Assembly (NCBI GenBank): GCA_025056965.1
Contig: JANWVF010000036.1
Span: 1-64,000 of the forward strand
Direction: 5' to 3'
From: Thermoflexales bacterium
GTDB lineage: Bacteria > Chloroflexota > Anaerolineae > J036 > Brachytrichaceae
DNA length: 64,000 bases
Part shown: positions 1 to 64,000 of the stretch, one piece after another
How the letters are laid out: each line of letters opens with the position of its first letter
Position numbering within the stretch: position 1 is the stretch's first letter
Program-made: the position numbers and the translations under genes
The notes under the pieces: model-generated
Database searches by the model: none
What the model saw: only the letters and a program-made list of their open reading frames with translations
Told to the model about the DNA's origin: nothing

Positions 1-210
1 CATGTGATGGTGTGTGTTGATTAGGCCGGGCAGGACGATATGACCGCGCAAGTCAAGCACTTCGTCGGCGGTCTCCGGCATATCGGCGGTTCGACCGACC
101 GCGACGATGCGATTGTCTTCCACGTACAACCCGCCATCGGCAATCTCGCGCCGCTCGACGTCCATCGTCACTAGGCAGTCGGCATGTTTGACAAGGAGTG
201 TGTGAGCCAT
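1..210 (-). CDS. Amidohydrolase, N-terminal fragment (8-oxoguanine deaminase / AtzA-TrzA-like)
   Basis: Partial gene running off the left edge; 70 codons from ATG at 210 are visible. The frame reads as the N-terminal beta-sandwich of a cyclic-amidine amidohydrolase: VKHADCLVTMD near residues 7-17, DGGLYVEDNRIVAVG near 25-39, and VLPGLINTHHHM at 59-70. The last piece holds the first metal-binding H-x-H motif of the superfamily. Families starting this way include 8-oxoguanine deaminase, guanine deaminase and AtzA/TrzA-type hydrolases. The first is the best match from memory, but the fragment cannot settle the substrate. There is no SD sequence; a TAACAT box ends 9 nt before the ATG. Confidence 0.8.
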   Translation of the reverse strand, partial: MAHTLLVKHADCLVTMDVERREIADGGLYVEDNRIVAVGRTADMPETADEVLDLRGHIVLPGLINTHHHM

Positions 211-219
211 GACATCGAA

Positions 220-225
220 ATGTTA
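220..225 (-). promoter_or_regulatory. -10 box (TAACAT), leaderless-type
   Basis: TAACAT lies 9 nt upstream of the amidohydrolase ATG. An overlapping TATAAC sits 11 nt upstream. Transcription would begin at or within a few bases of the start codon. Confidence 0.5.
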
Positions 226-642
226 TACCGAAGCCGATTCGCTCCGGCAGCCGGATTCTGCTGTTGCGGGATTCGCGCGCCATGCCGTCCGAACACCCTA
301 CTCCAGGCTGCGCATCTCAAAGGCTGCCTTCCTGCGTCTCTAGCCTCTGGCATTCTCGCCAAATCCTCCACCTAGCTTGCCCAACGGCTAGCCCAAAGTT
401 TGTCTAACATTTGTATTTACTCTGTAGCATCTTGTGGTAGACTGCCAGTTGGCGGGATTTCATCGGAGTTCGTTGCAGCAGTGAATCTGTGAGTAGTGTT
501 TTGTCCGGCAGATTAGAAGAGGAATGGTGACATCGCAGCACACCGATCCCGCTATCCTGTCTGCAAACGCGCGCTGTGTTCAGGAGCGCCCAAGACGCAG
601 TCCTGACCGGCGCGCGCCTCGCATTGGCGGCGGCAGATCCAC
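226..642. other. Intergenic region, no confident gene
   Basis: About 420 bases between the divergent amidohydrolase and dehydrogenase genes. The middle, around 400-450, is AT-rich and holds a possible promoter (TTTACT, 16-bp spacer, TAGACT). A 40-codon ORF begins at ATG 524, but its SD-like GAGGA is almost touching the start and the peptide has no recognisable features. I see no convincing gene or structured RNA here. Confidence 0.4.
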
Positions 643-663
643 TTGACCATCTCCGTTACGCCC

Positions 664-669
664 TATAAT
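664..669 (+). promoter_or_regulatory. Consensus -10 box TATAAT, leaderless-type
   Basis: A perfect TATAAT ends 9 nt before ATG 679. TTGACC at 643-648 is a possible -35 with a short 15-bp spacer. The TTG inside that -35 would be the only more upstream start of the reading frame, so the promoter argues for ATG 679 and a leaderless mRNA. Confidence 0.65.
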
Positions 670-678
670 CCCGAGTCC

Positions 679-1395
679 ATGGACGTTGCTCTAAACGGCA
701 AAGTCGTCGCTATCGCGGGTGCGACCGGTGGCCTCGGTCCGACGGTTGCCCATGCATTCGCGCGCGCCGGCGCAGCGCTCTCGCTGGTAGATCGTGACGC
801 CGCCAAGTTGGATGCGCTTGTCATGTCGCTCGGCGCGTCACCGGAAAAGCACCAGCGAGCGGCTATGGATCTACTTGATCCGGGGCAAGCCCAGGGGTGG
901 GCAGCGCAAATCCAGCATCGCTATGGCCAAGTGGACGCTGTCCTGCATCTCGTCGGGGGGTATCGCGGTGGGCAGAAGATCGCACAGTTCCCTCAAGAGG
1001 ACTGGCTGCTGCTGAAGCAACTGCTGGTGGAAACGACCTGGAACGTCATACGCGCCTTCGCAGAGCCGCTCAAGACCAGCCGCGGCCGCTTTATCTTGGT
1101 GTCCTCGCCGCAAGCGCAGAAGCCCTCGCACGTTAACGCTGCCTACGCAGCCTGCAAAGCTGCTGCCGAGGCGCTCACCCTGGCCTTAGCGGACGAGTTC
1201 AGGGGCAGCGGCGCAACGGCCAATGTCATCGTCGTCAACGCCATCCTCACTGCCTCGATGCGCGCCGAGAAACCGGATGCCGATTACAGCGCATTCACCA
1301 CGGCCGAAGACATTGCCGATGCGATGTTGTATTTATGCTCGCCCGCCGCGGCCAACATGAATGGCCAACGCCTTTCGCTCTTCGGCGCGCGATGA
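679..1395 (+). CDS. Short-chain dehydrogenase/reductase (SDR)
   Basis: 238-residue NAD(P)-dependent oxidoreductase with a Rossmann fold. The N-terminal GATGGLG matches the glycine-rich cofactor loop, LVDRD follows beta-2, and YAACK supplies the catalytic Tyr-x-x-x-Lys with an SSPQ serine upstream. Length and motif order fit a classical SDR; the substrate cannot be read. ATG 679 is preferred over TTG 643 because a TATAAT box separates the two. The stop codon overlaps the next start as ATGA at 1392-1395, so the two genes are probably translationally coupled. Confidence 0.88.
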   Translation: MDVALNGKVVAIAGATGGLGPTVAHAFARAGAALSLVDRDAAKLDALVMSLGASPEKHQRAAMDLLDPGQAQGWAAQIQHRYGQVDAVLHLVGGYRGGQKIAQFPQEDWLLLKQLLVETTWNVIRAFAEPLKTSRGRFILVSSPQAQKPSHVNAAYAACKAAAEALTLALADEFRGSGATANVIVVNAILTASMRAEKPDADYSAFTTAEDIADAMLYLCSPAAANMNGQRLSLFGAR

Positions 1396-1781
1396 AGTTC
1401 CTCGACCGCTTGAAATTGTTCATCCGCTCGACGGCCGGCAATGCCTTGCGCGCGATCCCGGTCGAGCGATCATCTGGCCAACGCCACGACCGATTGTTGA
1501 GAGAAGCGCAGGCCCACCTGACGATCTTGCGCGCAGACTTAGCCAAGGCCGAGCAGCGCAGCGACGATGCGCTGGTGACTCGGCTCAAAGGAGAGATTGC
1601 CGAACTGGAGGGCCTGCTGGGCGCCCTACAGGCTCGCCAATCGTTCGGGAAAGCTAATGCACAACAGGCTACAGCCGCTAATACCACTCAGGCGGAGGAT
1701 ATGCGTCTCGACGAGACGCGGGTTGCCGATCAGATTCGCAGGCTGCGCGGAGGGCACAGCGGCGATGAGCGCAGCGGATGA
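1392..1781 (+). CDS. Small coiled-coil protein, unknown function
   Basis: 129 residues beginning MKFLDRLKLFIRSTAGNAL. The start ATG overlaps the SDR stop codon (ATGA). The N-terminus is an amphipathic helix, and residues about 35-85 are a charged heptad-like region rich in Leu, Glu and Arg, followed by a polar tail. The opening resembles in style the N-terminal helix of PspA/IM30 proteins (MGIFDRLK...), which contact membranes, but the rest is far too short for PspA. I do not recognise a family. Overlap with the SDR suggests joint expression. Confidence 0.65.
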   Translation: MKFLDRLKLFIRSTAGNALRAIPVERSSGQRHDRLLREAQAHLTILRADLAKAEQRSDDALVTRLKGEIAELEGLLGALQARQSFGKANAQQATAANTTQAEDMRLDETRVADQIRRLRGGHSGDERSG

Positions 1782-1796
1782 GTGCGCCGCGAGGCG

Positions 1797-2465
1797 CTAA
1801 TCTATGCGGTAGCCTACGCCGCGCACCGTTTGTAGCCGCTCGGGGCGAGACGGGTCTTTCTCGATCTTTTCGCGCAGCCAACGCACGTGCACATCTACGG
1901 TGCGCACGTCGCCGTCGAAGTCATAGCCCCACACCTGGGTGATGAGGAACTCGCGCGAGAGCACGGCGCCCTTGTTGCGCATGAGCGTGGCGAGCAACTC
2001 GAATTCCTTATGGCTGAGCTTGATCTCTTTGTCACCCAGAAAGACTCTCCGCGAGACCGGATCGAGCTGCACGTCGCCGGCGCGCAGCACGGTGTCCATG
2101 CGCTTGGGCGCGCGCCGCAACGCAGCACGAATGCGCGCAGTCAGCTCAGGCAAGCTGAAGGGCTTCACCACGTAGTCGTCGGCGCCGTTGTCCAAGCCGA
2201 TGACGCGGTCTATCTCGCCGGCGCGCGCCGTTAGCAGGATGATGGCCATATCCGACTCGCGCCGCAGGATGCGACAAAGCGATAGACCATCCAGGCCGGG
2301 CAGCATTACATCCAAAACACAGATGTCGGGTTGTTCGCGTCGCGCAATCTCCAAGCCCTCATCTCCGCTGGTAGCGGTGATGACCGTATAGCCTTCACTC
2401 TCCAGATGCTTAGCGAGCAAATCGAGCAGGATCGTTTCATCCTCGACTATCAGAACCTTTGGCAT
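1797..2465 (-). CDS. OmpR/PhoB-family response regulator
   Basis: 222-residue two-component regulator. The N-terminal receiver has the acidic pair VEDE (8-10), the phosphoacceptor D52 in LDVMLPG, T79 and the conserved lysine K101 in KPF. The C-terminal winged helix (about 125-222) ends with the typical DVHVRWLREKIE and RGVGYRID segments. It lies downstream of phoU on the same strand, and a Pho-box-like promoter is nearby, so a PhoB/PhoP role in phosphate starvation is likely. No histidine kinase is in the window. A strong hairpin separates it from phoU. Confidence 0.92.
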   Translation of the reverse strand: MPKVLIVEDETILLDLLAKHLESEGYTVITATSGDEGLEIARREQPDICVLDVMLPGLDGLSLCRILRRESDMAIILLTARAGEIDRVIGLDNGADDYVVKPFSLPELTARIRAALRRAPKRMDTVLRAGDVQLDPVSRRVFLGDKEIKLSHKEFELLATLMRNKGAVLSREFLITQVWGYDFDGDVRTVDVHVRWLREKIEKDPSRPERLQTVRGVGYRID

Positions 2466-2485
2466 ATCGCGTCACTGTTCTATGA

Positions 2486-2516
2486 TTGTGCGCGCCGATA
2501 TCCTTGGCGCGCACAA
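2486..2516 (-). terminator. 11-bp perfect hairpin between phoU and the response regulator
   Basis: Arms 2486-2496 and 2506-2516 are perfectly complementary, with a 9-nt loop. It sits 14 bases after the phoU stop and 21 before the regulator start. No long T-run follows, so it may be a weak terminator, an attenuator or an mRNA-stability element that unlinks the expression of the two genes. Confidence 0.5.
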
Positions 2517-2529
2517 CAACGACACGTGA

Positions 2530-3213
2530 TCACGGGGTGCGGGGCGGCTTGTAATCCCCCAGCTCCGCGGTCGCGGCAAAGATCACTCGTTCGCAGAGGT
2601 TAGTCGCTCGATCGGCGATGCGTTCCAGGCTGTGCGCAACCCAGAGCAGATAAACTGCCTGCGCGATGGTCTTTGAATCTTGCATCATGAAGGTCAACAA
2701 CTCGCGCAGGATTTGTACGTAGAGGTCATCTACTTCTTGGTCGCGCGCTGCTACGCGCTTTGCCGCCTCTGCGTCCATCTCGATGAATGCATCCAGCGCC
2801 TCGTGGATCATTCCGCAGGCGATCTCCTGCATGCGCGGGACGTCAATGAGGGGCTTGATCAGCGGCTCATCCCCAATACGGATCGCGATCGAAGCGATGC
2901 TGCTCGCGTGATCCCCAATGCGCTCGAGCTCACCCGCCATGTGAATAGCAGCGAGGATGTAGCGCAGGTCCTTAGCCGCCGGCTGCTGAGTCGCAATCGT
3001 GCGCACACACTCAGACTCAACGCGGTAGCGCAAGGCATTGATTTGTTGGTCGGACTCGATGATTTGATGGGCAAGCGAGACGTTGCGCTCCTTTAGCGCA
3101 CGGACGGCTCTGGCAACTTGTTCTCCGACTAGGCTGCCCATGCGAAGAACGTCATTGCGAATTTCGTCTATGTTGTGATCCAGCAGAGTGCGGACTGAGG
3201 GAGAACTGGCCAT
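2530..3213 (-). CDS. phoU: Phosphate transport system regulator PhoU
   Basis: 227-residue all-helical PhoU protein. Two three-helix-bundle repeats carry the family's metal-binding E/D-x-x-x-D patterns, seen in ERIGDHASSIA (first half) and ERIADRATNLCE (second half). PhoU modulates PhoR kinase activity and Pst phosphate uptake. It is transcribed toward the PhoB-type regulator. No pst genes are in the window. The upstream region 3214-3330 is AT-rich and contains a Pho-box-like array, so autoregulation is plausible. Confidence 0.93.
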   Translation of the reverse strand: MASSPSVRTLLDHNIDEIRNDVLRMGSLVGEQVARAVRALKERNVSLAHQIIESDQQINALRYRVESECVRTIATQQPAAKDLRYILAAIHMAGELERIGDHASSIASIAIRIGDEPLIKPLIDVPRMQEIACGMIHEALDAFIEMDAEAAKRVAARDQEVDDLYVQILRELLTFMMQDSKTIAQAVYLLWVAHSLERIADRATNLCERVIFAATAELGDYKPPRTP

Positions 3214-3299
3214 TTCTGAGCGTTGATATAAGTGCTTACATTTAAGCTGAGTTTAAGATATTGATAAGAATGGATGAAAACTGAGGAGTAAAAGTTGAC

Positions 3300-3341
3300 T
3301 TAACTTTCCGTTCATACACACTTCACACATCGGCGTATATT
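3300..3341 (+). promoter_or_regulatory. Pho-box-like promoter (three 11-bp-spaced repeats plus -10)
   Basis: Direct repeats TTAACT (3300-3305), TTCATA (3311-3316) and TTCACA (3322-3327) recur every 11 bp, and TATATT (3336-3341) follows 8 bp later. This is the geometry of PhoB/PhoP-activated promoters, where the Pho box replaces the -35 element. It points rightward at the small gene starting at 3364 and lies upstream of phoU on the other strand. No known box was compared by computation. Confidence 0.65.
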
Positions 3342-3363
3342 CAAGAACAGGAGTATAAGCGTA

Positions 3364-3654
3364 GTGGGTATTCCACCGCGTACGCCTAATAAAACAGGAG
3401 GCCTGAAAGCCAAAGATATTATGAACAGCCAGCTACTAGACGAAACAATTGCCTACATCAGAAGAGAGCTAACTAACATTCATCATGACTTGGCTTGGGC
3501 AGATGGTATACAAGCCGAACTGTTCCGCCTTCGACAAGTTCGCTTACTGGCTGAACTCGATCGTCTGGAAGCGATTCGCCGGACGACAGCGACACCAGTC
3601 GCAATGCGCGCTTCCACTTCTACGAATCAATCGGCCGCCGGCACGGCTGGATAA
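3364..3654 (+). CDS. Small hypothetical protein, putative Pho-regulon member
   Basis: 96 residues if started at GTG 3364, which has AGGAG ten bases upstream; 77 residues from ATG 3421, which has no well-placed SD. The centre (DETIAYIRRELTNIHH, then EAELFRL-type segments) is predicted helical with Leu/Arg-rich amphipathic stretches, and the tail is Ser/Thr/Ala-rich and probably disordered. No signal peptide or known domain is visible. The Pho-box-like promoter directly upstream suggests induction by phosphate limitation. Function unknown. Confidence 0.5.
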   Translation: MGIPPRTPNKTGGLKAKDIMNSQLLDETIAYIRRELTNIHHDLAWADGIQAELFRLRQVRLLAELDRLEAIRRTTATPVAMRASTSTNQSAAGTAG

Positions 3655-3656
3655 TC

Positions 3657-3692
3657 AAAATTACCAGCACACACCTTCGGTGTCGGTTGTGC
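3657..3692 (-). terminator. Putative terminator of tRNA-Arg
   Basis: Downstream of the tRNA on the minus strand, ACACC/GGTGT arms (3671-3683, triloop) sit inside GCAC/GTGC outer arms (3667-3670 with 3689-3692). They are followed on that strand by TAATTTT, with the T-run at 3660-3657. The short U-tract makes it moderate. Confidence 0.4.
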
Positions 3693-3699
3693 GTATCTA

Positions 3700-3771
3700 T
3701 GCCCCTACGCAGATTCGAACTGCGATCTACGGCTCCGGAGGCCGGCGCTCTATCCATTGAGCTATAGGGGC
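3700..3771 (-). tRNA. tRNA-Arg (anticodon CCG)
   Basis: A complete cloverleaf can be folded: acceptor GCCCCTA/TAGGGGC, D-arm GCTC/GAGC, anticodon loop CTCCGGA with CCG at positions 34-36, T-arm CGCAG-TTCGAAT-CTGCG, discriminator A at 3700. One mismatch lies at the top of the anticodon stem. CCA is not encoded. CCG reads CGG arginine codons. Confidence 0.95.
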
Positions 3772-4345
3772 GCTACCTTGTAGACAGCATTGTAGCAGCG
3801 GTTTGGGATGTGTTCAATCCCGGAAAAGGGCTTAAGCACTAGGATGCTGCCCTCTATCAAATTGTTGGCTGAACAGGCTAATAGCAGGCTATTAGGTTGA
3901 GCCGCCGTTTGCCTACTGCTCTGCTATTCAGCATGCATTCGCCTGGTAACGGCTCGCTGCCCAATCGCAAACGTGGATGCGCTCGTTTGAACCGTTGCCT
4001 CGGATTTCGACGTAGCCCGAATCGGGCAACTCCTTGCGGCAACGTTTCCAAACGCCGCTAAGAGCGCTGCCTGCGGCGCGCCAAGCGCGCTAGAGCTTTG
4101 CACAGTTCGCCTAAACCACATAGGTCTGCGATTTGCCTAATCCAAAGCCCCACAGACGAAACTGCCTGTAGATGTCTGGCAAGTGGCCCATCGGGTTCGG
4201 CAGGGGGCGAAATGTCGGCTGCAGGGCTAGCGCTGGCTGCCGCTGTGATGCTTGCTCCATTTGACCACCGATTCGCTTTGGGATCTTTGACACTTTTCAT
4301 GTCTCCCACCTTGCACACCAGCGCCACGCGCCGGATGTGTGATAC
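3772..4345. other. Intergenic region, no confident gene
   Basis: About 570 bases without a credible coding frame. A 7-bp inverted repeat CTAATAG/CTATTAG lies at 3878-3895. The stretch 3900-4340 has lower, less regular GC and reading frames broken on both strands, so it could be decayed coding sequence, but I cannot name a parent gene. Confidence 0.4.
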
Positions 4346-4372
4346 TTGAGGACTGTCTTTCGGGCGTTGACC

Positions 4373-5548
4373 GTGGCGCGCATCACGATTGACTACACGC
4401 CGGCCATTCACCAGGACGCGGGCATCGCGCGGCTGACGCGCGAGATCGTCCGCGCTGCGTTGGCATTGGGCGCGCCGCACGAATTCAGCCTGTTCGTCAT
4501 GGGCCGGCCGGCGCCCGACGTGCCGCTCTCCAACCTGATGAACACGCGCGAGCTACCGCTGCGCGTCTCCCGCCTGAGCGATCGCTGGCTCTACCGGTTG
4601 TGGTTTCGCGCCAATGTGCGTGCCCCAGTGCAACTCTTCAGCGGCCGGTGCGACCTATACCATGCCACTGACTTCGTGCTGCCACCTTTGCAGGGAAATA
4701 CGCCTGGCGTGCTGACCGTGCATGACCTGTCGTTCGAGCGCGATCCGGACTCCGCGCCACCGCGGCTGATCCCTTTTCTCAGGCGTGTCGTGCCCGATTC
4801 GGCGCGACGCGCCGCGCACATCATCGCCGATTCACACGCCACCGCTCAGGACCTCGCGGCGCTGTATGACATCCCGCCGGAGAAAATCACGGTCATCCAT
4901 AGCGGCGTGGATGAGCGATTTACGCCTTATCGTGATACGCTCTATATGCGCCGTCGGCGCGACTATGTGCTGAAGAAATACGGCATTGGCGACGCGCCGT
5001 TCATCCTCACGGTCGGCACGATGCAGCGGCGCAAGAATCACCTGCGCCTGGTTCAGGCCTTCGCCAAGCTTGGCCGCGCGGGCGCGCGGGCGTCGCTGCT
5101 GGTGATCGCCGGTGGCAAGGGTTGGCTGTATGACGAGGTATATGCCGAGGTGCAACGGCTCGGGTTGAGCGAGCGCGTCAGGTTCATCGGTTACGTCGAG
5201 GACGTAGACTTGCCACATCTGTATCGCGCGGCGGCGGTCTTTGCTTTCCCTTCTACCTATGAGGGGTTCGGCCTGCCGCCGCTAGAAGCCATGGCGAGCG
5301 GCGTGCCGGTGGTCACCTCGAACGTGTCGTCGCTGCCGGAGGTGGTCGGCGACGCCGGCCTACAGGTGAACCCGCTGGATGTGGACGCGCTGGCCCGCGC
5401 GCTGGACCAAGCGCTGAACGACGAAGTCTGGCGACGACACTGCATCGAGCGTGGACTAGCGCGCGCAGCGCAGTTCACCTGGCAGCGCGCTGCGGAGCGT
5501 TTGCTGGCCGTCTACGAGCGGGTGCTGCGACAGTACAATCGTCTCTGA
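4373..5548 (+). CDS. Family 4 glycosyltransferase
   Basis: 391-residue GT-B retaining glycosyltransferase. It starts [24 protein letters not shown], a common N-terminus for this group, from GTG 4373; an upstream TTG at 4346 would add nine residues. Landmarks are [17 protein letters not shown], the domain-2 loop [17 protein letters not shown], and the C-terminal [18 protein letters not shown] holding the E-x7-E nucleotide-sugar motif. Likely transfers a sugar (mannose or similar) in cell-surface polysaccharide or glycolipid synthesis. The acceptor is not predictable and no other glycan genes adjoin. Confidence 0.9.
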
Positions 5549-5612
5549 CTATACCCGAACGACGCCAGCCGCTGCCATGTGGTCAGGAGCGACCGGCGTG
5601 CAGCCTAACGTT

Positions 5613-6893
5613 ATGCCCGAAGCCATCCCCCTACCCCGCCTGCGCGACCTGCCAGTTGATGCGCGCGGCCAGGCGCTGGGCCTAAGCAGCGCGCAGATCG
5701 AAACGCTGCGCGGTGGCCTCTCGCTCGAACAAGCAGATCACATGGTCGAGAACGTGATCGGCCTCTTCGGCCTGCCCTTGGGCGTCGCGCAGCACTTCGT
5801 CGTAAACGGCCGGGAGATCACGGCGGTGCCAATGGTGATTGAAGAGGCCAGCGTGATCGCCGCGTGCAGCTATGCTGCTAAGCTAGCCCGCGCCAGTGGA
5901 GGGTTCACTGCCGGCAGCAGCCCGCCGATCATGATCGGCCAGCTGCAAGTGCTCGATACTCCTGACCTCGAAGCGGCGCGCGCACGCCTCATCGCCGAGG
6001 CCGACGCGCTCATCGCCTGGCTGAACCACGACAACCCTGCCACGCGCAGCCGACACGCTCGCGCCATAGGGATTGAGACCCGCGCTCTGGACGGACCGCC
6101 ACCTATGCTCATCGTGCACGTGCTCTACGACTGTGGTGACGCGATGGGCGCGAACCTCATCAACACAGCTTGCGAGGCGCTTGCGCCGCGCGTCGCGCAG
6201 CTCACGGAGGGACGGGTCAATCTGCGCATCCTCTCCAACTTAAGCGACCGGCGCATGGCCTGGGCGACTTGCACAATCCGCGCCGACTTGCTGGCCGCGC
6301 GCGCTGACAACGCTATCCCGGCGGCGGAGATCGTCGCGCGCATCGTCGAAGCGTCGCGCTTCGCCGAGCTTGACCCGTATCGCGCCGCGACGCATAACAA
6401 GGGCATTATGAATGGGGTTGACGCGGTTGTGATCGCCACCGGTAACGACTGGCGTGCCGTCGAGGCGGGCGCGCATGCCTACGCTGCGCGCGACGGCCGC
6501 TACACGGCGTTGGCCACCTGGCGCGCCAACGAGTCGGGCGATCTGGTCGGCCGCATTGAGCTGCCGCTGGCCGTGGGCATCGTGGGCGGGGCGACGCGCG
6601 TGCATCCCACAGCGCAGCTGGCCTTGAGCTTGCTCGGCGTTAAGACGGCGCGTGAGCTGGCCGAGATCATCGCCTGCGTCGGGTTGGCGCAGAACTTCGC
6701 AGCGATCCGTGCGCTGGCGATGGAGGGCATCCAGCAAGGCCACATGGCGCTGCACGCGCGGCAGGTGGCTATCGCCGCGGGTGCGTCCGGCGAGGACATC
6801 GAGCGAATCGCTGCGCAGCTCGTCGCCGAGAGAAATGTGCGGCTGGAGCGCGCTCGGGCGTTGCTCAATCGCGACGCTTCGCCTCTTGCTTGA
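5613..6893 (+). CDS. Hydroxymethylglutaryl-CoA reductase, class II
   Basis: 426 residues. Class II HMG-CoA reductase motifs are clear: ENVIG (46-50, catalytic Glu), CGDAMGAN, HNKGIMNG (catalytic Lys), ATGNDWRAVEAGAH (catalytic Asp region) and the C-terminal GHMALHARQ with the catalytic His. It reduces HMG-CoA to mevalonate, or runs in reverse in mevalonate degraders. In Chloroflexota-type genomes a role in isoprenoid synthesis by the mevalonate route is plausible, but no other mevalonate gene is here. ATG 5577 is an alternative start adding 12 residues. The 3' end overlaps the convergent nurA-like gene by 29 bp. Confidence 0.93.
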   Translation: MPEAIPLPRLRDLPVDARGQALGLSSAQIETLRGGLSLEQADHMVENVIGLFGLPLGVAQHFVVNGREITAVPMVIEEASVIAACSYAAKLARASGGFTAGSSPPIMIGQLQVLDTPDLEAARARLIAEADALIAWLNHDNPATRSRHARAIGIETRALDGPPPMLIVHVLYDCGDAMGANLINTACEALAPRVAQLTEGRVNLRILSNLSDRRMAWATCTIRADLLAARADNAIPAAEIVARIVEASRFAELDPYRAATHNKGIMNGVDAVVIATGNDWRAVEAGAHAYAARDGRYTALATWRANESGDLVGRIELPLAVGIVGGATRVHPTAQLALSLLGVKTARELAEIIACVGLAQNFAAIRALAMEGIQQGHMALHARQVAIAAGASGEDIERIAAQLVAERNVRLERARALLNRDASPLA

Positions 6894-8058
6894 ACGAGGC
6901 GCGAGGCAAGATGCCGCGGTCTAACAGCTGCTGCTCGATGGCCTGCTCGATCGCGCGCTGATCTTCTTCGCTCACCACGGCTTCTTCGTGGGCCGCCTTT
7001 AGGGCAAGCGGATAGCCACCGCCGATGCGGGCATGGCGATACAGCACCGCGCAGAGCACGCCGATCGGGCCGGGGGCGGCGCACCACTGCGGCACCTCGA
7101 TGCGCGCGATGATGGGCTGCCCGGGCTCCCCGAAATTGACGTAGCACGCGCGTATCGCGTGCTCGCCTAAGTAGCGCGGCGCGTTCACTTCCCAGCCCGG
7201 GTCAAACAACGCGGTGCGATGGGCTGGAGCCAGCTCTCGCTCCAGCAAGTGGCGATCGAAGATGCCGACGATCGTTTGCTCAAACATCGTTCGTACGGTA
7301 GGCGCGTCTAGCGACAGGCCGGCTAAGGCACACGTGCGCACGATGTTGTTGCTATTGGGGCGATCAATGTAACCACATGCCCAGGCGCCACACTCGCGCA
7401 TCACGCTGAGCGCTGCCTTGAGCGGCTTAATCAACCGCTCGCTATCGTGGACGAGGTTGCGCGAGGTGAGCAGCGCAAATGGCACAAGCGAGCCATCTGC
7501 AACCACCACCGGCTGCAAACCGGCGTCGCGAGCCATGCGGCAGGCCTGGGCCATGAGCTCGATCTCCATGAGGTCGCGCTGGTTGATCACTTCCGTGGGC
7601 GGCTTAAGTTCGCCGGTCTGCGCATCGAATAGCTCGCTCTCTGCCATCAGGCGCGATCGCTTGAGGCGGCGCAACTCCTCAACTAGCGGATGACCGTGCT
7701 CACCGTAAACGAAGCCCGCGCAGCCGGCCTGCACATACGCGAAAAAGAACGCTTTGTGCCGGTCGGGCAGGATTTGTGAGCCATCGCTGGCGATCAGAGC
7801 GTAGCGGCTGGGTTCTTGCCCGAATGGAAATTGTTGGTTGATCGGCTCACCGGCGTTGAACAACGCGCCGGACCAACGCAGCTCCGCAACCTCGGCGGCG
7901 ATTCGGCATGTCTCGAGCAGCGCATCGGCGCCCAAGAAGCCGGCCCGCAGCGGCGCGCATAACTGCTCCAGACGGCCTTCGCGGTGGTGGCGCGCCCGCT
8001 GATAGGCCTCGACGTAATCGTTGATCTGTGCGTAGAGCGAAGTGGTGTCAACTGGCAT
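6865..8058 (-). CDS. NurA-domain 5'-3' nuclease
   Basis: 397 residues with the NurA signature ALIASDGSQI near residue 80 (Asp ligand), then VADGSLV with a second acidic site, and HxYxNFGEPG-like C-terminal elements. NurA nucleases pair with the HerA translocase in DNA end resection in archaea and some bacteria, Chloroflexota among them. No herA lies beside it here. ATG 8058 is preferred over the 33-residue longer frame, whose extension is low-complexity and overlaps the divergent Nudix promoter region. Confidence 0.8.
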   Translation of the reverse strand: MPVDTTSLYAQINDYVEAYQRARHHREGRLEQLCAPLRAGFLGADALLETCRIAAEVAELRWSGALFNAGEPINQQFPFGQEPSRYALIASDGSQILPDRHKAFFFAYVQAGCAGFVYGEHGHPLVEELRRLKRSRLMAESELFDAQTGELKPPTEVINQRDLMEIELMAQACRMARDAGLQPVVVADGSLVPFALLTSRNLVHDSERLIKPLKAALSVMRECGAWACGYIDRPNSNNIVRTCALAGLSLDAPTVRTMFEQTIVGIFDRHLLERELAPAHRTALFDPGWEVNAPRYLGEHAIRACYVNFGEPGQPIIARIEVPQWCAAPGPIGVLCAVLYRHARIGGGYPLALKAAHEEAVVSEEDQRAIEQAIEQQLLDRGILPRASFKQEAKRRD

Positions 8059-8165
8059 AGCTGAATTCTCGTTGTTGCGCTCGGCGAGCGCGATGCGCTG
8101 GCTCGGTTCGCCGGGCGATCGGTGACATGCTCGGCGCCGGTGCGCTGTGTGCTTCAAAAAGCATA

Positions 8166-8171
8166 TATCAT
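8166..8171 (+). promoter_or_regulatory. -10 box TATCAT, leaderless-type
   Basis: TATCAT within CATATATCAT ends 6 nt before ATG 8178, and no SD sequence is present. This places the transcript start at about the start codon. Confidence 0.5.
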
Positions 8172-8177
8172 CTCAGC

Positions 8178-8636
8178 ATGTCGTCACAACCGACGGAGCG
8201 TTCGTTTGGCGTCATCCCCGTCTACCGCAAGGACGGTCAAACTTACTTCCTCCTGATCCGCCACAACAGCGGGCACTGGGCCTTCCCCAAGGGCCATGCC
8301 GAGCCGGGCGAGAGCGAAATGGAAACGGCACAGCGCGAGCTGTGGGAGGAGACCGGCATCCGCGATGTGACGATCTACCCACAACCGGTCTTCGAGGAAC
8401 GCTACACCCGGTCGGCGGCGTCCGACCCGCATCAAACAGTCGCCAAGACCGTGCGCTACTTCCTCGGCATCGTGCGCGACCCGCGCGTCCGCCTGCAGGC
8501 TGCGGAGGTGCAAGACTACCGTTGGGCGACGTTGGACGAAGCGCGCGCGACCATCACCTATGAAACCGGCCGGCGTTTGGTCGAGCAAGCCGCGCAGGCG
8601 CTGGAGCGTCAAGAGCACTGGGCGTCGTCGCCATGA
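8178..8636 (+). CDS. Nudix hydrolase, Ap4A-hydrolase-like
   Basis: 152 residues. The Nudix box begins at GHAEPGESEMETAQ and continues RELWEETGI, matching G-x5-E-x7-REUxEExGU. It is preceded by GHWAFPKG, the typical lead-in of bis(5'-nucleosyl)-tetraphosphatases of the MutT/Ap4A group. It probably hydrolyses dinucleoside polyphosphates or capped nucleotides. ATG 8178 is chosen because a -10-like TATCAT lies 6 nt upstream. Its stop is three bases from the stop of convergent moeA. Confidence 0.88.
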   Translation: MSSQPTERSFGVIPVYRKDGQTYFLLIRHNSGHWAFPKGHAEPGESEMETAQRELWEETGIRDVTIYPQPVFEERYTRSAASDPHQTVAKTVRYFLGIVRDPRVRLQAAEVQDYRWATLDEARATITYETGRRLVEQAAQALERQEHWASSP

Positions 8637-8639
8637 TCT

Positions 8640-9959
8640 TCAATCGAACATCCGCACTTGGATTTCTGTGCCGGCCGCCAGCCGATCTACGCCGATCGGC
8701 GCGCAGGCGATGCCGTCAGCGCGCACCAGGCCGAAGATCAAGTTGGATTTGGTGGAGATCGGCTCTGCAGAGGGCATCGGATGCTCATGGGGAGCAGGCG
8801 CGGCGCCTTCCTCCAGCCTCACCGGAAACCAGTGCTCCAAGTCCCGCGGCGATTTCACCTCGCGCGCCAGCACGGCACGGGTGAACCTAGGCTGCGGCGG
8901 ATTGCGCACTCCCTGAATGCGCCAGAGCGTCGGCATGGCGAACAGCATGCCGGTCACCAGTGCGCTGATGGGGTTGCCCGGCAGCCCGAAAACCGGCTTG
9001 CCATCGCATAGGGCGAACAGCGTCGGCTTGCCGGGGCGGAACAGGATGCCATGAGCTAGGATGCCCGGCTTGCCCATCGCGTTGACCACGTCGGGCACGA
9101 AATCGCGCTCGCCTACGCTGCTGCCGGCCATGAAGATCACCATGTCGGCCTCACGCATCGCGCGCTGCGCTGCTTGCTCGAATGCGGCGCGCGCGTCAGG
9201 CAGGATGCCGAAGTCGAGCGGCTCGCCGCCGTTGCGCGCCACGAGTGCCGCGAGCATCGGCGCGTTAATGTTGCGCACCTGACCGGGGCGCGTCTCAGCT
9301 TCGGCCGGCACCAACTCGTCGCCGCTGGCAATCAACGCCACGCGCGGTTTGCGCACCACCTCGACCTGCGTGATGCCTAGCGCCAGCAACCCGCCGATCT
9401 CTTGCTCGCGCAAGCGCATGCCGGCGCAAACGACGACCTCGCCGGCCCTCACGTCCTCGCCCTGCTGGATCACGTTCTCGCCCGGAGCAAGCCTTCTGCC
9501 GGTCTGAATCTTCCGCTGTTCCTGTTGCGTGACGGAAGGCGGCGCGCCTTCCACGGCCTGCATCGGCTGCCGGTCGTCCGGTGTCAGCGACACCGCGTCC
9601 TCTAGCATCACGACGGCGTCGGCGCCCTCCGGCAAATTGCCGCCGGTATGCACCAGCGCGGCCTCGCCGTGTCGAATGGCGAACGAGGCGACCTCGCCCA
9701 TGCGCACTTCGCCGATGACGCTTAGCGTGCCCGGTGTGGCATCCGCTCGCACGGCGTAGCCATCTACCGTGCTGCGGCGGAACTCCGGCATGGGGATGGG
9801 GGAGACCACGTCGCGGGCCAGCACGCGGTGGCAGGCCTGAGCCGTCGGGATCACTTCGGTTGCCTGGACGCCATGTGCTATGCCGAAGCCTGCGGCATCC
9901 AGCGCGCCGCTCAGCTTTGCCATAGCTTCGGCCGGCGTAAGCAGGTCGAGTTTACGCAT
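8640..9959 (-). CDS. moeA: Molybdopterin molybdenumtransferase MoeA
   Basis: 439 residues, full length for MoeA. Landmarks: PMPEFRRSTVDGYAVR near the N-terminus, VHTGGNLPEGADAVVMLED, PGQVRNINAPML, a GSSVGERDFV loop in the MoCF-binding domain, and KPVFGLPGNPISAL. It inserts molybdate into adenylylated molybdopterin. Its presence implies a molybdoenzyme elsewhere in the genome; no other moa/moe/mob gene is in the window. Residues about 120-150 (DDRQPMQAVEGAPPSVTQQEQ) look like a short insertion. No SD; a TACAAT box ends 8 nt before the ATG. Confidence 0.95.
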   Translation of the reverse strand: MRKLDLLTPAEAMAKLSGALDAAGFGIAHGVQATEVIPTAQACHRVLARDVVSPIPMPEFRRSTVDGYAVRADATPGTLSVIGEVRMGEVASFAIRHGEAALVHTGGNLPEGADAVVMLEDAVSLTPDDRQPMQAVEGAPPSVTQQEQRKIQTGRRLAPGENVIQQGEDVRAGEVVVCAGMRLREQEIGGLLALGITQVEVVRKPRVALIASGDELVPAEAETRPGQVRNINAPMLAALVARNGGEPLDFGILPDARAAFEQAAQRAMREADMVIFMAGSSVGERDFVPDVVNAMGKPGILAHGILFRPGKPTLFALCDGKPVFGLPGNPISALVTGMLFAMPTLWRIQGVRNPPQPRFTRAVLAREVKSPRDLEHWFPVRLEEGAAPAPHEHPMPSAEPISTKSNLIFGLVRADGIACAPIGVDRLAAGTEIQVRMFD

Positions 9960-9967
9960 CGCGGCCG

Positions 9968-9973
9968 ATTGTA
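9968..9973 (-). promoter_or_regulatory. -10 box TACAAT, leaderless-type (moeA)
   Basis: TACAAT with an 8-nt gap to the moeA ATG at 9959; no SD between them. Confidence 0.55.
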
Positions 9974-10060
9974 CTGACGACGGGGAGACGCATTGCCTTC
10001 ACGCCCGCGCACCGGTGGGATGGTGAGATAATAGAGCAGCTCGTTGCGGCGGAGGGCAAT

Positions 10061-10834
10061 ATGACGTTCAATGCTCCGATTCATACCAATGCGCAGAGCA
10101 TTGATCGCGTCCTGCGCGCAGGCTTGCCGACGCTGCTGGTGTTCTGGCAGGAGGATTGCGCGCCCTGCCGACAGCTTGATCCGGCGCTCGACCGATTGGC
10201 GAGCGCCTATGCAGGCCGAGGGCTAGTCGCCAAGATCAACGTCAAAGACGACTTGGCGTTAGCACAGCGCTATGCGGTCGCGCAATTGCCGGGGTTGGTC
10301 TTCATCAAAGACGGCAAACCGGTTGGGCAAGGCAGCGGAGCCGCCCCTGAATCGAACCTGCGCGCATGGTTCGACTACCTGATTGCCGGTGGTGCGCGTC
10401 CGCCTCACCCGGTCGGTCCGAGCATTCCACTCGCGGACGCCTCACCGTCGGCATCGGCGACGGCGCAGCAGACAAGACCAACGCAGCCGGTGGCTGCAGA
10501 AGTGCCCGGGCATCCGATTACGCTGAGCGACGCGACATTCGACCAAGAAGTAGGGCGCAGCGATAAACCGGTGCTGGTGGATTTCTGGGCGCCTTGGTGC
10601 GGCCCATGTCGAATGGTCGCGCCGACGATTGAGCAGCTCGCCCGCGAGTTTGCCGGGCGTGCCGTGGTTGCCAAACTCAACGTGGATGATAACCCGCGCA
10701 CGGCTGAGCGGTTCGGCGTGCGCGGCATCCCAACGCTGATGATTTTCAAGGGCGGGCGGCTTGTTGAGCGGTGGACCGGCGTGCAACCAGCGGCGATCCT
10801 GCGCCAGGCGCTGGCGCGATACACGGGCGGGTAA
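10061..10834 (+). CDS. Tandem two-domain thioredoxin
   Basis: 257 residues holding two thioredoxin folds. Domain 1 (about 5-110) has the unusual active site CAPC at 33-36 in FWQEDCAPCRQL. Domain 2 (about 150-257) has canonical WCGPC with Cys180 and Cys183. Both keep the cis-Pro loops (QLPGLVF and GIPTLMIF). A Pro/Ser/Ala-rich linker (112-147) joins them. No signal peptide is seen, so a cytosolic disulfide reductase or chaperone-like thioredoxin is expected. GGAGGG seven bases before ATG is a good SD, and TAATAG near 10030 may be the -10. Confidence 0.92.
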   Translation: MTFNAPIHTNAQSIDRVLRAGLPTLLVFWQEDCAPCRQLDPALDRLASAYAGRGLVAKINVKDDLALAQRYAVAQLPGLVFIKDGKPVGQGSGAAPESNLRAWFDYLIAGGARPPHPVGPSIPLADASPSASATAQQTRPTQPVAAEVPGHPITLSDATFDQEVGRSDKPVLVDFWAPWCGPCRMVAPTIEQLAREFAGRAVVAKLNVDDNPRTAERFGVRGIPTLMIFKGGRLVERWTGVQPAAILRQALARYTGG

Positions 10835-10854
10835 TGCTCTAGGCGGCGAGAATT

Positions 10855-11919
10855 TCACCGGCGCATCGCGCGCGCTAGGCTCACAATGTCCCCCAGCACG
10901 CCACTCGCCGTTACCTCTTGCCCTGCGCCGCGACCGCTCACGGCGAGCGGGTTATCGCCGAAATAGCGCGTGTGGAAGACGACAATGCTGTCGCTGCTGC
11001 GAATGCTGCCCAGCTTGCTCTCCGGCGCTGCGCCTACTAGCCCGACGCGCAGCTTGCCGTCGGCGATCTCGGCAGCGTAGCGCAGTTTGCGACCGCCGGC
11101 GGTCAGCTCGGCTGCGCGCCGTTTCATCGGCGCGTCAAGCGCGTCGGCTGCGCGCAAGAATTCATCTACGCTCAGGGCGTCCATCTCCGGCGGATACAAC
11201 GACTCAACAGCGACATCGCGCATCTCCAGCCGGTAGCCCAACATGCGGGCTAGGATGAGTGCCTTACGCGCTGCGTCCAAGCCGCCCAGATCCTGGCGCG
11301 GATCAGGTTCGGTGTAGCCTCTGGCCTTTGCATCGCGCACAGCTTGGCCGAAGGGCACGCCGGCCTCTAGTTGCGACGAAAGGAAGCCCAACGTCCCGCT
11401 CAGCGAGCCTTCGATGCGCAGGATTTCATCGCCGCTATCCAGCAGCGTGTTGAGCGTGCTGATAACTGGCAGCGCTGCGCCGCAGGTCGTCTCCCAGCGG
11501 GCGCGTTCGTCGGCGATCGCATCCCACCAGCGCAGGTCGCCGGCCAGCGGCAGCTTGTTGGCCAACACCACGCCCATGCCGCGCGCCTTCGCTTCGATCA
11601 GCCAGGGCGTAGTGCCGTCGGTGGCTGTGGTATCAACGATGATCGTGTGGGTTGGCAGGGCGCTAAGGGCCAGCGGCTGGGAATGCTCGGCTAGGCGTTC
11701 GCCGCGACTTTTGCGGTCGAGCAGGTCGCGGATGTCCGCGTCAGGCAAGCCGGACGGCGCGATGACGGACGAAACGCTATCTGCGACGCCGACGATTGCG
11801 AGCTGCAAGCGGTTGCGTCGCGCATGCCGCTCGCGAGCGGCGAGGATCTGGCGGGCTAACGCGCGGCCTACACCGCCGAAGCCCAGCAAGAACACGGGTT
11901 GGACATATAGGTCATTCAT
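10855..11919 (-). CDS. hom: Homoserine dehydrogenase
   Basis: 354 residues. The N-terminal Rossmann loop LLGFGGVGRALAR binds NAD(P). VLANKLPLAGD and the catalytic-domain segments GSLSGTLGFLSSQLE and ARGYTEPDPRQDLGGLDAARK are typical of homoserine dehydrogenase. It reduces aspartate semialdehyde to homoserine for threonine and methionine synthesis. There is no C-terminal ACT domain, so it belongs to the short form that lacks that feedback module. A TATACT box ends 11 nt before the ATG with no SD, suggesting a very short leader. Convergent with the thioredoxin gene. Confidence 0.93.
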   Translation of the reverse strand: MNDLYVQPVFLLGFGGVGRALARQILAARERHARRNRLQLAIVGVADSVSSVIAPSGLPDADIRDLLDRKSRGERLAEHSQPLALSALPTHTIIVDTTATDGTTPWLIEAKARGMGVVLANKLPLAGDLRWWDAIADERARWETTCGAALPVISTLNTLLDSGDEILRIEGSLSGTLGFLSSQLEAGVPFGQAVRDAKARGYTEPDPRQDLGGLDAARKALILARMLGYRLEMRDVAVESLYPPEMDALSVDEFLRAADALDAPMKRRAAELTAGGRKLRYAAEIADGKLRVGLVGAAPESKLGSIRSSDSIVVFHTRYFGDNPLAVSGRGAGQEVTASGVLGDIVSLARAMRR

Positions 11920-11930
11920 TTGACGACGGC

Positions 11931-11936
11931 AGTATA
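11931..11936 (-). promoter_or_regulatory. -10 box TATACT (hom), overlapping an opposite-strand TATAAT
   Basis: TATACT ends 11 nt before the hom ATG. On the plus strand the same bases contribute to TATAAT (11933-11938) pointing toward RNase J, so the two divergent promoters overlap. Confidence 0.45.
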
Positions 11937-11938
11937 AT
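11933..11938 (+). promoter_or_regulatory. -10 box TATAAT upstream of a short leader ORF and RNase J
   Basis: Perfect TATAAT. No good -35 lies at the right distance. It would start a transcript near 11945 carrying the 10-codon ORF at 11967 and then RNase J. Confidence 0.45.
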
Positions 11939-11966
11939 GTCGGCGGTTAGTATCACGAGGGGAGCA

Positions 11967-11999
11967 ATGTTCGTCTTCAATCGTCGCCTCCACGCATGA
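11967..11999 (+). CDS. Ten-codon leader ORF (MFVFNRRLHA)
   Basis: A purine-rich AGGGGAG sits immediately upstream of ATG and the frame encodes ten residues before TGA. It begins about 22 nt after the predicted transcript start and ends about 140 nt before RNase J. A 7-bp hairpin (12010-12026) follows the stop. It could be a translated leader peptide, but nothing proves translation and I do not recognise the peptide. Confidence 0.3.
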   Translation: MFVFNRRLHA

Positions 12000-12009
12000 A
12001 TACGCATTT

Positions 12010-12026
12010 GCATCGCGAGGCGATGC
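12010..12026 (+). other. Hairpin in the RNase J leader
   Basis: GCATCGC/GCGATGC arms with a GAG loop, eleven bases after the leader ORF stop. No T-run follows, so it is not a simple terminator. Confidence 0.4.
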
Positions 12027-12141
12027 GCCCGCGACGATACCCCGCACGCGATCAAATCTTCCAACTTTTGCAATCGAACGTATCCGGCGCGCTGCTCTTA
12101 CGTAAGCTTCGCGCGCTGCACTTCATCGCTCACGCTCGGCA

Positions 12142-13791
12142 ATGTCAGCTAAACCTTTGAAATGGGTTCCCATCGGTGGCCTCGGCGAAGTCGGCAAGAA
12201 CATGATGATGTTCGAGTACGACGAGCACATCTTGCTCATAGACGCCGGCATCATGTTCCCGGAGTCGGACATGCTCGGTGTGGACGCCGTGATTCCGGAT
12301 TATGGATTCCTGAAGGACAAACGGGATCGGGTGCGCGCTCTCATCGTTACCCATGGCCATGAGGATCACACCGGCGCGATTATGCACGTCGTGCGCGACT
12401 TTCCCGGCGTGCCGATCTACGCCACGCCGCTCACGCGCGGCCTGCTCGAGGTCAAACTCAAGGACGCTAAGTTGCTCGGCCAAACAAAGATTCACACCGT
12501 GGCTACCGATGGCGAGATCGTCATCGGGCCGTTCAAGGTGGAGTTCTTCCGCATGTGCCACAGTATCCCCGACAATGTGGGGTTAGGTATTACCACGCCG
12601 GCGGGGCTGGTCGTGCACAGCGGCGACTTTAAGTTTGACCATACGCCGGTGGACGGCAAACCGTCGAACTTTGCCAAGCTGGCCGAGTTTGCCGGTCGCA
12701 GTGTGCTGGCGCTGTTCGCAGATAGCACGAACGCCGAGATTGCCGGCACTACGCCTAGCGAGCGGGCGATCGAGCCAACGTTCGAGCACATCTTCCGGGA
12801 TGCCGAAGGCCGGGTCATCGTGGCCACCTTCGCTTCCCTGATCTCGCGGGTGCAACAAGTAGTCAACGTATGCGACATCTACGGTCGCAAACTTGCCCTG
12901 GCCGGCACCAGCATGATCGAGAACGTCAAGATGGCCCAGAAGATGGGCTACCTGGAGATTCCCGACGGCATGCTGATACGGTTGGAGGAGGCCAACAAGA
13001 TGAAGCCCGACAGCGTTGCGATCATGGCGACCGGCACCCAAGGCGAGCCGAGCGCAGTGCTCGGCCGCATGGCAGTGGGCAAACATCCGATCCTCAGCGT
13101 GATGCCGGGGGATACGATCGTGATGTCGGCGCACCCTATCCCGGGCAACGAGGAATACATCCATCGCATCATTAACCGACTCTTCCAGAAGGGCGCGGAG
13201 GTGCTCTACGATCCAGTCGCTAAGGTGCACGTCTCCGGTCACGCCAGCCAGGAGGAGCAGAAGTTGCTGATGAGCCTGATCCGCCCGAAGTATTTCATCC
13301 CCATCCATGGTGAGCTGCGCATGCTGAAGGCGCATGCGCGGCTGGCGCACGAGCTGGGCATCTCATCCGACCGGACATTCGTCGTCGAGAACGGCACGCC
13401 AATCGAGTTCGTGGACGGCGAAGCGCGCCAACTGGATCGCATCCCGGGCGGCTACGTGTTCGTGGACGGCAGCGGGGTGGGCGACATTGGCAAAGCCGTG
13501 ATTCGCGATCGGGAGGTGCTGGCGCGCGATGGCTTCGTCATTGCGGTGATTCGTCGAGACGAGGAAGGCCGGCTGGTCGCTAACCCGGAGATCATCACGC
13601 GCGGCTTCGTCTACATGAAAGACGCCGAGCCGCTTCTGCAGGCCATGTCCCAGGCCGTCGCCGACGCTGTGCGCGATGTCACCGACACGATGAGCGAAGT
13701 CGCCATCCGCGAGCGCGCCATTGACGCGCTGAGCCGATTAATCTACAACGAGACCAAGCGCCGACCGATGATCGTCCCGATTGTCGCGTGA
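12142..13791 (+). CDS. rnj: Ribonuclease J
   Basis: 549 residues, the usual length. The metallo-beta-lactamase core carries THGHEDHTGA (HxHxDH at 71-76) for the two catalytic metals; the beta-CASP domain has STNAE and the motif region around HVSGHASQEEQK; a C-terminal domain begins near 450. RNase J combines 5'-3' exonuclease and endonuclease activity and matures rRNA and mRNA in bacteria that rely less on RNase E. The start agrees with the family N-terminus (KWVPIGGLGEVGKN). No SD precedes it. Confidence 0.95.
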   Translation: MSAKPLKWVPIGGLGEVGKNMMMFEYDEHILLIDAGIMFPESDMLGVDAVIPDYGFLKDKRDRVRALIVTHGHEDHTGAIMHVVRDFPGVPIYATPLTRGLLEVKLKDAKLLGQTKIHTVATDGEIVIGPFKVEFFRMCHSIPDNVGLGITTPAGLVVHSGDFKFDHTPVDGKPSNFAKLAEFAGRSVLALFADSTNAEIAGTTPSERAIEPTFEHIFRDAEGRVIVATFASLISRVQQVVNVCDIYGRKLALAGTSMIENVKMAQKMGYLEIPDGMLIRLEEANKMKPDSVAIMATGTQGEPSAVLGRMAVGKHPILSVMPGDTIVMSAHPIPGNEEYIHRIINRLFQKGAEVLYDPVAKVHVSGHASQEEQKLLMSLIRPKYFIPIHGELRMLKAHARLAHELGISSDRTFVVENGTPIEFVDGEARQLDRIPGGYVFVDGSGVGDIGKAVIRDREVLARDGFVIAVIRRDEEGRLVANPEIITRGFVYMKDAEPLLQAMSQAVADAVRDVTDTMSEVAIRERAIDALSRLIYNETKRRPMIVPIVA

Positions 13792-13809
13792 ACGGACGGT
13801 GCGCCCTTG

Positions 13810-14532
13810 CTACTCTGAGCCAGTCCCTTGTGGAAAGAGCACCACGCCCAGGCCGCCGCGGATGATCAGGTAACGCGGTTGTTGGGGAATTGGCTCGATC
13901 TTGCGGCGCACACGATAAATTAGCTCGTGCAGGCTGTCCCGGTTGCGCTGGTCTCCCCATACCGCATGGATCACGGCGGGATACTCACAGATCTGGTTGG
14001 GATACTGCATGAGATATTTCACCAGCCGATACTCGGTTCGCGATAGGGGCTCAGGCAGCTGTTGACCGTCGCGCCACACTGCTGCGCTGGGGCTGATCCA
14101 CAGGCCTACTTGAGTTGGGGGCAACTCGGCCGGAGGCGCCAACCGCCCGTTATCCGCATTAGTCGGATCGGTCACGTGCGCCGGTGCGGTTCGCTCCAAA
14201 TAGTAGAACGTCACGTCGAATGAATTGCCGATTCGGATGCGATCCCCGTTCTGTAACTTGACCTTAGCCTTATGCAGAAGGTAGCCGTTGACGAGAGTGC
14301 CATTGTAGCTATGGTCTTCTAGAAACCAGGCATCTTCCTCGAACACCAAGCGAGCATGCTCCCGTGAGGCGTGCAGGTCATCGTGAGGGAGGCGGATGTC
14401 GTCCGAACCGATCGCGCTCCGTCCGATAAGGATCACGGTTTTGCGCAGGCTGTAATACTCTCCAGAGCGCAGGTTCGACTGCAGTAGTGCCATTCGCAAG
14501 GGAGGTACGATATCCAATGATGCGCTGCTCAC
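13810..14532 (-). CDS. FHA domain-winged helix transcription regulator
   Basis: 240 residues from GTG 14532. The N-terminal FHA domain (about 15-110) has LIGRSAIGSDDIRL, HASREHARL and the DHSYNGTLVNG loop that bind phosphothreonine. The C-terminal half (about 145-232) is an OmpR-type winged helix (LSRTEYRLVKYLMQYPNQIC and ELIYRVRRKIE). This order is the reverse of EmbR, and there is no BTAD domain. It probably couples Ser/Thr-kinase signals to transcription. A longer frame from ATG 14550 overlaps the TAGAAT box, so GTG 14532 is favoured. Divergent from der. Confidence 0.85.
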   Translation of the reverse strand: MSSASLDIVPPLRMALLQSNLRSGEYYSLRKTVILIGRSAIGSDDIRLPHDDLHASREHARLVFEEDAWFLEDHSYNGTLVNGYLLHKAKVKLQNGDRIRIGNSFDVTFYYLERTAPAHVTDPTNADNGRLAPPAELPPTQVGLWISPSAAVWRDGQQLPEPLSRTEYRLVKYLMQYPNQICEYPAVIHAVWGDQRNRDSLHELIYRVRRKIEPIPQQPRYLIIRGGLGVVLFPQGTGSE

Positions 14533-14539
14533 AGCGCAT

Positions 14540-14545
14540 ATTCTA
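14540..14545 (-). promoter_or_regulatory. -10 box TAGAAT, leaderless-type (FHA regulator)
   Basis: TAGAAT with a 7-nt gap to GTG 14532. It lies inside the longer reading frame that starts at 14550, which makes that longer start unlikely. Confidence 0.5.
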
Positions 14546-14605
14546 CGCATTCTCTAAGTGCAGGCGTCAACCTGCCGCTGTGCTACTTTTCGCCTCGCGA
14601 TGAGC

Positions 14606-14639
14606 GCATGGCGCGCGATTGCCGAAGCGCGCGCCATGC
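14606..14639. other. Perfect 12-bp hairpin in the FHA-regulator/der intergenic region
   Basis: Arms 14606-14617 and 14628-14639 are perfectly complementary, with a 10-nt loop. They lie between two divergent starts, so this is not a gene terminator. It could be an operator for the adjacent FHA-winged-helix protein or a leader structure for der. Confidence 0.5.
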
Positions 14640-14725
14640 ACGCCGGCGCGATTTTCGAGGCGCGCCTATTTTGTGTATGCGATATGCGATACACTTAGCG
14701 CGCGCCCTGGCACAAAGGCATTGCC

Positions 14726-16237
14726 ATGAAGAAGTCTTTCGTCGCACTCGTCGGTCGCCCGAACGTCGGCAAGAGCACCCTGTTCAACCGCATAGTCGGC
14801 GAGCGCCTATCGGTGGTGGATGATCGCCCCGGCACCACGCGCGACCGCATCCAAGCGCCCGTGACCTGGCGCGGCGTCGAGTTCACGCTCGTGGACACCG
14901 GCGGCATCGAGCCGTTGGAGCCGCTGCGCGACAAAGACACGCCCGCGCTTGCCGAGGCGTCGGTGAACTTCGTGCGCGAAATTCGCGAACAAGCCGAAAT
15001 TGCCATCGCCGAAGCCGATGTGGTCGTGTTCACCGTGGATGCGCAGGCCGGCCTGACGGCTGCCGACGAAGCTGTGGCCGAAATTCTGCGCAAGCTGATC
15101 GGCCAACGCCAGCGTCAAGGCAAATCCACACCGCCCGTCCTCGTCGCAGCGAGCAAAGCCGAAGCGCAGGCGCCGCGCGATGCCAGCGTTGAGTTCTACA
15201 AGCTTGGCCTGGGCGAGGTCTACGCCGTCAGCGGCATTCACGGCAACGGCGTAGCCGATTTGCTCGATGCGATCGTCGCGGCTATCCCGCCGCAACCGGC
15301 CGAAGAAGAGGCGCCGGATGAGTCTGTCAAGATCGCACTCGTAGGCCGCCCCAACGTCGGCAAATCCTCGCTGTTCAATTGCCTGATCGGCGAGCAGCGG
15401 GTAATTGTGAGCGATGTACCGGGCACCACGCGCGATGCGATTGATACGCGCATCGAGTTCGTGGAGGGCCAATCATCTCCGGTGGATGGCAAGGGGCTTG
15501 CCGAGGTGACCCCTCCGACGCATGCGCCGACCGTCATCCCGATCACTTTGATTGATACCGCGGGCATCCGCAAGCGCGGCAGCATCACCCCCGGCGTGGA
15601 GAAGTGGAGCGTGTTGCGCGCCTTTAGGGCGGTCGAGCGCAGCGATGTGGCCCTGCTGCTGCTCGACGCGACTGAGGGGATCGTCGCGCAGGACGAACAC
15701 ATTGCCGGCTACATCCTCGACGAGAAGAAGGGCGCCGTCGTCGTGGTCAACAAGTGGGATTTGATCGAGAGCGCCGCGACGGTGGCGCGCGCAGCAAAGC
15801 CGGTGGAAGGGCTGGGCTTGCTGACGCCCAAGATGCAGGACTTCCTGAACTTAGTTCAGCAGCGGTTGAACTTCATGGCCTATGTGCCAGTGCTCTTCGT
15901 CAGCGCCAAGACCGGCTTTCGCGCCGACCACATCCTGCCGACCGCCCTGCGCGTGTACGAGGCGCGCGCCATGCGCATCTCGACCAGCGACCTCATGCGC
16001 ATTGTGCGTGAGGCCAGCGAACGGCACGCTCCACCCACCCACGCCGGCAAACGCCTGAAGATCTACATGGCGACACAGGTCGGCGTGAACCCGCCTACGT
16101 TCGTCTTCCACGTCAACGACGCGAAGCTGGTGCACTTTACCTACCAGCGCTTCTTGGAGAACTGCCTGCGCGAGGCATTCACCTTCCTTGGCACGCCGAT
16201 TCGCTTGATCTTCCGCGGGCGAAACGAGGATCGTTAG
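14726..16237 (+). CDS. der: Ribosome biogenesis GTPase Der
   Basis: 503 residues with two tandem G domains and a C-terminal KH-like domain. GRPNVGKST (10-18) and GRPNVGKSS are the two P-loops; DTGG and DTAG the two G3 motifs. G domain 2 has an intact G4 (NKWD), but G domain 1 reads ASKAEA where NKxD is expected. G domain 2 also carries an insertion of about 25 residues before ITLIDTAG. Der acts in 50S subunit assembly. Longer than the usual 440-490 residues because of these inserts. Confidence 0.95.
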   Translation: MKKSFVALVGRPNVGKSTLFNRIVGERLSVVDDRPGTTRDRIQAPVTWRGVEFTLVDTGGIEPLEPLRDKDTPALAEASVNFVREIREQAEIAIAEADVVVFTVDAQAGLTAADEAVAEILRKLIGQRQRQGKSTPPVLVAASKAEAQAPRDASVEFYKLGLGEVYAVSGIHGNGVADLLDAIVAAIPPQPAEEEAPDESVKIALVGRPNVGKSSLFNCLIGEQRVIVSDVPGTTRDAIDTRIEFVEGQSSPVDGKGLAEVTPPTHAPTVIPITLIDTAGIRKRGSITPGVEKWSVLRAFRAVERSDVALLLLDATEGIVAQDEHIAGYILDEKKGAVVVVNKWDLIESAATVARAAKPVEGLGLLTPKMQDFLNLVQQRLNFMAYVPVLFVSAKTGFRADHILPTALRVYEARAMRISTSDLMRIVREASERHAPPTHAGKRLKIYMATQVGVNPPTFVFHVNDAKLVHFTYQRFLENCLREAFTFLGTPIRLIFRGRNEDR

Positions 16238-16974
16238 GCGAAGCCCGGCAAGCCAAACGCGCCAAGCACGGCCACGCTGGCCGGCGCAAGGACCAGCGCC
16301 GGCAAGTAGTTGGCCAGCCGAATCTTCTTCAGGTCGAGCAACGTGAGGCCGATGCCGACGATGAGCAGCGCGCCAGTGGCCGACAACACGGCCAACATAG
16401 GCGCGCTGAACCAGGCTTGCAGTTGGCCGGCCAGCAGCGAGATGCCCCCCTGCACCACGGCGATCGTGATAATCGAAAACCCCACCCCGATGCCGAGCGA
16501 GGCAGCAAAGGCCAGCGCAGCGAAGCCGTCGAGCGTGCTTTTGATGGCCAGCAGGGAGTAATCTCCGCGCAATCCGTCTTGGATCGAGCCAAGGATGGTC
16601 ATCGGCCCGACGCAGAACACCAAGCTGGCGGCGACGTAACCTCGGATGAAGCGGGCAGTGCTTTCGGCATCGCCGCTGCGGGCAAAGCGCCGCTCCAGCG
16701 CTGCGCCCAAGCGATGCAGCGCGCCGTCAATATCCAGCCACTCGCCTAAGATGCCGCCGAACAGGATGCTGAGCAGAATGACGATGAACTTGAACGGCGC
16801 GTTCTCTTGATCGGCCATGGCGTCCACTATGTTGAGAATGGCATAGCCGAGGGTGCTCAGGCCGAGGCCGGTGAGCACGGTCTCGCGCATCCGCGTCGGC
16901 AGGCGATTGCCCAGGGATACACCCAGCGCCGTGCCGATCAACACCGTGACGATGTTCAGGATCGTGCCGATCAT
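16234..16974 (-). CDS. DUF554 family membrane protein
   Basis: 246 residues, mostly hydrophobic, with about seven predicted membrane segments. The start MIGTILNIVTVLIGTALGV and the GLGLSTLGYAI, FSIITIAVVQGG and GIGLTLLDLKKIRLANYLPALVL segments match DUF554 (YdfK/YqgA-like) proteins of unknown, possibly transport, function. GAGGAG directly abuts the ATG, an unusually tight SD spacing. The stop overlaps the stop of convergent der. Confidence 0.85.
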   Translation of the reverse strand: MIGTILNIVTVLIGTALGVSLGNRLPTRMRETVLTGLGLSTLGYAILNIVDAMADQENAPFKFIVILLSILFGGILGEWLDIDGALHRLGAALERRFARSGDAESTARFIRGYVAASLVFCVGPMTILGSIQDGLRGDYSLLAIKSTLDGFAALAFAASLGIGVGFSIITIAVVQGGISLLAGQLQAWFSAPMLAVLSATGALLIVGIGLTLLDLKKIRLANYLPALVLAPASVAVLGAFGLPGFA

Positions 16975-17055
16975 CTCCTCTGGCTTCTCTGAGATTCCGG
17001 AGATTCGGGTTAGGGGGCGAGGACTGGAGGACGCGCGGCTGCGCTTGCCGGTCGC

Positions 17056-17283
17056 TCATTCATCGTCGTCGTCTGTTCCCATTACCCTCACGCGCAATTC
17101 GGCTTGGTCGAGCAAGCGAGCGCAGTGTGCCGCGAGCTGTTGGCCGCGCGCGTAGAGTTCCAACGATCGGTCGAGGGGCAATTCGCCGCGCTCGAGTTGC
17201 ACGACGATCGCCTCGAGCTGTTGGAACGCTTGCTCGAAGGTCAGCTGCTCGATGGCTAACTCGGCGGTCTCTTTCTTGGGCAT
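17056..17283 (-). CDS. xseB: Exodeoxyribonuclease VII small subunit
   Basis: 75 residues matching XseB: LTFEQAFQQLEAIVVQLERGELPLDRSLELYARGQQL is the family's helical hairpin (shown here in fragments of LTFEQAFQQLE and LERGELPLDRSLELY), followed by an acidic tail ending DDDDE. It assembles with XseA to degrade single-stranded DNA. xseA is not adjacent, so this copy is separated from its partner. No SD; TAACAT ends 6 nt before the ATG. Confidence 0.9.
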   Translation of the reverse strand: MPKKETAELAIEQLTFEQAFQQLEAIVVQLERGELPLDRSLELYARGQQLAAHCARLLDQAELRVRVMGTDDDDE

Positions 17284-17289
17284 GGGCGG

Positions 17290-17295
17290 ATGTTA
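17290..17295 (-). promoter_or_regulatory. -10 box TAACAT, leaderless-type (xseB)
   Basis: TAACAT with a 6-nt gap to the xseB ATG at 17283 and no SD in between. Confidence 0.5.
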
Positions 17296-17343
17296 CCGCA
17301 CGGGACGAATGCCGGGGCGTGAAGCTGAGCAGCTCACTACATG

Positions 17344-17349
17344 TAGAAT
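17344..17349 (+). promoter_or_regulatory. -10 box TAGAAT upstream of tRNA-Sec
   Basis: TAGAAT ends 16 nt before the 5' end of the mature tRNA, allowing a short 5' leader removed by RNase P. The -35 is not obvious. Confidence 0.4.
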
Positions 17350-17365
17350 CCTTTTCGCTCGTCAG

Positions 17366-17459
17366 GAGGGTGGATACGCCCCGGTGGGCGTCCTGGTCTT
17401 CAAAACCAGTGGCAGGTTGCTCGGCAAGCTGCGGTGAGTTCGACTCTCATCCGCCCTCG
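17366..17459 (+). tRNA. selC: tRNA-Sec (anticodon TCA)
   Basis: A 94-nt selenocysteine tRNA. Acceptor stem of 8 bp (17366-17373 with 17451-17458, one T-G wobble), a 6-bp D-stem ACGCCC/GGGCGT with a CGGT loop, anticodon arm CTGGT-CTTCAAA-ACCAG with TCA at 34-36, a long variable arm (17410-17433) and T-arm GTGAG-TTCGACT-CTCAT. The 8+5 acceptor/T-arm geometry and long D-stem are diagnostic of bacterial tRNA-Sec. It implies a selenoprotein system (SelA, SelB, SelD), though none of those genes is in the window. CCA is not encoded. Confidence 0.96.
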
Positions 17460-17475
17460 TATTCGTCGCGGGTGC

Positions 17476-18543
17476 TTAGTCCGCGAATTCGTCCATGCCT
17501 TCGTCCTCTTCGCCGATCTCTGGCTTGGTCGCTACGGCGAACTGCGCTGCCTGCCCTTTGGCAATGGACTCGCGGATCTGTGCTTCGATCTTGGCAGCTA
17601 CGTCCGGGTGCTCGGCCAAGTAGGCCTTAGCGTTCTCGCGCCCCTGACCGATGCGCGTGCCTTCGTACATAAAGAAGGTACCGCGTTTCTCGATGATGTT
17701 CATGCCCGTGGCCACATCCAGCATGTCGCTGAGCGTGCTGATGCCCTCGTTGTACATGATGTCGAACTCGGCCTCTTTGAAGGGTGGAGCGACCTTGTTC
17801 TTGGTCACGCGCACGCGCGTGCGGCTGCCGGTCACCTCGCCGCCGGACTTGATGGCCTGTACTCGGCGCACATCCAAGCGCACCGAGGCGTAAAAGCGCA
17901 ACGCCATGCCGCCGGTGGTCGTCTCAGGGTTGCCGAACATGACGCCAATCTTCTGGCGGAGCTGGTTGGTGAAGATGATGGCCGTGTTGGTCTGCTTGAT
18001 CACGCCGGCCAGCCGCCGAAGCGCCTTGCTCATCAGCCGCGCCTGAACGCCGGGTTGCAGGTCGGTGATCTCGCCTTCGATCTCGGCCTTGGGCACTAGC
18101 GCGGCCACCGAGTCAATGACGATGACGTCAATCGCGTTGGATCGGATGAGCTGTTCGGCGATGTCGAACGCTTGCTCGCCGGTATCGGGTTGCGAGATCA
18201 GCAAGTCGTTCACGTTCACGCCGCAGCGCGCCGCGTAGGCCGGGTCGAGCGCATGTTCCATGTCAATATAGGCAGCGATGCCGCCGCGCTTCTGCGCCTG
18301 CGCCACGATGTGCTGACAAATCGTGGTTTTGCCCGACGACTCCGGCCCGTAAATCTCGGTAATGCGTCCACGCGGAATGCCGCCGACGCCAAGCGCAATA
18401 TCTAACGCCAGGCTGCCGGTAGGGATGACGTCTACGTTCATGTGAGACGCCTCGCCTAGGCGCATCACCGCCCCTTCGCCGTGCGCTTTGAGGATGGAGG
18501 CGAGCGCAATATCGAGCGCTTTCTTCTTTGCATCTGCTGCCAT
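17476..18543 (-). CDS. recA: Recombinase RecA
   Basis: 355 residues, full length. Walker [10 protein letters not shown], the Walker B region [13 protein letters not shown], loop L1 and L2 regions, and the [20 protein letters not shown] segment are canonical. The acidic C-terminus ends [11 protein letters not shown]. RecA drives homologous recombination and SOS induction. Transcription runs from a promoter at 18606-18634 through a LexA-type operator, and AGGAGAG gives a good SD. The 3' end is 16 bp from convergent tRNA-Sec. Confidence 0.98.
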
Positions 18544-18586
18544 TGCTATCTCTCCTGTGCGCGCTGCCGCGGCGGGCAGCGCAGTC

Positions 18587-18598
18587 GAACAACTGTTC
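18587..18598. promoter_or_regulatory. SOS (LexA) box upstream of recA
   Basis: GAACAACTGTTC is a palindrome matching GAAC-N4-GTTC, the LexA/DinR operator of Gram-positive bacteria and several other phyla. It lies 7 bp downstream of the recA -10, across the transcript start, an ideal place for repression. Confidence 0.85.
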
Positions 18599-18605
18599 TA
18601 AAAAG

Positions 18606-18634
18606 ATTATATCGGCATTCGTATAGCCGAGCAA
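18606..18634 (-). promoter_or_regulatory. recA promoter
   Basis: Minus strand: TTGCTC (18634-18629), 17-bp spacer, TATAAT (18611-18606). The transcript would begin around 18599, at the edge of the SOS box, giving a leader of about 55 nt with an SD sequence. Confidence 0.75.
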
Positions 18635-18639
18635 GCTTG

Positions 18640-19923
18640 CTAACGCACCACCAGCTGCTCGCGTTCCGGCCCGACGCTCGCCATCGTTACCTGAACGCCC
18701 GCCAACGCCTCGATGCGTGCGATGTAAGCACGCGCCTCGCCCGGCAGATCCTCGAAGCGGCGCGCCGAGGAGACGTCGCACTTCCACCCCGGCAGCTCCT
18801 CGTAGATCGGTTGGCACTGCCCTAGGATCTCGATGTCTTGCGGAAAGTCTTCGAGCCGCTCGCCGCGATAGGCATAGGCGATGCAGATGCGCAACGGGTC
18901 GAGGCCGGTGAGGATGTCGAGCTTAGTCAGTACCAGCTCGGTCAAGCCGTTCATCTGTGCGGCGTAGCGCAGCGCCACGCCGTCGAACCAGCCCACCCGG
19001 CGCGGCCGGCCGGTCGTCGCACCGTATTCGTCCCAAGGATTAGCGCCCGTGCCGCGCAGGCGCAGCGCCAAGTCGCCTTCAACCTCGGTGACGAACGGGC
19101 CCGCGCCGACGCGCGTGCAGAACGCCTTGGCCATGCCGACGACGCGCGCGATCGCCTGCGCCGGCGCACCCAGGCCGGTTAGCACGCCGCCGATCGTGGC
19201 ATTGGACGACGTGACGAAGGGGTAAGTGCCGTGGTCTATGTCGAGCATGACGGCCTGCGCGCCCTCGGCCAGCACGCGCTTGCCCTGCGCCAGGGCGCGG
19301 TGCAGCGTGCGAAAGGTGTTGGCCAGGTAGGGCGACACCTGTCGCGCAGCCTCGCCGTATTGAGACGCGACGGCCTGTGCGTCAAGCGGTGGCCGCCCGT
19401 ATTCGCGTTCGAGCACGCGGTTGACGCGCAGCGTATGTTCGTAGACCGCCTCGGCAAAGCGCTCCGGGTTGCGCATCAGCCCGGCGCGCAGGCCGACACG
19501 CGCGGCTTTGTCGCTATAGGCGAAGCCGATGCCGCGCTGCGTGGTGCCGATGCCCCCGCGGGTGGCCTCGCGCGCGGCGTCCAGCGCGATGTGGCCGGGC
19601 AAGATGACGTGCGCTGCCTCGCTGATCTGAAGGTTCTCCGGCGTGACCGGGAAACCGGCCGCGACGATCTCATCGCGTTCTTTCAAGAAGTTGATCGGAT
19701 TCAACACGACGCCGTTGCCGATGATGTTCAGGCAACGTTCGCGGAAGATGCCGGCCGGCAGCAGATGCAGCTTGAACACGCTGCGGCCGATGGTGATGGT
19801 ATGGCCGGCGTTGTCGCCGCCGTTGAACCGGGCAACGATGTCCGCCTCGGCCGCCAGCGCATCGGTAATCCGGCCTTTGCCCTCGTCGCCCCATTGGGCG
19901 CCTAACAATACGGTGATTGGCAT
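18640..19923 (-). CDS. purA: Adenylosuccinate synthetase
   Basis: 427 residues, full length. GAQWGDEGKG is the N-terminal GTP-binding loop with the catalytic Asp; FNGGDNAGHTI, the GTTQRGIG switch region, ATTGRPRRVGWFD and TKLDILTGL follow in order. It converts IMP and aspartate to adenylosuccinate using GTP. Only 37 bp separate it from the upstream DUF6483 gene on the same strand, so it probably closes the MFS-deacetylase-DUF6483-purA transcription unit. Confidence 0.97.
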   Translation of the reverse strand: MPITVLLGAQWGDEGKGRITDALAAEADIVARFNGGDNAGHTITIGRSVFKLHLLPAGIFRERCLNIIGNGVVLNPINFLKERDEIVAAGFPVTPENLQISEAAHVILPGHIALDAAREATRGGIGTTQRGIGFAYSDKAARVGLRAGLMRNPERFAEAVYEHTLRVNRVLEREYGRPPLDAQAVASQYGEAARQVSPYLANTFRTLHRALAQGKRVLAEGAQAVMLDIDHGTYPFVTSSNATIGGVLTGLGAPAQAIARVVGMAKAFCTRVGAGPFVTEVEGDLALRLRGTGANPWDEYGATTGRPRRVGWFDGVALRYAAQMNGLTELVLTKLDILTGLDPLRICIAYAYRGERLEDFPQDIEILGQCQPIYEELPGWKCDVSSARRFEDLPGEARAYIARIEALAGVQVTMASVGPEREQLVVR

Positions 19924-19960
19924 ATGCTCGTCGTTAGTCTTGGCGTCTTTCGTCCCGCAC

Positions 19961-20629
19961 TTATGCGTCGCCTAGACGCGCCTCCAGCTCGGCCAGTCCG
20001 GCCTCCACTTCGTCGCGCGGCAGGCCGCCCAGGAGCAGCTCGTGATCTTTCAGCCCTAGCAGCCGCTCGTAGAAGGCAATGCCGGCCTCGATCAGCGACA
20101 CGTCGTCCGGCGCGGCGTCCAGCAGCTGATACAGGTCGTCCTCGGCATCGGCGAAGCGATGGACGCGTTCATGATAGCGAAAGAGGCGTTCGCGCGTCGC
20201 ATATGGGATGTCGAAGTGCTCCAGCTTCTCGATCAGCTCGTCCACTCGCGCGATGTCATCTTTGGCGACGCCGAAAGGCTGGCGCAGCAACGCCTCGATG
20301 AGGATGTTCGCAGCTTTGAGGTAGCAGGTTTGTGCCACTTCGTATTCGCCTGCCAAGGCGTGCCAGTCGCCGTCGGCGATCAGCAAGTCACCGAGCACAA
20401 TGCTTTTGTTCGTATCGCCGACCTGGGCCATGCCCGTCGTCAGAATCAGGTAATCGTCGGGCGCATCGCGGACGAACTGCGGCTGCATACCCAACAACTC
20501 GCGGTAGGCCAAGTCGAGCTGTTCGCGCGCCTCGGCGCGCCGATCCTCGCTGAGCAGTTGTTTGAGGGCGAGCAGAAACTCGCCGAACTGCTCGATCATG
20601 CGTTTGACGTAGTCCTGAGAATAGGGCAT
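19961..20629 (-). CDS. DUF6483 family protein
   Basis: 222 residues, soluble and strongly helical, starting MPYSQDYVKRMIEQFGEFLLALKQLL. That opening and the following EAREQLDLAYRELLGM stretch fit DUF6483, a family I recall from Chloroflexota and Firmicutes without known function. The second half contains TPR-like helical pairs (residues about 85-200). The start is 11 bp after the deacetylase stop, so the two are co-transcribed. Confidence 0.65.
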   Translation of the reverse strand: MPYSQDYVKRMIEQFGEFLLALKQLLSEDRRAEAREQLDLAYRELLGMQPQFVRDAPDDYLILTTGMAQVGDTNKSIVLGDLLIADGDWHALAGEYEVAQTCYLKAANILIEALLRQPFGVAKDDIARVDELIEKLEHFDIPYATRERLFRYHERVHRFADAEDDLYQLLDAAPDDVSLIEAGIAFYERLLGLKDHELLLGGLPRDEVEAGLAELEARLGDA

Positions 20630-20640
20630 ACGATAGACGA

Positions 20641-21744
20641 TTACTTGAGGCCGTTGAGAGCGGCAAGCGTGGCGATTAGGTCCTCAACCGGCGCATCCTC
20701 GGCCGGGCATGGACCAAGGGGATCTTCTATGTCGGCGAGGTTGCCCTGCATGATGCGGAGTGCGTTCAGCACGCCGAAGCTAAGTGCCTGAAGGTCGTAG
20801 CCACCCTCGAGCACGACAACCATCTTGCCACCGCATAGCGCGTCGCTCAACTCACACAGCACGCGCATCATGCGCGCGAAGCCGGCCAGCGAGACGTGCA
20901 TATGGGCCAGTGGATCGCGCCAGTGTGCGTCGAAGCCAGCCGAGACCAGCAACAGGCTGGGGCGAAAGCGGTGCGCAGCCGGGACGACGATCTCATCGAA
21001 GACAAGCGCGTAGCCGAAGTCGCCCGTCTCCGACGGCAGCGGCACGTTGATCGTCGCACCGCGCCCCGCGCCGTCGCCCCGCTCATCCACTGCGCCGCTG
21101 CCGGGGTAAATCCAGCCGTACTCATGAATCGAGACATACAGCACGCGCGGGTCATCATAGAAGATGGCCTGCGTGCCGTTGCCGTGATGCACATCAAAGT
21201 CCACGATCATCACGCGCTCCGGCCGCGCGTTGCGGTGGTTGCGCACCGCTGCAGGTGACCAGGCGTAGTCGTCGTCGGCGTCAATGTCGTCCAGGGCACG
21301 CTTGGCTGCGAAGGCGACGTTGTTGAACAGGCAGAACCCTTCGCCGTGGTCAGCGAAGGCGTGATGCCCCGGAGGCCGGACGAGCGCGAAGGCACGCTGC
21401 ACCGCGCCCTTCAACACGGCTTCGGTCGCCGCCAGGCTAGCGCCGACCGCCATTGCCGCCGCCTGAAAGGATGCCGCAGTGATGTAGGTGTCTGGGTTGA
21501 GCCTGCCTTGCCCTCGTTCGCTGAGCGCATATACCCGCGAGACGTAGGACGGTGAATGCAGCGCGGTCAGCTGCGCGAAGCTAGCCGGCCCAAACGGCAG
21601 CGCCTCCAGCGAAGTGAGCGCGCCTCGCTCGCGCAGCACGTTCATGATCGCTTCGAGCCGGCGCGCGTTCTCGGGATGTCCGGGCCAGTCGTGTTCGAGG
21701 AAGATGGGGTCATAGAGATAGCCGACCGTGGGCATAGCGATCAC
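20641..21744 (-). CDS. Histone-deacetylase-family (AcuC-like) deacetylase
   Basis: 367 residues of the arginase/deacetylase superfamily. Catalytic and zinc motifs are intact: RPPGHHAFADHGEGFC (tandem His), IVDFDVHHGNGT (Asp and His ligands), SAGFDAHWRDPL (Asp ligand) and the C-terminal LEGGYD. Bacterial members remove acetyl groups from proteins such as acetyl-CoA synthetase or from small amides such as acetylpolyamines. GTG 21744 overlaps the MFS stop as GTGA; ATG 21735 is the alternative start. Part of the operon leading to purA. Confidence 0.9.
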   Translation of the reverse strand: MIAMPTVGYLYDPIFLEHDWPGHPENARRLEAIMNVLRERGALTSLEALPFGPASFAQLTALHSPSYVSRVYALSERGQGRLNPDTYITAASFQAAAMAVGASLAATEAVLKGAVQRAFALVRPPGHHAFADHGEGFCLFNNVAFAAKRALDDIDADDDYAWSPAAVRNHRNARPERVMIVDFDVHHGNGTQAIFYDDPRVLYVSIHEYGWIYPGSGAVDERGDGAGRGATINVPLPSETGDFGYALVFDEIVVPAAHRFRPSLLLVSAGFDAHWRDPLAHMHVSLAGFARMMRVLCELSDALCGGKMVVVLEGGYDLQALSFGVLNALRIMQGNLADIEDPLGPCPAEDAPVEDLIATLAALNGLK

Positions 21745-23111
21745 TTACCGATGCTCATGAGCGAACGGCGACGGCTGGCCGGGTCTTGCAGAACCGACAC
21801 CACCAACACGCTACCGATGATGAGGATCACGGCATTGGCCAGGAACGGCCCGGCGCGATCCCAATCGTATAGCACGCCCATCACCAACGGGCCGAACACC
21901 TGACCCGTGGATTGCGCTAAGGTATACAGGCCGAAGCCGATGCCGCGTTGCTTTCCACCGGTCATATCGGCGACCATCGCTTGTTCGGCCGGCACGGCGG
22001 CCGCATAGCAGGCCGCTTCGAGCGTGGCGAAGAGCATCAGCGCCACGATGGCCAGGCCAACGCTCGGGAAGAGCATGCTCAGGAAGGGGATTGTCAACGA
22101 GAACAAGCCACTCATCGTCAAGCCGACGACAATCGGCGGCTTGCGCCCGAAGCGATCGGCCATTTGCCCCAAGCGCGAGGGTAAGAACGCCCAAATCAGC
22201 GCTGCCGGAGCATAGGCTAAGCCGATCAACAACAGGTTCTGCGTCAGATGGTCTTGGATGAAAGTGAGGATGAACGGCGCCAGGCCATACGAGGATGCCG
22301 TGGTCAATGTGACGATCGCCATCAAGACGAACAGCTGAGGGTCTATGCTCTGGCGCGCCTCCGTTTCTTGCGCCGCCTCAATCAGCGCGTATTGGCGCGT
22401 CTCCGGCACCGTCCGCACGGCTAACGCGAGGGCGAACAGCCCGCCCAGTGCGTATATCACGAAGATCGCCGACCACACCGTTTGATTCAAGCGCAATCCC
22501 TGCGCCGGGTCGAAGCCGAACAGCAGCAGGATAGGCAGCGCAACCAAGCCCCCATACAGACCGCCTCGATACTGCGCCTCTTCGGTGTAGCCAAAGCTGG
22601 AGCCGCGGCCGCTCCGTCGGGCTAAGTCTGCCGTGATGGTGTATGAGGCAAGCAACATCGTGCCTAGCCCAAAGCCCTGCACCGTGCGCGCGACGAAGAG
22701 CATGGCGACGGCGAACGATGCATCGGCCTGAAAGGTGATCCCGGCGATTTGCAAACTGAATTCGCGGGCAAAGATGAACAAAACCATGGCCAGAAACAGG
22801 ATGCCAACGCCGAGGCACAAGAAAAGCTTGCGGCCATAAACATCCATGCTGCGCCCGATGATCGGCCGCGCGATCGCCATCATGAAAGCCGGGATGGCAA
22901 ACAACAGGCCCTTCTCCAGCCCACTGGCGTTGAAGTTGCCCGAATAGATCGGCAGCGCAGCGACCAGCACCGAGGTCGCCAGTGATGCGAAACGGATGAC
23001 GGTCTGTAGCCGGTGCAGGCTGCGGCGCGTTTCCGATAGGTGTGTGAGCAGCGCTGTAGCGTCCTGAACGACCGGAAGCTCTTCTCGCGCGCTCTCGACT
23101 GCTTGCTGCAT
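21741..23111 (-). CDS. Major facilitator superfamily transporter
   Basis: 456 residues with about twelve membrane segments after a roughly 35-residue cytosolic N-terminus. Signatures include GRSMDVYGRKLFL (the MFS loop 2-3 motif) and its second-half repeat GQMADRFGRKPPI. Likely a drug or metabolite exporter; the substrate is unknown. ATG 23111 is preferred over a frame extended by 73 residues, which is Arg-rich and low-complexity. TACAAT ends 9 nt before the ATG, so the operon mRNA may be leaderless. Confidence 0.9.
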   Translation of the reverse strand: MQQAVESAREELPVVQDATALLTHLSETRRSLHRLQTVIRFASLATSVLVAALPIYSGNFNASGLEKGLLFAIPAFMMAIARPIIGRSMDVYGRKLFLCLGVGILFLAMVLFIFAREFSLQIAGITFQADASFAVAMLFVARTVQGFGLGTMLLASYTITADLARRSGRGSSFGYTEEAQYRGGLYGGLVALPILLLFGFDPAQGLRLNQTVWSAIFVIYALGGLFALALAVRTVPETRQYALIEAAQETEARQSIDPQLFVLMAIVTLTTASSYGLAPFILTFIQDHLTQNLLLIGLAYAPAALIWAFLPSRLGQMADRFGRKPPIVVGLTMSGLFSLTIPFLSMLFPSVGLAIVALMLFATLEAACYAAAVPAEQAMVADMTGGKQRGIGFGLYTLAQSTGQVFGPLVMGVLYDWDRAGPFLANAVILIIGSVLVVSVLQDPASRRRSLMSIGK

Positions 23112-23120
23112 TAAACGAGC

Positions 23121-23126
23121 ATTGTA
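23121..23126 (-). promoter_or_regulatory. -10 box TACAAT, leaderless-type (MFS operon)
   Basis: TACAAT with a 9-nt gap to ATG 23111; no SD. Confidence 0.55.
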
Positions 23127-23239
23127 ACCGCACGTAGCACGCGGATTTGCGCGTCCGTGGGCAGGCAGCGTGCTTCGCACAGGCCATTCGCTTCGCTCCC
23201 CCAACGATGCACGCTGCAGGGCGTCGGGAGACATTCGTC

Positions 23240-23245
23240 TAGAAT
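23240..23245 (+). promoter_or_regulatory. -10 box TAGAAT, leaderless-type (NBR1-Ig lipoprotein)
   Basis: TAGAAT with a 6-nt gap to GTG 23252 and no SD. It supports the GTG start. Confidence 0.55.
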
Positions 23246-23251
23246 AACCGC

Positions 23252-24019
23252 GTGGAGTTGCGCAAGCTCGGTCGGCGCGCGTTCGCCGTGGCGCTCCTCG
23301 TCGCGGCCTCCGCCTGCGGTAATCCTCCACCCAGCGATCTTAAGCCGATGGTCGCGATCGTGACCCCGCCCGATGGGGCGCGCTATGAGCCCGGCGAGAA
23401 GATCTCTCTGACGGTCGCTGCCGCGGCCAGCCGCAACGTGATCCGCGTCGAAATCATGCTCGACGGTCAGATCGTCGCGGTGCAACCCAACCCCGAGCCG
23501 TCGCTCACCTTCTCGACGCGCATCGAGTATGCGCCGCGCGCGCAAGGACGCCTGCGGTTGAGTGCGGTGGCCGTGGATTCGGCCGGGGTCGCCAGCGCAC
23601 CCTATACCATTACGCTGATTGTCGGCGATGAGTCGTCTGCTGCCTTGCCGCCGATCGAGATGACGCCGGTCATCGGCCCGGGTGGGTGCGTCCTCATGGC
23701 GGACTTCGTCGAGGACGTCAACGTTCCGGATGGCACGCCGATCCCTGCCGGGACGACCTTCGTCAAGACCTGGCGCATGCGCAACACCAGCAGTTGCGAT
23801 TGGGGCGAGGGCTACGCGATCGCCTTCTTCTCGGACACGCCAATGCACCCGACCGGTAGTGAGCCAATCCGGCCGACGCCCAGCAACGGCTTGTTCGAGG
23901 TCAGCGTGCCGTTAACCGCACCGACCCAACCGGGCATCTACACGACGACGTGGCGGCTGAGGGATCCCGCCGGGCGCTTCTTCGGCAACCGGGTGTTTGC
24001 CGTCATCCGCGTACCGTGA
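23252..24019 (+). CDS. NBR1-Ig-like domain lipoprotein
   Basis: 255 residues. A lipoprotein signal peptide ends in VAASAC with the lipidated Cys at residue 22. Residues about 30-125 form an Ig-like beta domain (IVTPPDGARYEPGEKISLTV). Residues about 140-255 match the NBR1-type Ig domain: FVKTWRMRNTSSCDWGEGY and GIYTTTWRLRDPAG have the conserved Trp pattern. It probably stands on the outer face of the membrane as a binding or structural protein. Such proteins are common in Chloroflexota. Starts at GTG with a -10 box 6 nt upstream. Confidence 0.8.
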   Translation: MELRKLGRRAFAVALLVAASACGNPPPSDLKPMVAIVTPPDGARYEPGEKISLTVAAAASRNVIRVEIMLDGQIVAVQPNPEPSLTFSTRIEYAPRAQGRLRLSAVAVDSAGVASAPYTITLIVGDESSAALPPIEMTPVIGPGGCVLMADFVEDVNVPDGTPIPAGTTFVKTWRMRNTSSCDWGEGYAIAFFSDTPMHPTGSEPIRPTPSNGLFEVSVPLTAPTQPGIYTTTWRLRDPAGRFFGNRVFAVIRVP

Positions 24020-24036
24020 GCGACGCCGGTGAGACT

Positions 24037-24948
24037 TCATCGCTCTTCGCCTCTTTCGTGGCCGTTGGCCTGACAGTGGGCAATGTTCGGCGCGAAGTCG
24101 TCCAGCATTTCCGATGGGATGCGCCGGGGCGCGCCCGAGCGCACATCGGCGCACACGCCCAGGATGTTGATGCGCGCCAATAACGCACCGTCGGCCGGGC
24201 GCGTCACGCTGAAGTGGCGCATGGCCGTTGCGCGCTTCACCTGCGATAACCAGGCGGTAATCTCGATCTCGTCGTCGAACAGCGCCGGCCGCAGATACTC
24301 GATCCACATGCGCCGGTAGAAGATGCCGATGCCGGCTTCGGCCATGCGCGTGACCGGCCAGCGGTAGTGGGCGATGCACTGCATCCCGCATTCCTCGGCC
24401 CATTCGGCGTAAACAGCGTTGTTCACGTGGCCGGCCGAGTCGCATTCGCGCCACTGCACGCGCTTGCGCAGGCGATATGCGCCTTCGGGCGCAGGCGGGG
24501 CAGATGGAAATCGCTCGCGCGGTGCGAAGGATGCAGGTGCGCCCTCCGGCCAGAAGGTGTGGATCAGCTCGTCGGGAATGGGAATGGGTTTTTGCGTTGC
24601 AGCGTCTAGAAAGGCCCAGTCGGTCGTTGCGCGAGCGACGAGCGCGCCGGTCGCCGCCGAATAGAGCTCGTAGGCGCGCCGCGAGGTGACGCGACGGAAG
24701 TCGGCCACCCAGGTCTTCACCTCGACCGTGTCGCCATATTGCACCGGACGGACGTACTCGATGTCGGTGGCATGTGCATACCACACGCGCCCCATCTGGG
24801 CATATCGCCGCAGATCGTAGCCTGCTGCCGCCGACGCCTCAAAGGCTGCCTCTTGCATGTAGCGCAGGTAGTTGGCGTTGTTGACGTGGCCGTAAGGGTC
24901 GCATTCGTAGAAGCGCACCTTGAACGTGCTGGTGTGGACGTGTGGCAT
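24037..24948 (-). CDS. Double-hotdog acyl-thioesterase (4HBT family)
   Basis: 303 residues made of two hotdog domains. Each has the 4HBT hallmark: FKVRFYECDPYGHVNNANYL near residue 10 and VQWRECDSAGHVNNAVYAEW near residue 165. The catalytic Asp of each follows the E/C-D-x-x-G-H-V-N-N motif. Fused hotdogs of this kind are seen in acyl-ACP thioesterase-like and 4-hydroxybenzoyl-CoA thioesterase-like proteins that release fatty acids. ATG 24948 has TATGAT 7 nt upstream; ATG 24960 adds four residues and would overlap that box. Convergent with the lipoprotein gene. Confidence 0.85.
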   Translation of the reverse strand: MPHVHTSTFKVRFYECDPYGHVNNANYLRYMQEAAFEASAAAGYDLRRYAQMGRVWYAHATDIEYVRPVQYGDTVEVKTWVADFRRVTSRRAYELYSAATGALVARATTDWAFLDAATQKPIPIPDELIHTFWPEGAPASFAPRERFPSAPPAPEGAYRLRKRVQWRECDSAGHVNNAVYAEWAEECGMQCIAHYRWPVTRMAEAGIGIFYRRMWIEYLRPALFDDEIEITAWLSQVKRATAMRHFSVTRPADGALLARINILGVCADVRSGAPRRIPSEMLDDFAPNIAHCQANGHERGEER

Positions 24949-24955
24949 CGGCAGA

Positions 24956-24961
24956 ATCATA
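24956..24961 (-). promoter_or_regulatory. -10 box TATGAT, leaderless-type (thioesterase)
   Basis: TATGAT with a 7-nt gap to ATG 24948. Confidence 0.45.
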
Positions 24962-25047
24962 GCCCCGCCCTCGATCGAGCACTGATTTACGCCATCGTCG
25001 GCCTGGGGTATCCTCGGCGGCGATAGCGAATATCGCCTGTCGTTCCT

Positions 25048-25890
25048 ATGCCTGCTCCCCACTTCAAACGTGCCTATCCGACTAACCGACCGCTGCCGGA
25101 AACCGGCCTGTGGTTCGCCGTCAACCAGCACGGCGTCATCGTCGCCATGAACGGCGACGAAGCGCGACTGCCCAGTGGCGCATCGCATCTGCCCGGCATG
25201 GCGCGCCCGGATAATGCCATCCTGCTCGGCGAGATAGACGCCGTAGCCTGTTTAGCCTGCACCGTCCCCGACGACATCGCGCTGCCGGAGGGTTACCGCG
25301 CCATCGGCCTGCGCGACCTATACGGGCGGATTGACGACCACCTTCACGCGATCGCCGGTTACGCTACGCAGATGCTACATTGGCAGCGCACTAGCAACTA
25401 CTGCGCCAACTGCGGCGCGCCGCTCACGCCGATTCCAGAGGAATGGGGCAAGCGCTGTCTGCGCTGCGGTTTCACGGCCTATCCGCCGGTCAACCCATGC
25501 ACGATCACGCTGGTCTACGACGGCGATCGCGTGCTGATGACCCATAAGCCGGGCTGGGGCGCGCGCTACGGCCTGGTGGCCGGCTTCGTTGAACCGGGCG
25601 AGACGCTGGAGCAGAGCGTCGAACGCGAGGTCATGGAGGAGACCGGCATCGAGGTCTGCGACGTGTGCTACTGGCGCAGTCAGCCCTGGCCCTTCCCGCA
25701 CCAGCTCATGTGCGGCTTTTACGCGCGCTACGCCGGCGGTGAACTGCGCGTGGATCACAACGAGTTGGACGATGCGCGCTGGTTCACCAAGGACGAAATC
25801 CGCAGCGGCCGGCCCACGTTGCCGCCGCCGCTCAGCATCGCGCGCCGGCTGATCGAACACTGGCTCGCGCAACCGCTGCGATCACGATGA
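25048..25890 (+). CDS. nudC: NAD+ diphosphatase / RNA deNADding enzyme NudC
   Basis: 280 residues. A four-cysteine zinc ribbon (CANC ... CLRC, about residues 119-137) precedes the Nudix box GFVEPGETLEQSVERE-VMEETGIE, and SQPWPFPHQLM follows, the motif that sets NudC apart from other Nudix enzymes. It hydrolyses NAD(H) and can remove NAD caps from RNA. The family motif usually reads SQPWPFPxS; here Gln replaces the final Ser. Its stop overlaps the next gene's start as ATGA. Confidence 0.93.
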   Translation: MPAPHFKRAYPTNRPLPETGLWFAVNQHGVIVAMNGDEARLPSGASHLPGMARPDNAILLGEIDAVACLACTVPDDIALPEGYRAIGLRDLYGRIDDHLHAIAGYATQMLHWQRTSNYCANCGAPLTPIPEEWGKRCLRCGFTAYPPVNPCTITLVYDGDRVLMTHKPGWGARYGLVAGFVEPGETLEQSVEREVMEETGIEVCDVCYWRSQPWPFPHQLMCGFYARYAGGELRVDHNELDDARWFTKDEIRSGRPTLPPPLSIARRLIEHWLAQPLRSR

Positions 25891-26771
25891 AGCGTCTCGC
25901 ACTCGCTTGGGCCTCGCCCGACCTGTCAGCCCTAGCGCTCGTTTTTGCCTTGCTCGCCGTGGACGGCCTGCACTTCGTCTTTGCGCGCGCCTTGCACGCA
26001 GTGCTGCCGCCCTTCACCTCGGTGCTATTCGTCATGACCACGGCAACGGCGCAGGTAGCCGTGTTCGCCGTGGCCAAGGGCAAGCTCAGGTGGCAAACGT
26101 TCGCCCGGCATGCCCCGCTCTTCCTCATCGTAGGCGGGTTGGTGGCGATAAGCACGACCGCAAATTACATCGCCGTCGGATTCATTGATCCCGGCACGGC
26201 TGCGCTGCTCTCGCAGACCTCTGTGCTCTTTGGGCTTGGCTTCGGTTTATTGTGGTTGCGCGAGCAATTGACCCGCGCCCAGTTGATCGGAGCGGCAATC
26301 TGCCTGACCGGTGCAGCGATCATCACCTTTCATCCGGGCGATTACTTCCGGCTAGGCTCGTTGATGGTGATCGGATCGGCCTTGCTCTACGCGCTGCACG
26401 CGGCCATCGTCAAGCGCCAAGCCGGCCAGCTGGACTTCGTGGAATTTTTCGCCTGGCGCTTGATCAGCACGACGGGCTTCTTGCTCATCTCGGCCGCGCT
26501 GCAGGGCGGGTTGACCTGGCCAAAGGCCGAAGTTTGGCCATTGCTCATCATCGCCGGCACGGTGGACGTGGTGATCAGCCGCTCACTATATTATCTGTCC
26601 CTGCGTCGGCTGAAAATTTCGCTGCTCGCGCTCGTGCTTACCTTGACGCCGGTAGTGACAATCGTTTGGTCGCTGCTCCTGTTTGGTGTGCAACCGACCG
26701 CGCAGCAGTTCGTCGGGGGCGCCGCCGTGCTGGCAGGCGTATTGATCGTGACGACGCGGCGCGCACCTTGA
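25887..26771 (+). CDS. EamA/DMT family transporter (first of two)
   Basis: 294 residues with ten predicted membrane helices in two EamA repeats of five. It starts by ATGA overlap with nudC. TANYIAVGFIDPGTAALLSQ (in pieces TANYIAVGFID and GTAALLSQTS) is typical of drug/metabolite transporters. The substrate is unknown. Coupling to NudC suggests a possible link to nucleotide or nicotinamide metabolites, but that is inference only. Confidence 0.88.
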   Translation: MKRLALAWASPDLSALALVFALLAVDGLHFVFARALHAVLPPFTSVLFVMTTATAQVAVFAVAKGKLRWQTFARHAPLFLIVGGLVAISTTANYIAVGFIDPGTAALLSQTSVLFGLGFGLLWLREQLTRAQLIGAAICLTGAAIITFHPGDYFRLGSLMVIGSALLYALHAAIVKRQAGQLDFVEFFAWRLISTTGFLLISAALQGGLTWPKAEVWPLLIIAGTVDVVISRSLYYLSLRRLKISLLALVLTLTPVVTIVWSLLLFGVQPTAQQFVGGAAVLAGVLIVTTRRAP

Positions 26772-26799
26772 TAAGACCTCAGCGGGAGCATCGTTCATC

Positions 26800-27717
26800 T
26801 TGGACAATCTCCTCGGACTCCTGTTCGTCTTTTTGTGGGCCTCGGCCTCGACGGCAGCCAAATACGGCTTCCAGTCGCAGCCGCCGTTGACGGTGCTGAG
26901 CCTGCGCTTCGCCATCGCTGCCGCGATGATGCTCGTCTGGAGCTACGGCATCCGGCGCAACACCGCGCTGCCGCGCGGCCACCAGTGGGGACAACTGGCC
27001 ATCGTCGGACTAACCAACAGCACGCTCTTCCTCGGCGCGGCGTGGCTATCTCTCCGCGAAGTCACGGTGGGCTTGTATAGCCTGTTCCTGGCGACCATGC
27101 CTTTCCTGGTTGCCGTCTTATCGCTTGTCTGGCTGGGGCGTCGGGTGACGGCCCAGGAGTGGCTGGGGATCGCCGTCGCCGCGGTCGGCCTCATCATCGT
27201 CGCCGCGCCATCGCTGGCCAACAGTGCGGCGACCTGGCGTGGGCTGGCGCTGCTCGTCGTCGCCATGTTGAGCCAAGCCATCGGCAGCGTGTATCTCAAG
27301 TGGACGGCGCTGACTTTGCCGAGCGGCGTCATCAACACGTGGCAATTGGTGTTGGGGCTAATCTTCCTGTTGCCCTTCGCGGCTGCGTTGAACGGTGACG
27401 CCGTCTTACAGGTGACGCCACAGCTCGTCGGCGGGCTGGCTTGGTCGGTCTTGATGGTGTCGGTGATCGCGAACGCGCTGATGTTCACGCTGCAAAAGCG
27501 CGACCCGCTGCGCGCCAGCGTATGGCTGTTGCTGGCGCCGGTGTTCTCGTATCTGCAAGCCGCGCTGGTGTTGGGCGAGCCCATTCGCCCCTTCGACGTC
27601 GTCGGTGCTGCGCTGGTGATGGCCGGCCTGGCCATATCCGGCGCGATGACCGTCCGACCTTTGGCCGGTGTGCCGAAACGTCGGACGGCCGATCAGGTCG
27701 CCCCGCCGCCCAGATAG
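26800..27717 (+). CDS. EamA/DMT family transporter (second of two)
   Basis: 305 residues, ten predicted helices, again two EamA repeats. Start TTG 26800 gives MDNLLGLLFVFLWASASTAAKYG, a normal N-terminus for the family; GGGAG lies about 12 bases upstream. It follows the first transporter by 28 bp, so the pair could work together or as paralogues with different substrates. The 3' end overlaps convergent livF by 25 bp. Confidence 0.85.
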   Translation: MDNLLGLLFVFLWASASTAAKYGFQSQPPLTVLSLRFAIAAAMMLVWSYGIRRNTALPRGHQWGQLAIVGLTNSTLFLGAAWLSLREVTVGLYSLFLATMPFLVAVLSLVWLGRRVTAQEWLGIAVAAVGLIIVAAPSLANSAATWRGLALLVVAMLSQAIGSVYLKWTALTLPSGVINTWQLVLGLIFLLPFAAALNGDAVLQVTPQLVGGLAWSVLMVSVIANALMFTLQKRDPLRASVWLLLAPVFSYLQAALVLGEPIRPFDVVGAALVMAGLAISGAMTVRPLAGVPKRRTADQVAPPPR

Positions 27718-28451
27718 GCATCGCGCACCTCCGGGCTGCCGAGCAGGTCTTGGGCCGCGCCTTCAAGCACGATGTGCCCGTTCTGCAACACGTAGCCGCG
27801 GTGGGCGATCTGCAACGCTAGGTTGGCGTTCTGCTCCACCATGAACACCGTCACGCCCTGCCGGTTGATCTGCTGGATGAGATCGAGCACGCGGTCCACG
27901 AACAGCGGCGACAAGCCCATCGTCGGCTCGTCCATGCAGATCAGCTTTGGTCGGCTCATCAGCGCGCGCGCCATGGCCAGCATTTGCTGCTCGCCGCCGC
28001 TGAGTACGCCGGCGCGCTGGTCAAGTCGCTGGCGCAAGCGAGGGAAGAGTTCGAGCATGCGCTCGTAGTCTTGCTCGATTGCCGCGCGATCGGTGCGCGT
28101 GTAAGCGCCGATCAGGATGTTCTCGCGCACGGTCATGTCGGGGAAGATGCGCCGCGATTCGGGCACCGACCCGATGCCGCGCCGGATGATCTGCGGCGTC
28201 GGCAGGCCGGTAATCGGCCGTCCGTCGAACATCACGTGTCCTGCCCGCGGCTTGACCAAGCCCAAGATCACCTTCATCGTCGTGCTCTTGCCGCTGGCGT
28301 TGCCGCCCAGCAGACATACGATCTCACCGCTGTTCACGTGCAGGCTCACGTCGAAGTGGACTTGGATCGGGCCGTAGAAGGTCTGGATGCCTTCGAGCTG
28401 GAGCAAAGGCGTCGGGGCTGCCGTTGGAGTTGCCGAGGTCGTGGAGGTCAT
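27693..28451 (-). CDS. Branched-chain amino acid-type ABC transporter ATPase LivF
   Basis: 252 residues. Walker A GGNASGKST (Asn-Ala-Ser variant of GxNGAGKST), signature LSGGEQQMLAMARAL, Walker B LICMDEP and the switch His in VFMVEQN context identify the LivF subgroup of HAAT transporters. It is the last gene of the operon livK-uroD-like-livHM-livG-livF. The true substrate may be an amino acid, amide or other small molecule. Confidence 0.92.
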   Translation of the reverse strand: MTSTTSATPTAAPTPLLQLEGIQTFYGPIQVHFDVSLHVNSGEIVCLLGGNASGKSTTMKVILGLVKPRAGHVMFDGRPITGLPTPQIIRRGIGSVPESRRIFPDMTVRENILIGAYTRTDRAAIEQDYERMLELFPRLRQRLDQRAGVLSGGEQQMLAMARALMSRPKLICMDEPTMGLSPLFVDRVLDLIQQINRQGVTVFMVEQNANLALQIAHRGYVLQNGHIVLEGAAQDLLGSPEVRDAYLGGGAT

Positions 28452-28478
28452 AACAATCGCGATCGGCCGTTCATCGGC

Positions 28479-29360
28479 TTATGGATGGTGCGCCTGCGGC
28501 AAGACAACGCGCAGGTCGTCTTCTCCGGCCACCTGCGCATCGCGCGCGTCCCAGCCGCGGCGTGGATGGCCTAAGTAGGCTTCGATCACCCTCGGGTCAT
28601 CCCGCACGATCTGCGGCGCGCCCTCGGCGATCTTGCGCCCATCGTCCATGACGATGACGCGGTCGGAGAGCTGCATGACCAACGAGAGCTTATGCTCGAT
28701 GAGCAGGATCGTCAGGCCGCGCTGCTTGAGGCTGCGGATGAATTCGAGCAACTCGGCGGTCTCGGTCGGGTTCATGCCGGCCGTTGGCTCATCTAGCAGC
28801 AGCAATCTTGGGCGCAGAGCCAGCGCGCGGGCGATCTCGGTGCGCCGACGGTTGGCGTACGAGAGGCTGTAGGCTGGCTGTTCGGCGCGCGGCAACAATC
28901 GGTCGCCGAACAGCGCCAGCACCTCGCGCGCCTCGTCGCGCAGGCGCGTGCGCTCTTCGCGCCAAGCCGGCGGCTGAATCAGCGCCAGGATCAACTCGGC
29001 GACCATGCCCAACACCGGCGTGCGCAAGCGGTGGGCTGCTTGGCGCGTGTGCGCGCCGACGAGCACGTTATCCAGCACGCTCAAGTTGCCGAACACGCGC
29101 CCGTGCTGGAAGGTGCGCGCCACCCCCAGCGCCGCCAGCTCCTCGGGAGGCAGGCCGGTGATCGGACGCCCATCCAGGAGCACTTCCCCGGCGTCCGGTT
29201 TGTCCAGTCCGGTGATCAGGTTGAACAGCGTGGTCTTGCCCGCGCCGTTCGGACCGATTACGCTAACCGTCTCGCCTGGGTTCACGGTCAGATCTATCCC
29301 ATCTACGGCGACGACGCCGCCGAACTCTCGGCGCAGGCCGCGCACTTCCAGCAACGCCAT
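28479..29360 (-). CDS. Branched-chain amino acid-type ABC transporter ATPase LivG
   Basis: 293 residues, somewhat long for LivG. Walker [10 protein letters not shown], Walker [14 protein letters not shown] and the LivG-typical C-terminus (RVIEAYLG) are intact. The ABC signature is unusual: YSLSYANRRRTEIARAL instead of the common [15 protein letters not shown], so the conserved Gly is replaced by Ala. It still pairs with livF and the fused permease here. The C-terminal 25 residues beyond YLG are an extra tail. Confidence 0.9.
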   Translation of the reverse strand: MALLEVRGLRREFGGVVAVDGIDLTVNPGETVSVIGPNGAGKTTLFNLITGLDKPDAGEVLLDGRPITGLPPEELAALGVARTFQHGRVFGNLSVLDNVLVGAHTRQAAHRLRTPVLGMVAELILALIQPPAWREERTRLRDEAREVLALFGDRLLPRAEQPAYSLSYANRRRTEIARALALRPRLLLLDEPTAGMNPTETAELLEFIRSLKQRGLTILLIEHKLSLVMQLSDRVIVMDDGRKIAEGAPQIVRDDPRVIEAYLGHPRRGWDARDAQVAGEDDLRVVLPQAHHP

Positions 29361-29369
29361 CTTTCCCCC

Positions 29370-31208
29370 TTATACCGTGCCCAGCAGCCCCTGCGGTCGG
29401 AAGCGCACCAACAGCAGCAGCACGACGCCGTAGATCAAATAGCGCGCGTCGGCCAGCGGGCGGAACAGCTCCGGCAGCGCAGTGAGCGCGATGGCGCCAA
29501 TCACCGCGCCGGCCATGTTACCCATCCCGCCTAGGATCACCATCGTCAGGCCCAAAATCGAGGTCGTCGCGGCAAACGTCTCGTTGTTGATATAGGAATA
29601 CATGTGCGCGGTGAATGCACCGCTGAGGCCGGCGATCAGCCCCCCGGCGATGAACGCCAGCGCCTTGTAGCGATTCAGCGAGATGCCCATCGCGCGCGCG
29701 GCTACGTCGTCCTCGCGCACGGCGCGCCACGTGCGGCCCAGGTGTGACTGCATGAGTCGCCATTGAAAGAGCGCCGCGACAACCAGAATGCCCAGCGCGA
29801 ACCAGTAGATCGGCGCCGTCTCGATCACCGGCAACCCAAGAAACGACAGCGGCGGGATGTTGCTCAATCCCATCGCGCCGTTCGTCAGGCCCTCCCAGTT
29901 CAAGATGATTTGGTTGATCACCTCGCCGATGCCCAACGTCGCCAGCGCAACATATTGGCTGCGCAGCCGGAAGACCGGCCATGTCAACAGCGTGCCCAAC
30001 GCGGCTGCGATGACCGCTCCGGCCAGCAGCGATAGCTCCAGCGGCAAGCCCAGGCGCATGCTCAGCAGCGCCGAAGCGTAGCCGCCGATGGCCAGGAAGC
30101 CGGCTTGACCGAGCGACATCTGGCCGGCCGTGCCGGTCACCAGCGTGATGCTCAGCGCCAGCATGCTGAACAACCAAGCGTTGGTGAGAATTTGGAGCAG
30201 ATACGGGTTGCTCGTGAAGAACGGCAGCAGGATTGCGGCGATCAGCCCGCCTATGACCAAGGCGCGTGGGATGTGCACCGGTCTGCTATTCGCCACGAAT
30301 GTGCCGGTGAGCGGCTCTGGCGGCGTCGCGCGCCGCGCACCGAACAAGCCGGTCGGTCGCAACACCAGCACGCCGATGAGGATGATGAAAGTGAACAAGT
30401 TGCGATAGGTCGAGCCCAGCAGCGCCACGCCGAACGTCTCGATCAGCCCAAGCGCCAAGCCGCCTACCACGGCGCCCGGCACGCTGCCCAGCCCCCCTAG
30501 CAGGTTGGCGGCGAATCCCTTGAGCATCGCGCCGTAGCTCATGGTCGGATAGACCGAGGTGAAGTACATGCCAATCATCACACCGCCGATGCCGCCCAGG
30601 ACGGCCGCTACGGCGAAGGTGAGCGCGTTGATGGCGTCCACGTCCACGCCCATCTGCTGCGCCGCCTCGCGGTCCTGCGCCGTCGCGCGCAGCGCCCACC
30701 CCAGCCGCGTGAAGCGCAAGAAGATGAACAACATCACGGCGATGGCGGCGGTGATCGCTGCGATCAGCAGGTCGAGCGCGCCGATGCTGACGCCGCCTAG
30801 GGCGATGCGCGCCGCCGGCAGCGGGTTGGGGAAGGACTGTGGATTAGGCGAAAAGATGAGCTGCACCAGCTGATCCAGTGCGAAGCTGATGCCGATCGTG
30901 GCCAGCAGCGGCGCAATGCGCGCTTCGTTCTGCAATCGGCGCAGGCCGAAGCGCTCGATCAGCACACCGAGCGTCGCGCAGATGAGGGCAACCACGACGA
31001 AGGTTGCTCCGAGCGGCCATCCCAACCAGATCACGCATACCCAGCCCACATACGCGCCGATCATGTATACCGAGCCGTGAGCGAAGTTGATCAGGTTGGC
31101 CACGCCGAAGATCAAAGCAAGGCCGATGGCGATCAGTGCGTAAACGTTGCCGATGACCAGGCCGTTGACGAGCTGATCAGCTAGCGTGCGAAGCGTGAAT
31201 TCAGGCAT
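29370..31208 (-). CDS. Fused LivH-LivM ABC permease
   Basis: 612 residues containing both membrane subunits of a HAAT importer in one chain. Residues 1-290 are LivH-like ([19 protein letters not shown] start; [17 protein letters not shown]). Residues about 310-612 are LivM-like ([36 protein letters not shown]). A link of about 25 residues ([15 protein letters not shown]) bridges them. These are usually separate genes. The fusion reads through cleanly with no internal stop and is placed between the uroD-like gene (5 bp) and livG (9 bp). Confidence 0.9.
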
Positions 31209-31213
31209 GGCGG

Positions 31214-32251
31214 TCAGGGTAAGGGCAGCTCGACGGCGCGGCGCAGCGCCCGCAAATTCGCCGCAGGCGCGTCCATGCTCACGCCGCAGCCCGGCGCAAG
31301 CAGGAAGCGCCGCCCACCCGTCGCGCGGATGGCCTGCTGCGCCTCGGCGATCACGTCATCGGGTGTGCTGGCTTGCAGGGTGCTCAGCTCATCTACGCCG
31401 CCGACAAGCGCGCGCTGGGTCAAGCACTGGGCCGCGCCCACGGTCGGGTTACCCTGGTTGAGCGTTGCCCAGTTGATGGCATGCACGGGGTAGTCCTTGA
31501 CCGCGTCGAAATACACGTGTGGGCCGCACACGTGCAACATGTTGAACGGCGCGCCTTGCACGGCCTGTAACACGCGCAGATCGTAGGGCCGGCCAAACTG
31601 GGCATACTCCGACTCCGTAAGCACGCCTTGGCGGGCAAGCTTGACAATCGCGAAGAAGATGCCGCTGGCGCCAGCGTCCACGGCAGCCGCGGCGTAGCCG
31701 GCCAACGTCTCGGCGATGACGCTTAGCGCGTGATGTACGCCTTGCGGGTTCTCGGCGATGGCGCACCGGACGCCGTCGTAGTGCGCCTGCACCAGATGGT
31801 CGGCGTCGTGCTGATCCGCGCGCGCCACTAGGAAGGCCAGCACCGACAGCGGCGAGAAGACCGTCTGCACAAAGTGCGCCTCGCCGATGCCGGCCTTCAC
31901 CCGCTGCACCAAGTCGAGGTGCTCGGCGAACACGCCGGCCTTAGGGTTTACAGGCGCGAGCCGGTCTAAGTCGGCTGGCGAGCGAATCGGTCCATCTACT
32001 AGCCTGGGGAAGACCGAAGCATAGTCATTGAAGTCGTAACGATTGCCCCATGCTTCGGCGTAGTAGGTCGCGCGCGGGTTCAGCTTCAACCAGTCCCAGT
32101 CGAACTCGCGGAAGTGAGCGAGGCTGGCAGCCGCCAATCGCTCCGCCGAGACTTCTTCAGGCACAAAGTGCCGCCAAGCCGACACCGGCACGCGATCTAC
32201 GGGTTCGCCTCGCAGGGCAGCCTCCACGCGCTCGCGTTTGCTCATCTGCAT
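31214..32251 (-). CDS. Uroporphyrinogen decarboxylase/methyltransferase-family protein
   Basis: 345 residues of the UroD superfamily (N-terminal [19 protein letters not shown]). It lacks obvious HemE substrate motifs but has His240-x-Cys242 in LHVCGPH and Cys322 in APGCGV. That is the H-x-C-x(n)-C zinc arrangement of corrinoid-dependent methyltransferases such as MtaA, MtbA and CmuA. It sits inside the Liv-type operon between the binding protein and the permease, so it may act on the imported compound. The first ATG is taken; a second at 32245 is better spaced from AAAGG. Confidence 0.8.
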
Positions 32252-32273
32252 GGCCTTTCATCCCTTCCTCGGA

Positions 32274-32313
32274 TTCAGAAACCGGATCTTCGAGGCGAAG
32301 TCCGGCTTCTGAA
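32274..32313 (-). other. Long intercistronic hairpin after the binding-protein gene
   Basis: TTCAGAA-CCGGA-CTTCG pairs with CGAAG-TCCGG-TTCTGAA, giving 17 base pairs with one mismatch, one bulge and an AGG loop. It lies between livK and the uroD-like gene. Such structures commonly protect the upstream binding-protein mRNA and reduce downstream expression. Confidence 0.6.
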
Positions 32314-32329
32314 CCCTAAATCCGCTCTA

Positions 32330-33550
32330 TCAACGTCCTGCTGGCTTCTTGCCGTCCCAAGTAACGAACTTACCGTCTTTGACGATTAGGTCCACGAACT
32401 GCGGATTAGCTACGCGGCGCGTCTCCGGGTTAAAGGTGACCTTGCCGTAGATGACGCTCGGCACATCCTTGATCTTGGTGAACGCATCACGAATAGCCTT
32501 GCGATCCGGCCCGGCGACCTCGATCAATGCGGCGACGATGTTCATCGTGTCGTAGGCGTGTGCGGCGAAGAAGTCGGGCTCTTCGTTGTACTTGGCGCGA
32601 TAGGCCTGCACGAACGCCTGCACGGTAGGGCGAGGATCATCGGGGGAGAACTGGCCGCGGATGTAGACGCCTTCGACGGCGGCACCGCCCAGGCGCAGGA
32701 AGTCCGGCGAGTGGAGCGACGACGCGCCGACGATCGGCACCTTCAAGTCGGTCGTCGCTATTTGCTGCGCGATCTGAGCGCCATCGGCCTGGTACGAGAT
32801 CAGCACGATGCCGTCCGGCCTGGCATCGCGGACGCGCGTCAAGGCCGAGCGGAAGTCCTTCTCGTCCGGCAGGTAGGCCTCGGCAGCGACGATCTCTGCG
32901 CCGATCTTCTTGGCGTGTCGCTGGAAGATGTCGTAGGTCGCCTTGCCCCAGTCGGTGTTCAGGTAGAACACGGCCAGCCGATTTAGGCCGAGCGTCTTGT
33001 GGGCGAACTCCGCCAGCGCTGGCGATAAGTCTTCCTGGGTTGCCGAGTTGCTCCACATGTAGTCGCCGCCCTTGGTGAAATCGGGATGTGAATTGGTGAA
33101 GCCGAATTGAACCAGGCCGGCGCGCTGGTAGATCGGCGAGGCAGCCATGGAGGCTGGGCTGCTAAAGTCGCCCAGCTCGATCACGATGCGCGGGTCGGCG
33201 ACGAACTTCTGCGCGACGACGACCGACTGCTTGGGGTCGCTCTGCGAGTCTTCAAAAATGTATTCCAGCTTGCGCCCGCGCACGCCGCCCTTGCCGTTGA
33301 TGGCCTCGAGCGCAAGGTCGAACCCCTTCTTCCACTGCACGCCATAGCGCGCGTTAGGTCCGGTGAGCGGGCCACTGACGCCGATGTAGATCGGCTCTTG
33401 TGAAGCGGCAGGCTGACGGTTGGCCGGGGCGGCGACCGGCGGTGGTTGCACCGCGCAGGCCGACGCGGCCATAGCGAACGACGCGAGAAGGCTCAGCACG
33501 GTGAGCTTGCTCCCGTGCACGGAAGCGAAGTGGTGAAACAAGCGATTCAT
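32330..33550 (-). CDS. Branched-chain amino acid-type ABC binding lipoprotein LivK
   Basis: 406 residues. The signal peptide ends in AMAASAC with the lipidated Cys at 32. The mature part is a type I periplasmic-binding fold: IYIGVSGPLTGPNARYG, AAHAYDTMNIVAALIEV and VTFNPETRRVAN are typical of LivK/AmiC/UrtA-like receptors. It delivers ligand to LivHM. The ligand could be a branched-chain amino acid, amide or aromatic compound. GAGGT gives the SD. A leader of about 290 nt precedes it. Confidence 0.92.
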   Translation of the reverse strand: MNRLFHHFASVHGSKLTVLSLLASFAMAASACAVQPPPVAAPANRQPAASQEPIYIGVSGPLTGPNARYGVQWKKGFDLALEAINGKGGVRGRKLEYIFEDSQSDPKQSVVVAQKFVADPRIVIELGDFSSPASMAASPIYQRAGLVQFGFTNSHPDFTKGGDYMWSNSATQEDLSPALAEFAHKTLGLNRLAVFYLNTDWGKATYDIFQRHAKKIGAEIVAAEAYLPDEKDFRSALTRVRDARPDGIVLISYQADGAQIAQQIATTDLKVPIVGASSLHSPDFLRLGGAAVEGVYIRGQFSPDDPRPTVQAFVQAYRAKYNEEPDFFAAHAYDTMNIVAALIEVAGPDRKAIRDAFTKIKDVPSVIYGKVTFNPETRRVANPQFVDLIVKDGKFVTWDGKKPAGR

Positions 33551-33568
33551 CGGGTTAACCTCGTATTC

Positions 33569-33742
33569 TTAGGATAACGCTGCCGAAGTGCTCACTTCGG
33601 CGCCAGCAACAGACGAACTTGCCGAGAAATGCAGTGCGCGCGCACTGCGGCGATAGCTCGAAAGTGGGGAAGCGAAGACGAAGAGGGTGCGCGGGCTTAC
33701 CTGCGCTTGTCGGTTGCAAGCCGGCCAGCCCGCGCAATACAC
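33569..33742 (-). CDS. Candidate 57-codon leader ORF upstream of livK
   Basis: GTG 33742 has GAGGAGG with 7-nt spacing, the strongest SD in this leader. The product starts MYCAGWPACNRQAQ and is Ser/Ala/Arg-rich without a recognisable domain. It ends 18 bases before the livK start codon, so it could be coupled to livK translation. It may equally be a chance frame. Confidence 0.3.
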   Translation of the reverse strand: MYCAGWPACNRQAQVSPRTLFVFASPLSSYRRSARALHFSASSSVAGAEVSTSAALS

Positions 33743-33819
33743 AAGCACGCCTCCTCGATGTGCCGGCAACACATCAAATGGATCGTGCTTCGTCGTTTCA
33801 TAGTTGGCAGTGCATGCAT
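33697..33819 (-). CDS. Candidate 40-codon Cys-containing leader peptide
   Basis: ATG 33819 lies about 19 nt after the predicted transcript start and has AGGAAGG just upstream. The peptide contains MKRRSTIHLMCCRHIEEACL followed by Cys-Ile, with four Cys among ten residues, and ends at a TAA located exactly at the edge of the outer stem (33697-33699). Ribosome position on this ORF would control whether that stem forms. Coding status is unproven. Confidence 0.35.
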   Translation of the reverse strand: MHALPTMKRRSTIHLMCCRHIEEACLCIARAGRLATDKRR

Positions 33820-33844
33820 GGGACCTTCCTAGCCTGCGGCGCGG

Positions 33845-33873
33845 ATATTAACGAGTTGCGCGGCACTTGTCAA
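33845..33873 (-). promoter_or_regulatory. Strong promoter of the Liv operon
   Basis: Minus strand: perfect TTGACA (33873-33868), exactly 17-bp spacer, TAATAT (33850-33845). It predicts a transcript start near 33838. Confidence 0.75.
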
Positions 33874-33961
33874 TGGTGATTTGCGTTTGCACGCCGCACC
33901 GCCCAAGGATCCGCTCGCTGATCTGCTAAGCCTGCTGAGGGGCGCTGCAGCGTGCCTCTAC

Positions 33962-33967
33962 TAGAAT
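33962..33967 (+). promoter_or_regulatory. -10 box TAGAAT, leaderless-type (cbs)
   Basis: TAGAAT with a 7-nt gap to ATG 33975; no SD. Confidence 0.55.
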
Positions 33968-33974
33968 ATCGCGT

Positions 33975-35372
33975 ATGAAGATGTATCCTGACGTGCGCGA
34001 TTCGATCGTGGACACGATCGGGCGTACGCCGCTTGTGCGACTGCGCAAGGTGACCCGCGGCGTCGCGCCGGACGTGCTGGCGAAAGTGGAGTACTTCAAC
34101 CCCGGCGGAAGCGTGAAGGATCGCATCGGCATCGCGATCATCGAGGACGCCGAGCGAACGGGCAAACTCAAACCAGGCGGCACGATCGTGGAGGCTACCA
34201 GCGGCAACACCGGCGTTGGCCTTGCCATCGCGGCAGCCGTGAAAGGCTACAAGTGCATCTTCGTCATGCCCGACAAGATGAGCGATGAAAAGATCCGCAC
34301 GTTGCGCGCCTATGGTGCTAAAGTAGTGATCACCCCAACGGCAGTGGACAAAGATGATCCCCGCAGCTATTACAAGGTAGCCGAGCGATTGGTGCGCGAG
34401 ACACCGAATGCCATCCTCGGCAACCAGTATCACAACCCGGCCAACCCGGCCATTCATTACGCCACAACCGGCCCGGAGATTTGGGAGCAGACTGGCGGCC
34501 AGATTGACGCCTTCGTTGCCGGCATGGGCACCGGTGGCACGATCACTGGCGTCGCGCGTTACCTGCGAGAGCGCAAGCCGGATGTCAAGATCGTCGGCGT
34601 AGACGTAGCCGGCTCGCTGCTGCTCGACACGTGGAAGCAGGGCAAAGTGCCCGAACATCCCGTCCTCAAGACCTATAAGCTCGAAGGCATCGGCGAAGAC
34701 TTCATCCCCAGCACGCTCGACCTGAGCGTGTGCGATTTGGTGGTGCAGGTGAACGACCGAGAATCGTTCTTGATGGCGCGGCGCATCGTGCGCGAGGAGG
34801 GCATCTTCGTCGGCGGCTCGTGCGGCGCCGCAGTGGCCGGCGCGTTAAAAGCTATCCCACAGCTCGGCCTGACCGCCGATCACACCGTGGTGGTGCTGTT
34901 GCCGGACAACGGCGCGCGCTACCTCAGCAAGTTCTTCGATGACAACTGGATGCGCGAGAACGGCTTCTTGAACACCGACTGGAACCAGGGCACGGTCGGC
35001 GACTTCATCCAGGCTAGTCCACTGCGGCCGGTCGTCACGGCTCATCGCGACGAAACCTTGAGCGCGGTCATCAAGCGCATGAAGCAGCACGATTTCTCGC
35101 AATTGCCGGTCGTCAACGGCGATGGGAAGCTCCAGGGCATAGTGAGTGAGAGCGACATCCTGAGCTACATGCTGGATCACTCGCATGTATCCTTCAATGA
35201 GGTGACGATCGCTCCGCTGATCCGCGAGGCGGCAACCGTGGATGAGAGCACGCCGCTAAACACGCTCAGCGACGTGTTGCAAAAAGCCAAAGCAGCCGTG
35301 CTGGTGGATGATCAGCACCACGTGAACGGAGTGATCACTATGATGGACGTAATTGACTTTTTGGCCGCGTAA
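33975..35372 (+). CDS. Cystathionine beta-synthase with CBS-domain pair
   Basis: 465 residues. The N-terminal PLP fold II domain has NPGGSVKDR (Schiff-base Lys48) and EATSGNTG (73-80); GMGTGGTITGVARYL binds the PLP phosphate. Residues about 335-465 form two CBS domains, as in cystathionine beta-synthase rather than cysteine synthase. It condenses serine and homocysteine, the first step of reverse transsulfuration; a gamma-lyase-type partner lies at 56732. The CBS pair may bind adenosyl ligands. A TAGAAT box lies 7 nt before the ATG. Confidence 0.92.
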   Translation: MKMYPDVRDSIVDTIGRTPLVRLRKVTRGVAPDVLAKVEYFNPGGSVKDRIGIAIIEDAERTGKLKPGGTIVEATSGNTGVGLAIAAAVKGYKCIFVMPDKMSDEKIRTLRAYGAKVVITPTAVDKDDPRSYYKVAERLVRETPNAILGNQYHNPANPAIHYATTGPEIWEQTGGQIDAFVAGMGTGGTITGVARYLRERKPDVKIVGVDVAGSLLLDTWKQGKVPEHPVLKTYKLEGIGEDFIPSTLDLSVCDLVVQVNDRESFLMARRIVREEGIFVGGSCGAAVAGALKAIPQLGLTADHTVVVLLPDNGARYLSKFFDDNWMRENGFLNTDWNQGTVGDFIQASPLRPVVTAHRDETLSAVIKRMKQHDFSQLPVVNGDGKLQGIVSESDILSYMLDHSHVSFNEVTIAPLIREAATVDESTPLNTLSDVLQKAKAAVLVDDQHHVNGVITMMDVIDFLAA

Positions 35373-35432
35373 GAGCATCGGTAGCTAGAGTTTGCAAGCT
35401 CAAGGCGCTGCGCCGAAAAGCTCGAATTCACG

Positions 35433-35915
35433 ATGAACGCTGTTGCCGCCAGTGAATCATTTGCCATCACGTCGGCCGGATTGCTCGACCTATGGGCGAT
35501 TTGGCGCGTGGGGCGCGCTGCGTTCGGCAGCGATGCCTATGACATGCTCACGCTGCTCGGCACGATGCTCACGCCGCGCATTGTGTGTCTGAAGGCAACA
35601 TCCAATCGGCGCGTGATCGGCTTCGTCGCCAGCGAGATCAATGCTCGCGAGGGATGTGGTTGGATCGTCATGATCGCCGTGCATCCCGATTCACAAGGGC
35701 GCGGCATTGGCACGGCGCTGTTGCATGCAGCGGAATGCGCGCTCGGCGCGGAGCGGATCCGGCTGACCGTGCGGCGCAGCAACGTGCGCGCCATCGGGCT
35801 ATACGAGCGTTGTGGTTATGTCTGGGTGAATACCTTTCGCCGATACTACCATGACGGTGAAGACGGCTTGGTGATGGAAAAGCAGCTAGGCCACGCGCGA
35901 AACGGAAGATCGTGA
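35433..35915 (+). CDS. GNAT family N-acetyltransferase (RimI-like)
   Basis: 160 residues. The acetyl-CoA loop HPDSQGRGIGTALL matches the GNAT motif A (Q/R-x-x-G-x-G/A), and GLYERCGYVWVNTFRRYY matches the C-terminal motif B of RimI-type enzymes. It acetylates an amine; the target is unknown. It lies 60 bp after cbs on the same strand and may be read through from it. Its last 30 bp overlap the convergent STAND regulator gene. Confidence 0.85.
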   Translation: MNAVAASESFAITSAGLLDLWAIWRVGRAAFGSDAYDMLTLLGTMLTPRIVCLKATSNRRVIGFVASEINAREGCGWIVMIAVHPDSQGRGIGTALLHAAECALGAERIRLTVRRSNVRAIGLYERCGYVWVNTFRRYYHDGEDGLVMEKQLGHARNGRS

Positions 35916-37370
35916 CGGCTGCTTCTTGCGCTCACTTTTGGTAGTCGTGGCGCGCGGCTGCGTTTGTTGCGGAGACGCGTGTTGCGGAGACGCGAACGGC
36001 AGATAGGCGAGATAGCGCTGATATACCGTATCGAATTCGCCGGCCTCGACCAGCTTCTCATGCGCATATTGTCGAATTGTATTGGACAAGCTGTAGTGCG
36101 GCTGCGCCCCGCGTTCGTCCACGATCACCAACGACTTGTTCACCAGGTTCGTGAGTAGGTCGAGCACATCTTCTCGACGCAACACCACCGATGCCTCTGC
36201 TTCATTCTCCGGCTGCCAGGCGCACACGGCTTCGGCCAATTCCAACGTCCAGTCGGCCGGGAAAATGGAGAGGCGGCGCAGCATTGCGCGTTCAGCCTCG
36301 GAAAGCAAATCGTAGCTCCAATCTATCATCGTGCGCAGCGTTTGCTGTTTGGGCGGCGCCAATCGGTTGCCGCCGGTGAGCAGGCCGAAGCGGTCGTCCA
36401 GTCGCGCCGCGATCTGCGCGAGCGAAAGCACTCGCAGTCGCGCCGCCGCAAGCTCGATGGCCAACGGTAAGCCATCGAGCTGCTGACACACCTGCACGAG
36501 TAGTGCTTGGTCATCAGGAGCGAGCGTGAAATCCGGGCGGACGGCTTTCGCCCGCTCAACGAACAGCTGCATCGCCTCGTCGCAGCGCATCGGCGGCACC
36601 TGCCAAATCACCTCGCCGGGCACATTCAACGGCTCGCGACTGGTAGCAAGCACAGTCAGGTTCGGGCACATTTGCACCAAACGAATGGCCAGGGTTGCGC
36701 ACGCAGCAATTAGGTGCTCGCACGTGTCCAGCACGATCATCGCACGACCGTCCAACAAACGGTCGCGTAGCGATTCAACGGTGACCGGATCGGGCACTGC
36801 CATGCCGATTGCAGCCGCTACGGCGCTTGGCACCTGCGCGCCATCCTGAACCGATGCCAGCGGCACAATCCATACGCCGTCGGGATAGAGCGGCAGGACC
36901 TCAGAAGCAACTTGCACAGCCAGGCGCGTCTTGCCTACGCCACCCGGACCGGTTAGCGTCAACAGGCGTGTCCCACTAAGCAACTGCTTGATCTCGGCAA
37001 TCTCCTCAGCGCGGCCGACGAAGCTGGTCAGCTGGGTGCGCAAGTTAGTCGGCGGTGCGTTCTTGATGGACGATGCGCCAGCTCGATGGGAGTAGCGCAT
37101 TCCGCGCGCCGCTTCGGCCAGCCGAATCAGCTGCTGCGCCGCCTCGGGATCGTCCTTCAGCCCCAGGGCTTCGACGAATTGGGCGCTAACCACAGCCGGG
37201 TCGGGCATGCGCTGATTATTCTCTAGTCGCGCGATGTGCGCTTCAGAATAACCGACGGCAGTGCCCAGCTCTCGCTGAGTCAACCGAGCGCGGCGGCGCA
37301 GATATCGTAGATATTCGCCGAACGTGGTGAGCAGGGCAGGGGACGGTGCTTCCGTCATGCGTGTTGGCAT
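35886..37370 (-). CDS. XRE-type HTH / NB-ARC (STAND) ATPase regulator
   Basis: 494 residues from ATG 37370 (ATG 37358 is also possible). An N-terminal Cro/CI HTH (about 12-65: LTQRELGTAVGYSEAHIARLE) is followed by a STAND ATPase with P-loop GPGGVGKT, Walker B MIVLDTCEHL and the LPLAIELAAARL helix. Relatives generally continue with TPR or other sensor repeats; this one ends soon after the winged-helix part with a Lys/Ser/Gln-rich tail. It looks like a signal-switch regulator missing its sensor domain. An in-frame 15-bp duplication lies in the tail. Confidence 0.82.
   Translation of the reverse strand: MPTRMTEAPSPALLTTFGEYLRYLRRRARLTQRELGTAVGYSEAHIARLENNQRMPDPAVVSAQFVEALGLKDDPEAAQQLIRLAEAARGMRYSHRAGASSIKNAPPTNLRTQLTSFVGRAEEIAEIKQLLSGTRLLTLTGPGGVGKTRLAVQVASEVLPLYPDGVWIVPLASVQDGAQVPSAVAAAIGMAVPDPVTVESLRDRLLDGRAMIVLDTCEHLIAACATLAIRLVQMCPNLTVLATSREPLNVPGEVIWQVPPMRCDEAMQLFVERAKAVRPDFTLAPDDQALLVQVCQQLDGLPLAIELAAARLRVLSLAQIAARLDDRFGLLTGGNRLAPPKQQTLRTMIDWSYDLLSEAERAMLRRLSIFPADWTLELAEAVCAWQPENEAEASVVLRREDVLDLLTNLVNKSLVIVDERGAQPHYSLSNTIRQYAHEKLVEAGEFDTVYQRYLAYLPFASPQHASPQQTQPRATTTKSERKKQPSRSSVSRVA
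35965..35994. repeat. 15-bp tandem duplication, in frame
   Basis: Two perfect copies of a 15-bp unit (35965-35979 and 35980-35994) give the repeated residues ASPQ in the C-terminal tail of the STAND regulator. Confidence 0.8.
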
Positions 37371-37628
37371 GGTGAACGAAGCATTGCTTGTTCTACATTC
37401 TACTGCCACCCCGTGAAGATTCTGTGAATCTCCCCTTTTAGAGAATCGCACTGCTCTTTGATTGTCAAGATTTAAGATGCCATCATCAGCTTATGTCATC
37501 CGCGATGACAACCCACAAATCTGCGTTACACTCGCATTTATTGAGAAGATACTTGGGGTATGCACAACTCTGGCTCTCAGGATATACTAACAGTCCGATA
37601 TATCGAGTGCTGTCGAGAGGAGTCTGGG

Positions 37629-38471
37629 ATGCATTATCTAGCTGAGACCAAAAGAGAGAGAAAGTTAACCCTATTGCTGATCGGCGCAAGCGAGTTCGCT
37701 AAGCGAATCGGCAACTTGATCGAGCAACATGAATACTCCGTCGCGCAAGCCTCAAGTGCGCGCGACGCAGTATCGCACATTAGCCGCGGCAGGATCGGCC
37801 TTGTGTTGCTCGACCTGACCGAGGGCCGTGCTTCACTCGAGCTAGCCGACACCTTGCTCGGGCTGCCGTCCTGTCCGCCGATCGTCGTCCTAGATAGCGA
37901 ACCATCCACGGAACGCTTGCTCGCTGCGATGCGCATTGGCATAACTGACTGCCTGTTCGTCTCGGAGGGCGACCATCGTATCTCCGAGAGATTGAAAGAA
38001 CACCTCGATAAAGCCCAAGCCAGAGCGCATATTCACTCTTCTCATGCCTCGGAGGCGTCAAAGACAACAAATGGCAGAGTCGAGTCGCATAATAATGGCA
38101 CGGCGCATGGCCTCGCCGGTTTGGATCTGAATGCCGCGCGCCGCATCCTCACAATTGAAAATGTGCCGATTATGCTCTCCTCAATTGAGCTGAGCTTGAT
38201 CGAGCTGCTCATGCAACGTGCTCCGGGTGGAGCGACTTACGAGGAGATGGCGCGCGTGGCCTTCCCCACTACTAAAGATATCGAGCACGCCCTGCGGCTG
38301 CTGCGCCCGCACATTGCGCGCCTGCGCCGCAAGTTTGAATCGGTTCACAACGCGCGTTGGCGGATCGTCAACATGCGCAGACAAGGTTATGCACTGCGGC
38401 GCATCGGCGCGCCAATAGCCCCCGTAGACCCTGTCACGACGCAGCAGGTTCAGATCACACATTCAACTTAA
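37629..38471 (+). CDS. Atypical response-regulator-like winged-helix protein
   Basis: 280 residues from ATG 37629, which has GGAG nine bases upstream. Residues 12-130 look like a receiver: D62 in LVLLDLTEG is kept, but the acidic pair of the N-terminal strand is replaced (LLLIGASEF) and no K-P motif is seen. After a polar linker, residues about 165-265 form an OmpR-like winged helix (SSIELSLIELLMQRAPGG, then ARLRRKFE). It may work without classical phosphorylation. The partner is unknown; it is divergent from the STAND regulator and convergent with DUF58. Confidence 0.75.
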   Translation: MHYLAETKRERKLTLLLIGASEFAKRIGNLIEQHEYSVAQASSARDAVSHISRGRIGLVLLDLTEGRASLELADTLLGLPSCPPIVVLDSEPSTERLLAAMRIGITDCLFVSEGDHRISERLKEHLDKAQARAHIHSSHASEASKTTNGRVESHNNGTAHGLAGLDLNAARRILTIENVPIMLSSIELSLIELLMQRAPGGATYEEMARVAFPTTKDIEHALRLLRPHIARLRRKFESVHNARWRIVNMRRQGYALRRIGAPIAPVDPVTTQQVQITHST

Positions 38472-39763
38472 CCGGCGGGCGATCGGGGCGAGGCAAGCAC
38501 TACTTCCGCCCTAATCGCTTGCGCAAGAGAAGCGCCACAGCGCACGACGCGCACAACCGCACCGGCGTTGGCCAATGCAGCAATTACATCGTCACTAGGT
38601 TGCTCGGCTCCAAACGAGCGACCATCTAGCACGATGGCAACCACATGGATGCCATTGTGAACAATTTCTTGTACGGCCAGAGCCCAAGCCGGATCTGGCC
38701 AAGCCGAGATGGCGATCAGCGTCGCTCCGCGTGTGAGTAGCACCGACTCTGTAGCTAAGACGCGGTCGAACGGGATTGCGCCGTGCGCGCGTATCACGGC
38801 AAGCGTCTCCAGAATCTTAGTGAGCTGACGCTCGCCGCGCTCACCTGGAATGACCTCGCGATGTGCGCCGTGAGCGATGAGGCCGACGACGCGCCCCTGG
38901 CGCAGGAAGTGCTTGGCGACGGATGCAGCGATCGAAACGGCGTACTCCTCGCTCCGTGGAGGCAGCCAAAACGTCACTTCATCGCCCGCGGCTGGTGAGG
39001 GATGCTCCGTCGGTGTATAGACGATGTCATCTTCTATCGGCCCGAAATGCGCGGCGCTGAATAAGTCCAGCGCGACCCATATATCCGCAATCGGATCAAG
39101 CTCGAACTCTTTGACGATGAGCCGCTGGCGTCGCACGCTGGTAGGCCAGTGAATGCGGTTGATGCTGTCGCCCACCATATAGTCGCGCACGCCGGCAGCG
39201 TTCGTGGTCACGTGGTGCGTGCGTCGGCGCAACGCATCGCCGCCGGTTAGAAAGGTTGCCGGCAGCGGGAAGTCCAAAAGGTCAACGGTGGCCGGGTAGA
39301 CCAGGATGGTGTGGACGATGCTGAGCCGGCGCTGCATTTGATAAATACCCAGCGGATCGCCGCTGCACACGGTTAGCGGACCGAGGGTGTAACGTCCGCG
39401 CTGCACACAGTGCGTCTTCACCCGCCAGCCGCGCCACTGTCGGCCGCCGACGAGGCTGACCACACGGCTGGCGTAGTGCCCCGGCAGAGTGGAATAGTCG
39501 CGCACCTCTACCCACAGCTTGGGGATGCGGCTGAGGTTGGTCAGCTTGAACTCTTCTTCCAGCACTTCCCCGACTTGCGCGACACGGGTGAACGTACGGC
39601 GAGTGATGCGCAGCCAGTTTACGCCCAGCCACGCCCATACGACCGGGATGACGATCAGCATGAAGAGCGTGCCGGCAAAAGTCCACCATAAGCTGCGCCC
39701 GGTGCTCAGCGCGCCGACGAGCGCGATCAAGAGGAGTCCCCAGATGACGCGGTAGCGGGTCAT
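38468..39763 (-). CDS. DUF58 protein (membrane-anchored)
   Basis: 431 residues. Two membrane helices at the N-terminus (about 5-50) are followed by a beta-rich region and the DUF58 core ([28 protein letters not shown]), which leads into a vWA-like fold. DUF58 proteins act with MoxR ATPases. The start overlaps the stop of the upstream moxR gene as ATGA. Its stop overlaps the stop of the convergent regulator. Confidence 0.88.
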
Positions 39764-40710
39764 TTCACGCGAGCGCCCGGCACCGGCGTGACGCGCAGGA
39801 GTTCATCGAGGATCTCGGCCGAGGTGATGCCTTTGATGCGGGCAGCCGGGCTGATGATGATGCGGTGGCCGAGCGTGGCCGGCGCCAGTGCTTTCACGTC
39901 GTCGGGGATCACATAATCCCGGCCATGCACTGCTGCGCGCGCCTGGGCGGTGCGAAACAACGTCCATGCGCCGCGCGGACTGGCGCCGAGATACACGTCG
40001 GGATGCGTGCGCGTAGCGTCTACTAACTGGACGATGTACTGCTTGACCAGCCGATCGCAATAGACTGACTTAAGCAGCTCCTGCGTCTCCACAAGCTCCG
40101 CAGCGTCCGTGATCTGGCTTAGGCTCTCGATGGGATGAGCAAACTGCTGGGCGTCGAGGATCGCCATCTGTTGCTCCGGCGTGGGATAGCCGAGCGAGAC
40201 GCGCATGAGAAAGCGATCGAGCTGAGCTTCGGGCAGCGGGAAGGTGCCTTCGTATTCGATCGGATTCTGCGTAGCCAGCACCAGAAAGGGTGGATGGAGC
40301 TCGTGCGTGACGCCGTCCACCGTCACTTGCCGTTCCTCCATCGCTTCCAGCAGGGCGGCCTGTGTTTTGGGCGTGGCGCGGTTGATCTCGTCGGCCAGCA
40401 CGATCTGCGCCATGATCGGCCCGGGACGGAACTCGAACTCGCCGGTCTTTTGGTTGTAGATCGAGGTGCCCGTTACGTCCGACGGCAGCATGTCAGGGGT
40501 AAATTGGATGCGCTTGAACACGCCGCCGATTGAACGTGCCAGGGCCTTGGCCAGCATCGTCTTACCAACGCCCGGCACGTCCTCGATCAACAGATGACCC
40601 TGGCAAAGCAAGCAGATCGCCGTCAGTTCGATTACGTCGCGCTTGCCGAAGATGACCCGCTCGACGTTATCTATTAACTTCGCGGCCAGGTCGCGGACGG
40701 CTCGCATCAC
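39760..40710 (-). CDS. MoxR-family AAA+ ATPase (copy 1)
   Basis: 316 residues. Walker [10 protein letters not shown], Walker [23 protein letters not shown] and sensor 1 [12 protein letters not shown] are canonical. MoxR ATPases are chaperones that insert cofactors or activate vWA-domain partners. It is coupled to the DUF58 gene by ATGA and begins one base after the tpx stop. It starts with GTG-ATG; either codon could be used. This module lacks vWA genes, unlike the copy at 52641. Confidence 0.92.
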
Positions 40711-40711
40711 G

Positions 40712-41239
40712 CTAGATGAGCTTCTTTACGGCTTCGATGGCAGCATCGTAGTCGGGATGCTGAGCAATCTCCGGCACATACTCGGCGTAGGTCACCGTGT
40801 CATCTTTGTCCACGACGAAGATGGCGCGTTGCTCGATGCGCATTTCCTTGACGTGTGTGCCGGCCGCGTCACCGAATGCCATGTCCTTGTGGTCGGAGAG
40901 CACAGTGATGTTCTTCACCTCGGCATCATTCATCCAGCGGCGCTGCGCCCAGGGCAGGTCGGCGCTGATGGTGATGACTTTCACCTTATCGCCGAATTGC
41001 TCTGCTTCCTCGTTGAAGCGCTTGGTTTGCGCATCGCAGATGCCCGTATCCAGCGACGGCACCACGCTGATGAGCCGGACGCTGCCGCGCATGGTGCTCA
41101 GGTCTACCGGGCTCCAGTCGGTCGCCGTCAGGGTGACGGCCGGGAATTTGTCGCCGGGCTTCAGCTTCGGGCCGATGACGGTGAGCGGTTGGCCCTTGAG
41201 CGTCAGTTCGCCAGTTCGTTCAATGTGTTGATGCGACAT
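40712..41239 (-). CDS. tpx: Thiol peroxidase Tpx, single-cysteine form
   Basis: 175 residues. [12 protein letters not shown] holds the peroxidatic Cys68 of the atypical 2-Cys peroxiredoxin family. The protein has no other cysteine: the position of the E. coli resolving cysteine (in RFCGAEGL) reads RRWMNDAEV. It therefore needs an external thiol, perhaps a thioredoxin. It reduces H2O2 and alkyl hydroperoxides. It is the first gene of a tpx-moxR-DUF58 run. Confidence 0.92.
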
Positions 41240-41341
41240 CTCGGTTCAACTCCATGAGCGTTTTAAGGTCTGAATGCGCGCGCAATATACCATGTAGACG
41301 TGATCGTTCGGTAAAGATCGCGTCCGGATGCCAATTTCTGC

Positions 41342-41347
41342 TAGAGT
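41342..41347 (+). promoter_or_regulatory. -10 box TAGAGT, leaderless-type (kynU)
   Basis: TAGAGT with a 9-nt gap to ATG 41357; no convincing SD. Confidence 0.45.
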
Positions 41348-41356
41348 AAGGGCGTT

Positions 41357-42610
41357 ATGGCGCCTGCTCACCTGCCCACCTCACGCGCAGCGGCGGCTGC
41401 CTTGGACGTGCATGACCCCCTGGCTAGTTTTCGCGCTCGTTTCTACCTGCCGGAAGGCGTGATCTATCTTGATGGCAACTCGCTCGGTCCATTACCCGGC
41501 GCGGCGCGCCAACGGCTGGCGCAGGTGGTCGAGGCGGAATGGGGCGAGGGACTGATCCGCAGCTGGAACGCAGCCGGTTGGATCGAGCTACCGCGTCGAA
41601 TCGGTGACAAGCTCGCCCGCTTGATCGGCGCGCAGCCGGGCGAAGTGATCGTGGCCGATTCCACCTCGATCAACCTCTTCAAAGTCCTGGCCGGCGCGCT
41701 GGCGCTGCGGCCGGGCCGTCGCCGCATCGTATCCGAACGCGATAACTTCCCCACTGACCTCTACATGGCGCAGGGATTGATCGAACTCATCGGGGGTGGG
41801 CATGAGTTACGCTTGGTTGAGGCGGACGAGATCGGCGACGCGATGGATGAAGACACGGCCGTTGTGATGCTCACCCACGTGAACTACCGCGACGGCCGGA
41901 TGCACGACATGGCCGCCGTCACGCGACGCGCCCACGCCTGCGGGGCGTTGGTGATCTGGGATTTAGCACACTCGGCAGGCGCAGTGCCGGTGAACCTGAA
42001 CGGCGCGCAGGCTGACTTCGCCGTGGGCTGCGGCTACAAGTATTTGAACGGCGGGCCGGGCGCACCGGCATTCGTCTTCGTCGCGCGGCGACATCAAGCC
42101 GACTTCCGCCAACCGTTGGCCGGCTGGCTGGGACATGCGCAGCCCTTCGCCTTCGAGACGGACTATCGGCCCGCCGAGGGCATCGCCCGCGCGCTATGCG
42201 GCACGCCCCCCATCCTCAGCTTAGCCGCGCTGGAATGCGGCGTGGACATCGCACTGGAAGCCCCTATGTCGGCCGTGCGCGCCAAATCGCTGGCGTTGAC
42301 CGACTTATTCATCGCCCTGGTCGAACAACGCTGCGCGTCGCATGGTCTGCGCCTGGTCACACCGCGCGAACCCGACCGGCGCGGCAGCCAGGTGTGCTTC
42401 GCACATCCAAACGCCTTCCCTATCATGCAGGCGCTGATTGCGCGCGGGGTGATCGGTGACTTTCGCGCACCGGACATCCTGCGCTTTGGCTTCGCGCCGC
42501 TCTTCGTGCGCTACGTGGATGCTTGGGACGCCGCGCATATCCTGGCTGATGTGCTCGATGCGCGCGCCTGGGATCGCCCGGAGTTCCACCGGCGGGCGAA
42601 GGTGACGTGA
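41357..42610 (+). CDS. kynU: Kynureninase
   Basis: 417 residues of PLP fold type [13 protein letters not shown] is the kynureninase N-terminal signature, [14 protein letters not shown] carries the PLP Asp, and [16 protein letters not shown] holds the Schiff-base Lys. It cleaves kynurenine to anthranilate, or 3-hydroxykynurenine to 3-hydroxyanthranilate, in tryptophan breakdown or NAD synthesis. No kynA, kynB or nad genes adjoin, so which role applies is open. It is convergent with uvrA, 12 bp apart. Confidence 0.92.
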
Positions 42611-42622
42611 GATTCGGACGCT

Positions 42623-45600
42623 TCATCGTTGCTTCGCGCGCTTCGCCGCTCTTGCCAAGGCCGCTTCTTTGGCTTCCCACTCAGCAGCTTGCTCGAGCAC
42701 GCGCCGAAGGAAGCGACCGGTATAGCTCTCTGCGACCTGCGCGACTTCTTCCGGCGTGCCCTGGGCGACGATCCGCCCCCCGCCTTCGCCACCTTCCGGA
42801 CCCAAGTCAATGATCCAATCGGCCACCTTGATAATGTCAAGGTGATGTTCAATCACTACTACGGTGTTGCCATCGTCCACCAGCTTGTTCAGCACGTGGA
42901 TCAGCTTATGCACGTCGGCATGGTGCAAGCCGACCGACGGCTCGTCGAGCACGTAAATGGTGCGGCCGGTGGCGCGCTTGCTCAGCTCGCGGCTCAGCTT
43001 CACCCGCTGCGCCTCACCACCGCTTAGGGTGGTCGCCGGCTGGCCCAGCCGGATGTAGCCTAGGCCGACTTCCTCAAGCGTCTGTAGCTTGCGCGCGATG
43101 GCCGGGATGTCCTTGAAGAAGTCCATCGCCTCGGTCACCGTCATATCCAGCACCTCGGCGATGTTCTTGCCTTTGTAGCGCACCTGCAGCGTCTCGCGGT
43201 TGAAGCGCGTGCCGTGGCACACGTCACACGTCACGTAAATGTCGGGCATGAACTGCATCTGAATCTGCAACACGCCCTGACCCTCGCACGCTTCGCATCG
43301 CCCGCCCTTGACGTTGAAGGAGAAGCGCCCGCTCTTGTAGCCGCGGACTTTGCTTTCGGGCAGCTCGGCGAACAGCTCACGCAGCGGCGTCCATAGGCCG
43401 GTGTAGGTGGCCGGGTTGCTGCGCGGCGTGCGCCCGATCGGCTGTTGGTCAATGTTGATGACTTTGTCGAGGTGTTCTACGCCGAGGATGGTGTCGAGCT
43501 CACCCGGATGCTCGAGCGCGCCGTTGAGCCGATTGGCCAGCGCCTTGTAGAGGCACTCCACGATGAGCGATGACTTGCCGCTGCCGCTCACGCCGGTCAC
43601 AACGACGAATTTGCCCAGCGGGATCTCGACGTCAATGTTCTTCAGGTTGTTCTCGCGAACTCCCTTGAGGATCAACTTCTTGCCGTTGCCGGGGCGCCGC
43701 TGCTTGGGCACGGCGATGCGTTTGCGGCCGCTGAGATAGGCGCCGGTGAGTGATGCCCCGTTCCTCATGATCTGCTGCGGCGTGCCGGTGGCGATGACCT
43801 GACCGCCATGCTCGCCGGCGCCTGGGCCCATATCAATAATCCAGTCGGCGGCGCGCATCGTGTCGTCGTCGTGTTCGACGACCAGCACGGTGTTGCCCAA
43901 ATCGCGCAGCCGCGTGAGCGTGTTAATCAGACGCTGTTGGTCGCGCTGGTGCAGGCCGATGCTCGGCTCATCCAGCACATACAGGACGCCCGTCAACTGT
44001 GAGCCGACCTGGGTGGCCAGTCGAATGCGCTGCGCTTCGCCGCCGCTCAGGGTGTTGGCGCTACGGCTCAGGGTGAGATAGTCCAACCCAACATCCACCA
44101 GGAACTGCAAGCGCGCGCGGATCTCTTTCACAATTTGCCGGGCGATCTGCTTGTCGCGATCGCTCAACGCGACGGATGAGTCCGGCCGCGCGCCCCGATC
44201 ATTCGCCGGGTGCTGCGCGCCCTGAGGCGCGTCATCCTTGATCCCCAGCGAATCCACCCAGGCCAGCGCCTCGCGGATGCTCATATCGGTCACTTCGGCG
44301 ATGTTCTTGCCGGCTACCTTGACGCATAGCACCTCTTCCCTCAAGCGCTTGCCGCCGCAGGCCTCGCAGGGGCGGAAGGTCATCACTTCCTCGATGCTCT
44401 GCTTGATGTAGTCGCTGGTGCTCTCACGATAACGCCGCATCAAGTTAGGGATGACGCCCTCAAAGCTGACGTCGTACTGCCGGCGCTCGCCTAGGCGGTT
44501 GACGTAGCTCACCCGCACGCGCTCACCGCCGGCTCCGTATAGGATCAGGTCGCGCTGCGCCTGGCTGAGCTGTCGCCACGGCTTGTCCATCGGGATATCG
44601 TAGGCCTTGCACACCGCGCGCAGCATCTGGCGGCCCCAGCTCTCATCATCGTCGCTGTTCCAGCCGCTGGCGTTGATGGCGCCTTCCTCCAGCGATAGAT
44701 CGGGGTTCGGCACGACCAGCGCCGGGTCAATCTCGCGCTTGCTTCCTAGGCCCTGGCATTCCGGGCAGGCGCCCTGTGGGGCGTTGAACGAAAACAGCTT
44801 CGGCTCCAGGTCGGGGTAGCTCTTGCCGGTAGCTGGGTCTACCTTCTTCTCGCTGAAGAAGATGTCGCGCCAAGCGCCAGGCGCGGGCTGGGAGACGGTA
44901 GAAGGCGGGCCATCTTGCGCTTGCCCGCCTGCATCTCGCGCCTCTTGCACCATGGCGATCATGAAACCGTCGCCGAGCTTGAGCGCGGTCTCAACCGAGT
45001 CGTTGAGCCGCGCCAGGAATTGGCGACGCTCCTCATCCGCTCCTGCACCGTCCGAGTTTGACTCACGAGACCCTGCCGGGTCCGGCACGACCAGGCGGTC
45101 CACTACGGCCTCGATGTTGTGAAGTTTGTAGCGGTCGAGCGAGATGTCCTCATCCACGCTGCGAATCTCGCCATCTACGCGCACGCGCGCGAAGCCCTGC
45201 TTGCGCACGTCTTCAAACACCTGCTGGTGGTGGCCTTTTTTGTCCCGGATGAGCGGGGCAAGGATCTGCACGCGCGTGCCAGGGGGCAGTGCGGCGATCT
45301 GATCCACGATCTGCTGCGCCGTTTGCGACACAAGCGGCAAGCCCGTGACCGGCGAGTACTGCACGCCGATGCGCGCGAACATCAGGCGCAGGTAGTCGTA
45401 GATTTCAGTGACGGTGCCGACGGTCGAGCGCGGGTTGTGGCTGCTGCCTTTTTGGTCAATCGAGACGGCCGGCGAGAGCCCCTCGATCTGATCCACATCC
45501 GGCTTCTCCATCTGGCCGAGGAACTGCCGGGCGTAGGCCGAGAGACTTTCGACGTAGCGGCGCTGGCCTTCGGCGAAGATGGTGTCGAACGCCAACGACG

Positions 45601-45718
45601 ACTTACCGCTGCCGCTCAGGCCGGTGATGACAACCAGTTTGTCGCGCGGGATCTCAACGTTAATGTTCTTGAGGTTGTGCACGCGCGCGCCGCGCACCAC
45701 GATCTTGTCCTGCGCCAT
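42623..45718 (-). CDS. uvrA: Excinuclease ABC subunit UvrA
   Basis: 1031 residues, about 80 longer than usual. Two ABC ATPase halves: [20 protein letters not shown] at the N-terminus, [10 protein letters not shown] in the second half, each with an LSGGEAQR signature and zinc-finger cysteines ([31 protein letters not shown]). It detects DNA damage and loads UvrB. Extra, poorly conserved inserts lie near residues 212-232, 262-300 and 500-520 and are Gly/Pro/Asp-rich. No GAACN4GTTC box was found upstream, so SOS control is not shown. Confidence 0.97.
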
Positions 45719-45825
45719 ATCCGTTTAACCCCAACTCGTTCCACATGCTTTCGACCGCGAGATGCGTCGAATCGAAGCGAGTAACTATAGCACGCATGTT
45801 CTACGCAAGCGGGCCGACGGCGCGC

Positions 45826-47508
45826 TCATGGTTGAGGAATGACTTCGCTGGCCGGCACGCGCCGCAAGTTGATCATCCACTCGCTCAAACTGCGAAAGCG
45901 ATCGCTGGGGTAAACGATTGGCGCCACCTGCACGTTGCGCACGCGCGAGGAGATCACATAGTCGAAGGCCGGGTAGTAGAGCATAATGGCCGGCAACTCC
46001 TCGACGAACTTCTGCTGGAAGCGCCGATACAACTCGACGCGCAGAGCGCGATCGGTCGTCGTGCGCGCCTGCTCCAACCACTGACTGGCTTCGGCGTTCT
46101 CCCATCCGGTGAAGTTCTGGCCGGCGCTGGCTTGGCTTCGGTGCCACAGCGGGAAAGGATCCGGGTCGCCGTCGAGCAAGGTTTCGGCGAGGGCAACTTG
46201 GAATTGGTGCGTGGCAAGAAAGTTGCGCACGATGTTGCGCACCGGAATCACCGTCACTTGTACGCCCAGTTCACGCCATTGCTGGGCGACGGCCTCGGCT
46301 ACCTGAGGATAAATCCCACTTTCGGGCGTCAGCAGCGTGAAAGCGATCGGCTCACCCCCCTTTTGCCAGACCTCGACGTTCGACGGCGCGACGATGGAAA
46401 CTTCATAGCCGGCCTCGCGCAGCAGCTGCTTGGCGCGCTCCAGATCGCGGCCGGAGGTGCGCACGTCGGCATCGTGCGCCCATGTGCCGGGGATGAACGG
46501 CGTGTGGGCAAGGATGCCACGGCCCTTCAGCACGTCGCGGATGATCGCTTCTCGATCCAGCGCCAGCAGCAGCGCCTGACGCACCGGCAACTCGGTGAGA
46601 GCCAAAGCGCCGCTGTCCTTGCGTAAGTTGATCATGAGCGCGACGAAGCGGGCACTCGGCATGCTGTAGGTCGTCGTGTTCGGTAGCTCCGAAGCCGCGC
46701 TCGTCTCCGCCGTCGAACTGAAGTCGGCCATGCCGTCTACGTCGCCGTTCCGGAATGCGTCGAGCAAACTCCCCGAATTGGGGTAGTAGCGCAGCACGAA
46801 CCGGCCGAGCTTGGGCCGAGCGCCGAAGTAAGTCGGAGATGGTTCAAGCGTGATCGAGGAGATGCGTCCGCCGGACGTGTTCAGCTCAGCCACGCGCCAA
46901 GGTCCATTGCCTTTGGGCTGCTGGTTGAAGGGGAGCTTATCCAGGTTCGCTGCCGTTGTCCCCTCTAGAGCATGTTTCGGCAGCAAACCGATGGTAGTGT
47001 AGTCTATGAAGGGCGCATAGGGTTGGTTGAGCCTAAACTGGACGGTGTAGTCGTCCAGCTTGGTCGCCTCCACTTGCCGCCATAGTTCGCTGATGTCCTT
47101 GCGACCGGGGAAATCGGGCTGCTTGATTAAGTTGATTGTGAAAAGCACGTCGTCGGCCGTCACCGGCGCGCCGTCCTCCCAACGTGCGTCTCGCCGCAGC
47201 TTGAAGGTGTATGTGATGCCATCCGGCGAGATGGACCACGTCTCGGCCAAGTCCGGCACGGCCTCGCCGCTCTCGTTCAGCCGAGTTAAGCCGCTGAATA
47301 CCAAGCTGCATAAGTCGCGGTCGGCCTCGTTCAACTGGCACAGCAGCGGGTTGATCTGCTTCGGCGCACCGACCACGCCCTCGACGTACGTGCCGCCCTC
47401 GGCCGGGACAAGCACCGTGTCGCGCGAGACGATAAATTGGTAGACCAGGAAGGCGACGCCCATGATCCCGAGCGTGATGAAGAGCAGGGAGAGCCGGAGC
47501 GTGCGCAT
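45826..47508 (-). CDS. Peptide/oligopeptide-type ABC substrate-binding protein (SBP_bac_5)
   Basis: 560 residues from ATG 47508. The N-terminus has one membrane helix (TLRLSLLFITLGIMGVAFLV) and no lipobox cysteine, so it is probably membrane-anchored. The mature part is a cluster C binding protein: AETWSISPDGITYTFKLRRD, WEDGAPVTADDVLFTI and KQLLREAGYEV. Such proteins bind oligopeptides, nickel or sugars. No matching DppB/C/D/F genes adjoin. It follows secG by about 100 bp. A longer frame from 47535 is also open. Confidence 0.88.
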   Translation of the reverse strand: MRTLRLSLLFITLGIMGVAFLVYQFIVSRDTVLVPAEGGTYVEGVVGAPKQINPLLCQLNEADRDLCSLVFSGLTRLNESGEAVPDLAETWSISPDGITYTFKLRRDARWEDGAPVTADDVLFTINLIKQPDFPGRKDISELWRQVEATKLDDYTVQFRLNQPYAPFIDYTTIGLLPKHALEGTTAANLDKLPFNQQPKGNGPWRVAELNTSGGRISSITLEPSPTYFGARPKLGRFVLRYYPNSGSLLDAFRNGDVDGMADFSSTAETSAASELPNTTTYSMPSARFVALMINLRKDSGALALTELPVRQALLLALDREAIIRDVLKGRGILAHTPFIPGTWAHDADVRTSGRDLERAKQLLREAGYEVSIVAPSNVEVWQKGGEPIAFTLLTPESGIYPQVAEAVAQQWRELGVQVTVIPVRNIVRNFLATHQFQVALAETLLDGDPDPFPLWHRSQASAGQNFTGWENAEASQWLEQARTTTDRALRVELYRRFQQKFVEELPAIMLYYPAFDYVISSRVRNVQVAPIVYPSDRFRSLSEWMINLRRVPASEVIPQP

Positions 47509-47608
47509 GACGTCAGCTCGACCGGTGCGTGCCAAAAGCCGAGGGCGAGGGACAGAGGGCTAGAGTCAAGTGTTAGAGCTTTTGCTCTCTGCCCCGGCCG
47601 TGTCGGTC

Positions 47609-47839
47609 TTATCGGTTCGCCGAGAAGAAGATGACGTTGATTAGCGCAAGGACGAAGAAAGCGATGGCGATGAAGATCGTGATGGTGAAGAGCATGCGAT
47701 CAATGCCGCGGCGAGTCTGATAGATGCCCTGCGCCCCGCCGAACACGCCACCCAGCTCTTCTCCTTTTGACTGCAGCAGCACGGCGGCGATCAGCGCGAC
47801 GCCGAGCAGAATCTGCGCAATGCTGAGAAAGACGTTCAT
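47609..47839 (-). CDS. secG: Preprotein translocase subunit SecG
   Basis: 76 residues with two membrane helices flanking the conserved loop LLQSKGEELGGVFGG. SecG assists SecYE in protein export. A perfect TATAAT ends 11 nt before the ATG, with no SD, so the leader would be only a few nucleotides. It is followed by the peptide-binding-protein gene. Confidence 0.92.
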   Translation of the reverse strand: MNVFLSIAQILLGVALIAAVLLQSKGEELGGVFGGAQGIYQTRRGIDRMLFTITIFIAIAFFVLALINVIFFSANR

Positions 47840-47850
47840 AGCGATCGTGG

Positions 47851-47856
47851 ATTATA
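47851..47856 (-). promoter_or_regulatory. -10 box TATAAT (secG)
   Basis: Perfect TATAAT 11 nt before the secG ATG. It implies a leaderless or about 4-nt-leader transcript. Confidence 0.55.
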
Positions 47857-47879
47857 GAGGACGGCCGAGGCCTGCCGCG

Positions 47880-48095
47880 TTATGGCGCGGAGCCGGCGGT
47901 CTCCGTGGCGCGCACAGCATCGTGGCGCTTGAGAGCGCGGCAGGCGATGGAGTCCGGACATGGTGTGGGCTGCTTGGCATCACTCGCGAAGACGTCGAAC
48001 CGGCTGAAGGCGAACAGGGCGAACGTCAGCACGATCAGCGATGCTAAGATGATCGTTGCGAGTTGGCGTCGGTTGAGCGCATAAAGGGTTCTCAT
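47880..48095 (-). CDS. Small single-pass membrane protein coupled to the sugar ABC permease
   Basis: 71 residues. The start overlaps the permease stop as ATGA. MRTLYALNRRQLATIILASLIVLT forms a cytosolic basic patch and one membrane helix (about 12-32); the remaining tail is polar with two Cys (CPDSIAC) and probably lies outside. I do not recognise a family. Tight coupling suggests an accessory subunit of the importer or simply the last cistron. Confidence 0.55.
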   Translation of the reverse strand: MRTLYALNRRQLATIILASLIVLTFALFAFSRFDVFASDAKQPTPCPDSIACRALKRHDAVRATETAGSAP

Positions 48096-48964
48096 CCTTT
48101 CAGACCAGTGGTCACGATGCCCTGGATCACGAAGCGCTGCGCCAAGAAGTAGAGAATGATGCACGGCGCGATGAACATCACGGCGCCGGCCATCTGCAGT
48201 GCCAATTCTCCGCCGCCGCGCATGTTGCGTAGGAAGTTGATGCCCAACGCCAAGGTATACAGGTTGCGATCGCTCAGGTAGATCAGCGGGGTCAGGAAGT
48301 CGTTCCAATTCGCCATGAATGAGAAGATGGCGATGGTAGCGAGCGCTGGCTTGGCCAGCGGCAGGATGATCTGCCAGTAGATGCGGAACTCGCTCGCGCC
48401 GTCAATCTTGGCCGCCTCGTCCAGCTCGGTGTTGATGGTCATGAAGAACTGGCGCAGCAGGAAGATGGAGAAGGCCGGGCCGAAGAATGGCGGCAGCACT
48501 AGTGGGCCAAACGTGTTGGCCATCCCCAATCCACGCACCCATAGGATGAAACTGGGGATCATCGTGACCGGATAAGGAATCATCATTGTGCTGAGCAGCA
48601 GGATGAACAACAGATTGCGTCCGGGGAAGCGCAGCCGAGCGAATCCGAACGCTACCAGCGAAGCCGAGAGCAGCTCGCCGAACACGGCGATCGTGGTGAC
48701 GATGACACTGTTGCGGAAGAAGGTGGCAAAAGGGATCATCTCGAAGACGCGCACGTAGTTCCGCCAGTTGAACTGGGTGGGTAGGAACTGGGGCGGAAAG
48801 CCAAGCGGCGCGCCGGTCTCGCGCAGCGACGACGTGAGCGACCACAGGAAAGGCAAGATGAAGATCGCGCCCAGGCCGATCAACAAACCATAGACGACCA
48901 AGGCGCGCGCAGTGCGGCGTGCGTACCACTGCGCCGAGTGACGTCTGAAGGTGATGGCCCCCAT
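48092..48964 (-). CDS. Carbohydrate ABC permease, MalG/UgpE type
   Basis: 290 residues with about six membrane helices. The EAA loop EAAKIDGASEFRIYWQIILPLAKPAL is intact (seen as DEAAKIDGASEFRIYW and ILPLAKPALATI). NDFLTPLIYLSD is typical of the MalG half. It pairs with the upstream MalF-type permease, 8 bp away. Imports a sugar or glycerol-3-phosphate-like ligand. No ATPase gene is in the cluster, so a shared MsmK-type ATPase elsewhere is expected. Confidence 0.92.
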   Translation of the reverse strand: MGAITFRRHSAQWYARRTARALVVYGLLIGLGAIFILPFLWSLTSSLRETGAPLGFPPQFLPTQFNWRNYVRVFEMIPFATFFRNSVIVTTIAVFGELLSASLVAFGFARLRFPGRNLLFILLLSTMMIPYPVTMIPSFILWVRGLGMANTFGPLVLPPFFGPAFSIFLLRQFFMTINTELDEAAKIDGASEFRIYWQIILPLAKPALATIAIFSFMANWNDFLTPLIYLSDRNLYTLALGINFLRNMRGGGELALQMAGAVMFIAPCIILYFLAQRFVIQGIVTTGLKG

Positions 48965-48972
48965 CTATCTAC

Positions 48973-49917
48973 CTACTTCTTTGCTAAGCCTTCGTAATGC
49001 ACCCACAAGTCGGAGGTGCGCAGCAAGATTACCGTGCAGACGAGGATGATGAGGAACAAAAACCACGCCAGCGCCGAAGCGTAGCCCATCTCGAACCAGG
49101 TGAAGGCATTGCGATACAGGTAGAGCAGGTAGAACAAACTGGCGTTGGCCGGCCCGCCACCGGTCATGATGTACGAGACGGCGAAGGTCTGAAAGGTGCC
49201 GATGATGCCGGTGATTAGCGAGAACAAGATAACCGGTGAGATCATCGGCAGCGTAATGTGCCAGAAACGCTTCCAGCTGCCGGCGCCGTCCAGCTCGGCC
49301 GCTTCGTAAAGCTCCGTTGGCACGCCCTGCAAGGCAGCGATAAAGATCACTACCGTGCCGCCGACGCCCCACAAACTCATCAAGATGAAGGCCGGCATTG
49401 TCCATTCCGGGTCGCCCAACCAGTTGGGGCCGGGCAGGCCGAGCAGCGAGAGGAAGTAGTTGATGATGCCGAAGCGCGCGTTGAAGATCCATGCGAACAC
49501 GATCGCCACGGCTACGCCGGAGATGAGCGAGGGCAAGTAGAAGATGGTGCGAAAGATGCGTTGGCCGAAGACTTTCTGGTTGAGCAGCACCGCCAACCCC
49601 AACGCGATGATCAGCCCCAGCGGCACGCTGAACAGCGTATAGACCGAGGTGACGCGCAGCGAGTGATAGAACAAGTCATCGCTGAACATGCGCGTGTAGT
49701 TGCTCAGGCCGAGCCAGACGGGGTCGCGGCCGGGGCTATAGCGCGTGAAGCTGAGCACGAATGAGGCGATGATCGGGCCGGCCAAGAAGACCACGAATCC
49801 GATCAGCCACGGGCTGATGAAGAGATAACCCACAATCGCCTCGCGGCGGGCGAGCGGCGAGCCGAACACACTGCGTTTGCGCGCAGGAGCAACCGGAGCA
49901 GCAGCGGCGTGTGCCAT
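48973..49917 (-). CDS. Carbohydrate ABC permease, MalF/UgpA type
   Basis: 314 residues, six membrane helices. The EAA loop reads YEAAELDGAGSWKRFWHITL. N-terminal GYLFISPWLIGFVVFLAGP and PAFILMSLWGVGGT match the LacF/UgpA subgroup. It lies between the binding-protein gene (separated by a hairpin) and the MalG-type permease. Confidence 0.92.
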   Translation of the reverse strand: MAHAAAAPVAPARKRSVFGSPLARREAIVGYLFISPWLIGFVVFLAGPIIASFVLSFTRYSPGRDPVWLGLSNYTRMFSDDLFYHSLRVTSVYTLFSVPLGLIIALGLAVLLNQKVFGQRIFRTIFYLPSLISGVAVAIVFAWIFNARFGIINYFLSLLGLPGPNWLGDPEWTMPAFILMSLWGVGGTVVIFIAALQGVPTELYEAAELDGAGSWKRFWHITLPMISPVILFSLITGIIGTFQTFAVSYIMTGGGPANASLFYLLYLYRNAFTWFEMGYASALAWFLFLIILVCTVILLRTSDLWVHYEGLAKK

Positions 49918-49933
49918 ATGTGCGCTTTAGATT

Positions 49934-49969
49934 GGCGCAGGGCGGCGCAGCTACCGACCGCCCTACGCC
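49934..49969 (-). other. Intercistronic hairpin after the sugar-binding-protein gene
   Basis: Arms 49934-49945 and 49958-49969 pair over 12 positions with one mismatch and a 12-nt loop. It occupies the same place as the hairpin after livK, between binding protein and permease, and probably sets their expression ratio. Confidence 0.6.
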
Positions 49970-49990
49970 GATCCACCCAGCCCCTGCGGT

Positions 49991-51379
49991 TCACGCCCGG
50001 CGGGCAAGTTCTTCGTCTACCTTCGGCGCAGCAGTTGCCATCGCCTCGGCGACGCTCTTTTTGCCGGTGAAGGCCAGGTCCAATTCCGCTTGGATTAGCC
50101 CTTGGATCTTGTCGAACTTCTCGCCGGCGCCGGGGACGCGCAAGACACCCGGCTGCGCGACGATCTCCGGCAGCGCGCCGTAGCCAAGCCGCTCATGATC
50201 CGGGCCGGTGAAGGTAGACATCAGCGACTTAAGCGGTGGGATGTAAGGCGTCACGCTGTCAATCGGGCGCTGCAGCACAAAATCGCGCGCATAGGCCCAG
50301 GCTGCCGGAACCATCTTCGAGTTTGCGCCGATGGACCAACAGCCCAGATGCATGTACCAAACGCGCTGGCCGATGTTGGACTTGGGCGAGAGCACCGCGC
50401 GCCAATTTGCGCCCTGCGTTTCCTTCAGCTCGCCTAGGTCCCAGTAGTTGCCCAGCCGCATGGCAATCATGCCGCCAGCGAACACCTTTGCCATGCTGCC
50501 GCCCAGCATCTGGTAGGCCGTCTGATCCACGGCGACCTTGTCCTTGTTCACCATGTCGTACCAGAATTGCACGGCCTCGACTGCCGCCGGCTCGGTGATC
50601 GTGGTCTTGGTCTCGTCGGCATTGAAGATATCGCCACCGTTCGACCAGATCATGTACTGCCAGGTCACGAACCAATTGTCGAAGCTCAGGCCATAGCGCT
50701 CGACCTTGTCACCCTGCGCAACGTGGAGTTTGAGCGCGGCCTCACGCACGTCGTTCCACGTCCAGTCAGGCGTGGGCGGCTGCAGGCCAGCCTGCTCAAA
50801 ATGATCCACGTTGTAATACAGCGACACCGGACCGGGCATGAAGCCGTAGACAAAGGCATAGGACTTGCCCTGCCAACTCTGAGCCGGGATGATGACAGGT
50901 AGGATGTCGTCGCGCTTGACTTGATCGTCACTGTCAATTAGGTCGTCGAGCGGACGCAGCGCGCCGTTAGCAGCGTAAGGCTGCACGTAGCCCTCCCACA
51001 TGTCGAAAACGTCGGGCAGCGTGTTGGCTGCCATCATCGTTTGCAGCTTTTCAAAGTAGCCCTGGCCGGCCGGCAAGATCTCCGGCACGATCTTCACGCC
51101 GGGATACCTGGTCTCGAAGTCGGCATTGAATTTGTTGCGCAAGGGCTCTTCGGACGGTGTGGCGCAGCACACCATCACCCGCAAGTCGCCGGTCATACCT
51201 TCGGCGACAGGCTGTGCTGCCGGCGTCAGTTCCTGTCCACCGGCTCCACTGACCGACGGCTGTGCCGGTGCAGCAGGCGCGGCGCAGGCCGCCAGCGCAG
51301 CAGTTGCACCACCTAAACCGACCAGCTTCAACCATTGCCGGCGACTCATCGTGCGAACAGACTTCTGGGTCATTTGCAT
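49991..51379 (-). CDS. Extracellular carbohydrate-binding lipoprotein (Tat signal)
   Basis: 462 residues. SRRQWLKLVGLGG is a twin-arginine motif and LAACAAPA supplies the lipobox, so this is a Tat-exported lipoprotein. The mature part is a family 1 (SBP_bac_1) protein: NTLPDVFDMWEGYVQPYAANGALRP (seen as DVFDMWEGYVQPYA) and FAGGMIAMRLGNYWDL. It binds a sugar or related ligand for the two permeases downstream. GGAGG nine bases before the ATG is a strong SD. A consensus promoter at 51540-51568 gives a leader of about 150 nt. Confidence 0.92.
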   Translation of the reverse strand: MQMTQKSVRTMSRRQWLKLVGLGGATAALAACAAPAAPAQPSVSGAGGQELTPAAQPVAEGMTGDLRVMVCCATPSEEPLRNKFNADFETRYPGVKIVPEILPAGQGYFEKLQTMMAANTLPDVFDMWEGYVQPYAANGALRPLDDLIDSDDQVKRDDILPVIIPAQSWQGKSYAFVYGFMPGPVSLYYNVDHFEQAGLQPPTPDWTWNDVREAALKLHVAQGDKVERYGLSFDNWFVTWQYMIWSNGGDIFNADETKTTITEPAAVEAVQFWYDMVNKDKVAVDQTAYQMLGGSMAKVFAGGMIAMRLGNYWDLGELKETQGANWRAVLSPKSNIGQRVWYMHLGCWSIGANSKMVPAAWAYARDFVLQRPIDSVTPYIPPLKSLMSTFTGPDHERLGYGALPEIVAQPGVLRVPGAGEKFDKIQGLIQAELDLAFTGKKSVAEAMATAAPKVDEELARRA

Positions 51380-51539
51380 GTTTTAGAACCTCCCAAAACT
51401 CCAGAGCTTTCCCCTGGTTAGGACTCGAGTTTGCTTCGCCTATCGGGCAGCGCGTGACGAACCTTCCGTAGGCGGTCACTCAGGTCTTGCCGGCTCGATG
51501 AAGTTGGTCTTTTCGTCAGCGACCGGCGACGTAGCAGCG

Positions 51540-51568
51540 ATAGTAGATGCGACCTCGGCAATTGTCAA
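51540..51568 (-). promoter_or_regulatory. Consensus promoter of the sugar ABC operon
   Basis: Minus strand: perfect TTGACA (51568-51563), 17-bp spacer, TACTAT (51545-51540). Transcript start near 51533. The rest of 51380-51714 holds the leader and the upstream region of the protease gene; I see no other gene in it. Confidence 0.72.
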
Positions 51569-51714
51569 TCACAGAGCGCTTTGCTTTGCGCTTTTAGCCG
51601 CGTCTCACGCTATCCTCAGAAAGATGTGCTAGATGTGGGGTAGGCATTCAAGGAAGGGCGCAACTTCATCCCGGCATCCAGCGGCACGTCCCTTAAGAAC
51701 ACGAGACCCGGCAC

Positions 51715-52569
51715 ATGAACAGGCGAGGCGCGCTCGAGCGCGACGATTCTTCCTCAAACACGCGCCAGACAGGCTGGGCCACCCTGCCCGATCGCTTACG
51801 TACGCCTCTTGCGCTCATCATCGGCATGCTCGCAGCGCTAATCGCGGTCGCCCTTTACGATGCCCTCACGCCCGATCCACCACGATTGACCCTGCGCGAC
51901 GTCAACGAGGCTATTGTCCGGGCCATGGCCTCGGCTACGCCTCGGCCGCCGCTCTCCATTGGCGCATTTCAAGCTGTTGCCCCCGCCCTCGTGCTCATCC
52001 AGGCCGAGCATTCCGCACTTGACGGCGACCGGCGCCCGGGGATAGGCAGCGGCGTCATTGTCAACGATCGCGGGCTGATCCTCACCAGCCTCCACGTAGT
52101 CGAAGGCGCTCAGGAGATCCGTTTGACGTTTGCCGACGGCACCGAGGCAAACGCCTGGGTGATTGCCAAACAACCGGAGAACGACATTGCTGTGTTGCAA
52201 CCCAGCCGCCTGCCGAGCCTGCTCGTGCCTGCGCCGCTGGGTAACCCCAATGCGCTGCGCGTAGGTGATGAAGCCTTCGTCGTCGGCAATCCGCTTGGCT
52301 TATATGGCTCGCTGAGCGCCGGCGTGATCTCCGGACTGAAGCGCTCGTTCAAGCCATCAGGAAGCGGCCGACAGATGGACAACCTCATCCAGTTCGACGC
52401 AGCCGTGAACCCCGGCAGCTCCGGTGGGCCGTTGCTCAACCGCTACGGACAAGTTGTCGGCATTGTGACCGGTTTATCCAATCCCAGCGGACAAGAGGCG
52501 TTCAGCGGAATCGGCTTCGCCGTGCCGATAGACATCGCCGGCGGCGCAGCAGGCATGCCATCTTACTGA
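51715..52569 (+). CDS. HtrA/DegP-like trypsin-fold serine protease without PDZ domain
   Basis: 284 residues. One membrane anchor (about 27-47: PLALIIGMLAALIAVALYDAL) precedes the protease domain. The catalytic triad is visible in LTSLHVVEG (His), ENDIAVL (Asp) and NPGSSGGPL (Ser). The chain stops soon after GIGFAVPIDI, so it lacks the C-terminal PDZ domain of DegP/DegS. It likely acts on the outer face of the membrane. The MoxR operon begins 72 bp downstream on the same strand. Confidence 0.9.
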   Translation: MNRRGALERDDSSSNTRQTGWATLPDRLRTPLALIIGMLAALIAVALYDALTPDPPRLTLRDVNEAIVRAMASATPRPPLSIGAFQAVAPALVLIQAEHSALDGDRRPGIGSGVIVNDRGLILTSLHVVEGAQEIRLTFADGTEANAWVIAKQPENDIAVLQPSRLPSLLVPAPLGNPNALRVGDEAFVVGNPLGLYGSLSAGVISGLKRSFKPSGSGRQMDNLIQFDAAVNPGSSGGPLLNRYGQVVGIVTGLSNPSGQEAFSGIGFAVPIDIAGGAAGMPSY

Positions 52570-52640
52570 GCCCAGTCATAGGCGCTGTGCTGACATGCAA
52601 CGGCACAGCGCCTCAAATCTTTTGGCACGGAGTGTTCGTG

Positions 52641-53651
52641 ATGGAGCAAAACAGAACGGTTGAAACGCGGACGATCATCGAGCGCTTGCTCTACGAGGTG
52701 AAGAAGGTGATCGTCGGCCAAGATCACCTGCTGGAGCGCCTGGCGGTCGCGTTGCTGGCGCGCGGGCACATCCTCGTTGAAGGCGTGCCGGGGCTGGCCA
52801 AGACCATGACGATCAAGACGCTGGCCGATGCGATTGGCGGATCGTTCAAGCGCATTCAATTTACCCCCGACCTGGTTCCGGCCGATCTCGTAGGCACGCG
52901 CATCTACAACCAGAAGACCGGTGAGTTCAACGTCGCGCTCGGCCCGGTGTTCACCAATCTGCTGCTGGCCGACGAGATCAACCGCGCGCCGGCTAAGGTG
53001 CAAAGTGCCCTGTTGGAAGTGATGCAAGAGCGCCAGGTGACCATCGGCGGCGAAACATTTAAGGTGCCCAATCCGTTCTTGGTGATGGCGACCCAGAACC
53101 CGATCGAATCCGAAGGCACCTACGATTTGCCGGAGGCGCAGGTGGATCGCTTCATGATGAAGGTGATCGTGGGCTACCCTACGCCGACTGAGGAATTCGT
53201 TATCGTCGAGCGCATGACCGGCTACTTGGACGCGGTGCAGAAAGTGCTGACCACCGAGCAACTGCTCGACCTTCAAAAGCGCGCGTATCAGGTGTATGTA
53301 GATCCGGCCCTGATCGAGTACGCCATCCGCGTGGTGAACGCCACACGACGGCCGAAAGACGTCGGGCTTAAAGAGTTGGAGCGCTACATTATGTTTGGAG
53401 CCAGCCCGCGCGCCTCGATCAACCTCATCCTCACGGCCAAGGCGCTGGCTTTCGTCCGCGGCCGCACTTACGCATTGCCTGACGACGTCGTGGATATGGC
53501 GCTGGATGTGCTGCGTCATCGCATCGTTCTATCCTACGAAGCACTCTCCGATAACGTCTCCAGCGACGAGCTGATCAAGCGCATCCTTGATCGGATTCCG
53601 ATCCCGGTGGTGCCTTTGCATGAGCACGCCAACGTTCGCGTCAACGCCTGA
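52641..53651 (+). CDS. MoxR-family AAA+ ATPase (copy 2)
   Basis: 336 residues from ATG 52641, with CACGGAG upstream as SD; a TTG at 52587 would extend it but lacks support. Walker A EGVPGLAKT (Gly-Leu-Ala variant), Walker [23 protein letters not shown] and sensor 1 MATQNPIESEG are present. It heads the MoxR-DUF58-VWA-VWA module. Next to copy 1 (39760) it has a longer C-terminus and a different P-loop, so these are diverged paralogues. Confidence 0.93.
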   Translation: MEQNRTVETRTIIERLLYEVKKVIVGQDHLLERLAVALLARGHILVEGVPGLAKTMTIKTLADAIGGSFKRIQFTPDLVPADLVGTRIYNQKTGEFNVALGPVFTNLLLADEINRAPAKVQSALLEVMQERQVTIGGETFKVPNPFLVMATQNPIESEGTYDLPEAQVDRFMMKVIVGYPTPTEEFVIVERMTGYLDAVQKVLTTEQLLDLQKRAYQVYVDPALIEYAIRVVNATRRPKDVGLKELERYIMFGASPRASINLILTAKALAFVRGRTYALPDDVVDMALDVLRHRIVLSYEALSDNVSSDELIKRILDRIPIPVVPLHEHANVRVNA

Positions 53652-54525
53652 GCGCATCCTGCGTCGCCTGGACTGGCACGTAGTGCGGCGGCTGGATGGC
53701 CTGCTCCAGGGTGACTATCGCAGTTTGATGCGCGGCTACGGCTTGGATTTCGCCGATTTGCGCGAATATCAGCACGGCGACGACATCCGCTACATTGATT
53801 GGAATGTCACCGCGCGCATGGACTCGCCTTACATCCGCGAGTATCACGAGGATCATGACCTAACCGCCTGGTTCCTGCTCGACCTCAGCCCTTCTGTGGA
53901 CTTCGGCACCGTCGCCACGCAGCGCCAAAAGCGCATGGTGTTGATTGATTGCGTCGCCACGCTGGCGCGCGTGCTCAACCGCAACGGGAATCGCGTCGGC
54001 GCAGTGTTGTACGACGGCCGGGCGCAGCGCACCATCCCCGTCGGGAGTGGACGTATTCACGTGTTGCGCATCATCAACGACCTGCTCAGCTACCCACAAC
54101 TGTCGCGCGCGCCGTTCACCGATCTCACGCCGCTGCTTGAATTGGCGCTGAGCACATTCAAGCGCCGGTCGCTCATCTTGATCGTCTCCGACTTCATCAG
54201 TGTCCCCGGCTGGGAGCGCGCGCTGCACCTGCTCAACCGGCGCCATGAAGTATTAGCCGTGCGCATCTGGGATCGGCGCGAGGCCGAGTTGCCCGACGTG
54301 GGTTTGGTGGTGATGGAAGACGCCGAGACGGGCGAGCAAATCTACGTGGACACGAGCGACACCCGCTTTCGCAAGCGCTTCGAGGAGGCAGCGCGCCGGC
54401 GCGAGGCGGCGCTCAACGAGGCATTCAAGCGGGCCGGCGTGGATGCCCTGTCGCTCTCGACTGATGAAGACCTAGTGGACGCACTGATGCGCTTTGCGAC
54501 GCGCCGCAAACGGCGCCGGAGGTGA
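53620..54525 (+). CDS. DUF58 protein (soluble form)
   Basis: 301 residues from ATG 53620, overlapping the moxR end by 32 bp in another frame. The DUF58 core DLREYQHGDDIRYIDWNVTARM is followed by a vWA-like domain with DLSPSVDFG. There are no membrane helices, in contrast to the copy at 38468. The C-terminus is Arg-rich. It probably couples the MoxR ATPase to the following vWA proteins, as in aerotolerance (Bat) operons. Confidence 0.9.
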   Translation: MSTPTFASTPERILRRLDWHVVRRLDGLLQGDYRSLMRGYGLDFADLREYQHGDDIRYIDWNVTARMDSPYIREYHEDHDLTAWFLLDLSPSVDFGTVATQRQKRMVLIDCVATLARVLNRNGNRVGAVLYDGRAQRTIPVGSGRIHVLRIINDLLSYPQLSRAPFTDLTPLLELALSTFKRRSLILIVSDFISVPGWERALHLLNRRHEVLAVRIWDRREAELPDVGLVVMEDAETGEQIYVDTSDTRFRKRFEEAARRREAALNEAFKRAGVDALSLSTDEDLVDALMRFATRRKRRRR

Positions 54526-54531
54526 TGTCTC

Positions 54532-55542
54532 ATGTCCTTTATCTGGCCTGGGATGCTGTTATCTCTGCTGGCGCTGCTGCCGCTTGCGGCGTTGTATGCG
54601 CGCGCACAGGTGCGCCGCCGACAAATTGCTGCGCGCTACGGCAGCTTGGGAATCCTGCGTCAGGCCGACGGCGGCCGGCTCGGCCTGCGTCGTCACATCC
54701 CTGCGACGTTCATGTTCGCCGGCTTGGCAGTCTTGGCGGTTGCCCTCGCCCGCCCGCAAGCCGTGCTCAGCCTGCCTCGGGCACAGGGCACGGTAGTGCT
54801 CACCTTCGACGTGTCAGGCAGCATGGCCGCCGACGACATTCAGCCCACGCGCATGGAAGCTGCAAAAGCTGCGGCGCGCGAATTCGTACAGCGCCAGCCG
54901 CGCACGGTTCAAATCGGCGTAGTCGCCTTCAGCGACAGCGGCATGCAGGTGCTGCCGCCGACCGATGACCGACAGGCCATCCTATCGGCTATCGGTCGTT
55001 TGTCGCCATCGCGCGGCACCTCGCTGGCCAACGGCATCTTCGCCGCCCTCACGGCAATTGACGAGCTGGAGAGCGCAGAGACGACAAATTACTACAGCAA
55101 TCGCGCACCACAGCCGACGCCTACGCCGACGCCGATGCCACCGGGGGTATATCAGCCCGCCGTCATCGTGCTGCTCACCGACGGCGAGAACACCGTGCCG
55201 CCTGATCCGTTGGCGGCGACTGAGGCGGCCGTCTATCGTGGCGTGCGCGTCCACACCGTCGGCATGGGCAGCCCGGAAGGCGCGCTGCTAAAGATTGAAG
55301 GGTTCACCGTGCACACTCGGCTCGACGAGCCGCTGCTGCGATATATTGCTGAGCGCACCGGCGGCAGCTACTACAACGCGCAAACCGAGGACGATCTGCA
55401 CACCATCTACGATAGCATCGGCGCCCAACTGGTGGTCGAGCCGGAGGAAACCGAAATCACCGCCCTGTTCGCCGGACTGGGCGTCGTCCTGTTGCTGATC
55501 GGCGGCGCGCTGTCGCTGGCGTGGCTCAATCGCCTGCCGTGA
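54532..55542 (+). CDS. vWA-domain membrane protein, BatA-like (1)
   Basis: 336 residues. N-terminal membrane helices (about 5-22 and 58-75) and a C-terminal helix (about 310-330) flank a von Willebrand A domain. Its MIDAS motif is DVSGSM, with a later TDGEN (D of the site). A Pro/Thr-rich stretch PTPTPTPMPPG interrupts the domain after the TNYYSNRAP segment. GGAGGTGAT gives a near-perfect SD. It resembles BatA/BatB of Bacteroides aerotolerance operons. Confidence 0.9.
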   Translation: MSFIWPGMLLSLLALLPLAALYARAQVRRRQIAARYGSLGILRQADGGRLGLRRHIPATFMFAGLAVLAVALARPQAVLSLPRAQGTVVLTFDVSGSMAADDIQPTRMEAAKAAAREFVQRQPRTVQIGVVAFSDSGMQVLPPTDDRQAILSAIGRLSPSRGTSLANGIFAALTAIDELESAETTNYYSNRAPQPTPTPTPMPPGVYQPAVIVLLTDGENTVPPDPLAATEAAVYRGVRVHTVGMGSPEGALLKIEGFTVHTRLDEPLLRYIAERTGGSYYNAQTEDDLHTIYDSIGAQLVVEPEETEITALFAGLGVVLLLIGGALSLAWLNRLP

Positions 55543-55567
55543 GGCCGAAAGTTCTGGGAGGTTCATA

Positions 55568-56638
55568 ATGAGCTTGCTCTGGCCGGGATTCCTCGTTTTG
55601 TTGGCAGCGATTCCTCTGCTCATCGCGCTCTACGTTTGGATGCAGCGACGACGGCGGCGCTTCGCCGTGCGTTTCTCCAGCCTGGCGCTGGTGCGCGAGG
55701 CGCAGCCGAAGCGCGCGCGATGGAGGAGGTACCTGCCGCCGGCTTTGTTCCTCGCGGCGCTGGCAAGCCTGATGTTCGCGCTCGCGCGGCCGGTGACGGT
55801 GTTTGCCGTGCCCAGCAGCAAGACGACGATCATCATGGCGATGGACGTATCGCGCAGCATGTGCTCGACCGACATCCCGCCTAATCGCCTCGTCGCGGCC
55901 CAGAACGCGGCGCTGACGTTCATCGAAAATCAGCGGCCCGATGTGCCGATCGGCCTCGTCGCCTTCGCTGGCTTCGCGGAGCTGATCCAAGCGCCCACCA
56001 CCGATCGCGCCGCCTTGCGCGAAGCGATTTTGAGCCTGACGACCGGCCGGCGCACGGCCATCGGCAGCGCCATCCTCAAGTCGCTGGAGGTGATCGCTGA
56101 AGCAGATCCCGAGGTGCCGCCGCCGGTCACCGATCGCGCGACGACCGTTCAACCCACGCCCGTCGCCCCCGGCCAGTTCGCGCCTCACATCATCGTGCTA
56201 CTCACCGACGGCGCGAACAACGCCGGCCCGCGGCCCGAAGAGGCGGCGCAACAGGCCGCCGCGCGCGGCATTCGCGTATACACCATCGGCTTCGGCACGG
56301 CACAGGGCGGCGAGATGCCCAACTGCAATCCGCGCTACGTGGGCAACGAGCCGTATAGCAGCTTTGGGATGGGCAGCGGTGCGTTCGGGGCCGGGTTCAT
56401 GGGCCGCTTCCAACGCGGCATTGACGAGGAGACGCTCAAGCGTGTGGCGGCCATGACCTCGGCGCAATACTACCCCGCCGAGAGCCTTGAAGAGCTGGTG
56501 AGCGTCTTTCGTGACTTGCCCACCCACCTCATCGCCAAGTATCAGACGCAGGAGATCAGCTTCGCCTTCGCTGCGCTAGGCGCGCTGCTGGCAGCGCTGG
56601 CATTTGCCCTTTCGCTGTGGTGGCATCCGCTGTTGTGA
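55568..56638 (+). CDS. vWA-domain membrane protein, BatA/B-like (2)
   Basis: 356 residues, a paralogue of the preceding gene with the same layout: two N-terminal helices, vWA domain with MIDAS DVSRSM and TDGANN, C-terminal helix. The region NCNPRYVGNEPYSSFGMGSG adds a Gly/Phe/Met-rich loop not seen in the first copy. GGGAGG is the SD. Two linked vWA proteins likely form a membrane complex served by MoxR and DUF58. Confidence 0.9.
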   Translation: MSLLWPGFLVLLAAIPLLIALYVWMQRRRRRFAVRFSSLALVREAQPKRARWRRYLPPALFLAALASLMFALARPVTVFAVPSSKTTIIMAMDVSRSMCSTDIPPNRLVAAQNAALTFIENQRPDVPIGLVAFAGFAELIQAPTTDRAALREAILSLTTGRRTAIGSAILKSLEVIAEADPEVPPPVTDRATTVQPTPVAPGQFAPHIIVLLTDGANNAGPRPEEAAQQAAARGIRVYTIGFGTAQGGEMPNCNPRYVGNEPYSSFGMGSGAFGAGFMGRFQRGIDEETLKRVAAMTSAQYYPAESLEELVSVFRDLPTHLIAKYQTQEISFAFAALGALLAALAFALSLWWHPLL

Positions 56639-56731
56639 TGCCTCGGCGGCCCTCCGCGCCTGATCCACCCGGCCAGCGGCGCCGGAGCGCAATGATCTTC
56701 GCATCTACAATCTCTGCTGGGTCAATCGGCT

Positions 56732-57913
56732 ATGACGACGCGACATCCTTTACCCGGCATCCAAACGCGCGTGATTCAGGGTGCGCGCCCGTTCAACGAC
56801 ACGGCAGCCGTGATGCCGCCGATCTATCAGACGGCGACCTATCAGCTGCCCTCACCGGAGATCGGCGCGGCAATCGCCGCCGAAGTCGCGCCGACGCAGT
56901 TTTACACCCGCTACGGTTCGCCGAACAACAAGCAGGTCGAGGCGTTGCTCGCCACGCTCGAGGGCAGCGAAGCCGCGCTGGTGCTGGGCAGCGGGATGGC
57001 CGCGGTCAGCACGGCGCTGCTCTCGAATCTCAAGGCTGGCGACCATGTCGTGGCGCAGCGCACGCATTACACCGCTACCTTGTCGCTGCTGAGCGACGTG
57101 CTGCCGCGCTTCGGCATCGAGGTTACGCAAGTGGACCAGCGCGACACGGAAGCCTTCGCACGGGCGATGCGGCCGAACACCAAGATCGTCTACACCGAGA
57201 CGCCGACCAACCCGACGATGGATCTGACCGACCTGCGCGCGACCGCGGAGATCGCGCATGCGCGCGGCGCGCTGGCCATCACCGACAACACGTTTGCCTC
57301 GGCCTACAACCAGCGTCCGCTCGAGCTGGGCTACGATTTGGTCGTCCACAGCGCGACCAAGTATCTGAACGGCCACAGCGACGTGACCGCCGGCGTGATC
57401 TGCGGCTCACGCGCGTTGATCGAGAAGGCCTGGGAGCACCTACGGGTAAACGGGCCGCTGCTACATCCCTTCGAGGCATGGCTGCTGCGGCGCGGCTTGC
57501 TGACTTATGGGCTGCGCATGGCCCGGCACAATGCCAACGCCCTAGCCGTGGCGCGCTTTCTAGAGTCGCACCCGGCCGTGAGCAAGGTGTATTACCCCGG
57601 CTTGGAGTCGCATCCCCAGCATGCGCTGGCCAAACGTCAGATGCCGGGCGGATTCGGCGGGATGGTCGCGTTTGAGCTGAAGGGTGGCTATGAGGCCGCC
57701 TATCGTGCCATTGGTCGGACGAAGTTGTGCATCCTCGCCGTCAGCCTAGGCGGCGTTGAGACGCTGATCACCCACCCGGCCTCGATGGTGCACTCGCAGC
57801 AGACGGACGAGCAACGCGCGCAGGCCGGCATCGTGCCGGGTCTGATCCGGTTGTCGGTCGGCTGCGAGGACGCCGACGACATCATCGCGGATCTGGCGCA
57901 GGCGCTAGCCTAG
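56732..57913 (+). CDS. Cys/Met metabolism PLP enzyme (cystathionine gamma-lyase/synthase type)
   Basis: 393 residues of the Cys/Met metabolism family. HSATKYLNGHSDVTAG contains the PLP Lys210; ETPTNPTMDLTDL and GSGMAAVS are also typical. Methionine gamma-lyase has a key cysteine in the loop here read HYTATLSLL, and it is absent, which favours cystathionine gamma-lyase or synthase, or O-acetylhomoserine sulfhydrylase. Together with cbs (33975) a gamma-lyase would complete reverse transsulfuration to cysteine. The exact reaction cannot be fixed by sequence alone. Confidence 0.85.
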   Translation: MTTRHPLPGIQTRVIQGARPFNDTAAVMPPIYQTATYQLPSPEIGAAIAAEVAPTQFYTRYGSPNNKQVEALLATLEGSEAALVLGSGMAAVSTALLSNLKAGDHVVAQRTHYTATLSLLSDVLPRFGIEVTQVDQRDTEAFARAMRPNTKIVYTETPTNPTMDLTDLRATAEIAHARGALAITDNTFASAYNQRPLELGYDLVVHSATKYLNGHSDVTAGVICGSRALIEKAWEHLRVNGPLLHPFEAWLLRRGLLTYGLRMARHNANALAVARFLESHPAVSKVYYPGLESHPQHALAKRQMPGGFGGMVAFELKGGYEAAYRAIGRTKLCILAVSLGGVETLITHPASMVHSQQTDEQRAQAGIVPGLIRLSVGCEDADDIIADLAQALA

Positions 57914-57923
57914 GGCGGCTGCC

Positions 57924-58643
57924 TCAATGCCCGGCTTCGCCCAAATATGCGGCTTTCACCTTCGGATCGTCCAGCAGGCTCTTTCCTTGGCCGGAGAGCG
58001 TGATCCGACCGGTCTCCAACACATAGCCGCGATGAGCGACGCTCAGCGCCAGGCGCGCGTTCTGCTCGACCAGCAAGATGGTGGTGCCTTGCTGATTGAT
58101 CTCCCGGATGATGTCAAAGATCTGATCCACCAGCACCGGCGCCAGGCCCATTGAAGGCTCGTCCAACAACAGCACGCGCGGACGACCCATCAGCGCCCGG
58201 CCGATAGCCAGCATTTGCTGCTCACCGCCGGAAAGCGTGCCCCCGCGCTGATTGATGCGCTCGCGCAGGCGCGGGAAGAGCGCGAATACGCGCTCCATGT
58301 CGCGCCGAATGCCGTCCGCATCGCGGCGCTGATACGCGCCCATCTCTAGGTTCTCACGCACCGTCAGTCGAGGGAAGATGCGCCGACCTTCCGGGGACTG
58401 AAGCACGCCTCGGGCGACGATCTCATGCGGCGGCAGGTGGTCAATGCGCTGTCCCTCTAGGAGAATCTCGCCGTGGCGTGGCGTCAGCAGTCCGGAGATC
58501 GTCCGCAGCGTCGTGCTTTTGCCGGCGCCGTTTGACCCGATCAAGGTGACGATCTCGCCCTTCTCAACCACAAGCGAGATCCCTTTCAAGGCGTGGATGT
58601 TGCCGTAGTATGTGTGGACGTCTTTCAGCTCGAGGAGTGTCAT
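57924..58643 (-). CDS. ABC transporter ATPase, LivF type (second pair)
   Basis: 239 residues. Walker A GSNGAGKST, signature LSGGEQQMLAIGRAL, Walker B VLLLDEPSMGLAP. A closer match to standard LivF than the copy at 27693. It follows livG by 27 bp. No permease or binding protein adjoins, so the pair may serve a permease encoded elsewhere. Confidence 0.92.
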   Translation of the reverse strand: MTLLELKDVHTYYGNIHALKGISLVVEKGEIVTLIGSNGAGKSTTLRTISGLLTPRHGEILLEGQRIDHLPPHEIVARGVLQSPEGRRIFPRLTVRENLEMGAYQRRDADGIRRDMERVFALFPRLRERINQRGGTLSGGEQQMLAIGRALMGRPRVLLLDEPSMGLAPVLVDQIFDIIREINQQGTTILLVEQNARLALSVAHRGYVLETGRITLSGQGKSLLDDPKVKAAYLGEAGH

Positions 58644-58670
58644 GCTGCGCTCGATGCCCTCCTGTGCGCG

Positions 58671-59447
58671 TTAATCGGCGACCGTCGCGCCGCGTCCTAG
58701 ATACGCCTCCACCACCCGCGCGTTGGCGCGGATCTCCTCCGGTTTGCCCTCGGCGATCTTCTCGCCGTAGTCCAACACGGAGATGCGCTCGGAGATGGTC
58801 ATGACCACGCGCATGTCGTGTTCGATCAGGATCACCGTCAGCCCTAATTCGTCACGCAGGCGGCGGATCAATTGTGTGGCTTCGAGCGTTTCCTGCGGGT
58901 TCATGCCGGCGGTCGGCTCGTCCAACAAGACGAGCTTCGGTTCGGTAGCCAAGGCGCGTGCGATCTCCAGCCGACGCTGGTCCCCGTAGGGGAGGTTCTT
59001 GGCTAACTCGTCATAGCGCCCCTCAAGGCCGACGAACTTCAACAACTCGCGGGCGCGGGCGCGAGCACGCAGCTCTTCGGTGCGCACGCTCGGGCTTTGG
59101 GCGATGATCTGCCACATCTTCGCGCCCAGGCGCGCGTGCATTCCCACCAGCACGTTCTCAATGACGGTCATATTGTTGAACAGCCGGATGTTCTGGAAAG
59201 TGCGCGCAATGCCCTGCGCGGTGATCTGGTCAGGGCGTTGGCCGGCAATGGATACACCGTCGAAGATGATGCTGCCGTGGTCGGGCTTATAGATGCCGGT
59301 AAGCACGTTGAAGAACGTGGTCTTGCCAGCGCCGTTCGGACCGATCACGCTGACGATGCTGCCGCGCTCCACGGTGAGCGACACGTTGTTCACGGCGATC
59401 AGGCCGCCGAAGGACTTGGTGACGTTGATAGCTTCAAGTAGCGCCAT
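58671..59447 (-). CDS. ABC transporter ATPase, LivG type (second pair)
   Basis: 258 residues. Walker [10 protein letters not shown], signature [15 protein letters not shown] (canonical, unlike the copy at 28479), Walker [14 protein letters not shown] and C-terminal VVEAYLG. First gene of a two-gene livG-livF unit. Two possible promoters: TATAAA 8 nt before the ATG, and a consensus promoter at 59610-59638 with a leader of about 155 nt. Confidence 0.92.
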
Positions 59448-59603
59448 GATGGGCCTTTATAGCTTTACCTCGGCCGGCCGGGCCGCGCGCCAGGCTCTCT
59501 TTGCCTCGGTTGCACACGCCTGCCTCTAGGCGTCACCTATGCTTAGGCTCATCGCGAGCCTGGCTGGTCTCGGAAGATTAGGCAACCTGCAAACCGGTCG
59601 GGC
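59448..59603 (-). other. Leader of the second livG-livF unit with two hairpins
   Basis: If transcribed from 59610-59638, the leader holds two perfect 6-bp hairpins: 59545-59561 (AGGCTC/GAGCCT) and 59516-59533 (ACGCCT/AGGCGT). TATAAA at 59456-59461 close to the ATG may be a second, leaderless start. No gene is evident. Confidence 0.4.
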
Positions 59604-59609
59604 AGCTTG

Positions 59610-59638
59610 ACGATAATCGAGTAAGCATCCCCTGTCAA
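59610..59638 (-). promoter_or_regulatory. Consensus promoter upstream of livG-livF pair 2
   Basis: Minus strand: perfect TTGACA (59638-59633), 17-bp spacer, TATCGT (59615-59610). Confidence 0.65.
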
Positions 59639-59672
59639 GCGCATCAGTCAGCTGGCCTGCTGAGGTTCGGAC

Positions 59673-59716
59673 AGGTGAAAAGCGGGGAGATCACCAGCTC
59701 GGTGACGGTTTCACCT
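59673..59716. other. Two-tier inverted repeat downstream of the phosphodiesterase gene
   Basis: Outer arms AGGTGAAA (59673-59680) and TTTCACCT (59709-59716) enclose inner arms TCACC (59691-59695) and GGTGA (59701-59705). It lies between the phosphodiesterase stop and the livG promoter. It could be the phosphodiesterase terminator, though no T-run is seen, or an operator. The rest of 59717-59852 shows nothing else. Confidence 0.45.
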
Positions 59717-59852
59717 CCATGCCGGCGAGCTATCCTGAAAGCGGCTATGATCGCCCTTCAGACCATCACTCGCAGCTCTGTCCCAACCTCAGATCCGAAC
59801 CTCGGTTCCCTTGGCCGAGCGATGCCCAGCTTTCACATCGAGGTGCGGCCTA

Positions 59853-61118
59853 CTACAGCGCGCACATCAGGAGCGGGATCTCCATCTCTTCGCGGGTCAA
59901 TCCGCCGTGGTGGCCGTAGTAGCGGTTCTCGAACCGATCGCGCTCGTAGTAATAGACCGACTCGCCCTTGAAGGGCAACACGACGAGGTTGCCGACGCGC
60001 TCCAAGAAGCGCGCCGACGGCGACGCGCCGAAAAACCCCTCGCCGATCAGCGCCTCGGTCTTGGTGACGATAGCCTTGCCTTGCAAATGCGCACCGATGA
60101 CGGCTTCGGCCTCGTCCAGCCGCCCTGGCCTGACGTGCAGGAAGAAATCGCGCGGCGAGCCGGCCGGAATGAGCGGCTCGCCTCGGCGATTGGTCGCCAG
60201 ATAGTCCTGGAGGCGCGGCAAAGACTGGTTCAAGTAGATCGTGGTCTTGGGATTGATCTCGACCATGCCGTGGTCAGCCGTGAGGATGAGCAGCACGCGG
60301 TCGCCGCGTAGGCGGTTGAGAAAGGAGCGCTCCACCGCGACGCAGAACTGATCGAGCTCGGCCTCGATGTGCTCCGAGACCGGGCCGTATTCGTGGCCGA
60401 TGCTGTCTATGGCGCTGTAATACATCAGGAAGTAGGTCGGTCCGTCGCGCCGCTCGACGGCGCGGCGCAGGTTGACCAGCGCTTCAGGCAGCGTCTTGTA
60501 GGACAACGATCTGGCGCTCTCGTTGAGCGCGCGGGTCGGCACGGCATCGGCGAACTCACGAGGGTGGAAGAGAACCGACTTCACGCCGGCGCGGCTCAGG
60601 CGCTGATATACCGTGTCCGAGGGGAAGACGTCGGCAGGCTTAAGCCCGGCGTTAGCCAGCGTGTCACGGGCCTTCTCCCCTGCGAAGGAGAACAGCAGCG
60701 GCGCGACCATGCGATCCACTTCCGGTTGGTACTGAAACCACTCGTAGACGCCGCTCTGTGCCGGCGGCAGGCCGGTGTGGATGCATGTGACGTGGGCTGC
60801 CGTCGTAGACGGGAACTGTGCGGTGAGCTTGGAGACGACGCCCTGACGGACGAAGTGCTGCAGCAGCGGATAGCGGTCGGCGATCTGCTCGAAGTAGCGC
60901 CAGCCGAACCCATCCACGAAGAACAGCACCACGGCCTCGTAGCGGCGCGGCAAGTCGCCGAAGACATCATCCGGCAAGCGCGGCGCACCGTCGCCGGTCA
61001 GCGCGTGGCAAATCGTCCCCGGCAGGTTCGCGAAGCAGTATGAGTCGTAGAGCGGCCGGACGAAGACATCGCGCCAGCCGGCAGCATCCACGGCGCGGAT
61101 GGAGGCGTTGTTCAACAT
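59853..61118 (-). CDS. Alkaline-phosphatase-superfamily phosphodiesterase / nucleotide pyrophosphatase
   Basis: 421 residues of the AP superfamily (Phosphodiest domain). VVLFFVDGFGWRYF holds the first metal Asp, FPSTTAAHVTCIHTGLPP the nucleophilic Thr, DSIGHEYGP the metal Asp/His, and TADHGMVEI the Asp-His pair. It hydrolyses phosphodiester or pyrophosphate bonds of nucleotides or lipids. No signal peptide is obvious, so it may be cytosolic. A TACTCT box ends 8 nt before the ATG with no SD. Confidence 0.88.
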   Translation of the reverse strand: MLNNASIRAVDAAGWRDVFVRPLYDSYCFANLPGTICHALTGDGAPRLPDDVFGDLPRRYEAVVLFFVDGFGWRYFEQIADRYPLLQHFVRQGVVSKLTAQFPSTTAAHVTCIHTGLPPAQSGVYEWFQYQPEVDRMVAPLLFSFAGEKARDTLANAGLKPADVFPSDTVYQRLSRAGVKSVLFHPREFADAVPTRALNESARSLSYKTLPEALVNLRRAVERRDGPTYFLMYYSAIDSIGHEYGPVSEHIEAELDQFCVAVERSFLNRLRGDRVLLILTADHGMVEINPKTTIYLNQSLPRLQDYLATNRRGEPLIPAGSPRDFFLHVRPGRLDEAEAVIGAHLQGKAIVTKTEALIGEGFFGASPSARFLERVGNLVVLPFKGESVYYYERDRFENRYYGHHGGLTREEMEIPLLMCAL

Positions 61119-61444
61119 ACTGGGTAAGAGTATCGCAGTTCCGACGAACCGAGGTCGGCTTCCTGTGGCGTCTAGCCCAAACGTTCACGCCGCGGGCGAC
61201 TCTCGTGCGTCTCCCGTAGCATGATAGACGCATTAAAATATCGGCGCTCATGAGGCTGATCGCGTGTATCCGCCGCGACACGGCTGCCGGCGACAAGCAA
61301 ATCGTCTCTTCCCGCTCGCCTTGAACTTGCTTCGCAACGTGGACGCCGCATGCTTGGGGCTGCACGGCGGCGGTTTTGTCCCCTTAGCCCTGCCCTTTCT
61401 CGACAAGTCCAAGATTTAGAGAATCATCCTGAGGAAGAACTGTC
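61119..61444. other. Divergent intergenic region before aconitase
   Basis: About 325 bases. TACTCT at 61127-61132 is a likely -10 for the leftward phosphodiesterase gene (8-nt gap). A 24-codon frame from ATG 61251 lacks an SD and looks random. No clear aconitase promoter was found; AT-rich stretches at 61233-61243 and 61415-61427 are candidates. Confidence 0.4.
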
Positions 61445-64000
61445 ATGCAAGCGAGCAAGAATTCGTTCGGCGCATTAGCCGAATTCGACACCGGAAATGG
61501 CAAGGCTCACTACTACAGCCTAGAAGCACTAGAGCGGCAGGGCATCGGCGCGATCAGCCGACTGCCCTTTTCGATCAAGATCATGCTAGAGCAGGCGCTG
61601 CGGCAGTGCGACGGCTTCGCGATCACCGAGTCCGATGTCGTCCGACTGGCGCAGTGGAACGCGACGGACGTCAAGCCCGATGAGTTGCCGTTCAAACCGG
61701 CGCGCGTCATCCTCCAAGACTACAGCGGCATCCCGTGCCTGGTGGATTTGGCTGCGATGCGCAGCGCCGTGGCACGCATGGGAGGTGACCCGAAGAAGAT
61801 CAACCCGGTTGTGCCGGTGGATATGGTGATTGACCATTCAGTGCAGGTGGATTACTTCGGGCGACCCGATGCGCTGCAGCTCAACATCGCCAAAGAGTTC
61901 GAGCGAAACATCGAGCGCTATCAGTTCTCGCGCTGGGGGCAGAACGCCTTCAAGAACTTTAGCGTCGTGCCGCCCGGCAGCGGCATCGTCCACCAGGTCA
62001 ACCTGGAATATTTAGCCCGCGTGGTGTGGCTGAAGGATGGCCTGGCCTTCCCCGACACCCTGGTCGGCACCGACAGCCATACTACGATGATCAACGGCCT
62101 AGGCGTGGTGGGCTGGGGCGTGGGCGGCATCGAGGCGGAGGCGGTCATGCTGGGCCAGCCGCTCTACATCGTCATGCCGGAGGTGATCGGCTTCAAGCTC
62201 TACGGCGCGCTGCGCGAGGGCGTGACGGCCACCGACCTGACGTTGACGGTAGTGCAGATGTTGCGCAAGAAGGGCGTAGTGGAGAAGTTCGTCGAGTTTT
62301 ACGGCGCCGGACTGAGCAACATCACCTTGGCCGACCGCGCCACGATCGCCAACATGGCGCCCGAATACGGCGCGACGATGGGCTACTTCCCAATTGACGC
62401 CGAGAGCGTGAACTACCTACGCCGCACAGGCCGGAGCGAGGCGCTCTGCCAGCTCGTCGAGCGTTACGCAAAAATACAGGGCCTCTTCCGCACCGATGAC
62501 ACCCCCGATCCGATCTTCACCGACACGCTTGAACTCGACCTCGGCTCGGTCGAGCCAAGCTTGGCCGGCCCCAAGCGCCCGCAGGATCGCGTGCCGCTGA
62601 ATAAGATGAAGGAAGCGTTTCGCGCCGCGCTTACCGCGCCGACGAAGGATCGCGGCTTCGGCCTGAAGGAGGACGACTTGGCGCGCTCGGCGAAGGTGCG
62701 CTACAACGGCCATGAGGATACGCTGCGACATGGAGCCGTGGTCATCGCCGCGATCACCTCGTGCACCAACACCAGCAACCCGAGCGTGATGCTGGGCGCG
62801 GGTCTGCTGGCCAAGAAGGCGGTGGCGAAGGGGCTGCGCGTGCCGAAATACGTCAAGACGTCGCTGGCGCCGGGGTCGAAAGTCGTGACCGATTACCTGG
62901 CTGATGCCGGCGTGTTGGATGCTCTGGAGGCGCTCGGCTTTCACGTGGTGGGCTATGGTTGCACCACGTGCATCGGCAACAGCGGTCCGCTGCCACAGGC
63001 AGTGGCCGACGCCGTGCAAAGCCAAAACTTGGTCACCGCTGCCGTGCTGAGCGGCAACCGCAACTTTGAGGGGCGCATCAATCCCTTCGTGAGGGCTAAC
63101 TATCTGGCGTCGCCGCCGCTGGTCGTGGCCTACGCCATCGCCGGCACGACCGACATTGACCTAACCCGTGAGCCGCTGGGCATCGGCAGCGACGGCCAGC
63201 CGGTTTACCTGCGCGACATCTGGCCCTCGCAGCAGGAGATCCAGGAGGCGATCGAGAAATCGGTGCGGCCGGAGCTGTTCCAAAAGCAGTATGCCGTGGT
63301 GACGCAGGGAAGCGAACAATGGCAAGCCATCACGGGCGTCGAGGGCGATTTGTATCCCTGGGACGAGAACAGCACCTACATTCAAGAGCCACCGTATTTC
63401 GAGAACTTCACGTTGACCCCGCCGCCGATCCAACCCATCGTCAACGCGCGCATGCTGGGCCTGTTCGGCGACTCCATCACCACCGACCACATCTCGCCGG
63501 CCGGCGACATCGCCTTGAACTCGCCGGCCGGCCGCTACCTGATCGAGCGCGGCGTGAAGAAGGAGGACTTTAACCAGTACGGCACGCGGCGCGGCAACGA
63601 CCGCATCATGACGCGCGGCACGTTCGCCAACATTCGCCTGAAGAATCTGCTCGTCCCGGGTGTCGAAGGCGGCGTGACCAAGCACTTCCCCGATGGCGAA
63701 GTGATGGACATCTACGACGCGGCGATGAAATACAAGCAGGAAGGTGTGCCGCTGATCGTGATCGCCGGCAAGGAATACGGCACCGGCTCCTCGCGCGACT
63801 GGGCGGCGAAGGGCAGCTTGCTGCTGGGCATCCGCGCGGTGATCGCCGAGAGCTTTGAGCGTATTCACCGCAGCAACTTGGTCGGCATGGGCGTATTGCC
63901 GCTTCAGTTCGTCGAAGGGCAGAACGCCGAGACGCTGGGCATCACCGGCCGAGAGACGTTCACGATCGAAATCGGCGACGACACACTGCGCGAGCCGCGC
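61445..64000 (+). CDS. acnA: Aconitate hydratase, 3' end outside window
   Basis: 852 codons are visible with no stop, close to the roughly 890-910 of a full AcnA/IRP-type aconitase. FeS-cluster cysteines are in TSCTNTSNP and [10 protein letters not shown]. Other family segments are [22 protein letters not shown] (as [18 protein letters not shown]), [23 protein letters not shown] and [16 protein letters not shown]. It interconverts citrate and isocitrate in the TCA cycle, and the apo-form may bind RNA. AGGA about eight bases before the ATG is the SD. Confidence 0.97.

Follow-up and report, generated by a model that had tools for sequence, protein, structure and literature searches.

PhoB-type regulators bind arrays of 11-bp repeats head to tail and activate transcription. 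Published Pho boxes consist of at least two 11-nt direct repeats that are bound head to tail (PMC4415409), and the box of the cyanobacterial regulator SphR is composed of three or more CTTAACCT repeats separated by 3-bp linkers (PMC1906773). In mycobacteria the phosphate regulator is RegX3 (PMC4415409). Small proteins can also be part of the response, as in E. coli, where the 8 kDa Pho-regulon protein YtfK acts on SpoT (PMC6917717). Our literature search on Pho boxes in Chloroflexi and on phosphate starvation in Roseilinea returned nothing specific.

We analysed a stretch of 64,000 nucleotides (the window) from a MAG of the Chloroflexota that lies near Candidatus Roseilinea, in which the intergenic region between phoU and a small open frame has a GC content of 35%, compared with 63% for the window. 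We interpret positions 3214-3420, with a probability of roughly 0.85, as a divergent control region for phosphate starvation in which two Pho boxes face outward; the reading includes a PhoB-like binder and an adaptor-like small protein.

Architecture of the control region

The features of the locus and the evidence for them are as follows.

3300-3332, plus strand: Pho box toward the small gene, three 11-bp units (sequence, genus column conservation, genome-wide rarity)
3336-3341, plus strand: -10 element TATATT (sequence, TAnnnT offset in relatives)
3421-3654, plus strand: small gene of 77 codons, unnamed family (homologs, dN/dS, predicted two-helix hairpin)
3235-3267, minus strand: second Pho box, toward phoU, units TTATC at 3267, TTAAA at 3256 and TTAAA at 3245 (genus alignment, step scan)
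3225-3230, minus strand: TATATC as the -10 for phoU, its offset from the start of the final unit being 15 bases
2530-3213, minus strand: phoU (TIGR02135, 216 bits, above the cut-off of 130; PF01895)
1797-2465, minus strand: OmpR/PhoB-type response regulator (Response_reg and Trans_reg_C)

Toward the small gene the unit cores TTAACT (3300-3305), TTCATA (3311-3316) and TTCACA (3322-3327) follow each other at exact 11-bp steps, and TATATT begins 8 bp after TTCACA, all bases being exactly as a first-pass annotation of this DNA had read them. The three head-to-tail direct repeats starting at 3300, 3311 and 3322 stand against the two that a Pho box needs at the least, and TATATT has the form and place of a TAnnnT -10 element, expected some 10 bp beyond the last unit; its offset, counted from the start of that unit, is 14 bases (15 in most relatives). 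Aligned across the genus, unit cores and -10 are conserved against a variable remainder, and the TATA of the phoU-side -10 is invariant. The location had also been proposed to allow bidirectional control. Both directions are indeed served, but by two separate outward-facing boxes and not by a single shared one.

The response regulator and the identity of the binder

The 1797-2465 product contains a receiver domain and an OmpR-type winged helix (PF00072 and PF00486, above cut-off). Its score with the curated PhoB model (TIGR02154) was 233 bits, below the cut-off of 296 bits, while the YycF and MtrA models scored slightly higher than PhoB, also below cut-off; its best solved relative is RegX3, and we call it PhoB-like by genomic context only. 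The regulator gene starts 64 bp after phoU, with which it is probably co-transcribed, and because this gap places it behind the phoU-side box, it is probably autoregulated. Its place downstream of phoU is kept in all loci of the genus and of genus g3 with enough sequence. No PhoR kinase gene was found adjacent to the phoU-regulator locus, the best candidate pieces being at contig ends (C126 and C2).

We infer that the 1797-2465 product binds the boxes. The alternative that survives best accepts the Pho boxes as true but assigns them to another regulator of the OmpR family. Such regulators usually number several per genome, the 1797-2465 product matches YycF and MtrA as well as it does PhoB, and a kinase is not adjacent. 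Nevertheless, we consider another binder unlikely, since the gene lies downstream of phoU behind a Pho box in a position that is kept in the genus and in g3 loci. Furthermore, in family f21 a relative of the small gene stands beside a PhoB-like regulator, whose family-model profile is the same as that of the 1797-2465 product, and a kinase with PnpS and PhoR among its best models.

The small gene and its neighbours

The small gene had been described as a 96-codon gene. The open frame from GTG 3364 exists, but conservation of the protein begins only at ATG 3421, which is probably the start and yields 77 residues; GTG 3364, which has a plausible AGGAG Shine-Dalgarno sequence, is a less likely but possible start. 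Homologs were present in each of the eight genus-mates sampled and, over the family as a whole, in 19 of 27 relatives, and the dN/dS of about 0.01-0.12 identifies the frame as a real protein-coding gene. In three genus-mates (L014, L015, L016) only 8-10 bases separate the -10 from the ATG, which makes a leaderless mRNA probable in them; in the window the distance is about 80 bases.

That the gene has no recognisable family was borne out by the profile searches. The 3421-3654 product had no match in Pfam or NCBIfam and none of significance in PHROGs, and the PDB sequence and fold searches gave no significant match either, the fold search returning generic helical hairpins. Matches to EAD9, CCDC90-like and DUF2968 (best E 0.004-0.0075) were taken as coiled-coil noise. 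AlphaFold predicts a helical hairpin of helices 2-26 and 30-57, with pLDDT mostly above 90, followed by a disordered tail. The Rfam search of the DNA returned tRNA only; a tRNA-Arg (CCG) at window positions 3700-3771 (minus strand) is convergent with the small gene, and several relatives also have a tRNA downstream of it.

The small gene adjoins phoU in genus 1, in genus g3 and in G014. In g7 it adjoins a CYTH-CHAD gene, a gene type linked to polyphosphate. In family f10 the relative lies directly before pstS-pstC, where most copies have a weak box or one reduced to one or two units, and in family f21, where it stands beside the PhoB-like regulator and the kinase, the copy in L179 is also found before pstS, with the box TTAACCCCGGC TTCAAGCCAGT TTCATGAAAAA and the -10 TATAAC. 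In genera g6 and g8 it lies away from any phosphate gene, with a box of 14/15 at g6 and a weaker one at g8. Relatives beside phoU, pstS, a PhoB-like regulator or CYTH-CHAD thus link the small gene to phosphate across three Anaerolineae families. In several f10 genomes (L171, L178, L180-L183) the small protein also has a second paralog, encoded next to a glycosyltransferase gene, with neither box nor phosphate context.

These neighbourhoods bear on a second alternative, in which phoU-phoB alone is served by the box and the small gene just happens to lie next to it. Phosphate control is most readily expected of phoU-phoB, which shares one intergenic region with the small gene in genus 1 of f1. 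However, each of the two outward boxes has its own -10 at the right spacing, and the box accompanies the small gene even without an adjacent phoU (L021, L025, L027, L028) and in another family (L179), which makes a passive neighbour highly improbable.

Recurrence of the array and chance controls

We scored arrays as three TT[AC]A[CT] words at 11-bp steps, with a maximum of 15. The small-gene promoter reached 15/15, a score absent from 3000 dinucleotide shuffles of the intergenic region, of which 0.4% scored 14. The scores of the 55 upstream regions in the window were 15 for the small gene, 13 for phoU and 8-11 for the remaining 53. Over the whole 3.13 Mb genome the pattern with one mismatch allowed had 6 matches, compared with 0 for the reversed-pattern control; as the pattern was derived from the small-gene site, the informative part is which other sites match, and one of the other five is the pstB-pstS gap of a pst operon, directly upstream of pstS. 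In the pst operon at L030 1343-7399 (G000:C32), pstB occurs twice, in first and in fifth place, and there is another phoU, which shares 56% identity with that of the window.

For the step scan we used 22 pstS and 21 small-gene loci of the same class, nearly all from the same bacterial family. Of the steps from 7 to 17 bp, 11 bp alone was enriched, upstream of both pstS and the small gene. At this step 14 of the 22 pstS loci and 13 of the 21 small-gene loci scored at least 13/15, compared with 0.03 and 0.15 expected from shuffles, the loci being related and their counts therefore not independent events. In the phoU direction, 9 of 11 loci scored at least 13/15 at the 11-bp step. Several pstS promoters have four units (e.g. 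L068, L075, L067). The -10 element was similarly constrained: over the boxed promoters of both sets, TAnnnT stood at offset 15 in 21 and at any other offset in at most three, and an offset of 14-15 was found in 11 of 18 small-gene and 13 of 15 pstS promoters with a box. The geometry of a PhoB/PhoP-type promoter, proposed from the window only, hence recurs both in its 11-bp step and in its TAnnnT spacing at pstS and in relatives.

A two-unit pattern combined with the -10 had 28 matches in eight genus genomes, compared with one for the reversed control. The matches include the small gene in seven genomes, phosphonate-like substrate-binding-protein genes in two and a Ugp-like operon in four. In NCBIfam the two substrate-binding proteins are matched best by models of 2-aminoethylphosphonate binding proteins (E 1e-60 and 8e-39, short of the curated cut-offs), and the UgpA/UgpE/UgpB-like operon by Ugp models, likewise short of their cut-offs. 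The motif search suggested by the first-pass annotation thus detected array and spacing at pstS in the genome itself and in the family, and at Ugp-like and phosphonate-like genes in genus-mates.

The last alternative, that the repeats are chance in a promoter region where the low GC content makes TT- and TA-rich words commoner than elsewhere in the window, is refuted by the shuffle, wrong-step, reversed-pattern and whole-window controls together with the conservation across genera, and we give it practically no weight.

Matches outside phosphate genes

The genome-wide results rest on pattern searches, and some matches have no obvious phosphate gene (an XRE/NB-ARC regulator, a GT2 gene) or lie inside coding sequence. 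At window positions 37397-37428 (minus strand) two TTCAC units 11 bp apart are accompanied by TAGAAT at Pho-type distance, upstream of an HTH/NB-ARC regulator gene (approximately 35886-37370), and the same gene is so preceded in six genus-mates. In five genus genomes a family-2 glycosyltransferase gene has a three-unit array upstream (L052 5695, minus strand, G000:C89:43694; L111, L116, L118, L120), with no clear -10 at the usual spacing; the array might serve lipid remodelling when phosphate is short.

In addition, a perfect triple TTCAC repeat (L051 6683-6709, minus strand, G000:C82; L103, L110), conserved in five genomes, is located between a hybrid histidine kinase gene and the operon of an ABC sugar-type transporter, and only 13 bp separate it from the ATG of the kinase. 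It was rejected as a Pho site because, although conserved, it has no -10 at the right distance, and a different regulator may bind it. Conserved pattern matches that genus-mates have at TCCACAAATCTTTCACAACGCGTTCAC and TTCATSCKCTGTTAACKCGAYCTTCTC lie within coding frames or where these begin, and a set of two-unit matches (set Z) lies inside a glycosyltransferase-like frame; none of them was counted as a Pho site. The g7 CYTH-CHAD genes divergent from the small gene showed no box of their own upstream, nor did the G006 kinase gene.

Proposed regulation and significance

When phosphate is scarce, a PhoB-like regulator, most likely the 1797-2465 product, would be phosphorylated by a PhoR-type kinase encoded elsewhere and would bind head to tail on the 11-bp units, replacing the -35 element and placing RNA polymerase at the -10 box. 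From the phoU-side box this would raise the expression of phoU and phoB, providing autoregulation and damping, and from the other box that of the 77-residue two-helix protein. Predicted to be made together with phosphate-uptake genes and found beside phosphate-type neighbours, this protein may act inside the cell as a small adaptor or modulator in phosphate signalling or in the handling of polyphosphate, a role suggested by its size, fold and company. We tentatively propose, as a possibility and by analogy, that it is a new Chloroflexota component of phosphate signalling, a starvation-induced adaptor that would tune the response in the manner of YtfK with SpoT. Its candidate partners would then be PhoU, the PhoB-like regulator, the kinase of the latter, or an enzyme of polyphosphate or (p)ppGpp metabolism.

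For Thermoflexales-type Chloroflexota, the analysis defines a Pho box and supplies an initial set of candidate Pho-regulon genes. Moreover, a small protein kept in three bacterial families gains a testable condition, phosphate starvation, and its genomic company suggests PhoU, the PhoB-like regulator, Pst and CYTH-CHAD as partners.

Comparison with known systems

The small protein resembles YtfK in being very small and, by prediction, in belonging to the Pho regulon. The analogy is functional only, as the two have no sequence-family match and YtfK was reported to be specific to gamma-proteobacteria (PMC6917717). Like the PhoB promoters of E. coli, the promoter has 11-nt units arranged head to tail and, roughly 10 bp further on, a -10 of the TAN3T type (PMC4415409, PMC1906773), whereas the core is CTGTCAT there and TTNAC(T/A) here. 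The SphR box agrees with it in the 11-bp period, in a unit that is almost identical (CTTAAC or CTTCAC), in having at least three units and in its pst-type targets; in contrast to it, the array described here comes from a different phylum, has more variable units (TTCAC, TTTAC) and has a putative binder. The small-protein family is undescribed, and the promoter that precedes it belongs to the known class of Pho boxes.
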